From Steromphala cineraria (taxonomy: Eukaryota; Mollusca; Gastropoda; Trochida; Trochidae), in the NCBI GenBank assembly GCA_916613615.1, contig OU744720.1, positions 74,737,338-74,801,337 of the forward strand: 64,000 nucleotides of DNA, written 5' to 3'. This document shows, in pieces, positions 1-64,000 of the stretch; the first letter of the stretch is position 1, and every line of letters begins with the position of its first letter. A program made the position numbers and the translations under genes. Below the pieces are notes generated by a model, which saw only the letters and a program-made list of their open reading frames with translations, searched no databases and was not told where the DNA came from.

Positions 1-101
1 CAATGTAAGCACTTCGTCACAATGGGTGCCGAGTCGCGGAACTGTTAGTTTCAGCACATTTTCGGCAAGTTTGCATGATTTTTAGGGCAAGTAATAATCA
101 G

Positions 102-241
102 AATACTAAACTTCCTTCCATTTAATACTATTTTTATTAAACTTGTGAATGATTTGGTATCAAACTCGCTTTTGCTCGTTTAATACAAAATCATTAACTC
201 GTTTAATAAAAATAGTATTAAATGGAAGGTCGTTTAGTATC
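102..241. mobile_element. Foldback MITE, family 1 (SCAMP intron)
   Basis: Arms of about 30-40 bases begin gaatactaaac and end gtttagtatcc. The inner arms carry ccatttaatactattttt and its complement around a ~45-base centre. No coding capacity. Its end motif (GRATACT-AA) is shared with the element at 2524-2682. Confidence 0.75.
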
Positions 242-365
242 CTCTATGTATTTATGGGGATGTGGCAGTGAAATTTGACTAAATTCAAACCACAATATTT
301 TCAAAGTGTCTGATTTCAAGATTTATTTGTCTTTGAAAATAAGGCTCTTCATGTACCTATTTCAG

Positions 366-473
366 GACCCGTCAGTACAGCAGGCTGCAGGGAAGGGGGG
401 GCAGAAGCCGGGAGGTGGCCTCGATGATTACAACCCCTTTGCTGAGGGCAACCAGACCAGGCCTGCATCAGGG
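366..473 (+). CDS. SCAMP: SCAMP exon: N-terminal cytosolic part with NPF motif
   Basis: It starts after a tttcag acceptor, ends before gtgagc, and has phase 0 at both sides (36 codons). It encodes DPSVQQ, a Gly-rich linker and [10 protein letters not shown]. The NPF tripeptide is the family's EH-domain binding motif. The initiator Met is not in this exon. Confidence 0.92.
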
Positions 474-3400
474 GTGAGCAAAACCTTCTTTTTTCGTTGT
501 TATTGCTTTGTTTGATTTGTTAGTTGAAGATTTTTTTTAACAGAAATTTAAAACCTCAATTTGATAGAAAAGCACATTTATTGTGATATTTCAATTATAA
601 AATTTATGATGAATCAATAATACATGTACCACTTTCATGTATAAAAACAAAGATATTTTTCTAATGAAATGTATCCATGTTTCTGGTGCTTTAGATGTTC
701 TTGTAAACTTATCATTTGAGCATAAAGGTTTTGTCAAGATTTGAGGGTATCTTTTCTATTACCACTGGTGTTTTTTTCATCTTTAATTCTAATTGAGAAA
801 ACGTTACATGCAGTCAACCGCCTCAAACTCACCGCTGGTGCCGCCTCCCCAGCCGGCCCAGACACAGCCGGCCATCATGACCCCGTCTGAGGAACCCCCA
901 CCCCCTTACACCCAGTCCTCCGCTCAGAAGATAGACACCAGCGAACTTCAGAGAAGACAAGAGGTATGCACTACCACTTTGACTATTGACTATATTCATA
1001 TCTTTTATTGGAGAACTATGACCTGTTGAAAGTTATAAGCATATAATTTTCTAAAAATAATTTTTCACTGTTATATACTAGATAAAATATATTATTATCT
1101 GATCAGCGATGAAATACTGGGTTTTATCAGTGAAATAAACTGTCTATCAGGCAACAGTGATGATATATGATATTTTCACTGTGACCAGTGTTTCCGGTGA
1201 CTTTTTAATTCGCCGGTACAGTGTACAGACAGGGGTAATATTTACCGGTACAAAATCAAAATCGCCGGTACCATGTAATTTTTGAATAAAATAAACCATA
1301 TTACACAACAAATCAAGAGACCAAGCACAAATATCAGTCAGCACAGCGAGTTAGCGCGAGTCGATGTTAACACAGGAAGCAACTTGCACAATCATCGAGG
1401 TCATTTCTATATTGAACTTGTAAAATAAAAGTACTTCTTGTTGTGTTGTTGTTTTTAATGAAAATATACAAAGAGAAGTTGAAAATATACGTAGATATTA
1501 AAGAAATATTCAAGCAACCTTCACATACTGTTACACTTCGGCAGATCGATGATCCGATGTGGCTTCACTCGCACCCACGATCGGAAATTGAAACCTGATT
1601 TTCCAAATATTATCAAGAGTTATTACTTCAAAAGGCTTGTTGTCCATTTTAAAGGATTAATAAGATATATTTCCAAAGTTATCAATCACATTTTATCGAA
1701 ATTCATTCAAATCTTTGTCAAAGATACACTCGCGCAAGCACGATGATTTACATTACTTTGAATTTCAATCGTAATATCGTGACGACAAATAACATTCCTT
1801 ATATAATATTGTGCTCCTGGTTATATTTCTGATCGTTATTCTTCGACATTTATACACACAAATATTTCAATTAACTTCATTTTAATTTTGAAAAAGTGAA
1901 ATAGAAATCGTGAAAGAAAATCTGGTATATTTACACAATTAATATTGTATCGACAAAATGTTGTCATGAAATTATTACGACCACGTTTACATGTTTCGTG
2001 CATCTTTTTAAAACCGACTTTCTGATTGGTTGACCTACATGATTAAGCCAATGAAAAGGCTTGTAAGAAATATATCATTTCCAGTAAACACTTCATGCAT
2101 CAAAGGTTGTTGTTGACTGTCGTTCGTTAAGAATTTGTCGAGAATAATATGTAATATGATTAAAACAAACAACAAACACCGTAAGTGAACACTTATAATT
2201 TCTTTTATAGTTTTTGAAAGTAATATACGTCTTCAAATAAGTCAAAGTTCTATTTCAGCGAAAAGACAGTATGATAAAATTGACCAATTTTTACCGGTAC
2301 ACTGTACCGACGGCGCTAGAAATTACCGGTACATTGAATAATTTATCGGTGAAATACCGGTAATTACCGGTTAACGGAAACACTGTGTGACCAGTGACGA
2401 TATATTATATCGTCACTGGTCAGATGCCGGAACTACTTTCAGCCATGTGAACAAAAGGGGGTAACTTTCCAGTTTTAAAGTCATTTTAATTGCATATTTC
2501 ATTAATAAATCATATAATAAATAGAATACTTAATGTGTTTTTTCAAATACCAGGTTTATTTCATCTCGTGACATGGGTAAAGTTAATATTTCACTCGTGG
2601 CTGCGCCACTCGTGAAATATCAACTTTACCCATGACACTCGATGAAATTAACCTGATATTTGGAAAACACCATTAAGTATCCTCTATATCTTTTGCATTT
2701 ACTGTTATGATTTTTATAACATGAATATATTCATAACAACCTTTTGATTAGTAGCCTAACTCCAAGCAGTGCCTTTCAATGTTATTGATAATAGTGAACT
2801 GTTAGGAGCTATCAAACTCTTAACATTGCTACATGTGTTAAATAATTAATAGAGATTACCCTGTAAGGAGTTTAGCATTGTACAGGAAGTAGAGGTCTGC
2901 ATGGTTTGAATGTCAAGGTGACTTTTTAAAATCCAGCTTGTTAATTCTTTTAATGTTAATTTTTCATAAAGGGAAGGGTGAAGTATTCTTCAAATAATTT
3001 TAAAGAAGGTTTAAACTGTTGAGTTGCCTGAAATTTAATGTGTTTTGGAAAAAAACCATTTAACCCTCAGAAAATCCTATGAATGAGTTTAGCCAGTGAT
3101 TTAGGGGAGTCTCAGGAAATGTTCATGGTGTTCCTTATTGTTATCGAAAGTAGAATGTTTTGCTCAAGAAACACCTTTCTCCACTATTCCTACATAGAAG
3201 CTGAATATTTTGCAGTGCTCTCACTATTGATACTGAATTGCTGATAATAATCAGACTTAGGAGAACTAAGATAAGTTTCTTTGTAGTTCTCATGAAATAT
3301 TTGTATGTTTTCAGGAATTAGAAAAGAAAGCTGCTGAACTCCAGAGGAAAGAACAAGAGATGAAGAACATGCAATATAAAGGTAATATTATTTCTCTTTT

Positions 3401-6400
3401 GAAAAAAAAACCCTCATATGATAGAAAAGAGTGGTTGGTACAGCAGTGACAGAAAATTTCAGAACATTAAAAGAAAATGTTGTACTAATGTGAAAATAAC
3501 CAGTAGCTAATCATGTTTTGAGTAAGTTCAAGACTACCATATCAAATGCTAGTTTTGTGTTTATGCATAAGTTTGTAAGTTTTTAAGCAATCATGACATT
3601 TAAGGACAACAATGTCAGACAACTTCTTTATACTTTGGATGTGACAGTTGATTCAGATTCTTGTAAATCCATATTTTTAAGCTCTTACAATAGATAAAGA
3701 GTTTCCTACAACAATAAATAGTTTTGTTTTGAAGTATACATAAGGTATTCAATGTAGGTATGCAAAACTGTGTTATAGATTTAGATTATTGTTCATGAAG
3801 CAATTCGAGCAAATGGGATTTATCCTAAATAAGGAAACTTTGATCAAATAATGAATACATCAAACCAGCTATAGATAAATAAAGCAAGATAAACTTGTCC
3901 AAATGTATTGTGAAAAGATCATTTGTGAAAGGCGATTGAGTCTATCGTGATATGAATCATTGCAACCTCAATGTATTGCTACACCTGTAAAGTGTGGTAC
4001 AGACAAGTGTCTTACTGGTTTTTATGTGCATATGACTATTCAGATCGTCAGAACAACTGGCCTCCCCTTCCTTCCTGGTTCCCGATGGGTCCTTGCTTCT
4101 ACCAGGACTTCAGTGTAGATATACCGTTAGACTTTCAGAGGATTGTCAAGTTTGTCTACTATCTCTGGATGTGTAAGTAGCAGTCTACTCTAAATAATAA
4201 TGTTTTAATTCATTCGGAAGGAGCTGCTCATGGCTGTAAGATTGGCGAATTGGCGCTAAACTTCAACTCAATTACTTATTCAATATGTATAGGTTTTAAA
4301 ACACCAACTTGGTAGATTCATAATCTTTTGACTTTCAACTGTAGCAAACATTAGGTTTTGATCAAACTGATGTTTACTGAATGTCCAAAAAGCCATGTGT
4401 TTGTATTTTTGTAAATTTCAAAGTGCATTTAAAATTTTGTGTAAGTGCTTACTGCTTAAGATATACATTGTCTCTGGATTTCATTGTTTTGCCATTTGTA
4501 TGATTACATCCTGATATCCTTGTAATATCGTATCTTCTTTCTTTCAGTCCATGTATTTGTTTTGTTTCTGAATGTTCTGGCGAGCTTGGCTTACTTCATC
4601 GTTGATAGCACCGGAGGAACCACATTTGGATTGTCCATTCTCTGGTTCATCGTGTTTTCCCCATGTTCTTTCATATGCTGGTATCGACCTCTTTACAAAG
4701 CTTTCAGGTAGGATTCAGGAATCACTTGAATTTGAGAAGCTAAGGTGTCATGGTTACCAAAAGAAATGTATGATTTGTAGAAATTGTAGAAATTGTTGTA
4801 AGGAGCTTTGTAAAAGAGGTCTTGAGTGAGTTATCATACGAATCATACACAAAATCTCTCTTAACGTGAGTCCCTAGTCATAGGTTGTTGTTGTTTACTG
4901 TTAGAATAACCAATAAAAATCAATACATATCTCTAGTACCATGTTAAATTTTAAGAGAAAGAGACACAAGAGAAACAGAAGTTGTTTTCATTACATATTA
5001 GTTTGAATTGTTTCTCAGCCTTTAACTCATTGCACATTAACATTGGTTTAGGTCAGCTTTTGTAGGAGCATAGAAAAAGGAACAATCTACATGATAAAAA
5101 GTAGCAAAGATTGAAAACTTTAAAGGGGCAGTAGCACGTTTTTAAGGGGAGTATAAGGTGATGTCAGGAAAATGAAAATACATTGTTCCAATCTAAAGAC
5201 AATGTATAAAAACTACATGAAGCAGTAATAAATCAAATATATAATGTAAAACTAAGCCATGCGATTCCTTTTCTTACACAAAATGAATAAAAGGTGTTCA
5301 CACAAAAATGGCTGCCAATGGATTTTATGTGAATCATTATACTTTCTTCTCTGACTATGAATGATTGGTTTGTGTAATGAGATTTTTGACACTGTCAAAA
5401 TGATACATTTAGCATTAACTTACAATTATCAGTGAAAAATCAAAAATATAAAATTGTCAAAAAACGTGCTACTGCCCCTTTAAGTGACACTTTCCTTGGT
5501 CTCACATTTCAAAGAACAATTTCTATCAAGACACGTCTATTTTTTGTGTGTCCTAAGATCTTATGTGAATATGCAAATCGGCTTGTTTTCCAAAGGCTAG
5601 GAACAAAAGTGTTGTAAATTTAAAGATTTGTGTCTTTTGACTTTTGATTTTCTAAATAGTTTTATTTCTTTTCTTTTTCAGGAGTGACAGCTCATTCAAT
5701 TTCTTCGTGTTCTTTTTTGTATTTTTCTTTCAATTCTGTGTCTATGTCATTCAATGCTTGGGAATCACAAACTTCACAGTGTGAGTATTATTCTTTTTTA
5801 TTAATTGTTTATAGATATTCAGCAAATCATATAATATTTTCATTGATTGTTGAGCATTTTGTACCCAGAAGTGGAACCTAAGATCAAAAAATCAAGAAGC
5901 GTTAGTTTTTTAAATGACTTTGATAACTATGGTAGTTAAAGTTACATATCTTCTTCAAGTTGTAGTAAATCATTGTGAAATTCTAGTGTTTAGTGTTATT
6001 GCCATATATTTGTCATGAATAATATAAATATGAAGGGAACTCTTTGAGATTTGATCAGGTCAATTATCTTCAATGCATTTAGAGATAATGTGACTATTAG
6101 AAATATTTTGAGAAAGAATGGAGGTATAGGATACTTTTGTCACAATTTAACAATACGATTTAAAATTCCAAAGATTAAAACGGTATGTTAAAAGACAATT
6201 TACATTCAGTCGATGATCATTATCTATCTATGATAAGGTGTAAATTATGCTAAAGGCCTATACTGTTAAACATTTTGTACTGAAATGTAACTCGGTTAAT
6301 CCAAGTCTGAAATTTGTTCACTTGGATACCTGAGATGTAACAGAGAATGTACAGTGAGTGCAGCCCTTCATAAAGATTATTAACAACAAAATTTAACATA

Positions 6401-9400
6401 TAAAGACACCTCTACGTTTCAGTGGCATCATCACAGGCCTAACGACAGTACGCGCAAGCGTGGCTGCAGGCCTCATCATGATATTTATTGGAATCTTCTT
6501 TGGCCTGTTGGCCATAATAAGCTTTGCCACCCTAGTGAAGGTAGAGTCACGGATGTTACCTGCCACCTGGTGGCGGGCGAGGGCTGGCTGGCTGGCACTG
6601 CATTCCCTAGGGGACATTTGTCATCTTGTGTACACATTCAAACTCGCACCCTTATGCTTTAACACCACTCATCGCTTAAGTATCGCCGAAGTTGTGCCGA
6701 ACAACCACCAATTCACTTATTTTCCTCAATAATATAATAACATTTGGGTGTAATTCTGTAAATAATACTCAAATTTAGGATCTAAAATGAGTGTCCTAAA
6801 AGAAAACATTCTCTTTTACGATTGAATCAGCCTTGAAAAATTAAATCTTTGTACCAGTTGTGTTTGAGGAAATCGGACAACATATAATTTCAAGTTAATG
6901 TGAATAGGTATGTTCCTCTTATTCTGTTTCAAGAAGGCAAAGTTCCAATGTGTACACAACTTGACAATTGCTAGAGACTGTTGCTTCTTGGGGCATTACT
7001 CAGCTGTCATCTTGTATGGAACTTGAAGTTCAAATAACAAACTTACTCAGTCATTTCATCACTAGAGATTTTCTCTGGTACATTAGCATATCTACCGGTA
7101 ACCATTAAATCATATTCCATATTCCTCAATGTTTTTACTAATATCAAGAATAATTCAACCAGCCCACTTGAAAAATGGCTTCCAAATCAATGACTCTTAG
7201 AGGCATTTTTAGGCTCTTAGAAAATTAATGGCCAGATTTAAACCAATATTTCCACTGTTTCAGTACTTATTTTAACGGACTGATAACATATTGTAAAGCT
7301 TGCATATATTTCACATTTGGTCACAATAATTCAAAATGTCTGAAAGCTGAACCAAGAACCATGCAAGTGATAGCTGAGTGAGCACTCTGAGTTGTATATT
7401 AACAGCATGTTCATGTTGTTATATGCTACCACTGTCTTGATGGTATTCAGTTCCTCTCCTATCCTAGTCATTCTGTCGCATTAGTAATGTTTTTCTATTG
7501 TAGAGGATGGATTAATGGCCTGTCAGCGTTATCAGTCAGCACAGGGGCAGCAGCAGTAATGCTGTTTGTAGCCTTCTTTTTTACTCTCAAGGCAGTTGCC
7601 TGCATCCTGTTGCTAATCCGGGTAGGTACTTCTTGGTACAGAAGTGTGGAATTAGCTATAACCTAGCAGGAACAGAACAATTTTCTACCAAACGTTTAGC
7701 TTTAATCTATCACTATGTAATTGAACTTTACAATATTAGTATTAACCCTTTCATCCTGAACCTGATTTCTGGCTTGTAGGAATGAAAGGGATAAAAGTAG
7801 TTAATGCTGACGCAACTAGTGTAATTGAACTTTACAATATTAGTATTAACCCTTTCATCCTGAACCTGATTTCTGGCTTGTAGGAATGAAAGGGATAAAA
7901 GTAGTTAATGCTGACGCAACTAGTGTAATTGAACTTTACAATATTAGTATTTACCCTTTCTTCCTGAACCTGATTTCTGGCTTGTAGGAATGAAAGGGAT
8001 AAAAGTAGTTAATGCTGACGCAACTAGTGTAATTGAACTTTACAATATTAGTATTTACCCTTTCTTTCTGAACCTGATTTCTGGCTTATAGGAATGAAGG
8101 GATAAAAGTAGTTAATGCTGACGCAACTAGTGTAATTGAACTTTACAATATTAGTATTAACCCTTTCATCCTGAACCTGATTTCTGGCTTGTAGGAATGA
8201 AAGGGATAAAAGTAGTTAATGCTGACGCAACTAGTGTAATTGAACTTTACAATATTAGTATTTACCCTTTCTTCCTGAACCTGATTTCTGGCTTGTAGGA
8301 ATGAAAGGGATAAAAGTAGTTAATGCTGACGCAACTAGTGTAATTGAACTTTACAATATTAGTATTTACCCTTTCTTCCTGAACCTGATTTCTGGCTTGT
8401 AGGAATGAAAGGGATAAAAGTAGTTAATGCTGACGCAACTAGTGTAATTGAACTTTACAATATTAGTATTTACCCTTTCTTCCTGAACCTGATTTCTGGC
8501 TTGTTTGGATGAATGGGATAAGAGTAGTTAATGCTGACGCAACTAACGTGACTAGAAATCAATGTGCTAGTTTCAGTAATATCAACAGTAATCTAGCGGC
8601 AAGATGTAAGGATTTTGTAATCACTGTGAAACTGATCTAAGAATAGCAGTTAAGTCTTTAGCAGTCGACAGGTTTCAAGTTTAATGCTTAAATTCCCCAC
8701 CATGGAAGCTTTGATATATATAGGTTTGGGAAAAGCAAGGAATTGTAAACTTACAAGGCAGGATAACATTGAGACATTGCAATTTTGTTCGTGCTGACAC
8801 AGGTGATTGAATATGTTACCTTATTAGCAAATCTGAAAAAAATTTGAATTCATGTCAGGGGAATTTCAGTTTAATTGGTTTGATGCGCATCTGTGTAAGT
8901 ATTTTGTTTATTCTGACAACAGTCATGGTTCAAGAAGAAAATATGCTAGGAAAACAGTAACCTTGGTTGTGGATACCACTTTCAGATATGCACTTGTCTG
9001 ATTAGCTGGTATATTTTTCCAAATAATTATCATCCTGAAAAATGAAATTTCATTTGAGAAACTAGCTATCTGGTTGTAGATTTATGGTATTGGTGGTTAT
9101 TTATCCAAGTTGATGGTGTGGGATTTATTATATTCACATATTGGGCCTTTTTGGGGATGATTTTACAAATCGTTAACTGTAGACAGCTTCCCTTCTTTCC
9201 ATAAAATGGTTTCATTTTTAGCTCATCTGGCCTGTAAGGCCCGATGGGCTTATGGCATGGCATGGTGTCCGGCGTCCATCCGTCCGTCAAACTGTCAAAC
9301 TTTGTGTAATTTTGATTTCTTCTTCAGAACCATAAGGCCTAGAAAACTGAAACTTTATGTGCAGACTCCTTGACTAGTGAGGATTATAAATTGTAACTTT

Positions 9401-11438
9401 GGTGGCCCTGTGGCCCCTAATAAGGGTCACATGGGCCACATGCTTAAAACCTATTATCATCCTCTATTTCATAAATATAGGGCCTAGAAAGCTGAAACTT
9501 TGTGTACAGACTCCTTGACTAGTGAGGATTATAAAATGTAGCTTTGGTGGTCCTGTGACCCTGTGGCCCCTAATATGGGCCACAGGGGCGACATCCTAAA
9601 AACCTATTTCCTCCGTCTTCTCCAGAAGCATATGCCTAGAAAGCTGAAATTTTGTGTACAGACTCCTTGACTAGTGAGGATTATAAATTGTAGCTTTGGT
9701 GGCCCTGTGGCCCCAAATAAGGGCCACAGGGGCCACACCCTTAGAACCTATTTTCCACGTCTTCTCCAGAACCATAAGGCCTAGAAAGCTGAAACTTTAT
9801 ACATGTACAGACTCCTTGACTAGTGAGGATTATAAATTGTAGCTTTGATGGCCCTGTGACCCTTAACAAGGGCCACAGGGGCCACACCCTTAAAATCTAT
9901 TTCCGTCTTCTTCTCTAGAAGCATATGCCTAGAAAGCTATACTTTGTGTACAGACTCCTTGACTTGTGAGGATTAATAATTGTAGAATTTGTAACCCTGT
10001 GGCTCCTACTATGGGGGAACCACATTGGCCACAACCTTAAGCAAAATCAAATGTAAAACCTGATGAGCTACAGAGCCAATGGCTCTATTTTTGGCTTATC
10101 AAACCTGAAGGCTTGATGGGCTTTGTTAAGTGTTCAGCATCGGTGTTTAATCCTGCTTTCGGACTTCTCCTCCAGAAGCAATGACCATAAGTTGTAGATT
10201 TGGTGACTCTGTGCACCTTTATCCCCTAAACATCTTCTTTTCCAGGATCAAATACTCTAGAAAGTTGTAGACTGTAGAATTGTCATACACTGATAAGTAC
10301 TTACGGAAGATTTATTCATGTTATTTTGTTTTTAATTATATGATATATCCTAATTTTCTCCCTCGTGATAATTTTCATGAAATTTTCGCAGTATGAGTAA
10401 GTTATGGCATGAACTCATTGTGTAGTAAAAATGTTGTGAGTACAATGTCATTGTCAACAAAAAATGCTTTAATAAGTACATGTATACCATGGCCACCCAA
10501 TCCTTATCCTACTGTTATGTTATAAGATATATCTGTTAATCTGTTAATGTAATATATTGAGGTGCATGCAACCTTAGTTGTTTGGACTATCATGTAATAG
10601 TATTTTTGTTGTTATTAATGTAAAGTTGAAATCATTCAGTTTTAAAGTTTTGTACACTAAGTTGACAGCATGTTTAGTTTAGCACAGTTGCAATAGTTAT
10701 GCATAGCACAGTTTTCTCTCTGATGTATATGCAACTAGTTGGTTTGGTTGTATGGTCTCCATAATGACATTATGATGCAATGAGACTATTTAGGACTGTT
10801 ATATAATTAATGTTGATAATAAACAGCTTGCATGGCTTTTATGCAGCCAGCCCCTTTGTTGTGAATATTCATTTACTAATATTTCTTGCCCTAAAATTTA
10901 AGTTAATAGAGCATGAAAAATTATCTGTTTTTTAAAGTAAAATCTTAGTTTTTTAATTGTTTTGAAATTTGAACATCTATATTTTATTTCAATTATAGAT
11001 AATCAAGAAGTTTATCTCCACTTTGAAGTCAATTTGTTACTGTTCTATTGCAACTGATGGTTATTAATGCACCATTATAAATACTTTCAGTGAAAAAAAT
11101 GACATATGTTTAAAAGAAATATTAATCATAAGGATGACCAAATTGAAAATTCATAAGCATACTGATGACGTTACACCCCTAAACACGTCTACATCTAAAC
11201 TGGATAATAAAGTAGTTGCTAACAAAGATTCTAATTCCATTCTCTAGTGTGACACTGATGTTTTCCCTGGCAGGTTCACAGGATCTACCGGAGCACTGGC
11301 GCCAGTTTCCAGAAGGCCCAGCAGGAATTTGCGACCGGCGTGATGCGCAACGAAGCTGTGCAGAATGCCGCCGCAAATGCCGCGTCTGGGGCTGCACGAG
11401 GTGCCGCTTCACAGTATGGGTCCGGCAACCGGTATTAA
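366..11438 (+). CDS. SCAMP: Secretory carrier membrane protein (SCAMP), 5'-truncated by window edge
   Basis: Multi-exon gene for a tetraspanning protein of post-Golgi and endosomal carriers. Coding exons are 366-473, 814-963, 3315-3381, 4044-4172, 4548-4707, 5682-5780, one of 6423-6540 or 7504-7621, and 11274-11438 (stop TAA). All junctions are AG/GT and phases join without error, giving 331 residues. Order of parts: a YNPF motif, a Pro-rich stretch, a short Lys/Glu-rich helix ([16 protein letters not shown]), NNWPPLP and [15 protein letters not shown]1, TM2, the cytosolic E-peptide-like [12 protein letters not shown]3, TM4, then [16 protein letters not shown] and an Ala-rich tail. These match SCAMP1-type proteins from memory of the family. 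The amino end (expected NPF repeats, about 15-20 residues) must lie before base 1. Known family role is vesicle trafficking and exocytosis; a specific role here is not shown. Confidence 0.95.
814..963 (+). CDS. SCAMP: SCAMP exon: Pro-rich N-terminal segment
   Basis: 50 codons, phase 0 at both sides, acceptor catgcag and donor gtatgc. It encodes a Pro/Gln/Ser-rich stretch with [17 protein letters not shown], which resembles the QPAIMKPTEE...YTQ segment of vertebrate SCAMP1, then the beginning of the helical region. Confidence 0.92.
1186..2385. mobile_element. Non-autonomous hAT-like DNA transposon
   Basis: 1.2 kb in the intron between the second and third SCAMP exons listed here. Ends CAGTGTTTCCG and CGGAAACACTG are inverted repeats. 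TGTGAC directly abuts both sides (1180-1185 and 2386-2391); an 8-bp reading TGTGACCA is possible if the left CA is target sequence. Both subterminal regions carry many CCGGTA motifs, typical of hAT transposase sites. No transposase remains. Its interior (about 1340-2240) is homologous, in reverse, to that of the element at 52363-53920. Confidence 0.8.
2389..2421. repeat. 33-base near-perfect palindrome
   Basis: Two 16-base arms (gaccagtgacgatata and its complement) with a one-base centre, directly beside the hAT-like insertion. With 1155-1185 it probably forms the remains of a foldback element that was the insertion target. Confidence 0.8.
2524..2682. mobile_element. Foldback MITE, family 1 relative
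   Basis: Long arms (about 70 bases) begin gaatacttaatg and end cattaagtatcc, closing on ccactcgtgaaatat and its complement around ctgcg. It would form a large hairpin. Intronic; no coding capacity. Confidence 0.8.
3315..3381 (+). CDS. SCAMP: SCAMP exon: predicted coiled-coil helix
   Basis: 22 codons plus one base. It encodes a charged helix, [19 protein letters not shown], placed as in the family just before the conserved NNWPPLP block. Acceptor ttttcag, donor gtaata. Confidence 0.92.
4044..4172 (+). CDS. SCAMP: SCAMP exon: conserved pre-TM1 block and start of TM1
   Basis: It starts after ctattcag and ends before gtaagt. It encodes the family hallmark [20 protein letters not shown], then SVDIP and the amphipathic lead into TM1 (VKFVYYLWM). 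Entry and exit phases complete Asp and Phe codons with the neighbouring exons. Confidence 0.95.
4548..4707 (+). CDS. SCAMP: SCAMP exon: TM1, TM2 and E-peptide
   Basis: Two hydrophobic segments (around [18 protein letters not shown] and [17 protein letters not shown]) are joined by a short polar loop. They are followed by [10 protein letters not shown], the cytosolic segment between TM2 and TM3 known in the family as the E peptide and implicated in exocytosis. Confidence 0.95.
5124..5479. mobile_element. TTAA-flanked MITE, copy 1
   Basis: 356 bp with 20-bp terminal inverted repeats, AGGGGCAGTAGCACGTTTTT, flanked by TTAA at 5120-5123 and 5480-5483. A TTAA target suggests a piggyBac- or Kolobok-mobilised family. 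It lies in the SCAMP intron before the TM3 exon. A second, inverted copy is at 24797-25139. Confidence 0.85.
5682..5780 (+). CDS. SCAMP: SCAMP exon: TM3
   Basis: It encodes [13 protein letters not shown] followed by an aromatic-rich membrane segment ending GITNFT. It ends two bases into a Val codon before gtgagt. Both alternative TM4 exons complete that codon as Val (GTT or GTA). Confidence 0.93.
6423..6540 (+). CDS. SCAMP: SCAMP TM4 exon A (candidate mutually exclusive exon)
   Basis: 118 nt; acceptor tttcag, donor gtagag. It completes Val then encodes 39 residues: [10 protein letters not shown], a hydrophobic span ([18 protein letters not shown]) and ATLVK, ending in phase 0. It joins in frame to the last exon ([12 protein letters not shown]). 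It has the same length, start phase and end phase as the exon at 7504-7621 and encodes the same structural element, so it looks like a tandem exon duplication. Joined to exon B it would read R-M-D-stop. Confidence 0.88.
7504..7621 (+). CDS. SCAMP: SCAMP TM4 exon B (candidate mutually exclusive exon)
   Basis: 118 nt; acceptor ttgtag, donor gtaggt. It completes Val then encodes 39 residues: [20 protein letters not shown], further hydrophobic residues ([17 protein letters not shown]) and IR. The GW(I)xxL opening is closer to the CGWISSL of vertebrate SCAMP1 than exon A is, so this may be the ancestral form. It ends in phase 0 and joins to the final exon. Confidence 0.9.
7717..8547 (+). repeat. 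104-bp minisatellite, 8 units, each a hairpin
   Basis: Units begin gtaattgaactttac at 7717, 7821, 7925, 8029, 8132, 8236, 8340 and 8444. One unit is a base shorter; the last decays at its end. Within each unit ccctttcatcc pairs with ggaatgaaaggg across a ~22-base loop. It lies in the last SCAMP intron, 95 bases after exon B. Confidence 0.95.
9218..10095 (+). mobile_element. Tandem-core repeat element, copy 1
   Basis: It opens ttagctcatctggcctg with a cgtccatccgtccgtc segment and closes gatgagctacagagccaat. In between are about five units of 143-152 bp (each with actccttgactagtgagg; starts at 9365, 9510, 9662, 9811, 9954) carrying ggccctgtggcccc and complementary stretches. The opening and closing motifs are complementary (gctcatc/gatgagc). 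The architecture recalls mollusc pearl/Helentron-type non-autonomous elements; that assignment is inference. Confidence 0.75.
10096..10290 (+). repeat. Decayed partial copy of the tandem-core element
   Basis: Directly after copy 1, ggcttatcaaacctgaaggc, gatgggctttg and ttctcctccagaagcaatg repeat the head of the same element in diverged form, followed by one worn unit. Confidence 0.5.
11274..11438 (+). CDS. SCAMP: SCAMP final coding exon
   Basis: 54 codons plus TAA after acceptor ccctggcag. It encodes [20 protein letters not shown], then [10 protein letters not shown], an Ala-rich tail and NRY at the end. The GASF.KAQQEF.TGVM block is a family signature of the cytosolic C-terminus. Confidence 0.95.
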
Positions 11439-14170
11439 TACAGGAGTCGGCCCGGAAGAACGTGACCTACATCTGGAAATGCATTGAGGCCTGTCTCATG
11501 GATGAGGCAGTTACCTCAAGTCGGCTGGAGCATGCGAGAACTATACAGGATGGAGGATTTTTGTTTGTTGCGAAAAGATTACAATTATTTAAAGATTTTG
11601 TTAAAGTTTTATTTGCATCCTCTATCTACCTGTCCCGTTTTGGATGTCGGCTCCACATACGTGGTTGTGTTGCAAAGATAAGGTCCTCAAGTATGGTTAG
11701 ATTTTATGAAGAAACTTGGCATTCTTATTGCCTATGGTTATTTGGTATTCATACTTCAGTTCTTAGTTGACATTCACGAGGACTTCTGTTGCTGTAGGTG
11801 CTTGCATGCTCACTCTCACACCTCCCTGGGTGGGAGAAGTATATATATATATATAAATATATAACAGGGACCATTCCACTGAGAGGCTTGTGACCCATGC
11901 CATGTCTCATTGTTGTGTATTATAGCTTTCGTGCTACACTTGTCATTCATTAGTTCCACATCAATAGTTCTATTATTCAATTAAGAAATAAATTACCTGT
12001 CATTTTTCACTCTGCAATGACAATGAGTGAAGGAGAATGATTTATTGAAATTTTTAATGAATTATGATTTTTTGTAATGTGTACATTTTCTTTTTCATTT
12101 TATCATGCCAGAAATAAAAAAAAAATCCCCTTAAAGTTTTAGTCTTATATGTGGTTGGTTTGTTGAATTCATGTGTTGTTTCAAATTATTCTTCAATAAT
12201 TGTGGTACTTTTCGTTATTTGAAAATTTGCATTGAAAAATTTCAAGGTTCATTGTCAAAACACATCAGGCAAGCATTTACATTTGTGCTTTGTGAATAGA
12301 TGTTGCATGTTAAACATACCTGCTTTACAATATAAGCAAGAAAAGAACAAAAAAATATGTGATTATCTACTTATTCCCCATAATTAGAAACCGTTCCTTT
12401 CAACGATGTTGTAACTTAAATCATGAAACATGAATTTCTATGTACTCTTCGGGAATTAAGGATTAAAGAACATGTATGACTTTAATCTTTACAATTTCTT
12501 GAATTAAACATCTGCATGATTTGTAAATCGGATTCATTCATTTCATTTCGTGTAGATACTTTGACAATGTTATGTATTATTTTATTTATTGTTTTGATAA
12601 AGTTTGTAATTGATTGGTATATTGACTATAACACCACAATATCTAGGAAATGGTAATTGATGTGAATCGAGGACAATTAAGCACAAAGTGACAAATAAGA
12701 AATGAAGATGATTCCTCGCTCGGCTGTAAATTGGCTTCCTTAAAGACCTTTACATATCTTCTTTGTCTTCTATTAACATCTTGCCATTGTAAATGTTACT
12801 GTTTCAAATAAATCAAATTCAAATTATCGTGATTGTTATAATGTTAATGTCATTCTAACCCTGATATTTGCAAGGGTTTCAAGCATATTAGAAAACTTCT
12901 TTTCGGGCTAGCATGAGTTTAATGTGGAAGATTTCAAAGCACAATCATCTTTTTCTGCACCAGTTTTGAATGTGGTGACCATGATTACAGTAGTAATGTA
13001 CACCTTAACAGAGGAAGCTATGTGTGTGAATCATGTTTTCATTTGGAAGAAATTATGATAATCTTTGTGCATGTAATTATACTACTAATTGAATTGTGTA
13101 TGTGCAAAATGAGAGGATTGTTAACTTTTCACATGATTTGAAAATTAACATTTTTTGTATGTAATCCATTTATCTACCACATTTAAAGAATTCATATATT
13201 CCATGAAAGTAGATAATGAAAGCACAAATGTTTGAATTCACCACAAAGATTTCACCTTGGGTTAGATTGCAGTATTGTAAGAAACTAGTACACCAAGTCT
13301 TATTGAAAGTAGATGTCCAGATTTTGAAATGGTTGTTACAGTCTAAGTTATGACTGAGATCTTTGCTCATCTTTAACATGAATGTAATACAGCTTGTGTT
13401 ATGAAGAATCTGCTCTCTAGTCTCTGCTATTAATAGCTTTGAGTAGTTTTCCATTCATGGATTGCAAATGTAAGGAATTCATGTGCAAGACAAATTTAGC
13501 TGCAAACTTATGCTTTTGTAAAAAATTTGGAATAAGAGCTTGTTCAGTTCATGTGGAAGTTACGTCTGAATTAAGGTTAATGTTATGGATGAAATAGCTG
13601 TACTAAATTAAGATTGCAAGGGATCCAATGAACATTCTTTCTTCAAAGACACCATCAGTTTCCATGTACAAGCAGTATGACTTTTCCAACATGATGTAAA
13701 GTTAGGTAAAGAAATTGAGAAATTCAGCATTTTAAGAATGATTCTCTGGAAACAATGAATTTTGAACAAAACTTGAAATTAAGAGGTCAAGAGTTGCAAT
13801 CTATTAACCATTCCAATGGACCCAAACAGTATCAATTGGCTCAAAATCGCCACTTTTTGAAAGAAATTTGGATATATACTCCAATTTATGAACTCTGTTA
13901 GATAAATTTCAACATAATCTGACGAAATTTCTAAAGTGATGAAAGTTAGTGCTGTTGTGTAGTTTCAACTAGAGCTCATCAGTTGCTGTCTTCTATCTGT
14001 CCACCACACAGAGGTTTAGAGTACACTGCACTGTTTCCTCATGCTTGTTGTTGGGTGCGTGTATAAAATGTGTCCTGTACAATATCCAGATTTGGTGACA
14101 ACTTTGTGGAAAAGTGAACTGTCAATAAATGAATATAAATGTAACGTGGTGTTTGTCTTTTTTTTTTAAG
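11439..14170 (+). other. Probable SCAMP 3' UTR and poly(A) region
   Basis: No coding signal follows the stop. AATAAA hexamers occur at 11987-11992, 12113-12118, 12807-12812 and 14124-14129. The last is the best-formed: about 20 bases later comes a GT-rich then T-rich stretch (gtggtgtttgtctttt), as expected downstream of a cleavage site. The segment also has a short (ta)n tract near 11841-11863. The true end, or use of several ends, cannot be decided from sequence alone. Confidence 0.55.
14124..14129 (+). terminator. Candidate distal SCAMP polyadenylation signal
   Basis: AATAAA followed after about 16-40 bases by a GT-rich and poly-T downstream element (14145-14168). Best of four candidates after the SCAMP stop; the 12807 hexamer is the main alternative. 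Confidence 0.5.
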
Positions 14171-14693
14171 GACCACTCAGCAGTTTTTCTCTGATACTTC
14201 TTTTTTTTTCTACAACTACAAATCAATGGTTTCATTTATCTGCATCTAGTGAATTGGCTTTCCTCAAATATGCTCATGGCAGACATTTCCTAAAATCTGT
14301 TATTTAACGACTTTTGAGTAACAGCATCGAGGGCTCTTTTTCTATCAAATCAAAATAATCATGCATCTCTAAACTTCTTTCTTACAAGAGAAATTTATCC
14401 TTCCTCATGTAAGAATCTTGATATCTGTTTGGTCCAGGTCACCCTCCATAAATCCTGATATAAATTATTTATACCCTGGCACATAAAAAGCGTGCAGATT
14501 GAGTGTCTTGAAATTAAATGTACAATGTATATTACCTCGAACACATGATCAAGCTGGTTACTTTTGATCAACCGATATGTAGCTTGTGTATATATATGTA
14601 ACTATAGTCAAAGGGCTTACGCAGTTAACGTTTTTCCTACTCTTTATCTTCATATTATATGTGTTTTGTTTAAAAATTCGGTAAGATAAATTC

Positions 14694-14830
14694 GTTATAC
14701 CATTCAGAGGTGGGGTGCATGGGGAGATATCAGCCTCTCGCTTGGTGTTATGCAACTCGCCTTCGGCTTGTCGCATAACACCAATCTCGAGGCTGATATC
14801 TCCCCATGTACCCTGCCTCTGAATGGCATT
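14694..14830. mobile_element. Foldback MITE, family 2
   Basis: Arms of about 57 bases (ccattcagaggtggggtgc, catggggagatatcagcct, ggtgttatgc) pair with their complements around a cgccttcggcttg loop. Between the genes; no coding signal. Confidence 0.85.
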
Positions 14831-15260
14831 ACTAATAATGTACCGGTATGTCTGTCAGGTGAATAATCAAATCATCTTAACAGTTCCATGAACAAACAGA
14901 AAGTTTAAAATTAAAAAAATTTCTGATTACAAAACTAATTTACAGCCAGTCGTGATTTTCTATTTCTCACCTTGAGAGTGCTTGAGGTCAACAAAGTCAA
15001 TATGTGAAAAATTTATTGTGTGAACTATGTTCCGGAAAAAACTGTTTTACAGATATTTATCATGATTGTCCATGTAACTTCCAGGACATCAAAAAAACAA
15101 AACCTTTGAAATTGGTTCTTTTTGGTTTATTCATGCTAAGATAAAACAGTCTTCATGTCCAGAAGTAAGTTCAGTGTTGATAAAACTGGATGTTGATAAC
15201 ACTATCAGCTTGTAGTCCCAACCTTGACCTTGATGATTCAGCAGGTTTACCTTGCATATT

Positions 15261-16600
15261 CACTGTATCTAAGGTGATGCTGGTAACGATCGTTACCAAC
15301 ATCCCAAGATGGCGGAAGGAAAGGTCGCTTCGCGAGTATTTTACATGATTTAACAGTTTTCTGTGTGTTTTTAATCAATCTTCTATTGCACACATAAGCT
15401 CGTTGGTGGTGTAAATAGATTTGACCCACTGAATTTGCATATTAAAGTCCACGTCTTGTGAAATGAGCAACTCAAAAATCGCTCTGGGATGCTGGTAACT
15501 TACAAAAAGCTGGACACAAAATGTTGGTAACGACAGATGAAAGATGTCGGTAACGACGAAGCAATTTGGTTAGTTCTGTTCTTAATATGATACGATTCTC
15601 GTTGTTTCAACGGGGTGAATTATGAAATTCATACTTATCTATGCAAGTTTTAAAGTATCCTACTGACTCAACGAAATAACATGGCGAAACCAACAATTTT
15701 AGCATCGGAATTGTTTTTTATCAAAAGAAAATGTAAAATCTAGTTATTGAAATTTCGTTGAATTCAATGAAAATTATTTTAACTCATGTCGCACAATACG
15801 TCTATATGATTATTCTGTACTATCTTAGGATGTGACCTTATGATTGATTGTATGATTGATCTAATTATACATATCAAGCTTAGTTGGAATTAATAAAAGA
15901 AGTTGGATACACAACTAATCACTTAAATTTGAATTTTAACTGATAAATTTGACAGATTTTTAGAGGAAGAGTCAGTGAGTGGTTTGATTCATTCCTGCCA
16001 AACACTATCTAATCTCACTTTCCTCTGAACGTAGGAGAAAACTCATTTTTATTTTCCACAATCGGGTGTTTTTAAGTGTTAAATTGTCCAAATTGGTTTC
16101 ATTTAGGGTGTCATTGGTACAGACAAGTCATTTCAACTATTTGAGGACCCTCCCAAATTCCAAGGATTTCCGATTCATTTATTACAAACTAAGATAACAA
16201 ACACTACGCAATTCTTGAGAAAAATTCAAATGATAATTAAAAGAAAAACAATCGTAAATGACATTGAAATAAATGTTTTGTTTGCATGTACAACTTTTGA
16301 ACCTCTTGTGTTATATCATATGTAAAGAAATAAATGTAAAATAAATGTATGTGATAACAAGTTTTCTATATGTTCGCTAGGGTATGTACTCTTTTGTAGA
16401 AAGGTAAACAAAGCCTAAATCTAGATTGACAGAGCCTTTGATTTTGTTATTATTCGCTGTCGCAATCTGTCAGAATGGAAGATTTCTTTGAACGCTGTCA
16501 CTGCGTGCTGAGAAAATTAAATCAGTTTGGGACTTGTATTCGGTCTCCATTATCAAAATTATAATAAATTTCGTGTACAGAAGTTTGTCTAGACATGAGC
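15261..16600 (+). mobile_element. GGTAACGA element, copy A
   Basis: About 1.34 kb, homologous over its whole length to 19518-20870. It opens cactgtatctaaggtgatgc, then the perfect 16-base palindrome GGTAACGATCGTTACC (15282-15297) and a caagatggcgg motif matching the YY1 consensus. More ggtaac half-sites follow near 15491-15555. No long reading frame and no clear terminal inverted repeats. Confidence 0.75.
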
Positions 16601-16606
16601 TGATTA

Positions 16607-16786
16607 TGTTAGTGTTAAAACACGAGAACGAGGTTAAGCTTGGGTTTTCAAAACCCGAGGAAAGAATGCTGAGCGGAAAGTAAGACCGAAAGCGAAGCTT
16701 GAGCCGACGGTCTTCCTTCCTGCGAAGCTTTCTTTCCGAAGGTTTTGAAACCCAAGCATAACCGAGTTCGAGTGTGTTAACTAACT
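16607..16786. mobile_element. Foldback MITE, family 3
   Basis: Arms of about 85 bases open gttagtgttaa and close ttaactaac, with gcttgggttttcaaaaccc and its imperfect complement inside. It sits immediately after GGTAACGA copy A. Confidence 0.75.
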
Positions 16787-17278
16787 TAGATACCGTTATT
16801 AAAAAATGTAATCATTTGTAGTATTTGTAATCATAAAAAAATGAGCAAAAACAACAAATATCTAGGATTTATGTTTGTCGGTTTGTTTTAACCTTTATTA
16901 TTGGATTACATTACTTTATACTGTCGCTTTAATTCTGAATAAAAAAACGATTAACTGAGTTTCCTTCAAAATAAGCAGTGTGTTCAAACGACTATTTGTC
17001 ATTGACAAAGCACAAAATGCACGTGCAAACCATTCTTCGAGGTGTAAGGTTTTACAAATGACAATCGACGAGTCACGTGGTTGATATCGTATTTGCAACT
17101 TTAAATTTATCACAAGTAAAAAGCTGTAACACTGTAATATCAATTATGAATGTTTGTATGCATTTAAAATTGGAATTAAAGTGCAATTGGATATCATAAT
17201 GCTTTAGGACCGATTTTTTAAAACTAAAATCTGAACTTCAATCAATAGATTGTTTAACATAGCCTTCACTTCTGTCTG

Positions 17279-17350
17279 GCCCGTTAGAGTAGTGTTTAGA
17301 GTGCTTGCTTACGGCCCAGAGGGTTGGGGGTTCGAATCCCGCACTCTGGA
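17279..17350 (+). repeat. tRNA-like SINE head or tRNA relic
   Basis: It has a clear B-box-like GGGTTCGAATCCC (17328-17340) after an A-box-like tract. A proper acceptor stem and anticodon arm are not formed, so it is read as a SINE head or dead tRNA. It ends 20 bases before the tandem-core element copy 2. Confidence 0.5.
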
Positions 17351-17371
17351 AGCATGTAACTTTGTAGATTT

Positions 17372-19335
17372 TTAGCTCATCAGGACTGAAAGTCCAGATG
17401 GGCTTATGGCATGGCCCGTCGTCCGGCGTCCGTCCGTAAACTTTTGACACTTTCGACTTCTCCTCATGAACCATACCCATTAGAGAGCTGAAATTTTGTG
17501 TACAGGTACCTTAGCATATGGAGATTCTAATTTGAAACTTTGGTGACCCTGTGACCCCAAATAGGGTCACAGGGGTCACAACTTCAAAAACCTATTTTCA
17601 TCTTCTCCTCCAGTTCCAGAAGGAGTAGAGAGTTAAAAATGATATGTGCAGACTCCTTGGACAATGGGGATTCTAATTTGTAACTTTGGTGAACCTGTGA
17701 CCCCAAATATGGTCACAGGGGTCACAACCTTAAAAACCTATTTTCATCTTCTTCTCCAGTTCTAAAAGGACTAGAGAGTTAAAAACGATATGTACAGACT
17801 CCTTGGCCAATGGGGATTCTAAATTGTAGATTTCGTGACCCCAAGACCCAAAATAGGGTCACAGGGGTCACAACTTCAAAAACCTATTTTCATCTTCTCC
17901 TCCAGTTCCAGAAGGAGTAGAGAGTTAAAAATGATATGTGCAGACTCCTTGGACAATGGGGATTCTAATTTGTAACTTTGGTGAACCTGTGACCCCAAAT
18001 ATGGTCACAGGGGTCACAACCTTAAAAACCTATTTTCATCTTCTTCTCCAGTTCTAAAAGGACTAGAGAGTTAAAAACGATATGTACAGACTCCTTGGCC
18101 AATGGGGATTCTAAATTGTAGATTTCGTGACCCCAAGACCCAAAATAGGGTCACAGGGGTCACAACCTTAAAAACCTATTTTCATCTTCTTCTCCAGTTC
18201 TAAAAGGACTAGAGAGTTGAAAGTGATATGTGCAGACTCCTTGGACAATGAGGATTCTCATTTGTAACTTTGGTGAACCTGTGACCCCAAATAGGGTCAC
18301 AGGGGTCACAACCTTAAAAACCTATTTTCATCTTCTTCTCCAGTTCTAAAAGGACTAGAGAGTTAAAAATGATATGTACAGACTCCTTGGCCAATGGGGA
18401 TTCTACATTGTAGATTTCGTGACCCCATGACCCCAAATAGGGTCACAGGGGTCACCACCTTAAAAACCTATTTTCATCTTCTTCTCCAGTACTAAAAGGA
18501 CTATAGAGTTGAAAGTGATATGTGCAGACTCCTTGGCCAATCGGGATTCTTAATTGTAGATTTCGTGACCCCATGACCCCAAATAGGGTCACAGGGGTCA
18601 CAACCTTAAAAACCAATTCTCATCTTCTTCTCCAGTTCCAAAAGGTCTAGTGAGTTAATATTGATATGTGCAGACTCCTTGAACAATGGGGATTCTAATT
18701 TGTAACTTTGTTGACCCTTTCTGTGACCCCAAATAGGGTCACAGGGGTCACAACCTAAAAAAAACTTAATTCATATTCTTCTCAAGTTCCAAAAGGTCTA
18801 GAGAGCTGAAATTATATGTGCAGACTCCTTGGCCAATGGGGATTCTAAATTGTAGATTTCGTGACCCCATGACCCCAAATAGGGTCACAGGGGTCACAAC
18901 CTTAAAATGTTATTTTCATCATCATCTTTAGCTCCTAAAGGTCTATTGAGCTGAAAGACTGCATGTAGACTCATTGGCCAATTGGGATTCTAAACTGTAG
19001 GTTTTGTGACCCCATCCCAAATAGGGTCACAGGGGTCACAACCTTAAAAACCTATTTTTCTCCATTAGATGACAGTCTATGACGAATTTATTTCTCCTTG
19101 GATATTTTAGTGTGGACTTTTTTCACTGTCTGATATTGGCGATCTAGAAAGTGTTGAATAATAATAAATCATTGAGGTAAGGAAATTTATTCCAAAATCG
19201 TTACATTTGTTTTGTAATTTTTTTATAGGTTTTCTTGCAATAGGTAACATCAGTTTCATTTTTAGCTCATCTTGCCTGTATAAAGCAAACTTGATATGAT
19301 GCCTGATGAGCTACAGAGCCAATGGCTCCATTTTT
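17372..19335 (+). mobile_element. Tandem-core repeat element, copy 2 (about 11 units)
   Basis: It opens ttagctcatcaggactg and closes gatgagctacagagccaat. The core is about 11 units of ~146 bp, each with cagactccttgg.caat and the self-complementary tgtgaccccaaatagggtcaca. A 291-bp block of two units beginning at 17581 recurs almost unchanged at 17872, so the array expanded recently by pairs of units. Confidence 0.85.
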
Positions 19336-19517
19336 ACAAGATAGTATGGAATTTGGGGTTAGGTTATACATTGAAATATAAAACCCTTTACCTTTGAAAT
19401 ATAATAACCTTCCAACCTCCGAGTAGGTCTTACGTGTGAATATAATGCCCTGACTTTCCAATGTAAAACCTCATTGGAGGTTATTACGAGAAAATAAACG
19501 CAAAATGATTTCAACAA

Positions 19518-20870
19518 CATCACTGTACCTAAGGTGATGCTGGTAACGATCGTTACCAACATCCCAAGATGGCGGAAAGAAAGATCGCTTCGCGAGTATT
19601 TCACATGATTTAACAGTTTTCTAAGTTTTTTTAATCAATCTTCTTTGGTGATGGTGTTGATAGATTTGATCCACTGAATTTGCAAATAAAATTGCTCGTC
19701 TTGTGAAATGAGCAGCTTAAAAATCGCTCTGGGATGCTGGTAACTTTAAAAAAGTTTTACACAAGATGTTGGTAACGACAGATGAAAGAAAACGACGAAG
19801 CAGTTTGGTTGGTTCTGTTGATATGATACAATGTTCGTTGTTTCGACGGGGTAAATTATAAAATTTAAGTACATACTTACGGTCTTACCTATGCAAGTTT
19901 TTAAGTATCCCACTGAAAAACTTTCAACGAAATGACATGGCGAACCAATGACTTTTGCATCAGAACTGTTTTTAATCAAAAGGAAGAAATGTTAATTCTT
20001 TTTATTGAAATTTCGTTGAATTCCAACGAAAATCGATTAAGCTCATGTCTCAAGGTTGTTGCTCAATACGTCCATATGATTATTGTTCTGTACTATCCTA
20101 GGATTTGACATAATGATTGATTGTATGATTTATATGATTAAATATAATAAGTTTAGTTGGAATTAATATAACAAGTTTGATATGCAACTAATCACTTCAA
20201 TTTGAATTTTAACTGAGAAATATGACAGAGTGTAGAGTCAGCGAATGGTTTGATTGATACATGTCAAACGCTATTTTATTTCATTTTTCTCTGAACGAAT
20301 CGGGTGTTTGGAAGTCTTAAATTGGTGTTTATAGTTCCATTTTCGCTATAAATAAGTACCTAAACGATTATAATTTTTTTAAATTAAAGTGGCTTTTATA
20401 ATATGAAAAGATTATTTCATTTAGGGTGTCATTGGTACAAGACACTTCAACTATTTAAAGGACCCTGCCAAATGCCAAGGATTTCCGATTCATTCATTAC
20501 AAACTAAGATTACAAACATTATCCAATTCTTAAGAAAAACTCTAATATTAATTACATGTGTAAGTAAATAAATGTAAAGTAAATGTTGTGATATCAACAT
20601 TTTCTATGCGTTTTGCGTGTAATTTTAGCAAGGATTAGTACTCATTTGTTGAGAGGTAAATGATAAGTCTTTTGATGTTGTTATTGTTCGCTGTCACAAT
20701 CTGATTAAACGGATTTGTTGGAACGCTTTCACTGCTTGCTGAGAAATAGTAAATCAGTTTGGGACTTGTATTCGGTCTTCATTGTCAAAATTATAATATG
20801 TTTTTTGCACAGAATCTTGTCTAGACATCAGGCGATATATTGATGATGGAAACATACAACTCAAAAACGG
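19518..20870 (+). mobile_element. GGTAACGA element, copy B
   Basis: Homologous to 15261-16600. Palindrome GGTAACGATCGTTACC is at 19542-19557 and the caagatggcgg motif follows it. It is flanked by near-identical direct repeats aaaaYgatttcaacaa (19502-19517 and 20871-20886, 15 of 16 bases), which look like a target duplication. It ends with the shared ttgtctagacat segment. Confidence 0.75.
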
Positions 20871-20904
20871 AAAACGATTTCAACAAAATGTTATTTGCTG
20901 CACC

Positions 20905-21820
20905 AGATATTAGATATTTGCAATCTCATTAAAATGATATCTTAATTGCTTCTCTACGTTACGCAGATTAAAGATCTCACAAGGCCCCGTAAGTCCAGCC
21001 GTCAGGGTAACCTTTGACCGCTTGATGTGATGAAGATTTCATCCACCAATCAAATCGTACGTCTCTTAGAAAACAATTCAGGAGATTAAGCGATTTAAAA
21101 CAGTACAGCCCAAATGATAAAATGATAACTTATGACCTTTCGATTTTTCCAAAGAACAGTGTTAGGTAATTTGCATAGGTCGTAACGTTCACTAATTCAC
21201 TTGTAATGTTTGATTATTTGACAGAACTGGATTCTTTCTAATTTGCATATGTACATCAAATATGTGTGATATCAAATCATCAAGACTTAATCTAATGTTT
21301 TTATGTCAGTTCTGATCTTCTCATTTGTATCAGTATATTTATGGCTACAAATACAACGAATTTAATGAGCATAATTCGTTTCATATAAGATTTAAGGGAA
21401 ACGTTTATATAACGAAACTGTTCCAAAAATAGCATCTAGAGATTGCTATTTGAATTTGCCCCGTTTACGGTGATTTCTTCGATAATGATAACATTAAAGT
21501 ATTTACGTGGACGTTTTTGGACCAACAAATTGATAGGAGCGATATAAAGCACAGTTTGAGTAATTCATTTGGATATAACAGGAAATATTTGTTGTCGACA
21601 TTTAGAAATAGTCGGAAATGTTCGTTTTTCGAGTTCTGAAGATTAGATATGAATACCCGTCACCAGCAACCCGAGTTACGGGGCAAAGTCGCTGATTGGC
21701 TGAGTCAAAGGATACTCTGACGGCTGTTATAACTGAGCCTGATAAGATCTACATGCGTAGCGTAGTGTAGCAAATAGATCATATTTTAATAAGATTGAGA
21801 TATTTGAACCCTCGTATACT
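20905..21820. mobile_element. DNA element with ~130-bp terminal inverted repeats
   Basis: Left arm (caatctcattaaaatgatat, ctacgttacgcag, cagccgtcagggtaacc) is the imperfect complement of the right arm near 21690-21815. The ~650-bp centre has no coding signal. Non-autonomous; superfamily not assigned. Confidence 0.75.
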
Positions 21821-22235
21821 ATAATAGAATGTCCCAAATGCCAGATACCAAAGAAGTTCCTGATTCATTTGAGTCATTGAGTATATACAAAGATATTTAA
21901 AAACGAAAGGATCCACGTGTTATGTTCTGATTTTAGCTGTTGATAGTCAAGAATTATCATTTACACTGCATAACATATATTTTTTATGAACCATTCTTGC
22001 ACACCTATATCTACAACTATATCCGATACTCTACTGTGTGATCACCTAATTCCGTCACCATGCGTTCGCATGGCATTTTTTTCACACAGTGCAGATTTGA
22101 ACATGTGTAATATTGCCTTTGCAACATCCCCTTACTTGATGTGAATTCATTCCTTGTGAAAAAGTGCTTACGGTGCATATGCGTTTGCATGGCACGATTT
22201 TCAGGTGTGTAAAATTTGCCATGATATATGTTATG

Positions 22236-22337
22236 GATAACGCATAGTCCGTGGGCATTATCAATAATAAAATCACGGGCAAATCACGAGGGCAAACATC
22301 CTTTATTATTGATAATGCCCACGGACTATGTGTTATC
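22236..22337. mobile_element. Foldback MITE, family 4
   Basis: Arms of 35 bases (gataacgcatagtccgtggg plus cattatcaataataa) pair with a near-perfect complement ending at 22337, around a ~32-base centre. Confidence 0.85.
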
Positions 22338-22481
22338 TATTTTATAGACCGCAAACTAGTTATAAAAACATTGATATGAACGAAAACGTGAAAGGACGTG
22401 AAATAACTGAGGCGGCCGTAAAATAAAAACAAAACAAACTAAAACCTTTGTTATAAGAGGACCTAACAAAAAATGATTGTC

Positions 22482-22566
22482 GGGCTGTCATAATAGCTCA
22501 GCGGTTAGAGCGTCGGGTTTAGCGTTCGGCAGTGTAAACTCTGCAGGTTCGAGGCGGCACATCGCC
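22482..22566 (+). repeat. tRNA-like relic or SINE head
   Basis: A-box TAGCTCAGCGGTTAGAGCG (22494-22512) and B-box-like GGTTCGAGGC (22546-22555) are spaced as in a tRNA gene. The acceptor and T stems do not pair, so it is unlikely to be a working tRNA gene. Confidence 0.55.
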
Positions 22567-22569
22567 AAA

Positions 22570-24440
22570 ACATTAATAACATCCTTCCGAAATAATTATT
22601 TTAAGAGGGATATATTATAATAATATCCTGCAGGGCCATTATGTTCATAATAACCTGCATCCGAGGGACATTACTCGAATAATTTCCTTGTTGTACGAGC
22701 CAGAAGGAAATTGAAACACATAAAGACCTCAAAGAACAATTGAGTGACGTCACTAAAGGTTTATTAATGTAAATTAACATAGAATGTGTAAGAGTTCATT
22801 CATACTCTGCTTTAGTTTTAGTTTTGCCAACCAAGAGGTTGAGCCCTACAGCCAAATATTTCATCAATCTTTCCATTACTTGTTTTGCCCGCTTTACAGT
22901 TTAGGTTATGCTGGTTAATTGGCAGTAACACAAAGTAAGTGAATCCGGTTAGAGTCACATAATATCGCGATTGCGATATATACACAAATAAAACACCCCC
23001 TATTTTGTAAAATGATATTTGGTGCTATTGGAATATTTTGATTAAAGGGAATCAACAACCTAGCTTGTGAAACCTTATTGACCATCGTTAATGAGAGCGT
23101 CCAGACGGGTAAGGGGGGTCACGTGACACAAACTTGGTACTGGTTGTCAGCTGTAGCCGGTTCGTAACCAAACGATTTCTTCCCTACCGAGCATTTACGA
23201 CTCTTTCGGGGCCCTGCTAATAAAACTCTGGAAGTTAAAAATTCGGGTTGCAGAACCCCTTTAATTTGATGTATTGATTTTTTATTTTCTATTTAACTGA
23301 ACTTAAAATCCCTTGTATGCATAAATATAAAAACATATAAGGGAACGTGTGAGACAACTGAAATTAGGCCAAATACAACTATTGCCATAGAGGAGAAAGT
23401 ATACACATTCAACTTTGGATTTTTCAAATAACAATATATAACATTATATAATATAATTCAAATATAACATGTATAATCCCTTGTTGACATTCATACACAG
23501 ACATCCTTGACAAGAGGATAGCAAGACATAAAAGTTTCAGTCCTTTTTTTCATCATTATTGTGAAAATGTCTATAGTCTTAACATCTGTGAGTTAATTTT
23601 ATATGCTTTGAGTTGAAATTGTTGATCAAGCACTTCTTCTCTCTTTCGAAAAGCCATGGTCTTTATCAGTGGTAAATTTTTCACAAGCAGTTTTCTTTCA
23701 ATTTGATTTTGGATAATTTTGAGATTTTGAAGCAGGCTTCAATGACTAACCTTTGCTATGAGGTCATTTATTAAAAAGTAATAGTTTCAGTCAAGAGAAT
23801 GATAATAATTGTTATCACATTGTAGCGTAAAATATTGATTTTTATTTTCAATAGTAAGGTTATTTGGATTTTGAGTAAAATATACCTAGCCGTTGTAAAA
23901 ACCGTTGTATCCTCTATTCTGTAAACCTCTAATTATTTGCCTGAAAATGTGTATTGTTATTATCAGCTTGTTTAAGTTCTTTGTGTATATATATATATTG
24001 AGAATCTATAATTAGTGTATCGTTGATACTTTCACAGGTGTATTTCTAATTGTAAACTGCCATCTTTTCTTCATCTTAAAAGTTTAGAATATGCTACTCT
24101 TATTGGATTTTAGCCATAAAGTTTCATGTGCATAAAGTCACAACTTTTCGGCGTGACCTGATTAACCTCATCTTGAGTATTGGAAGGTGGGGTATGTTTG
24201 AAATAAAATAATGTAGGTTTGAATGCATGAGATACTCCAACAATCATTCCAAGCGTCAAAGGAAAGATTGCTTGCTCAAAAAATGCCTTTGAAAATTACT
24301 TGAAAAGTAGAAATTAATTGGTTGTTTCGATCCGTTTTACTTTTTTCTCTTCTTTAATTGACCCAACGCAAGTTTACAAACTTCCATCTTATCACACTGA
24401 CTAATGAAATGATGCCCTAAAACAAACAAGGTGACAAATA
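22570..24440. other. Intergenic, no gene seen
   Basis: AT-rich sequence with a short (ta)n tract near 23988-23998. A GC-richer patch near 23100-23260 includes a CACGTG box but no coding or RNA structure that could be supported. Confidence 0.5.
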
Positions 24441-24454
24441 CGTTAAATTTTAGA

Positions 24455-24750
24455 TATAGTCGTTACCAGCATCATTCAGTTCAAAAGAAGATACGTTACC
24501 AACATCCAAACTTGAAGTTATCCCTGAGCGATTTTTATATTTCTCATTCTTCAAAACGTGGACCTTGATACGCTATTTCAGTGCATCAAATCTATTGACA
24601 CCATCAAAGTGTTTATATGTGCAATATGAGATTTATTAAAAACACTTAAAAACTGTTAAATCATGTAAAATACAGGCGGAGCGATCTTTCCTACCGCCAT
24701 CTTGGGATGTTGGTAACGATCGTTACCAGCATCACCGTTAGGTACAGTGA
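24455..24750 (-). mobile_element. GGTAACGA element, truncated copy C (inverted)
   Basis: Reverse-oriented ~300-bp copy keeping only the opening part: tcactgtaccta end at 24750, palindrome GGTAACGATCGTTACC at 24712-24727, the matggcgg motif beside it, and tcgttaccagcatc half-sites at the other end. The rest of the 1.3-kb element is absent. Confidence 0.75.
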
Positions 24751-24796
24751 TATTACACTAGTTATTTTTAAATGTTCTGTGGTTATGAGGACTTAA

Positions 24797-25139
24797 AGGG
24801 GCAGTAGCACGTTTTTCGATAATCTTATATTTTTAATTCATTCACTGATATTAATAATTGTTAAATGTATTATTTTGACAGTGTCAAAAATCTCATTACA
24901 CAAGCCAATCATCCATAGTCAGAGAACAAAGTATGAAGAGTCACATAAAATCCATTGGCGGTCATTTTGTGTCAACACCTTTATTCATTTTGTGTAAGAA
25001 AAAGGAATCGTTAAACTTTACGCTATGTAATTGAATTGTTACTGCTCCTTTCAGTTTAAATACATCGTCTTTCAGTTGGAACCATTTTCATTTTCCTGAC
25101 ATCACCTTATGTTTCCCCTAAAAACGTGCTACCGTCCCT
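24797..25139. mobile_element. TTAA-flanked MITE, copy 2 (inverted)
   Basis: 343 bp, same family as 5124-5479 in reverse. TTAA at 24793-24796 and 25140-25143; the terminal repeats are aggggcagtagcacgttttt and a slightly worn complement. Confidence 0.85.
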
Positions 25140-25485
25140 TTAAAAACAGAATTACCAGTTGACAACAATGGTGGAATAGCGAGAATTAACCTTTGTAGTG
25201 GGAGTTGTCAAGAGTTAGTGCAGGATTACATGATTACATTTAGTAGGGCTGAGTATTGAAAGAAATTTAATAATATTGCACAGCCTCAATATCTAGGCTA
25301 TTCTTGAAATCAGAGAGAACGTGTATACTTGTATTGAATATTATTAATGCATCATGATAACCACCCGCATCCGCATTTTGCTTCATGAACAAGACCCATT
25401 GCCTCCGTTTCTTAACCTTCGCTGTTCGGGAAAAGGATTTCGTTATTCCAAATTGTAAACATTATCCTCCATTTCTCGACGGAAT

Positions 25486-26055
25486 TATGTCTCCCCCCGA
25501 AGGGTCGGGAGACATATTGGTTTTAGCTGAGTTCCCGTCGGCGTTGGCGTTGGCGTCGGCGTTCCCGGAGCATATCTCTAAAACTATGTGACCGATTATC
25601 ACCAAACTTGGTATACTGTCTCTCCATATCATGTAGATGTGCCTTTTGGAGGTAATAGATTTTTGAAAAAAATTTTTTTTTTAAATTTCCATGGCAACAA
25701 TTTGGACTTACTCTTGTTAAAGGGTAGTGTTCGTTTCCGGAGCATATCTCTAAAACTTTGTGACCGATCATCACCAAACTTGGTATACTGTCTCTCCATA
25801 TCATGTAGATGTGCCTTTTGGAGGTTATAGATTTTTGAATTTTTTATTGTTTTTATTTCCATGGCAACAATTTGGACTTACTCTTTTTCAAGGGTTTCAG
25901 CATCAAATCATTTAGACTTTTGAATATTTTGTTTGCTACAAATGTGGAGTTGTTAGGTTATTTATTCTAGTTGAATTATACAGAGACCATTAATGGTGCT
26001 TTATGATAGTATTGTTTAGAGGTTTGGAGCATTTGAGGAAGGGGGAGACATCTGT
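25486..26055. mobile_element. Element with atgtctccccc ends and two ~170-bp units
   Basis: It opens atgtctccccccgaaggg and closes gaagggggagacat, an inverted repeat. Inside are two tandem units (starts 25568 and 25739) with ggagcatatctctaaaact and caaacttggtatactgtctc. Overlapping short open frames on both strands here are by-products of the repeat. Confidence 0.75.
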
Positions 26056-26059
26056 TTTT

Positions 26060-28960
26060 ACGGATAAAAACACTTTCTAGTTACATATTGCGAAGGTAAC
26101 ATAAGCAATGGGCAACATGGCATGTAAGACATGAAAAGTGTTTTAGAGATATGTCAAACTAGACTAAAAAAGAACCCGTTGCATTCTGTAAACCAGGCGA
26201 CTTTATCGCTCGCTTCACATTGCAAAAGGAAATATCAAAGTCAAGTTAGAGAAATAAAGTCCCCTGGCTTATAGAAAGAGCTCGACGTGAATCATTCAGC
26301 CAACAGTTTGTGTTAAAAAAGGCGTTCTACGATAAACACGAACATGGAAAATGTCATCAAAATACATGAAATTTGTCCAGCCAACAATCTGTTGATCCAC
26401 GCAGATCAGAGCTGATTGTAAGGGCCTTTAGATATGGTGCTGTGAAGTACCAATTTTGGATGGTGGAACTACATTCCCGCTGCCAAGTGATATTACAGAT
26501 GTTGAGCCTCTCAATAAACCGACATTCACAAGAACAACACTCTCAACAATGTTCCATAGAGACCTCTGATGTCTTATGCGATAGAGTCGTGTATCTATAA
26601 AGGAACACCAATAACACGCTTTGATAGATATACTTGGCTCCTATCGCTAAGGTTCCATGTTCCCAAATCGTCTAAACCCTCACGCAGTATCATTAATGAC
26701 ACTACCTTTGCGGCCATGTGGGCCTCGGAGGCCCAGGCACATGCACATGCACATGCAACTCAGGAACGCTGCTAGGGCAAAGGGGTCGGTATTGTGTTTG
26801 ATGTTATGTATAATATGCCACCTATGTGTTCCAAACCTCACAAACTGATCGGTGATATGTTTATTTGAGACTCATTTGCAGGCTTTTTTTGGAAAACATT
26901 TGGAAAGAGTAAACGCTAGATCATGTGGTACCTTTGACCAACCGAAGGCAATCATAGTTTCAAATTTTGTTATTCAATTCTACATGGAACAAAGGTTACA
27001 GTTATGCATCGACAGAGTGTCAGGAATTAAAACGCTGTCGAAAGTGAAATTGAAACCGAACTTTCATGATTCACAGTAGTCTGGCATTATAATATTCACT
27101 TTCGCTATTTTGCGCATTATTGGTTCGTTCCTACAAGCCAATTCTGGCCAAAAGAGCTTAAGACGATGTGCATGTGCATTGATGAGTTGCAACCAAAACC
27201 CAAAATCTCTACATCCGGGTTACAATTTTTCTTCATTCTCTTGCAACAGGGATACAGATTATTCACATCACTGATTTGGGTTAAAAAGTCCACAAAATTT
27301 GAACTTTACGAAAGCGTGAATGGGGTATTTGACCATGAAGGCCAGTTATTGCCCCTGTTTTTGGTGGCTTTCAAGAACTCAATCATATGAGCTGGCGTTT
27401 TACGATCATGATCTTGAACCTTAAAACTTCAGGAGAGTTTTGTTTACAAAAACTCACAAATTCGTCAATAACAATAACAAAAATAACGTTACTTTTGATA
27501 GTTTTCAGTTGGATAAAGGAAAATGTTGCCCATAGTTTGTAAACGCTTCAAGTCACCAGATTCGGTTGAGACAGTGTGATTGGGTTGGATACAATATTTA
27601 GCACACAAAGATTGGGTTAATTGATGGTTTTGAAGAAGTTCAGAGGCAAATCACAATTTTGATAACGTCCATGAACGTCACTTGCATCAGATTATTGACT
27701 GACTGACAAAGGTAGTGCTTCTATCGATAGAACTTGAATTTACTTGCAGAACGTCAGATGGCTCATTACACTGCCTTTTTAAGTAAAGAAGTTGTTAATG
27801 CCTTCTCAAATACTAGATTCAAAGCCAAATAAAACGGTATGAATCAAATAAACGTGTACGTCAACGTCACAATACGCCCGAGACACACCAACAACTGGTC
27901 ATTACATTGCAGAAAGAGTGGGGTAGAATTGCATAATGGGGACTCCATTAATTTGTTCATTAATTTCCAAAGGGAGGTCAAGCAAGAATTTGTGCAAATG
28001 CCATGAATTCATATATATAAGACTGAATTATCGCTTTGATATCATTGAAATTATGCAACTTTTTGGGGTTTTTTTAAGGCGAAGAAATAGATTCTCTGAA
28101 AAATTACGTATTCGTTTCAGTTTTGGGAGAGTATATTATTTTTGCTATGTAACTTTTTTCGGATTTTGGTTTATCTACGTAACATCAGGGAGTTATCTCA
28201 AGGGGTATTATTTATTTATTATTTTATTGCGTATTCTGTATATTTTGTACTGAAACAAGGGTTTAACCCTGGGCCTTTGAGGCCCGAGCTTACAGAAAAC
28301 GTATATATTTTCTTAAAATTTCAATTTAAAAAGCAATATCTTGTCTAGAGTTATGACGTCATGCGTAGCCTTAGAAAACATAATAGTGGAGGAATACATG
28401 AAGTTAGAAGTCGCTTATTTCAAATGTGTTGATTCTGGGTAATGTCAAACATCTAACCGGGCCTCAAAGGCCCCACGATACTACGTGAGGGTTAAGCAAA
28501 GCTCTTTCTCAGCCTCATCAGTTACGTTCTCTATTCTGATGTCCTTCACCCGATACATACGCTGTCACTGCAAAATAGCAATGGGTTACCCACACTGTCA
28601 ACGCTACCAATACACTGATAGCATATAACACATATACAGGTTTCCTTCTTAACAAAATCAGCAGAGACAATGTTCTTGTCCATAAGGACATAAGGACAGA
28701 TGAAGTTGGTCGGATTTGTTTGCAGATCCTTAAAGCAGTGTTCAGTGTACAGTGTCCCAACTTCGACCTGCAATACACGAGAGCAAAACTGGGCTGCTTC
28801 ACATAAATCGAGTCTCATCTCGTCACCAAAGGTTCTGTCATGGAGAGGCTGATGACAGAATCCAGGGCGCTGGATCTGTACGAAGTGGTGTAAAGATCTA
28901 TCAGGATCTGCCCTCACAGACAGACCTTATGTTGAGGAGGTTCTCATCGTGGTTCTAATT
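26060..28960. other. Intergenic, no supportable gene
   Basis: Mixed sequence with several short open frames on both strands, none over 123 codons and none recognised. It includes an inverted repeat GGGCCTTTGAGGCCCG (28274-28289) with its exact complement about 180 bases later, and a (acatgc)n patch near 26738-26756. The stretches 26373-26775 and 28917-28546 (minus) look mildly coding-like but broken; no family could be named. Confidence 0.4.
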
Positions 28961-28969
28961 ATCACTGTA

Positions 28970-29555
28970 AAAATAGAGCCATTAGGCACTGTAATTCATC
29001 AAGGTTCATATCAATTTTGGTTAGGTGTGGCAAATGTTGTTCCCCGCTTTGTGGGGGCTACAGGGTCACCAAATGTACAATTTAGAATCCCCCTTTTCTA
29101 AACTAGGAGTCTGCACACAAAGTTTCAGCTTTCTTGGCCTGATGCTTCTTGGGAAAAAGATGAAAATAGGTTTTAAGGGTGTCGCTCCATAGGCCCTTAT
29201 CAGGGACCACAGGGCCACAAAGCTACACTTTAATCTCCTCACTAGTCAAGGAGTCTGTTCACAAGGTTGCAGCTTTCTAGGGCTCTAGCTTCTGGAGAAG
29301 AAGATGAAAAAGGGTTTTTAGGGCGTGGCCTCTGTGTTCCTTATTAGGGGCCACAGGGTCACCAAAGTTACAATTTAAAATCCTCACTGGTCAAGGAGTC
29401 TATACACAAGATTTCACCTTTCTAAGCCTTTTGGTTCTCGGGAATAAGTAAATAGGTTTTTAGGGCGTGATTCCTGTGGCTCTTATTAGGGATCACAGGG
29501 TCACCAAGATTTCAGCTTTCCACACCTTTTAATTCTAGAGAAGTAGTCGAAAAAG
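28970..29555 (-). mobile_element. Tandem-core repeat element, copy 3 (inverted, truncated)
   Basis: Reverse copy opening with the closing motif (aaaaatagagccatt) and holding about three worn units with ggagtct and cagctttct. The gctcatc head is missing. Confidence 0.7.
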
Positions 29556-29559
29556 CAAA

Positions 29560-32500
29560 AATGCACAAATTTTATGAGCGCACAGGATTTCACGATATAA
29601 GAGAAGCACTTTTACTGTATGAAACTGTATGTTTAATATTAACGGCTATTGTAAAGATCATATGGCTTGTCATCGATCAAGGACACATAGTCTATCAATG
29701 ACTATTCTTGAGTCAAACCAGTCTCTCCATTTTAAAAACAGGTTTCAATTTAGGTTTATCAGAAATACTGAAAGTTATATGATGACATTGCAAAATTCTT
29801 GTTGTTTCACTTTTAGAGCATTTTCAGTCTCATTTTCAATTATTTACAACATTAATCATTTGAGAGTGTAAATAGTATCAAAACAAGTGTCTGTCATTTT
29901 TGTTTTTGACCCCTACTCGCTTTGAATGTCTGAATCACAATATTGATTATCATGTCAAATGTCATGAATTCAAGATCACCATGATCAAATAGAGTCTGCG
30001 TCACGATGATGAGACAACATCTGTGTATTTCTTTCAAAACAGTAAATATAACCACAAACAGAAATGAGTATTTTCTTTCTTTTCAAAATGAAATAAGAAT
30101 CCGCTTGTATGTTCAGAGATTTATTTCTGCTGAATCATTGTTTGGACATTGAGATGACAGGAAAAACATCTGATTGTTCCATAAGAAAGAAAAGTGCAAC
30201 GCAACAAGTGTGAGCTGCTCAGTTGTTTATTTCCGATGAGTCTGGGGCAGCTGTACAGAGCTGAACGATTCCTGGATCTACAATGTAGTCAGCACAAACA
30301 AGTTGGTCAATCTGTACATGCATCATGTTAAACATAGAAAATAATCATCTTGCCCAGGTCATAATGTTATAAGTAAATAATACCACATGGCGCTTGCTTG
30401 CTCTCGCTCCCTTCACACCAGATAATCTTATCATCAATGCATTTTATACAGGCAGCTGGTGGTGCTTGTGTTACATGCAACCAGGGTAGCAGAGGCTTGC
30501 TTGCTTGCTTACTGTGATAACGCAACATTGACGATAGGACAACTTGCACAACTGTCTTGATCTGCATGAAAAATATACACACCCTGCAGGCATCATATCA
30601 TACACATCTACTCTCCACTCATACACTTTAAAATGTTTTTCTTTGAATATTTTTCTCTTTAATAATGTACACAAGACGACTAAAACATTACAATTCTTAA
30701 AGACTTGTACCAATAAATCAAAGTGGTACCAGTCGTTACCTCAATACACTTGCATCAAAATATTGCAAAGCAATTTCTGAATATATTAGTTATCAAATTT
30801 AAAAAGATTGTTTTAACCATGATGGTGAAAAGACAAGAGACATATGGACCTTAACTTTGGCAATGTTTGTAAGTAAGTTCACAGTAAGTCGACAGCAGAG
30901 AAATGGGGTGAGGTGCAGAAGCATGGACAAGCTCCTGATTTCATTACTGTGAGAAATTAAAATGCTAGCAGTTCAACTAAACATTAATTTTATCAAAAGG
31001 TATGAATGCAAACAACTTGGAAACTTGATAGAAATTGTGAAGGGTTTAACCATTTGAAGATATACATGCTTTGCAACTATCTATGAAGTGCAAACGAGGA
31101 AAGTACCGTGTAACATATGAACAGCAATATGTATCACATTAAAAACAGCTTACATTGTTGTCAGTTACATTATGTACATGATTTCTAGGTTAAAAAAATT
31201 GTATTCCCCCAAACCAGGGCTTGAGAAATGATACATACCGGTACATGTTAAAACTGAAGATAATGAGGCAAGATGGCGGGCAGCCACCAAGTGAAATACT
31301 TGAAACAAAGACGATTTGCTGAACCAGTGAAAGAGGCAATGATAAAACTGTACACATAATGAAGCTGATGCAGAAGCACCAAGCTACAAGGAAAGACATT
31401 AAGACCATTCTAGTGGCCAATGTTGTATACAACTCAATGAGAGAGACAACATCTAGCAACAAACAAAAGACAGGAGATAAAATGGCTATCAAAGCACTGA
31501 AATGAAAACACATAAACAGCTATTCCTATGGCTGGCTCCAAGTAGGCTAGTCCTGGAACCAGCACTGGACTTGAACTGTAAGATGGCAGCTTACTGTAAC
31601 ATGCACAAGAGTATTGTTTCCTCACCGTGTTGTTACAGTACTTTGATATGTCAAACAAAGTTGATTGAGGATATTAAAAGATAAAATAAATAAACAAGGG
31701 TTTCAGATTACGACAACACAGGTATCATCCCACTGATGTCCACCAACCCAACTAACCAATTCTTTTTCTATGGCAAATCGAAATGAAATATGGAATAGGA
31801 AAACAATGATAGATTAGGAAACTTGTGGAAAAAAATAAAATGATTTTCACCCTTCAAATAACTGATTTGATTGTTTTGTTATTGATCACTGAAACACTAC
31901 AGATAACCCTCTTGTACTTACTAGCATTGTTATATAGATAAAAGGATTCAATGTCCGTTCCATACAAGCTTACATTGTACTTACTTTAACACAAACCTGA
32001 TGCAATACTTATTTACAAATGGGAACCATGGCACTTGTACTCAAACGAGTTCTAATGGAAGTTGAGAGAGCAATCTATCACACCGAGCTATCTGTGCAGA
32101 ATATAAGCTGTAGTGCCACAACCATCTACGCAAGTGCTGTCTCATCAGTGTCACCGACTGCAGAGTGGCCAAGTCACATAAAGCTGTCCCAGACTGGACT
32201 AAACAAATTAATGCGATGACTGATACTGTCATGTGTTGTGTGTAGTATATACAAGCATTACATGAACTATGTACACACATGCCCTCCATGCAAGATAAAT
32301 GTTAAGCAGGAACATCCATCAACTGTTAGATCTATCTTACTATCTATCTATCTATAATCTGCCTTTGGCCAAACCAGGGTTAGGTAACATGTAGCAGGTT
32401 GATCGTCCACAAACTCAACCATGCGCTTACTCTCACATGGAGAAGGGAGGGAGGGAGGGAGGGGGAGGAGGCATATAGTCATCCACAACCACCCTCACTC

Positions 32501-33979
32501 ATTCATTCACTCATCATTCATTCACTCACTCAGATCTTGTGGACCTATAATCATAAACCGATTAACCAGCAGCTCATGGTGCTGGCCTTATCTTCTCTTT
32601 CCCTTCTTCTTTTCATCCTGGTAACTTATTCTTTCATTGCATTTCTGTTTTCCTTTCTCTTTATATTAGGGGGATTTTTCATAAGAATGTAGTGTTTTGA
32701 ATTGTCTGACAAATCTTTTTTACAACTATTAAAACAATAAATCTATGGGACATACATAAATGAGAAAATATTTTTCAGATAAATGCCTTCCTTTACTTAC
32801 CATTTTTCATAAACAATATTAAAAACTATTAGAACCACGTTCCAAGTTGAAAAATATTTCTAGAAACAAAGCAACAATGTTTTTCATGAACAATCTTGCT
32901 ATTTCAATGTCTAGATCTCTATTAATCAATATGCTGATTTAAGTTATTAAAGACATAAATGTATCTTCAAACTCATATTTATGTATCAAATACAATGTTG
33001 TGGCAAAAAGGAACACAATTTGAAATATACAAATATCACTTTTTCAGTATCACAAAACAAAATCGGTCACAAACTCTAAAATGAAAATATATCTGATGTT
33101 TACTAATAAGAATAGTTAAATAAAACTCAAATGTTTTATGTATGAAATGTATTCAGTCTTTTTTTTCAGAATTGAAAACATGAACAACAGCGGAACTAGA
33201 TCCTGAAAATATTAAAACAAAACAAAACTAAATGTGCAACTGCTATTAGCAATGAATGTTGTCACCATTTAACAGTGAGATGCAATATCAACCACCAAGG
33301 CATAAACACAAGCTTCCCTAGCAGGCAATTATTAGCAAGCAATTAACCAGAAAACAGTCCCTCAAAACTACAATAGCTTAAATTCACTTCACAGTTTTTG
33401 GTGATCATCTCTAATGAGAATTTAACAAAAATAATTAATTCACAGGTTTTCATCATTCAATATGCATCCTTGCAAAAGTCGAAAGTTCAGATCACACGTT
33501 ATTTTCTGAATGTGGCAAATAGATATTAATAACTAAATGAACAACTTTTAAACAATTCAAATAAACATCAAAACTGTCCTGAAAATATCAAAAATTTCTC
33601 AAATTAAATTTTTACAAAGAAATAATGAATACATGCTAATGTCATCTTTCTGAGCGTAAGCCACAATTACAGATTCAAATGTGTTTCTGATCGAAAACGA
33701 TACATACTCTGTCCAAAGCACTTGTTCACTTGCTACCAATACACTGTTACACATATATACCAGATTGTCTGTCTGTCTGTATCACTCACTTAAATCAGAT
33801 AAATTCTTCACAAACACGAGATGCTACAAAAACGTTTGGTTGACGTAACCATGTCCCATAGCCGTGTGGTAGATGGGTTGCTTCTGTTGATCAGCCATGC
33901 TGGCATCTCGAGACTCACTATTAGAATCTTCTCGTGACTTGAGTGGTACAGTGTCCCTGGTGTGGCCAAAGGCAAGCAG
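29560..33979 (-). other. Probable long CSNK1G 3' UTR and downstream sequence
   Basis: AT-rich, mostly repeat-free sequence after the CSNK1G stops, with no convincing coding signal. Minus-strand AATAAA hexamers are at 30231-30226 and 30125-30120. Short microsatellites are present: (ctat)n near 32339-32357, (ggga)n near 32443-32466. A 3' UTR of up to about 3.8 kb is possible but unproven. Confidence 0.35.
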
Positions 33980-34037
33980 TCATTTCTGACGTTTTGCCTT
34001 CCCACGTTTCCGTCTGCGATGGAAACAGCTACAGCAC
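33980..34037 (-). CDS. CSNK1G: CSNK1G alternative last exon 11b (CCSCF tail)
   Basis: It lies 368 nt downstream of exon 11a in transcript direction. Acceptor gatatcacag, then G completing Lys, then [18 protein letters not shown] and TGA. It starts with the same bases (gtgctgt) and phase as 11a and keeps a Cys cluster, an aromatic and a basic run. It looks like a duplicated and diverged anchor exon. Confidence 0.85.
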
Positions 34038-37000
34038 CTGTGATATCAGAAAGTTCACATGACATGTGCAGCAAACCTCCCGTTATATTCACTTGCCAGA
34101 TGTTGTACTCAGCCTTTACACATTGATTAATGGGAATAGCACAAGCCAGATATATTTCTATATATGTATATAACAATATAACAATAGAGAAACTGCAGTG
34201 AGACAGGACTAGCTAGAATCTTAATTAGGAGAAAAGAAGGGTGGGCGAGCTGGTGGACAAACAAATGGACATTTCACAGGTTGGACAGACGGACAGACAG
34301 ACAGACAGGCGGGCGGGCTCAATGTGGCTATGGCTATAGTTCCAAACTGTCTAGATTCAGTAATGAAGATAAGGACATAGCATAGTTTCCCCCCGAGATC
34401 CTGGGTTACGACTGGCGGCCTTTCTTTTTCTTGCGTCGTCTGAAGAAACAGCACCTGCAAGCAGAGAACACCAGAGTCCAAGCCAATTGTGCATGAAGAG
34501 GTCAGCTGGCTGCAGTGGCCACTGCATGCACGTTAGTTACTCATGTCATTTTCTTAACACTTGCATTTGCAAAATACTTCTCAATCATCAATTAAAATGT
34601 TTTTGAAAATTAACTATTAAATATTTTTGAAGATGTGATCTACTCAAAAGGGACCATTGACATGTATTGGTACTACAAATTTGAAAAATTTGCAGGAAAT
34701 AATCACGATGTGATCTACTCTAAAAGGATCTATTAAGTCAATCAATGCATTAAAGGGAATGGTTTAGGTTAGAAAGGAGGCACTGGGCTGGTGAAGGCTG
34801 TGCAAAATTTCGTAACTTGTTAGTGACATAAAAAGGAAGATGCCTTTCAAAAGTCTCCTCAATATTCCACTAAAACACCTTTGAAAATGTGGAGGTAACA
34901 GGTTTCCTTGTGACCTGAACATGCCATTGGCTTGGCTTGGTGTTCTAGTCTTGCATGGAACTGCCTACTTAAATCCAAGTAATAACTTGATATGGAATGT
35001 AGAGTATATAAAAAGCAAATTGTTTTAGCAGGCATAGAAAATTACAAAAGTCGATGGCTAATTTATAAATGGGGATGTTAATGAGTGTCAATCACTGCTG
35101 TGGTTAGATGACACATGACCATGTTAGATTCCTAGTTTGCCACTGAAAACATCTATACGACAAATTTCATCCAGTGGAATAGAAAGATTGTATAATTTGA
35201 AAAGTCAAGCCATAGTGGCAAAAGGATACAGAGTTTGAGTATTAAGTGCTGGGGCTAGGTGCTGAGGAATAGGTGTTCTGATACTAAATCACTTAACATT
35301 ATATCAGCTTTTTTCTCCTCAAATGTCATGGAAACAATAGAAATGGCCTAACTACCAGTAACTTTAAGAGGACATTTGTCTCATTACCATAAATTTCTTA
35401 TGGTTTATTATACATATTCTCAACATAGATAATTCAAAATGCAGTTTAGATCTAGCAAGGTGCTCCACTTCTTAGAAATGGCCAATATGAAAACGTGAGT
35501 ATATTCGTAAAAATATGTCAGTGTAAATTCTGAACTGAAATGGGACTGCTTTGTCAAAATGTTCATTAAAGAGGTCACTGATAGTTTAAAACCCAATGAT
35601 GGGCCAATGTAAGAAATGATGCAGAGCAGCAGGAGACTTTTAACAGGACTTTGTCTTGGTTGTCAAGGCAGGGTTTAATTTTGAATCAATTAAATAGCCT
35701 AGGGTATTATCAATGACTGGGTAACTAGAGTGAAGGAAAAACCTCTGCAAAGTGGAGAGTGAAGTGCATGTAAAGGGTGACATACTTTGTTTCATCCACA
35801 ACTTCCACTTCGGGCTGGGCTGTGATCGGAGTGTTGGAGGCTGCGTTCGGATCGTCAGGTCCCAGGTCACCGTTAGTGGAACTAACAACCTGAAAATATA
35901 CCAACTCTCATTAGCCTTCTTGTAAAATTTAGTTATGTTGAGCCATGATTGAGATGGAAATTAATGCAAAGATAACAGATTCTATTAAAAAGAAATATTG
36001 GAATAAAACAACAAGATTAATACAGTGGAAAATAGTTTTGAAAAGTAAGAGAAAAACAGGAACATGAAAATGTTGAACAAGAGCTAAGTTTAAAGAATCA
36101 TGCATGACCATTGCACCCTTATCTCTTACAGAACAGAAAGTTTGATAATTTCTTCGATCTTGTTCTACTCTGTAAGATGCAAAGTATTACTTTCTTTCCT
36201 TTAGCCAATTTTATCACTTCTTGAAAATCTTTATTTAAACAGACTCAAACTGAAAATTAATGGAAAATGTTCTAAAACACTAACTCTACAAAAATCTTTA
36301 AATTGTAAGCAAATCAAAGCTTTCATTGCGAATTGCAGTTGTGTGTTTGAAAACTAAATCTAACACAAAACAAAGACAACAGCAACCACAGCAAAATTTA
36401 TTCCTTGCAATCTATCAGCATCACATGATGTGAACATGCTCTAAAATAAACTTATTAGTTCACTAAGCACACATGACAAACTTTTTATACATATGTTTTT
36501 CGTGTCCATCCATTCAGACCTCCTTAAAATCCTTTTTCAATGTAACAATGCTGATCATCATATCACCTGACACAGATAATTTTTGTATAAACTAGGATTT
36601 GTAGTAAATATAATGTAGTTAGTACCAACTCAAAAGAATTCACCTAGCCATTGGCAGGTATGTATAACAATTGTTGAACATGACACCATCCATTAACCCA
36701 TAATATTCGTGGACCTATTGAATCATATTGTGGTGAGATGAAATGTTACTTGTTCACAAACCAATCATAGTTACAAAGATAGCTTTGGTGAAACTGAATA
36801 TTTGGAATGGTAAAGATTTTAGTGCCAAGCTTGCAAGTGAAACCAACCCAAGAATTGCTAATGAAACCAACCCAAGAATATATCAGTGATATAAGACATA
36901 AACTCAACCTCACTCATTAGAATGATTGTTTAAATTACAATTTCTCCATTCAACAACAAGCAGTACCTTTATACCCAACTAAACAGAATGTATATAACAT

Positions 37001-40000
37001 TATGTGATGCTTCTAACAGTTTTCCCCTTTTTATTAAATTTGGGCTTCATGTTTGAATTACCAGTCCTGGTGTTTGAATATGTTGTTAAAATATCAACCA
37101 AGCAAGTTAACTAGGCATTGTTGACCTAGTCTTATATTGAGTCAAAATGTTCTTTCACTTTGTTTTAGGTTGTCTGCTTTCAGTCTAAAGATAGGCAGCA
37201 GGGACTGATATGTAAACTTGGAAAGCTGTGTTAACAAAAAGTGGTCTAGTGTCTTGTAAATGTCAACTGATTTTAGAGGTAAGATGAACATTAACCAATA
37301 TAACTAGATTAGCGTTTGCGGGACACCGCAAAAGCAGAGCAGCCCCGAAACTTGGGGTTTCGCCTTACCCTGTTCCGCCTTTTACAGGCCTCACCAAATT
37401 GGGCATTTTCTCATGACCTTGACCTTTGACACTCAAGGTCACACAATCAATGAACACATTTCATTGAGTATAACATTACTGTAATGAAATAAGGTGTTAA
37501 AAGTTAATTTAATCCATTTCTCCATATATGTTGACCTTGCCATGACCTTGACCTTGGACAGTTCGTACCCAAAACTTTTTTGAAATTTTTGTACTTCTCA
37601 AGAGATAATATTTACAAAATCTAAACTTCACAGCACAAAAACTTTTCAAGTTATCATGTTTACAAGGAATTGCAATAACTCATATCCATGACCTTGACCT
37701 TCAAGGTCACACAATCATTGAACACTTTTTATTGAGTATAACAATCATGTATTGATTAAAAGTCATCATAGTTAAAATTAACCATTTTCGCTAAACCATG
37801 CTTAAGTCATGACCTTACTGTGACCTTGACCTTTGACGGAGTGTAGCCAAAACCTTTTCAATTTTTTTTACTTTTCCAAGGATGATATATACCAAATTAG
37901 AGCTTCATAGCACAAAAACTTTTCAAGTTACCGTGTTTACAAGGAATTTTGTAGGGACTTTTATAACTCGTGACCTTGACCTTTGACCTTGTAAGTGAAC
38001 ATGTCATAATGATTCCCTGGAAGTGTTCACATTTAGACATGTTCATGAGTTCTGAAAAGCTAAATTGGATAAAGTTATAACCAAATTTAGTGCACATTGC
38101 AATAACTCATATCTCATGACCTTGACCTGACCTTCAAGGTTACACAATCAATGAACACTTTTTATTGAGTATAACAATCATGTATTGATTAAAAGTGTTC
38201 ATAGTTAAAATTAAGCATTTTCACTAAACCATGCTTAGTCATGACCTTGCTGTGACCTTGACCTTTGACGGATTGTAGCCTAAACCTTTTCAAAGTTTTT
38301 TACTTTTCCAAGGATGATACATACCAAGTTAGAGCTTCATAGCACAAAAACTTTTCAAGTTATCGCGTTTACAAGCAATTCTTAGAGTGATTACATAGCT
38401 CCTGACCTTGACCTTTGACCTTGAAAGTGAACGTGTCAAAATGGTTCCCCCGAGGTATGAGTAGTAAGTTATGAATAAGAGTTCTGGAAAGCTTAGTGGA
38501 AAAAAGTTATAGCTAGTAGTACGAGTGCGGCGGCGGAAACTTCACAAAAACTGATAGCAGCCCCATCTTAGACGGGGCTGCTAATTATGATTTGACGGTC
38601 ATTAGATGAAAACACTTTTGTGACGTACTCCTCTTGGAAGATAAAAAACCAGCTGAAAAAGATTTGTCAACCTTCAACAGGTTATTGGTTAGTAAGATGT
38701 TAAACAAGCCATGCAAAGCAAGACAAACTATCATACAGATAACATGCTAAACAAAGAACATGGTGAGTAATTACGTTGGTATGGTGTAAACTATAATCAT
38801 GTCAATTCTCTTGTTTGGCAACTCATTAACACAAAAGAATCTGGTCTACATGGTATTTGGTTAGTGCCTAAAAACCCAATGCACTGTTCGTAACTAAGGC
38901 ACAGCAAGGTCTACTATGTGTACATGTGAGTAGCGGACTGGTTTAGTAACATGGGTGCGAGTTTCAAGTGAAAGCAGAGAGATTGAGGGTGTGTGGGTCA
39001 TACTACAGTCACACAACAGTCAGTCACATAGACAAGGACAAGTGGTAGCAATGGGACAATGTGATAATGGTGGAGGCACATGACCATGACGACGATGACA
39101 ACAGATATGACCACAACAACAGAGTCGCTGGTAGCAGCAGCAGCATCTCAATCAGATACGATCCAGGTGATGGCAAGATCCACCTCTCTCAGATTGGGGA
39201 AAAATGTGGTCACACACACTAGCTTTCAGGTTAATTCTAGGTTGACTACTTCAAAAATACATTAAATCAAGTCCCACTCTACTCTGCAGTTTGCAAAGAA
39301 GCAAAATGAAAGGAGCTTCAATGAGAAATAGTTCCTACCTGGACTGAGCCCCCATGTTTATCTGCTGCTAGGTTAGACCCCAGCAATGCATTGGAGTGTC
39401 TGGGAGGCTCACCCCATGCATGCCCCCTTTGATTTGAACCCGGCTGAAAGGCAAATTAGTTTGGTTAGAGGAGGATGCTATTGCTGCATGAAAGGTTGGT
39501 TGGTTGGTTGGTTGGTGAATCACTGGGGAGGGGTTGGGGTGGTGGGTTTGTGTTGAAAGTTGGCTACATTCCTTTCTGGATGATGCTTTGGTACTGAACC
39601 ATGCTTTGTAGGCTCACTGGCTGGTTTATTGTGGTAGTAGTGTTCACAGGTGGGAAACTTTGTTACTGTTAGTCATTGGTTTGGTTAATACTTCACTTGA
39701 ACTCTAATCAACAAAACAATAATTCATGGCTTGGTATCAATTATGAAAATGAAAAATAGCAACTGAAGTAGTTTGTGCGACTGAAGAGGAAGCAAAAAAT
39801 TTCTCAAATGGAAGTTTGAGAAGATGAAATGAAACCAATGCAAAAGAAAGTAGGAAAAGAAACCAGAACATAAATAAACAATAGATTTGATCGCAAGGAT
39901 ATATTTCAGAACATGCAGTCAAGAAAAAGCAGACTGACTTTAATAGCAAAGATGAGATTGAGAATATATTCAAGGGCAAACATAAGATAAGGCTAAGGAG

Positions 40001-43000
40001 TTGCTTGAAAGAAACAAGCAAATGGAAATCATTCACTGAATTCTAATTTACTAAACATTATTTTTCTCCCTTGCAGTCATAATATGGAAGAGTTACTTCC
40101 CTTTGTTCATCATTGACTGCAATCAGAGTGACCTTGTGTTGTTTACTTCATGTTGCACATGAAAAGGCCTTTTCTTATGTGCCCCTTGTCTTCAGTAGAT
40201 ATATGCATGAATGAACAACTAACTACAAGCGATATAAATAGCTCTAGTAATACAGGTGATATGATTACCTCAAACACTGCTTATCATGCAAGGGCCATAC
40301 TTGAGGCATTTGGCTTGTCTATATTATACAAGAAGGCTAGGGGACTGAGATGTGTTAAACATGAACCATGCAGAGAATATAGATAGTTTCCTAGTCTACC
40401 TAGAGACCACCGTAAGCATGAGAGCCAGTCAGCCTTGGCTTGTTGAAGTCAACCAAGATATATATACTGGAGCCTAGTGCAGGCTAGCATATCAGACATG
40501 ATATAAACTATAGAGAGAATCAGTACATTAGGTACACTTTTACACCAACCATTAAGGTCAACTGCATTCTCATGCTATATTTTTGACGTTCTTCAGTAAA
40601 GTTTAAAGGTTACGACTCATTAATAATTCAACATACACTTGAGTATCATCATATATATACAACTTACCACATACCGAATGTGGGTTAAAACAATGAAACA
40701 TCATACACTATCACTCATTAGTTACAAATATACCACACTGTCTAACAACAGTTCATATCAGGTCCTTTATAGCCAATGTTGTTCCATGGTGATCAGGTGA
40801 GGCAACGCTTGTAATGTTTTAACAACTTTCATAGATTAGTGCAAATAGGCAACTTTGTAAGTTCACAATCTACTCACTGCTGTTGACCAAAAATTAATTG
40901 AATCATCACCCATGTTAAAAAATTAAACGAATCATCTGCTTGAAAAGTAAAGGTCAGGGAATTTTCAATAGGTGGTTGTGTTTTTCCCTGTGAACTACAT
41001 TCAAAAATCTTGATTTATTCAAAGATTTGATGGGAACATATCCCAAAACCCTCTCCCTTTGGTTCACTACTTTTAACATTAATGTCAAAATAACTTAATA
41101 GTTGAGGTTGACAAAATACAAAGAAGAAGATATGGCCTCAGACCCGTCCAGGAACAACACTGGTAACGACAGAGTCACTAGAGTGTAAGGTATGCAGGTA
41201 TATATAGACATGTGGAACACCTACCCCTCTGTTGGTGGTGGGGTGTCTGACCCTCGACGGCTCCGAGTCCCTGTGGGGGGATGGGCCGTTATCAGGGGCA
41301 CTCAGCGACACCGGCGTCGACTGCGAATAAAAGGCAAACATTCAAACGTATACCAGCACCTTTGTCAAAATTTGGAAAAACATCTACTTTAAGACTATGC
41401 ATGATTAATTATAATGTTCTTTGGAAAATGGTTTTCTTTGTGTATTCAAGATTAATTCATTGGATTATATGTAGATGATTATTTGATGATTTGTTTGGAG
41501 AAGTATAAAATTATCAGCATGATTGAAATTAAAAAGGTTGATGAATATTCATTATTTATGAAGCTTGATACATGCGATCGAAAGTCCATACGTAATTTAG
41601 GATGCAGCAAAAACCAAGACATCCAAGCAAAATTTCATTGTTACTTTAAAAAAATAAATCTTAAATCAAATTGGTAAAACTAACCACAAGCAAAATCCCT
41701 TGATACAATTGTCATAAATATCTCTACATATCAGCTACATAACTACAGCAAAAATATGCAAACTGTATTTAGGTTATCATTTCAGCATATTGAGTATAAG
41801 GGTGGAAAATTACAAATATATATATTAAATTAATTGCTGAACAAGAGTTTCTAGGAACAAAACTCTATAATCACAATTGAAGACCTTTATCTTAAGAACT
41901 TAGTATTTTGCTCATGAATTCTCCTACATCAAATACTATTCCTTTGAGTGAACATGCTATTCACATTTTACAGAATCAAATACAGGGCTGTTGACTGTTT
42001 GTAGAAGCACATTAGAGACAAGTATATGACTATACAGTCTGCATAATCTGCTATACTACAAAGATGAAAACGTGCTGCAAGATTACTTGAGATCTCACCA
42101 CTTGGCGGCCGACCCAGTCAAATTGCCAATCACAGTCATAGCTCATCTTGTCCATGAGATCTGTCAGTAGTTTTCGCAGGTAGTCGTAGTCAGGGGTCTC
42201 GAAGAAATCCAACCGACGCACGTACCGCAGATACGTTGCTAGTTCATCTGAATAGATCACAAGTTTTCAACAAACATTTGCCAATAATTTAAGTGATACT
42301 AGTTGCCAACCTGAAGTTATTCTTGCCATTGAGAAAAGGTAATTTGATGTAAAGAAAGACACGAGTTGTGTCAAGAAATGAAAGGCAAACACTATTTACC
42401 CTAAATTTTGAAAAAGGTAAGACAATCAAAAATGTAACTTAATATTCTTTTCAACCGTTCACCTGCAAATGCAGTTAAATTTCGAAAATAAGGTCACAGG
42501 AATGATCAGGTACCAATTGACTTAACAGAAAATACATTTCTAATGTTAACACCGAGTTTCATGGCTTTTTAATGTTCATTTATTTGAAGTGTCCCTTTTG
42601 CAACAAACTGTTGAAATTACCTGGGAAATTTTCACACAAAACTTCAATAGGCGTGGCTCGTTTCGTGTCACCAATCTTCTGATACCTTTCTTTTAATGTG
42701 TCGGCTTTGAGCCCTTGCCATGGCAGACTGCCCCTCAAGAAGTACATGAACATGTGACCTAAAGCTTCTAAATCATCCCGCCGACTTTGCTCTAAAGAAA
42801 AATAATATATATTTTCACCCATTAGCTTCCTTTTGCAGGGAAAATTTACCCAAGAAGCTACCTTATAATTGACATAAAATATCTTTTGAGTATTACACAA
42901 TATCAAAGACATGACTTGTATCCAGATATATATATATGATCACATGTTAGTCATAATTTCACAACCAAAATAAAGGCCTCGGTTAAAAAAAAAAAATTCC

Positions 43001-46000
43001 CACATAGTCATTACTGGTTCAAACATCAGCTTAATAAATTTCGAACAGTAAGTAAGCGTAAGTTAATTGAAAGAAGGAATTTTTCAAAATTGAAAAATTC
43101 TCCCAGATGTAATTTTTTTAAAGACGTTCAGTTCATAAAGAAGTACTTCAAAGATCATTTTCTACAATTTTAAAATGAAAAAACTTGCCTAGCTGTTTTT
43201 GTAGATTAATAGACTGAGAAAGGCCTCACCTTTGCCGAGATGTGTGTTTATACTCATATATCTGGCGGTTCCTGTGAGACTCTTGTGCTCCCTGTAAGGT
43301 ATATGCTTGTGGGTCTCAGGGTCTATGTACTCTTTGGCCAGACCGAAGTCTATGATGTGAATGATATGCTGTTTTTTGGTCGATTGTCTCCCGATCAGAA
43401 AGTTTTCTGGTTTAACATCTCGATAAATAAGGTGTTTTGAATGGACGTATTCCATTCGTGATATCTGAAAATCACAACCAAAGACTCTTGACAAACATAA
43501 TAGATGTACATCTGAAATCATGTGTAAAAAGACCCATTATTGCAATTTTCACTATTGTTATCACATCAGGAGACTAATCAACCAATTGTTCTAAAAACAA
43601 TTGACAATGTCAAATTATTATTCAATCAATGATTAATCTTTTTATGAATAAAGATCCATCCATATAACTCTTGTGATGATTCACAAACCAAATGTTAACA
43701 TTTTAATGATATTTAGCAATAGCAATATTTCTTACCAACTGAATTGCTATCATGAGCACAGTTTTGAGTGAAAACTTGCGATCACACAAGTCAAACAGAT
43801 CTTCTAGACTGGGTCCCAGCAACTCCAAGACGAGGGCATTGTACTTGCCACATGGACCGAAGTAGTACACCTGAGGAACTCCATCTGCAACACAAACAAG
43901 TCTCTTTTAGTGCACACATTAATACACTGTATGGACACGGCCAGTCCACCAACCAGGGACCTGCCTATAATACAATATATGTAATGAAATAGTTTTTTTA
44001 TGTAACAGTAAGGAATCAAGATTTTAGTTTTGTTAGTAGTTCATATGTTTAGTTTGTTCAGTACACATTAAACCCACAAAGTGTGATGTTTATTTAAATC
44101 ATTGTATATAATCAGTTGAAATCATTGAGTGTTCCGCAAGAGTGTAAGTCAAATAATAACCTATGTCCTCGCAAGTGTATTTTTCATAGCTCCTTGGTAG
44201 GTTATCATTTTTTACGTAACTTGTTGCTGCCAAGTAGATAAAAATGACGGAATGCAATTTTTCAACTTATATCTACTAAATATAAATAGGAGATGCAGCT
44301 ATGTAGTTATTCTGCATTCACATATATAATTATGTATCGTTTTTATCCCTTATTCATATCTTGTATTCTCCTGGCTCCCAAATCAAGATACACAAATATT
44401 TCTATGTATTCCTTCACCGATTGACAAAAATGAAACCAAAAACTTCTTTCATAACTTTTCAAACACCAAGGTAAATGCACTGTGATGAATCCTTGTCTGG
44501 TACTGCACAAACTATGAACAATTGCAATACAACTTTATTGTGTACAACATATCTGAACCCCTGGTAGGGTTTGAACTCAGGAACTCTTCATCAAAGCTGA
44601 AATCACCAATCAATGTCCCTATCATAACTGTTAACCATATCATAGCACAAACTGTTATAGGCAAGATATAAATAAAAACATATTGATTCAGGCCATAGAA
44701 ACCAGGAATGTGATAGAAACTTGATATGACAGCTACAATCTCCTGTCTGATAAGGAAATCAAATCAACTGGTCATCAAGGGCAAGCTGTCTCTTGTTCAA
44801 CAGGAACTAGATGTTCAGCAAAACATGTTTAGTTTTAAACTGATTCTAAGGCATCTAACAATATTTGTATCAGTGCATCTTTAATCAAAATATTATAGCC
44901 GTAATATTTTCAGTTTAGGTATCCTTGCACTAGGAACCTCTAGGAAATGAGTAAGAATGTGTTATTATATAGATCAATATTTTTATATTTTTGAACTCAT
45001 CTATTCCCCCCCCCCCCCCCCCCCCCATTGTTTAATACCAAAAGGTCAAAGCCAAATGTGTAAGTTTTAAGATTAGGTTCAGCTTGAAAAGCTCTTCTAA
45101 AAGTCAAATATCAAACCTATTCATTCAGATTCCTTTTTCAGATGAAAAACAAGCATAGATAAAGTATCAATAATTCAATTTGACATGGTCGCTGCTTCAA
45201 GATGTCTGGAACAAATCAGATAAAATACAGTCTCGTAAAGGAGATAAGATAAGAAAACCTTAGAGGGGATTTACTTCAAATAAAATATTGCCCCTAGGCC
45301 CTAAACAAGAGTGATTGTGGACATTTACTGAAATGTGAAGGCCATGATTACGTAATCTGATTTAGTGGTAATGTATGATATTTAAGCTGAGCTTGACAGT
45401 GTTTTTGTGTCTTTCTGGAGAGAGACGAAAGCTGAGAGCGGTGGTTGCCTGTCAGCGGCTGATCATCTGAGATATGTCAACAGAGATTGAAGGGAAGTCT
45501 GAGGGAACTAGCCCTCTCTCTCTCCTCGGAGTGTCGACTCTTTGTTCAACTGCAAACACCTCTCATACATTGTTGAACCAACAGAAACTGCAGGTGAAGG
45601 CAAAGTAAAACCAGGAGTCTTAGTCTCTGGCCAAGTCAAATTTGCCAAGGTTTTTTCTTCCTGCATCCCTGTGCTCCTTATATGAGGGCTATGTATGAAC
45701 ATGAATTGTGGGAGGAAATATTGGTGTTTGTTCAATGAAGGACAAACAAGGTGAAAATGCTGAACTGTGTTGATCAACATATCATGTAACAGCAATGGCA
45801 TGCTTCCACAGAGTACACCAAATTCATCGACTGAAATTCTGATGTAATAACATACAAGTTGATTCTGGAGCGAAACAGAGCCTCTTATATTGACATGAGA
45901 ATTTAATTTCTTTGCTTTAAGGCTGACGTCAACTGGTGTTTTACAAAAATATTTACATGATTCCAAATTAATCAAATCTATAACTACTGACAGCAGAAAT

Positions 46001-49000
46001 ATGCATCAATCACTTTTCAATATACACAAATGTTGCCAAAGCAGCTTTACTGATTGATTAAAATAGAACAGATCACAATGCACAAATATACAAAATGATA
46101 CTGTGATTTGTTAAGTTGAAGATTTTCCAAGCAAACCCCCAAGAGAAGATTCATACAAGTTTCCTGCATTGAGGCTGGACAGCTCAATCAATAAACTGTA
46201 TCATTGATGTACGTCCACTGTTAAGAACATTAAGGTTTCAAGTACTGCCTAGATTGTGTTGATGACTTTCTTGGTTCAATGTACACATAACATGTACTAC
46301 GACCACTCTAGCAATTTAAATGCGGAAATTATGGCCATGTAAGTACTCAACTCAGCTTCAGCTTGTGGGCCAATATGTTGCAAGACAGACAGATCTAATT
46401 AATCTGCGATCAAGAAACCTTCTGTAGAGAGGCATTACTTCCATTTCGCTGCTCACTGATCTATTTCAAGTCCATTCCCTCAAGAATACGGATACAATGT
46501 AAGAAACAAGTAATTTGAAAACGGTCTGACATCATGTTAAGGGATGCAATGAGAAAATTATAATGAATGGCAAAAGTTGCATGCAAGAGACCTATCAGAG
46601 TCAATGGACGGAAAGGAAAGTTGTCAATATATGTAAATATATATTTCTAAATGGAGAATAAGACCAGGAGCAATTCAAGTAGACTAAAGCAGTGATGAGT
46701 CTTTCTGGAAATTCAGCCACTGCAAAGATAATTGGTCTTGGAGAACTGAGCCTCTAAAGAGTTGATTAAGATTCCTGGTTATCTCATCTTCTTGTATGAT
46801 CTAAAGGCTGGAAGAGAGTTCAAGACAATCAATACTTGGTAAGACTCCACTCGCCAAGGAGAAACAGTCACATAAGAAACCTATAGTCACTATCTCTTTA
46901 GTTACTCCATTGGGAAACATTTGTCTGAGCAGAGGAAAGAAGGTGTAAACCATCAACTGTAACCAACAGTACTATTCATGGACTGAAAATCTATTCAAAT
47001 ACAAGAGCCAAGAGGATTTGTATTTTGAAGTCTTATTACTTCAGTCTTGCAAAAAAATAAAAGAGGAGCTGACAAAAGAAATAACGCCGAGTCACTGACT
47101 TAATTTACGTTGAGATACTTTGATTCACGGTGCAAGCTATGTACTTTTTAAAAACTCACACAGCCGTTTTTAGGTATGATTTTCGTAGTTATTTTTAAAA
47201 AATATATTTTCTCTTTGAAAATGTATTTGAAAGTCGGATAAAAAAATCAGTTTCGATTGACATTGATTATCAATTTCAATTAAAATGCTATTCGATTATA
47301 TATTTTTTGTAGGTTTGCATGATAATGATACAAAATGCAATTAGTGTATTGCACACTGTATATATGCCGATTTAGAGGTACTTTTAGGAACCCTACGACA
47401 GTCACATAGTTAGAATTATACACAAATTTCACACCTACAGATTTTAAGGAAGAAGTGACCAGTGGGTAGGATGAGCCATCTTTTGCCTAGAAAAATTCAT
47501 TGTATCAATAGCAGCTTGAAATATGACTACATGTTAATTTTGTCATCCTAACAACACTGCTTATAAACAACAATAAGTTCATAGCTTACAATGCACACTG
47601 GAACTAACCACTGATATATCACTCCAAGTTTTTTTATTACATCATTTAAAATTCCGTAATAACAGTATTCCAATCTGCTTCAATGTGTTACAACACTTCC
47701 AGACCAAGCATTACGTAGGAGTAAGGATTAAGCAAGAGTTTAACATTTAACATGGGGCTTATATTCCTGGACTGTTCCCAGTGTAAAGCAGCTTAGTTTG
47801 AGTGTACTAATATAATACTGCAACAGATGTTGGCGATACAAGGAAGATCTGCAGCTAGCTACATACTAACACTGTAGCCAGTTGGAGATCTGTAGATCAA
47901 TAAGGGATATTATGAAGGTCTGGATTGACCACAGAGATAATTGATAATTAGGCTGGTAAGTCAGGCGACTCACCAATGAACGGCAGACCAGCAGAAGTGC
48001 TCTCTGCTTAGACCGCACATCATCAAGTTTGACTACCGGCGCTTTTCATTGATTGGATGGCGTCAGTGTCAACACCAATCCATTTTTTTATCAAGAAAAA
48101 CATGATGAGATAATTGAAGGGAGTAGTAACTGTGAGTCTCTAGGCAAGTAAAGCACCTGCAGCTTGGGGAATTGAGAAGTTAAATCTCTAGATCACTGCT
48201 GGCTTGGCTTCCATGCTAACAAACACTTCAATTCCCTGGCACACAGAGTGCCCTTCAACATTCTTAATAAGGTTATCAATATAAAATCTTCGAATCAAAT
48301 ATAGATAACAAGACTATCAAATATTCAGATGATCCTGAAAACTTGTATTTTTAAATGTGGCACAAATGTCAAGTGACGTACATAAGGTCAAAAGCTTAAC
48401 TTGTTTTTCTCTCTAGATACACAAAGGTAATCAATATTCTATTACATACAAAGTGAACTCGCTACCTGATAGCATTAGGAGAACCCAGAGTAAACGAGGG
48501 AGTTCATGCTCATAACTAACAACAGATACATTACCTTTGTCAAGACACTGAACCCCTTGATCTTTGAAATACACCAAAGACCACTTAATTTCACTGACAA
48601 GGTCAAATTAACAAAATAATAATATTTTTCAAACCTCAAATAAACTTTACAGTGAGATCAGCAGATACATGTTGGATTTATATTAAGTCACATAACTGCT
48701 CGATCTAATTATAGCTCTGATGAAATTTGGAACACTCTCCATGAATTGAAATTTTAATGTTGATCAAGGGTCACATTAATCCCCGTAAAGTTCTCTTACA
48801 ATATTTTTTCCATAACACCAAAAAATGAATCTCATAATCTTTTCTAATTTAAGCTGAGTATGACATACTATTGTTATCTTGAATAAACACAATAGCAAAA
48901 CATTTGGGATACTCATTCTTCTGTAGAAATCTATATGAGTGTCAATGTTCGTAAAGTAATTTTCATAATAAAAAAGGCTCATTTGAATTACATTTTATTC

Positions 49001-52000
49001 TAAAGGAAAGAGTATGGGAGAAGCTAATGATGATAGAAACCTGTGGTATCGAGGTGGCAAGTGTGATCAAACAGAGATGCCAAACATCCTTGCTTGCTAG
49101 TGTTACATACAGGCTCCATCTAGCCCTGCACAGAGCAGACAATGGACTAGGTACACACACTGGCCGCAGTAGTTCTTCCTTCACATGTTTCAGTATCCCT
49201 CTGTGTTTACAGAACTACATCTACTGCGGGTAGTCTAATCCACAGTCTGTACCATCTTACCAACATCTTGAATGAAAAATACAGATTAATTTCTGATTAT
49301 CATATCCAAAACAAAAGAAAGGGGTAATTAAAAAAAATATGTTTATAGAGATTTTTTCTTTTGTCAGTATAACCAGTGAATATCAAGGACACAATTCTTA
49401 TCTTCTCGTTATTTTATATAGATAAGGAAAGATTTTGTTTGGAACATCAAGCCCTATAGACTTTACACAATTCTTTGACAAAAGCGTATAAGGCCAATAC
49501 TTGTCCAATGTAGATCACACCTTGAATATGTTAAACATGGCTCTATGTAAAACGAATTCAAGTGCTACTATTTATAACTGAATTAACGCCAGTAAATTAT
49601 CATATCATATTGTACTATAGCAGTATCAAAACATGTTTGAGAAGGAAGGAAGGTCATAATGATGTGACTTGTCCTGCTTCATTACAGTGTATCATATAGC
49701 AGCCTTCATACAGTCTAGGTCTTAATTCTGCAAGTCTAGATTGACTGAATTTGAAATGAAAACCCTAAAGAAATAAATGAATGCAAATGATGGTACAGTA
49801 ATTATTTGAAATATTTCATAAACTTAAGTTTAGCCTATTTATAACACTGCATACTTTAGAACATAATTATTTTACTCAAAAATAGTAATAAGTGACATAA
49901 TATGCTGTTGCGTCAAGTAATCAATGTAAGAAAAAGGTAAGATGTAGCTTTGTTTGATTAGATGACAGTATAGAACATCAGAAGACAGTTGACTGGAAGG
50001 ACTACCAACCAGCTACACTAAATCAATACTTTGATTGTTCTCCAGGCTAAGGACAAAGACAAGGTATGCAAAGTAACATAATGACATTTTGCTTCAATGA
50101 ACAAGTAATTGCATCGTGGTTTAATGTGTCTGCTTCACTCGTGTGGCATAAGCACCTGAAAGGTTATGACATACAACCTGAGAGGAAATTTATAACTTTG
50201 TTGCTTCATAGGTTTCCTTCATCTGCTTGATCTATGATGCATCAAAGGTTCGAGAACCATCTTACATAAAAAGTTAAAAACCAGCATTCTTAAAAGTCAA
50301 ATAACACAATTTTACTTGTAAAACCAACATTATATTATCCCTATTCATAAATCTGTACAGATATTTTCAACAAATGTTTCCTTATATAACATAACTTCTA
50401 TAGTGTCAAACAGATCATAAATTACTTGAAATCAGGTAAACTGAATCATTATAAATGATTGGCAGAATAACCTTGTGTTGCAGGCTAAACTTGTTGCAAT
50501 TAAGATTGGACATGCAGTCGAAAATCCTATGAGTTTCTGTTAAACAATGCAATGTATGAATTTTGATATAGTCTGAAAGTTTGTATTATCATTTAGTTGA
50601 GAACAAAGTTAAGCCAAAATGTCGTTTAATGTGACATGTAACAGTTAAAGTGTAGGATATGTTACAAGCATAAAAGAACCAACTCCATTTATCAACTTGA
50701 AAAATATAAACAACAAAATCCTTTGCACAGCTCCCAAAAACTACCGCCGGGCTCAAAGTTTTGCTGTGCTTGCATGTTTGAGATTTGCGAGCAGGTTAAG
50801 GAAGCTTGTATTATTGTGGTCTAGTGATTGACAGGGAACATGGTGGCAGCACATGCATCCCCTGTAGGGGTGTTATCTAAACCATCTGTTCACAGGTCCT
50901 GGTGCTCCCTCCCATCTGGCACCTGTTGCATGTCCTAACATGCAGCAACCTTACATTCAACAACATTCAACTATACCAGCTACCTTTTGTTCATACCATT
51001 CTTCATATATACCATACATATACATGCTTATACTTACTGACATGCCTGCATTTAATCTCAAGATATATATGAGTACATACTTGTTGAGACCTTGTGTTAA
51101 GTTATTCAAAAGAAGATGAAAGATATTTATCTTCATGAAAATAATAAATTGTGCACTTTTTTTCTCCAGAAGAGGCAAGGGCAGTAGGACTTTTTATGAC
51201 AAGTCAGCATAAAAATACCCCCCCCCCCTTCCTATGACTTGTGTTAATACTACATAATATAGAAATAGCATACTGTAAGTATGTATATTGAAAGTGAAGT
51301 GATATTGAATAAAGACGAAAAGAGGTAGATGACATCTTGTAGCAATCATGTTTATTATTCACATGTCACGATGTGTTACAACTTGCAATAACTGATAAAT
51401 ATCAACATGATGGATGTTACAAGGCTAATAGATGATGATTATCATAATAAGACACCATATGTCAACATAGAAAAAAAGTAAATAAAAACAGTAACAAAGT
51501 TACTAGATGGATTCTGCAGCTCATATGTTTTTTTCCTTTATATATCTCACATTGCAATCTTACATGTCTGAATCTATTGATATTCGAAAAATTTTCACTA
51601 GTTACTCTGCTAGTCAAAGAAAGTCTACACGAGATTTCTGCATCTTAGTGCTTTGGTACATTTAAAGGAGTGAAGCGAGCAGATTTGGAGGTTCTTTCTT
51701 TGCACATTGTCACTCTCAATACCAAACATGCTCTGACTTACAAAGTGAAATGCATTTCCAACATTTCAAAAATTAAATTTAGCTTTATACATAAACAAAC
51801 TGGCAAAATATCACTCCTCAAAAACAAGGATACCATCTAGCCTTGATGACCCCGAGTAGTCACACTGACTGAACTAGCTAGCCATGGCGGTCACAGAGAG
51901 TTCAAAACACTGGTACACATTCATTAGTATCATTACACAAGCCAATACATCATTACTTCTTATGCCAATTACTTTTAAGAGAACAGAAGGAATCCTTTAA

Positions 52001-55000
52001 AAGTCTGCCAAAAATTTTGTGTTTTATTTTGAGACACAGAGAAACAGATAAGTTTTGTCATGTCAGATGCATAAACAAATAAGTCACCTGATAAGAGCAT
52101 TAACTTGAATTGATTCAAAGCAAATTGAGTAACATAGATATACAAGTCACGATAACATGGATACTAGACTCGTAAACAACAATTACTAAGAAATTGTGAC
52201 AAATCAAGCCCGCTTGCTAATGGTTACCATAGCAACTAAGCAATACACAAGGATACATGAGGCAAAGTTAATAACAATTGCTCGATCTTGGACAATACCG
52301 ACTCTCAAAAAACAGCTACTAAGACAAAACTTAAAGGAAAGATTAAAAGATTATTCACATTAGGCGAGACCAAATTAATTAGTTGATTTACGGATTTCTG
52401 GAGGTCAAAATGGCTAAAGGCAGGCGGTAAAAAAAAAAAAAAAAAAAAAAGCTTTTTGGTCTAGTGTCGACAAAAAACTGCTTGAAACACGAGACCGGCG
52501 AAAACACCAGGCGAGGAGGCCGTCATTACCACACAATGATAAAAGAAATTGCAAATGCTGACTTACATTGTTTGTTGTTTGTTTTAATCAGATTACGAAC
52601 CGTATCCTCGCGGGTATAAGATCAGCGGGCCCGGCAAACAAATATCTTGAAAATAGGGGGATGGGCTTTAAATCGCAAGAGACCCCAACCAAGAAAATTA
52701 TTGATGCGAGTTGCATTGAAAATTGACATCGATACTTTTGACTGTTGTTCAGGTCTTCTTAAATATCAAATGACACTTTTTCCAGACGTATATTATAAAA
52801 AAGAATGATAAAAGAAATTGCAAATACTAACTTACATTGTTTGTTGTTGGTTTTTAATCAGATAACATAATATTATTCTCACGAAAAACGAACGTGAATA
52901 TTCAGTCGACAGCTTTTGCTGCATGTGTTTACGGGTAGAGAGATATTTGTTACAAGCCTTTTCATTAGCCCAGAAACGTAGGTCAACCAATCAGCAAGTC
53001 GATTTGAAAACGATGTATGAAACTGAAACGTGGTTGTAATAAATTCATGACAACATATTGTCGATACAATATTAAATGTCTAAATATTCAAATATTTGTT
53101 AAACATTTTCGATATGTCACATTTTTATAAAACAACATGCAGTTAATTTAAATATTTACTGAAATGAAAAGCAAAGAAAAACTTGCAAAAGTTATGCTAA
53201 TGAGCACGAAAGAATATTTATAATGTTATTTGTCGTCAAGAAATTACGATTGAGATTCCAAGTACAGTAAAACAACGTGCTTTCGTGAAAGTATATTTGA
53301 CAAAAATATCTTTGAACTTTGATTAAATATGAAAAATAAGTTTGATAATAAGAAATAAGATAATAAGAAATATGCCATATTAAAAATTTAGAATGGATAA
53401 CAAGCCTTACAAAGCGATAGTTCTTGATAATATTTTGGGAATCAAATATTTCAATTCCCGATCGCTGATGGGTGATGCATGTGAAGCCACAAACAATATA
53501 CATCATGATTTCTGCTGAGATTTAACAGTACGTTAATGATGCATGAATATTAAAATACAATATATTATTTTATTTTACATTGATTTACAATGTATATAGT
53601 CATTAAAGCAACAACAGGACAATTTATTTCTATTTTTCAAGAAATGACATCGATGTAAACTTGTGTAGATTTTGCTTCCGGTGTAAACATCGCTAACTCG
53701 TGGGTCTGACATCGATTGTGTCACACGTCCAAGTTTAGAATGCGCTTTAAAGAGTTGACTCCCTTTTACTGTTCGTATTTTCGTAATATATTAGATTTTT
53801 TTCCAGCGGCAATGCAATTTTTTTTATTGAGCGGGGTTCAAATAAACATTTTTTATTTTAGGAAATTGCCAAAATCGTAGTCGGCGGATCCGTAAATCAA
53901 CTAATTAATTTGGTCTCGCCTTATGAGATAATCAAAATGAGCTTTCCTAATCTTAGTAAATGAAATGACTTCAAACATGTTGATATAACAAAGTCAAGTG
54001 TGTAAGCATGATGCCTAATTTTAACTATAAATCAGATTTTGAATGTATGTAGTATCGCAAAACTCACAGAAAAATTGCAAAATTTTCAGTACAACAAACT
54101 TCTATTTTTTTCACTACATGGCTCCTTTGAAGTAGAGGTCAAAGTGTGTTGCTGTTACGGTCATTTACTTATCAATGATTTTTTTTCGCAAGGTAGTAAC
54201 ATTAGGCATTAATAAAGAATATTCTTGAATTGTGTGAGACAGAAAATTCATGTTTTTCATATCTATCAAAATATCTAAGAATGATAGTGTCACACACGAC
54301 ATAATACCCCAATTTTAAAATCAAATAATTTGAAAAAGATTTAATTATAAAGCACTTTGATTAAAAAGAGAAATAAAGAATTCAAAAGCTGATTATATGT
54401 ATAAAGATTCACACAATGTATCCCCAGGTTAATTAAATAATTCGCATACCAGTTTCTCCATTAAACAATAGATTTTAAACTTTAAAGTTATATTTCTCCT
54501 GTTTACAAACTGGCTGAATAAAAATTATCATATTTGATAATTGGGCGACATTACTTTTATTACCAGATGATTTACTTAAGTTTTGAAAACCTTGCGAATC
54601 TCATTGGAAATGACAAGTTTATGGTAACAATTTGTAAAGAATCATTCTAAAAGGAACAGGCCTCATATGAAAAAGTATTCTATACTGAATGATTACAGAA
54701 CTATTTTTAGCAAACATCACAGCATTAGCTCACGAAAGTGTGTCAAACACTCACTCAGTGTTTAATCATCCAAAATCGTTCAATTCTTTGTTGTGGTAAC
54801 ATGTCACACCCTTTCCTTATAACACTCATTTATCTACTTGGATACTGCAAGTTCAAGTATTTCAAGGGATTGAACCAGACCCAATATTACTCAGTTTCCT
54901 ACAGCGATTGATTAGTGCTTTAACTCTTATTTCTAATTATGTTTTTCTCTTTATGAAATACCGGTAAATAACTATGAGCTGATCATTGCCTTACACATTA

Positions 55001-58000
55001 ATATTCACATCAGCTGGCAAGAAATGAGTATTCATTCTTCCAAATTCTGTATGAAATATGACTACGATGATATATATAAGAACTTCATATCTCTCAAACC
55101 TTTCAATATACAGTACTCCTTATTGTAATTTGTGTTCAATAGACTTATTCTAGACACTGACTAATTTGAAAATCATTTCTTTACTTCAATTTAACAATAT
55201 CTAAAATTTGAATTCAGATACTCCAAAAATGAATTTCCGTGAATTAAACTAATCAAACCGAAGAGTTTCATGTAAACAAACCTATCAGTTCTAAATAAAG
55301 ACCATATTGCTAGGCAATACAAGCAAGCAATGCTGTCTCTCTGTCATGAATCTGTATTGATCAATAGAGCTCTTCTAAATTTATCTTGGGACTTGAATAT
55401 CTGTGTGGCAAGTTGTAAATGTCACATGTCTCTTTCCAGCATAAACTAGTTGAATCCTGATACTGATTCAATATCCACAATATCAGCCCTAGTCTTCCTC
55501 CTAGACTTGTGTGTCAAACTCCACCTTGCTTAACAAAACACTTTGAACTGGGATGTGTACAAACACTGGCCTATCTGACAACTTGGTCAACACATGAACT
55601 TCTCTCCAAATACAATATTAGAGATGAAAGTATCTATCATCCCACTTGCTTGATTTTCAGAATGTGAGCAAACATTCAAAATGGAGGATCAGTCAGCAAA
55701 ACCAGGGTCAAAAGATCAAATATGTTTTATGAAGAAAGTCGCTAAAATACATATAACTACTGCTCAAACAATTATAAACCTCAACATTTTCAGACCAATC
55801 TGACTTATTTGCTAGTGGCTCTATAAGTGTAGGCAAGTTTTCCTCATGACGGATAACACGGCTGGCAATCAGAGCTCTAAATGAAAGTGACTGAATGTGT
55901 ATGTACTGCCTCCTATCAACAAGCAGATTATTGATAGGGCCTGTTAATCAAGACAGAATCTAACTGAGTGGACCAGAGAGGATGTTATGGGCTATGATGG
56001 GATCGGATTCACCAGTGCTGGCAGCCCCCTGCTTGCTACATGGTGTACTAGCAAGCAATGGAGAGAGCCAGCGTACATCTTCATGTGGTCCAACTCACTA
56101 GGAACTACACTCCCTTGGAAAATCAATAAAGACTTTCATAGAAGATTATCCTGCCTTCCCATCTGATGTGTGTGATACTGCAGGATGTAGGCCAGGTGCT
56201 GTTTCTTAACCACTCAACACTATTCACAAAGCCAGACTATCTTCAACAACTTTACATGAATTTCTCACATCATGTCTACATGTGGTGTTGAGCTGCCACT
56301 CATGTTTCATGCAGTGTCCAGAGTTCAAAGATTTTCCATTCCTCGCCTTGCCTACATGTATATTAACATAAAGCTAGCAGATCGGATCCATAATGGTCCA
56401 CTTGGCACCACTGCTCCCATGGGGGGAAACAGTACAGTAATTTCACAGCTATATGGCTAGTCTGACATGAGTGCAAGCAGTAAACTGCACATGGACTTTA
56501 ATAGCAACTCATTCTGCAGGGTTGAATTGGTAGGAGCCCCAATCAGGCAATATGCAACACATAAATTTGCGTGTTTTGAATGGACTTGAATGCAGTGTTA
56601 ACATGATACATAAGAAATGAAGAAAAAGATATCAAAATTAACATAAAACACGTTCAAACTCAATTCACTGAAAATAATGTCAATTTTGTTAAAGAAGGCT
56701 TCATACATTAGAAAAGTTAAAGAAGGATATCACACAAGAAATGTATATCATTCTTAATCTCCACATCATATCTAACTTCCTTTAACTATTCAATAGATAA
56801 CTTTGGCCTCACAATCATTTGTCAACCCTCAAGAGTTAACTTATCAAACCGAGTTACTGTTATCACTTGCCAACAAGGACTGCTAACCTACTTTCACAAT
56901 AAACACTGATTGTTATCACACGACAATGCATACTAAAACATAAAAACAGGCTTTAAATTTAGCAGTGAATTATAATATGCCCATTTTAGTGAGCACAAAA
57001 CAACTGATTTTCTAACAACTGCTGTTCATCGAGTATAATGTTTTCTCAATACTCCTGACTGAACATACAAACATGGACGTCATGCACTTGATGTGGTCCA
57101 AGAATGACAGTTGTACACAAGTATTGTACTAGTCCTATTTACAAGTCTCTGGACAAACAATGACACTGTTGATACTGATACCAACCCTCTCTGTTACATA
57201 TTATATAACATTCAGCCTAGTGTTGGATTCAGAAGACTCGCTTACATGCTCTGCTGCATCAACTAACTAACATGACCTTCAAAATATTGTTCAACTTGCT
57301 AAAAATAATCTTACTATCAAAACAAATCCAAATCAACATGCTATATTTATGCAAAACATTATATATTGCTGACTTTCACCTTGAGAGTTATGTTTGCAAA
57401 ACATATTTTCCAAATTATAACTTTTGCAAGAATAAGATTCTGCATTGAAATTGTTAAAAAGGTTGACAATGGTTTCAACATAAGCTACACCTCCCAAATC
57501 CATCAATACTTCCTGCTTTCACAGCTACGCTATTTTTGACATGCTTTCACAAAGACTTGCACGACTTCATTATGCATGGTCTTTGTGTTTGAACTACATA
57601 TCAAACAATGGTTCACAACTCCAAACCTGCTAAATGAGGCCTTTTTGCAGCAGGAAAACTTAAGTAACACTTCAGAAGACCAAAAATCAATTTCTGAACT
57701 CATCATAGAAATAATTATTCCATATAACATAGATATTGATTGTTGGAAGACAGGAAACAATGCACATTGCCTGTAGAGAATATAATTACATGACATGATT
57801 TATAATCATCCTCTGTAATAATGAGGCATCGGGAGTCTGAATCAGTAACTCAGTTTGTTACACGAGTGAGTAATATACTTTACAGGCCAATGGCAAAATG
57901 TGGAATTGATCTGTAGATACCTGAACTAGACTGTTTTCTGTAATTATGTGTGTGTGTTGGGAAGCACAGCACCTTCCTTTGCTCACTACTTAGATCAATT

Positions 58001-61000
58001 TGCCAAGGTAATTATTGATAGCTGTCCTGTGAACCCCTCCGAGTCTCTCTCTGTCTGTTTGCTTCTCTCCTGTGGCAGACTGACAGATAGGCAGTGTTTT
58101 GTATGTAGTCGCCAACTAACTTGAGAATGTTTAGTATTGTTGTAGCAACGCTTCATCCGTGTGACAGAGCTAGACCATGGCTAGCTGTTTGGGAAAAGGA
58201 TAATGATGAAAGTTGTGGACAGAGCACAAGTCATGACAGAAAAGATGACAATTAATTTTACTGCAATTAGATGTGGAGCGTATTTGTTTTTAATTGTATT
58301 TCATCATATACGGAACAGGGAACTTTTGACTTTGACATGGTTATGATTGAGAAGCATTCATCCATGACATGCTACATAATGGTTGATTAATGGTTACTTG
58401 CCAGTTGTCACTAGACAAGAATATTCGTCTTACTTGCGCTGTGAATATCTTAAGTAATTTTCATTATAATACAGTTATTCTTGATGTACACCATTGGCAT
58501 ACATTGAAGTATTTATTGTAAAAAAAAAAGACAATTTAAAATTGACAAGATTAACAATTGATGAGGGTTGTCATTTGGTTTACAGGGGTAACCCAAAGTC
58601 AAATTCAATAGTTAGTTAAAGATGGAAAGTTTACATTATCCGTAACTTTCTTCATCACAAATGGAAATATTTTCTTTCTTTGTGTAACTTACACATAACG
58701 GCATGAAAAAAGTCATAATATAAAATGTTATAGATCAAACAGCTTAGAGGAACTTAACATAATGCCCAATTATTTTACTAAAAAAAAATTGTCATAAATA
58801 ACTCTGTCACTCTCAAAGAATGTTTTGTTTCAATTTATAGGATGACTATCTAAGATCTTATAACTCAAATGTGAAATGAGATAAACGTCTTAATTTGAAG
58901 GTCGTGTAAAAGTAACTTACAGTATGTAGCTCAACTTATGTTTTAGATTTTGGCCATGACAATGTACAATTCATTCACAACTTGATTTCAGAACCTGTAC
59001 ATTCATTACAATGTTAACATGCATTCTACCTGGTACCTACTGTCACAATCTAAACAAGTAAACCATGATCTATTCTATTTAGCAACAAAGAATACATGAA
59101 TATACTAAATTAATTTTATTAAAAAACATTGAAAATAATGAGATAAGAATTCCTAACATTCAGGAAGGAGATCCTTGTATATTTTTGCCTTATCTTACTC
59201 ATTTTGTTGTCACAGAAATGCCTATGACCTGTTTCCTGAATTATTTCCTTATTAAAGTGTCATTCGAAAAGTCAGCCATGGAAACTAAACTATTTCTTAA
59301 CATACTGAGAAAAGAATTCTCGGAACAATGGGGAACATTCAATGTCTCAATAAACACTCATGTGTATAAACCTGGGATTCATCCTAGTACACAACACCAG
59401 TTCAGGGGGAAAAGCTAGTAAATCAGTGGATTTGCATACCCATCCAATCTGTCAGCTAACAGTCAGCGGATGGTTTTTATTGCTACTCTATTACTTCAGA
59501 GGCCATACAAAAAAGTATTAAAGCAATGACAAAAACCTGAATAATTTATCAGACTGAAAAAAGGGGAGCAACATTAATGCTTTCAGGCATAAATCTTCAC
59601 AAGTGACATCAGCAAGATTGCGACGACACAACAATTTAACATCATTTCCTACAAGGTACTGGGGGAAATTGAACCAATTGACATTGACAAGATGACCCTT
59701 TCATAAAGAACCTTAGTGAAAATTTAATGAAAGCATATTTTACAAAATTGTTGACAGAATGTTTTTGCAACATTTTCAAATGTTTACAACAAAATGTTTT
59801 ACAGCATATTTGAACTTCATGTCTCATTCATTACAATAGGTAAAAGGCCTTTTTTAGAATCAAAAGATTTTAAAGACAATGTTGGAATACAAACAAGAGC
59901 TATTATTACATATAAATACTGCTTAGGGCAGCTTGCTGTTGACTTTTCTTTCAAGGCATCAAATTGACAGCTCAGGATTTGTAATAGGTATGTGAATTCT
60001 GAATGTGCTTTCATTTCATTGACATTTTTATTACATAAAACATATTTGTGATCTGTCCCAAGTATCGAGTTAAGGCCCATTTTGCAAAACTGAAAGGGTA
60101 AACTATATTTTGTACAAGAAATTTCAATTGCTGGAGCTGATTATGATACACTTGATTTACAATCATCTTGATTTGTATTGTGCATTACTAGCATGCTGTT
60201 AAAAAGTAAACACCAATTACACCTATCCAAACTATAAAATATTTGTATTCACCATTGTGTTGAAACTTGTAAAGCCAGGTGACCTATCTTCGCCACTTGT
60301 TTTTTATAACAAAATTTAGGACGACTTGATAGATTTCTTATATGTAAAAGAGTAAAATATCATAATTAAAAAAGGCAAATTGACTCAAACCTACCAATGG
60401 AATAATATCAAATAACTTGGATGTTTGAATTCTTCTATCAATTTGTAAAATGATGCATTGTGACAAATGAACTGCATAAAGATCTAACCACTGAACACAT
60501 TGAGATTAGGTACTGAATCTTGGTCAAGCTTTTATGTAACTACCCTGACCTTTGTTTTCTAACAAAATGATAAAATTGGATTAGAATGCTTTTAGCCAGA
60601 ACTGATGCAACACAGTGAAAACAACTTAAGGACTAATAGTGTTGTCCCTTGCAGAAAGAAACTCAAGTTCGGTTAACATCAAAGGGGTTTAAAGGACAAT
60701 AACAAAGTTCCTATTTTGGAATAAGGCCAGAGATATTATGTTTACAATAAACAAACAACAAACCTGAACAATTCTTAATTTCCTTATATACATATAAACA
60801 TATTTTACATATAAATGAAAGTGTGACATTTTCTCAAACCATTCTACTGTCCGACACTAAGGAGATTTCCAAGATTCTACTACTGACTTCTCACGATATG
60901 TCCCATTGGCCTATGCACATAATTGAAAACATAAATTTCATCAAAAGCCATCAATTGGTTCTGAAAAATCCCTTGCTGTGACCTTGCACAAAGATCAATA

Positions 61001-63944
61001 AGGTATTAAGGTCATCAATATTGATCATGATTTGCGGACAACAAAAACATGAGAAAGAATTACAGTATTAAAGTTGAAAATAATGTTTCAAAGTTTTCCA
61101 TACATACTGTTATATCCCTCTCTGTTAACTTTCAACATTCCCCAAATCACTACCCGGTACATATTATATTGGGCCATTGAATCCTCACATTCAGAAAGAA
61201 TTTTTCCCAAGATATCAAGCTTTTGAAATAAGTTAGAAGCTACTATATCTCAAATTGACCCAATGCAAATACATGACATCCATTGGTTCAATATTAGAGA
61301 AAATAGCTGCTTATCTTACAATCTTACCAATATATGCAATAGTTATTGGTCAACTTGGAAATTGACAGTAGTACTAAGAGTAGTTAAAAGTGGTTTAACA
61401 TACTGAAGTAAAACATAAAGGGTAAAATTCATTTAATGGAAAATTCAGTTGGCAAAGTCATAATACACCTTGTTTAATATTGCCTTGATAAGAAACTTCA
61501 TTTAACTAAAAATAATTTCCATGAAAAAAAGTCCCTTAACTTGCATAATGTAATTTTATCACAACTTCCACGATTTTAGCATATATTATATATGTCGACT
61601 TTTATTGATGGATCCTTTTTATTTTAAGTCATATAAGTTTCAAAACAAGAAAATCATACAATCACATACACACAGACAATTGACAAACAGACAAAAATGA
61701 AAAGCCATTACTATATTACTCTGTCTTTTGTATTCTTTGGAATGATAATCCTGTTAAACACAGTGAAGTGAACGTAATTATGAAGTTACATGCTTACTAT
61801 CCAAACAGTAATGGAAGTCACATTGGCCATGTGATCAAACTCTTATCCATTGATTTTGTGAAAGTAACATTTACAGTTGGTAGCAAAACTGTGAGGTAAG
61901 AGATATAACTAAACGTGGTCATAAAGATAGGATTGACATGCAAAGCATTCACTCAGATATTTCTGAAACAGTTAGGAAAATATCACAATCTCATTGAAAT
62001 TAAATCATTGATTTGTTCCCTAGACCTAATTATATTTTGAGTTGTCACTTTTCTAAGATCTGACGGAATGCCGGAACTCTGTCGACAGAAAGTTATGATT
62101 TTATAGGTATCATATCATCTACTTGGATAGATAATAGTTCGCCCCACCAGCTGATTGGCTGACAATTTGGAAATTTTCCTGTTTCCTGTTCATATCCAAT
62201 CTATGGGATTCCGTCAGATCTTAGATGAATGACAACTCAAATAACAAAAAAAGGCTTCGGAAAAAAATCATTGATTTTTTGGAAGGGACTGAAAGATATC
62301 GCTTTTTACCCTGTTGATGTGCAAAAGGACATAATTACTACTACTGTTTTTAGGGATTGCAACAATGAAAATGACCATGTAAGGCATTGATAAAGCTAAC
62401 ATTACCTATTCATGAGAACCAATCATGCATCAAAAGTGAGAAACTTAAACTTAAGAAGTCTTACATCTATCAGATCCCCTTCCCCAGTAATATTGTGTTA
62501 CACATACTGAATTCTTTCAATCAGGTGTCAAGCATTTTAAGGGAAGCAACATTTTTAAATCCTTGCTGAAAAGCAATAAATAAAATAATGCAAATTGATT
62601 TGGCAGCTCTTCAAAGTACACGTCCACATTCAAAAAAGGCAAACTTGTGACAACACAAAGGATATTCATACCTAGTGACTGTAGAACTGCAAAATGGAAA
62701 AAGGGAACTTCATGATTCGGTTTCTTTAACACGTTGCATCAGCTGTAAGAATGGGCTGCTTACAGGGCCCAGTTAATCAATTTATTGATATTGTTACAGG
62801 TAATATGAAATGAAACAGCTGACAACAGTAAATAAATGTTTCTAAACATATCTCCTTAATATGCAATCATTTATAATGTTTGTACTATGCAATATCTGAC
62901 TCACCTGCTTGTCCGAGTTGTTTGTAGAACCTGTATTCCAGATGCAACTGAGGTGCCCTTGATTTCATAGGTTCCTGAAAGTAATTGCAGGACGAAAGAT
63001 AAGAGTGTGTTAAGTAATTCTTAACAGTTAACACATACATAAATTTTATGTGGCTAACAAACTTCATGTCACAAAACAAACTAAAGCCTTGATGTTTGCT
63101 AATTTGCGTAATTCATATGGTAAAAACTGAAGTTCTACAGTCAAGTTTGAAAAACTATTTAGACAAAAATTCCTATTGAAATGAAACTCGCAGACAGTAC
63201 TGATTTTTTCAAGAAAATGATTAAAAACTATCTTTTTACAAAATACTTTGACTTGTCTCTATTCCTATGAGCGCAACGAGCATACTTGAGAGAGTGCATA
63301 TGAGCACTATACAAATACACACAATTATTATTATATGTAAATCATTTCATAACAATTTCTTTGACGTAATATGTGAGGCCTGACAAGTCATAGTTGAAGA
63401 AGAATCCAATTGTGAGGAATTCTTTATACATAACTTTTGTGAGAGCTTGAGAGATAAAAACATTTGTCCCCACATAAGAAATGTCAAATGTCATCTATAG
63501 GACTAAGGATAGGTGTAGAACAAATTCACTATTTTATCAATATTTATGTGTATATACACTTACCAATTTGATTGCAACATGCTCGTTGTTGTACAGATTC
63601 TTTCCTGAAAATTAAATAATGATCACATCAACAACATGATACATATTCATGACAGGAACAGTAACCTCATGATAATTTCATCATAGATGGTTGTTTACTT
63701 CACAAAGATCACAATATTAAATTTTGAGTTTTAGGATATGAAATATAGGTAGTAGCTCACCTAGACGCAGTTCCCCGAAGTTCCCACATCCTATCTTCTT
63801 TCCAACTCGAAAATTTGGCCCAACCATGAGCACACCCGAGTTGCTAGCAGCACTTTGCCGGTTTGTACTGTGCATGCTTCTGGCACTAGATTTCCTTCGA
63901 GTTTGTTCGTCAGTTTTTTCGTAATCTCTTTTCGGTGTACTCAT
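33980..63944 (-). CDS. CSNK1G: Casein kinase I gamma, complete coding region with two alternative last exons
   Basis: Membrane-anchored Ser/Thr kinase of the CK1 family. Exons (minus strand) are 63944-63761, 63604-63564, 62974-62905, 43884-43736, 43464-43230, 42791-42621, 42247-42099, 41320-41225, 39443-39339, 35889-35786, then either 34454-34406 (450 aa) or 34037-33980 (453 aa). All splice sites are AG/GT and all phases join. Landmarks: P-loop GCGNFG (52-57), catalytic Lys 74 in [12 protein letters not shown] (162-169; Tyr in place of the usual His, as in gamma members), DFG (187-189), and SIN (219-221) in place of APE, a CK1 trait. The tail carries the gamma-specific [18 protein letters not shown] and EVEVVDETK blocks. 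In the family, gamma kinases phosphorylate Wnt co-receptor LRP6 at the membrane; that role is inferred by homology. Confidence 0.96.
34406..34454 (-). CDS. CSNK1G: CSNK1G alternative last exon 11a (CCFF tail)
   Basis: Acceptor cttgcag. After completing Lys it encodes [15 protein letters not shown] and TAA. This corresponds to the CCCFFKRKRKK palmitoylation and polybasic anchor of vertebrate CK1 gamma, and it is the ordinary ending of the protein. Confidence 0.93.
35786..35889 (-). CDS. CSNK1G: CSNK1G exon 10: acidic C-tail
   Basis: Encodes [15 protein letters not shown] and ends EVEVVDET plus two bases of a Lys codon. Donor gtatgt. Both alternative last exons start with the G that completes AAG (Lys). 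Confidence 0.95.
37310..38588. mobile_element. Repeat element with TGACCT arrays (CSNK1G intron 9)
   Basis: It starts with the small hairpin tttgcgggacaccgcaaa and ends with the hairpin agcagcccc-atcttagac-ggggctgct. In between are about three diverged units of up to ~428 bp (gcaataactcatat at 37671 and 38099), each with tgaccttgacctttgacc-type arrays. A 3' hairpin plus internal tandem units resembles Helitron/Helentron-type elements; assignment uncertain. Confidence 0.65.
39339..39443 (-). CDS. CSNK1G: CSNK1G exon 9: [11 protein letters not shown] exon
   Basis: 105 nt, phase 0 at both ends. It encodes [20 protein letters not shown] then [15 protein letters not shown], matching the AAW...LAADRHGGSVQ exon of vertebrate gamma kinases. 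Symmetric phase makes it a possible cassette exon. Confidence 0.93.
39494..39516 (+). repeat. (ggtt)n microsatellite
   Basis: About five to six ggtt units in the intron beside CSNK1G exon 9. Confidence 0.9.
41225..41320 (-). CDS. CSNK1G: CSNK1G exon 8: variable linker
   Basis: 96 nt, phase 0 at both ends. It encodes [20 protein letters not shown] and [10 protein letters not shown], aligned with the PTPVG...HRD linker of vertebrate gamma kinases. Length divisible by three means it could be skipped without a frameshift. Confidence 0.9.
42099..42247 (-). CDS. CSNK1G: CSNK1G exon 7: end of kinase domain
   Basis: 149 nt encoding [31 protein letters not shown] and [12 protein letters not shown]. 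Acceptor ttcag, donor gtgaga. Confidence 0.96.
42621..42791 (-). CDS. CSNK1G: CSNK1G exon 6: C-lobe
   Basis: 171 nt encoding [40 protein letters not shown] and [26 protein letters not shown] is a CK1 family block. Acceptor tctttag, donor gtaatt. Confidence 0.97.
43230..43464 (-). CDS. CSNK1G: CSNK1G exon 5: catalytic and activation loops
   Basis: 235 nt encoding [43 protein letters not shown] and [17 protein letters not shown]. It contains the catalytic Asp of YRD, the metal-binding DFG Asp and the CK1-type SIN motif. Confidence 0.97.
43736..43884 (-). CDS. CSNK1G: CSNK1G exon 4: hinge region
   Basis: Encodes [34 protein letters not shown] and further to MIAIQL. 149 nt; acceptor ttgcag, donor gtaaga. 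[11 protein letters not shown] is a CK1 family signature. Confidence 0.96.
45006..45026 (+). repeat. Poly-C tract (21 C)
   Basis: Uninterrupted run of 21 C (21 G on the transcribed-gene sense strand). A second run of 11 C is at 51218-51228. Length may be affected by sequencing error. Confidence 0.9.
52363..53920. mobile_element. TTA-flanked DNA element (Harbinger-like termini)
   Basis: 1558 bp in CSNK1G intron 3 with perfect 33-bp terminal inverted repeats opening GGCGAGACCAAATTAATTAG. TTA is on both sides (52360-52362, 53921-53923); a 3-bp TTA target suggests PIF/Harbinger. A run of 22 A is at 52429-52450. No transposase. Its interior (about 52800-53710) is homologous, inverted, to the interior of the hAT-like element at 1186-2385, and one stretch of it is partly duplicated at 52541-52610. 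Confidence 0.85.
62036..62241. mobile_element. MITE with 30-bp inverted ends
   Basis: Left end tttgagttgtcac then tctaagatctgacggaat; the right end is the near-exact complement. About 206 bp, in CSNK1G intron 3, no coding capacity. Confidence 0.8.
62905..62974 (-). CDS. CSNK1G: CSNK1G exon 3: N-lobe helix
   Basis: Encodes [20 protein letters not shown] then GQA, with one base of the next Asp codon. It is near-identical in the [21 protein letters not shown] block to vertebrate gamma kinases. It precedes the 19 kb intron. Confidence 0.95.
63245..63340 (+). repeat. Probable SINE/LINE 3' tail
   Basis: gagtgcatatgagcactatac followed by aaatacacac and attattattat resembles the 'gcgctatataaat(att)n' tail of many animal SINEs and their LINE partners. 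The body is not recognisable. In CSNK1G intron 2. Confidence 0.45.
63564..63604 (-). CDS. CSNK1G: CSNK1G exon 2: catalytic lysine
   Basis: A 41-nt micro-exon encoding [14 protein letters not shown], with the ATP-binding Lys in VAIK. Acceptor ttttcag, donor gtaagt. Phase fits both neighbours. Confidence 0.95.
63761..63944 (-). CDS. CSNK1G: CSNK1G exon 1: basic N-terminus and P-loop
   Basis: The start chosen is the ATG at 63944-63942 ([10 protein letters not shown]). The frame stays open upstream to about 63969, where an attttag acceptor-like site suggests the exon begins, so that piece is either 5' UTR or a few extra residues from an exon outside the window. It encodes a polar, basic leader, [18 protein letters not shown] sequence (here [15 protein letters not shown]) and the glycine loop [10 protein letters not shown]. 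Donor gtgagc. Confidence 0.9.
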
Positions 63945-64000
63945 GGGGATTTTTGTGTAGTTAGCCACTCTAAAATTATACTAAGAAGAAGGTATCCACC

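Follow-up and report, generated by a model that had tools for sequence, protein, structure and literature searches.

SCAMPs are general trafficking proteins, and the stretch of DNA analysed here (64,000 nucleotides at its full length, hereafter the window) carries a SCAMP gene with two neighbouring exons, A and B, for the fourth membrane span (TM4). The question raised by this locus is whether the two exons are true alternatives, of which each productive transcript takes one, and, if they are, how old the arrangement is and what it does to the protein.

The gene and its duplicated TM4 exon

Nine exons of the gene, two of them alternative, lie in the window and all introns are GT-AG; with the first coding exon upstream of the window included, the whole gene spans more than 16 kb. 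The features are given below, with the evidence for each in brackets.

L003:4610-4666, about 5.3 kb upstream of the window: SCAMP first coding exon, MSGFDSNPFADPEGSSPFT, donor gtaagc (exon sequence)
366..473, + strand: SCAMP coding exon, N-terminal region (DPSVQQAAG...) (GT-AG, open frame; tblastn with Haliotis rubra P0003)
814..963, + strand: SCAMP coding exon (splice sites and frame; tblastn with H. rubra P0003)
3315..3381, + strand: SCAMP coding exon (splice sites and frame; tblastn with H. rubra P0003)
4044..4172, + strand: SCAMP coding exon, from NNWPPLP to the start of TM1 (splice sites and frame; tblastn with H. rubra P0003)
4548..4707, + strand: SCAMP coding exon, TM1-TM2 (splice sites and frame; tblastn with H. 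rubra P0003)
5682..5780, + strand: SCAMP coding exon, TM3, 99 nt (splice sites and frame; frame-by-frame scan)
6423..6540, + strand: alternative exon A, TM4 cassette of 39 residues (splice sites and frame; A-type clade 99/90)
7504..7621, + strand: alternative exon B, TM4 cassette of 39 residues (splice sites and frame; found by a B-type protein query)
7513..7515, + strand: TAA stop, in frame if A is joined to B (translated combination, K-R-M-D-stop)
11274..11438, + strand: SCAMP last coding exon, 54 residues ending ...GNRY, and stop (splice sites and frame; tblastn with H. rubra P0003)

With a slash for the splice junction, the TM3 exon ends at 5780 as AC-A-GT/gtgagt, exon A is bounded by ag/T GGC ATC ... 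GTG AAG/gtagag and exon B by ag/A GGA TGG ... ATC CGG/gtaggt, and the last exon starts at 11274 as ag/GTT CAC AGG. Both isoforms cover the Pfam SCAMP model PF04144 from end to end (1-172 of 172), isoform A with 191.1 bits (2.4e-56) and isoform B with 197.3 bits (3.1e-58), where the curated cut-off is 27 bits. The window protein also carries, between TM2 and TM3, the CWYRPxYKAF loop that is a motif of the SCAMP family. Among the best 120 of 2162 homologues, the protein closest to isoform B is a SCAMP1-like protein of H. rubra (89% over 95%), and the window gene and the H. rubra SCAMP, compared exon by exon with exon B left out, are 79-96% identical.

The initial annotation had described A and B as exons of equal length and common phase that each encode a 39-residue TM4 cassette, and its coordinates, lengths and phases are exact: each exon has 118 nt, supplies the third base of the shared Val codon (GTT or GTA) and leaves the frame at phase 0. 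Its further statements, that joining A to B leads to R-M-D-stop, that skipping both shifts the frame of the last exon and that only a single-choice transcript gives a whole protein, were confirmed by translating the combinations. A alone or B alone gives 331 aa ending ...GNRY (the count starting at the window's first exon). A joined to B reads K-R-M-D-stop; its TAA at 7513-7515 is 106 nt upstream of the point where exon B ends, and hence of the last junction, a position compatible with nonsense-mediated decay. Without either exon the shifted frame stops in the last exon, 22 residues past the shared Val, and because of that position such a transcript need not be degraded. Frame logic alone does not enforce exclusion at the splicing step.

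Exons A and B share 13 of 39 residues and 54 of 118 nt. The window contains, on both strands, 47 segments of the form AG-[118 nt open in phase]-GT, A and B included, and these two are the sole mutually similar pair among them: in an ungapped BLOSUM62 comparison with A, B reaches 68 and none of the remaining 45 segments exceeds -12 (mean -36, sd 11). Scanned frame by frame, the window shows no further TM4-like stretch (next-best scores 14 to 25) and no second TM3-like exon. As is characteristic of tandem exons, A and B are adjacent and homologous and occupy an equal place and phase, and using both or neither leaves no intact protein. The intron between them is 963 nt long, and folds of the exon regions hardly beat shuffles (z -0.96 and -0.94). 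Judged by duplex energy, the exon B donor (CGG/GTAGGT, -12.5 kcal/mol) is the strongest U1 match among the window's eight donors; the exon A donor (AAG/GTAGAG) reaches -6.9 kcal/mol.

The window gene is the only SCAMP gene detected in its genome, in whole-assembly protein searches that scored the best candidates (17 and 14) and that a very divergent paralogue could escape. When the 1.27-Gb assembly, in which the window occupies C1:74737338-74801337, was searched with the A-type H. rubra SCAMP, all eight matches at E < 0.01 fell in the window gene, and three further matches elsewhere in the assembly (E 0.37-0.57) had several stops each. With a B-type Physella query, all seven matches at E < 0.01 fell in the window gene, with exon B recovered, and an eighth (E 0.40) also lay inside it.

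Distribution and age of the two cassette types

Homologues were sampled as the best 120 of 2162 for isoform B, all 56 for the A-type TM4 region and the best 120 of 2144 for a non-mollusc profile. From these, 94 proteins were chosen, of which 89 gave a TM4 segment and five were without the anchor (P0073, P0075, P0079, P0135 and P0142); P0079 was restored by hand. With identical segments merged and two concatenated models split by hand, the final TM4 alignment has 80 rows, two of them from the window, and 39 columns. The protein library was clustered at 90% identity, at which TM4-only isoforms can merge, so that little can be read from a species in which one type is missing, and most of the named isoforms are automatic gene models.

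In this sample, A- and B-type cassettes are both present in Gastropoda, Bivalvia and Cephalopoda. In Octopus bimaculoides the A-type model X2 and the B-type model X6 agree everywhere except at residues 253-289, and in Saccostrea echinata the models X1 (A type) and X3 (B type) agree everywhere except in TM4; in the pairs from Ostrea edulis, Crassostrea angulata and Physella acuta (X6/X4), further variable segments differ besides TM4. Single polypeptides in which A is followed by B, the order of the window, are modelled for Mya arenaria and Nucella lapillus. Counting these, seven species have A and B on a same-size contig or in one polypeptide (O. bimaculoides, P. acuta, O. edulis, C. angulata, S. 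echinata, M. arenaria and N. lapillus), and we infer that the models on same-size contigs come from one gene. C. gigas has both TM4 types, its A form being without contig information, and the H. rubra SCAMP model among the matches listed is of A type. The listed A and B models of Bradybaena are on contigs of unequal length, and two A-type models of Babylonia are on different contigs, so some mollusc lineages seem to have more than one, paralogous SCAMP1-like gene. As a separate observation, the A-type TM4 cassettes of oysters are 8 residues longer.

In a tree of the 80 TM4 segments, the 27 A-type rows, which come from gastropods, bivalves and cephalopods and include that of the window, form one clade (99/90), which is recovered at 98/65 after leaving out 14 long or doubtful rows. 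The trees were midpoint-rooted, and the bootstrap of the 80-row tree was unsettled (0.896). In that tree a Capitella (annelid) cassette is the sister of the A clade (84/88), and bird and crinoid cassettes are on A's side of a weak first split; in the tree without the 14 rows, a Liolophura (chiton) cassette meets the A clade on a long branch. The B types lie outside the A clade, some of them beside amphioxus, nemertean and Owenia cassettes, and the deeper forks are weak. The AU test rejects A+B clades confined to one lineage for the window gene's lineage (p 0.014), Physella (p 0.0175) and Nucella (p 0.001), and fails to reject them for Octopus (p 0.343) and oysters (p 0.122); the tested groups were named after the first tree had been inspected, and 39 columns make the test weak for octopus and oysters.

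On the strength of the A clade as a whole and of the gastropod AU tests, on 39 columns, the A/B duplication is probably older than the divergence of gastropods, bivalves and cephalopods. The alignment across related molluscs that had been suggested for dating the duplication has thus pointed to a probable early origin, and the reading of A and B as mutually exclusive TM4 exons has gained from the presence of both types in three mollusc classes, from the isoform models that differ in TM4 only and from the single A-type clade. Twenty other rows of the alignment, which include Liolophura and one mollusc-like sequence, have W or F at position 2 in 19 cases, never L at position 17, and T or S at position 27 in 13. 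Since these columns sit closer to B, B may be the more ancestral-like form.

Five columns set the two types apart. Position 2 of the cassette is Ile in 24 of 27 A rows and Trp in 32 of 33 B rows, and position 17 is Leu in every A row (27/27) and variable among the 33 B rows (Ala 17, Gly 5, Val 4, Ser 3, Ile 3, Leu 1). Position 23, invariant Gly in A (27/27), is Ala in 27, Ser in 5 and Gly in 1 of the 33 B rows. Gly (18), Ala (7) and Ile (2) share position 27 in A, where B has Thr (17) or Ser (16); at position 29, A has Leu in 17, Thr in 4 and others, and B has Glu in 12, Cys in 11, Lys in 3, Asn in 2 and others. The A and B labels were drawn from the same sequences as these counts, so the separation, if not its breadth across species, is partly by construction. 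Such near-invariant, type-specific residues argue for two maintained functions. The initial annotation had also contrasted a basic VRAS segment in A with an Ala/Ser-rich one in B; VRAS is indeed found in window exon A, but the contrast is not conserved, the arginine position being R in 2 of 27 A rows (the window and H. rubra), K in 1 and G in 18.

In the AlphaFold models of both Physella forms, the cassette (A 250-288, B 267-305) is a short helix (251-258 and 268-275, respectively) followed by TM4. Block means of pLDDT are 94-98 for residues 251-290 of the A form and 91-98 for residues 261-310 of the B form; the whole models are middling, with a mean pLDDT of 71.8 each and pTM of 0.57 and 0.56. 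The Physella A-form model has long helices at 147-180, 182-217, 220-242 and 262-295, in agreement with the four membrane helices of the SCAMP family. No solved structure gave a convincing match.

Use of the two exons and competing explanations

Whole SCAMPs are encoded on contigs of about 1.15-3.5 kb, of A type in P0026, P0052 and P0063 and of B type in P0007, P0008, P0009, P0013, P0020 and others. These short contigs, from mollusc-like sources, are most likely transcripts, because they hold whole proteins in about 1.15-3.5 kb and the window gene takes more than 16 kb. The oyster B-type cluster P0021 has 55 contigs and the A-type cluster P0070 has one, in a clustering that can mix isoforms; these sizes, together with the stronger donor of B in the window gene, hint that B could be the default form.

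We consider it very probable that two mutually exclusive exons, arisen by tandem duplication, encode the TM4 of the window's single detectable SCAMP gene, giving two proteins in which only the 39-residue cassette differs. Each full-length mRNA would take A or B, and the resulting proteins would differ in the short helix after TM3 and in TM4 itself. B, with the stronger donor, would be used by default and A would require a regulator, and transcripts joining A to B would be cleared by nonsense-mediated decay. With A, the protein would have a hydrophobic helix that contains an invariant Gly and, in most cases, a G-x3-G/A motif; with B, Trp would stand at the start, Ser/Thr would substitute for the second small residue, and Glu, Cys or Lys would in most cases come two residues later. 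Exchanging TM4 in this way may alter helix packing or membrane partners, and hence the destination of the SCAMP or what moves along with it.

Other explanations of the pair were weighed. It is very unlikely that productive transcripts use only one of the exons and that the other is a decaying relic: window B does sit on an end branch of 0.5 with 67% identity to its nearest row, and a Haliotis B transcript or model is absent among the matches listed, but B retains an open frame, the exact 118 nt, the phase and both splice sites with the strongest U1 donor of the eight, and carries Trp 2, Thr 27 and, as a polar residue, Lys 29, while exon A is 92% identical to that of H. rubra. The joined A+B product could instead be the point of the arrangement, as a regulated 'poison' form that lowers the SCAMP level and makes the protein difference secondary. 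Its stop, 106 nt before the last junction, is what such an off-switch would need for nonsense-mediated decay; a poison exon, however, requires no conserved protein, and here both cassettes are kept as TM4 with type-specific residues in three classes, and models carrying A alone and B alone exist, which leaves this explanation extremely improbable.

We find it scarcely plausible, too, that exon A doubles as an alternative last exon and supplies a different C-terminus without VHRIYR... The idea draws on an open frame at 6424-6729 with its stop at 6730-6732, which carries A 63 codons into the intron (6541-6732), on the composition of that stretch (67% GC over the intron's first 60 nt vs 35% for 1-12000), on the scarcity of open runs of 189 nt in neighbouring introns (8 of 4876 offsets) and on an ATTAAA at 6840. 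Shuffles of the GC-rich stretch, however, stay open in 1385 of 20000 cases (7%), AATAAA is absent from the A-B intron, and no A-type segment ends in this way, in a set whose cutting itself required the VH-x-x-Y anchor. Mutually exclusive choice between A and B remains our preferred reading.

Possible further switches and known systems

TM4 is not the only variable span in mollusc SCAMP models. TM3 is the sole difference between Ostrea X7 and X8 and between Saccostrea X3 and X4, and in a pair of Mytilus edulis models all 7 differences among 333 residues fall in the TM3 exon. One Pinctada model has two TM3 segments in one polypeptide, and the Mya arenaria model P0062 joins three TM4 cassettes into one chain, an A, a B and another B. 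Between them, the oyster models show every one of the four pairings of TM3 and TM4 variants; the Ostrea X9 and X10 models omit TM3 entirely, a reminder that automatic models are not equal to transcripts. The models P0012, P0023, P0016, P0030, P0042, P0068 and P0069, of oyster, mussel and pearl oyster origin, were also noted for TM3 exons in alternative or tandem form.

With confidence evenly divided for and against, we propose that the mollusc SCAMP is splice-modular, with a TM4 switch that dates back at least to the split of the three classes, a second switch at TM3 gained in some bivalves (two variants in models of Ostrea, Crassostrea, Saccostrea, Pinctada and Mytilus) and a third TM4 cassette gained in Mya, the cassettes serving as alternative elements for membrane sorting or partner binding. 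Vertebrates diversify SCAMPs through several paralogous genes, whereas one gene was found in the window genome and diversity would come from exon choice. If the splice-modular reading is true, one gene does by exon choice what several vertebrate SCAMP genes do.

Alternative exons for one membrane segment are familiar from the exon 4 variants of NKCC2 and from segment exons of voltage-gated channels, with measured effects. The SCAMP switch resembles these in that one membrane segment is replaced and the rest of the protein is unchanged; it differs in that those cases are transporters and channels, and in that any effect of the SCAMP switch is a putative one. We know of no alternative splicing of SCAMP membrane helices, and the open-access literature searched (titles and abstract openings) contained no report of it, in keeping with the suggestion in the initial annotation that such a switch had not been described for SCAMPs. 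Public databases already contain both TM4 forms as automatic isoform models. The substitution of tandem-duplicated exons has been surveyed in human and Drosophila, where many cases are ancient (PMC9741552). The pair described here is like the tandem exons of that survey in consisting of neighbouring homologous exons of equal phase with one per transcript; it is unlike them in concerning a four-helix trafficking protein of molluscs, and SCAMP is not named in the survey's main text (0 occurrences).

The A/B TM4 switch is a real and probably old instance of a familiar type of splicing and, within the literature searched, an undescribed one. Kept across molluscs, it would amount to a natural experiment in which two proteins from one gene differ in one helix with a short list of defining residues, and the A/B pair makes the role of TM4 in SCAMP directly testable.

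Some further features of the window were recorded. The last intron, downstream of exon B, contains a tandem array of eight 104-bp units at 7712-8545 (97% matches) and another of about five 149-bp units at 9318-10015 (81% matches), with GGGCCACAGGGGCC within the unit. Farther along, an open frame at 42580-42939, for which Pfam gave no match, adjoins a protein kinase open frame on the minus strand at 43189-43536 (Pfam Pkinase, 3.7e-13), which resembles casein kinase 1.
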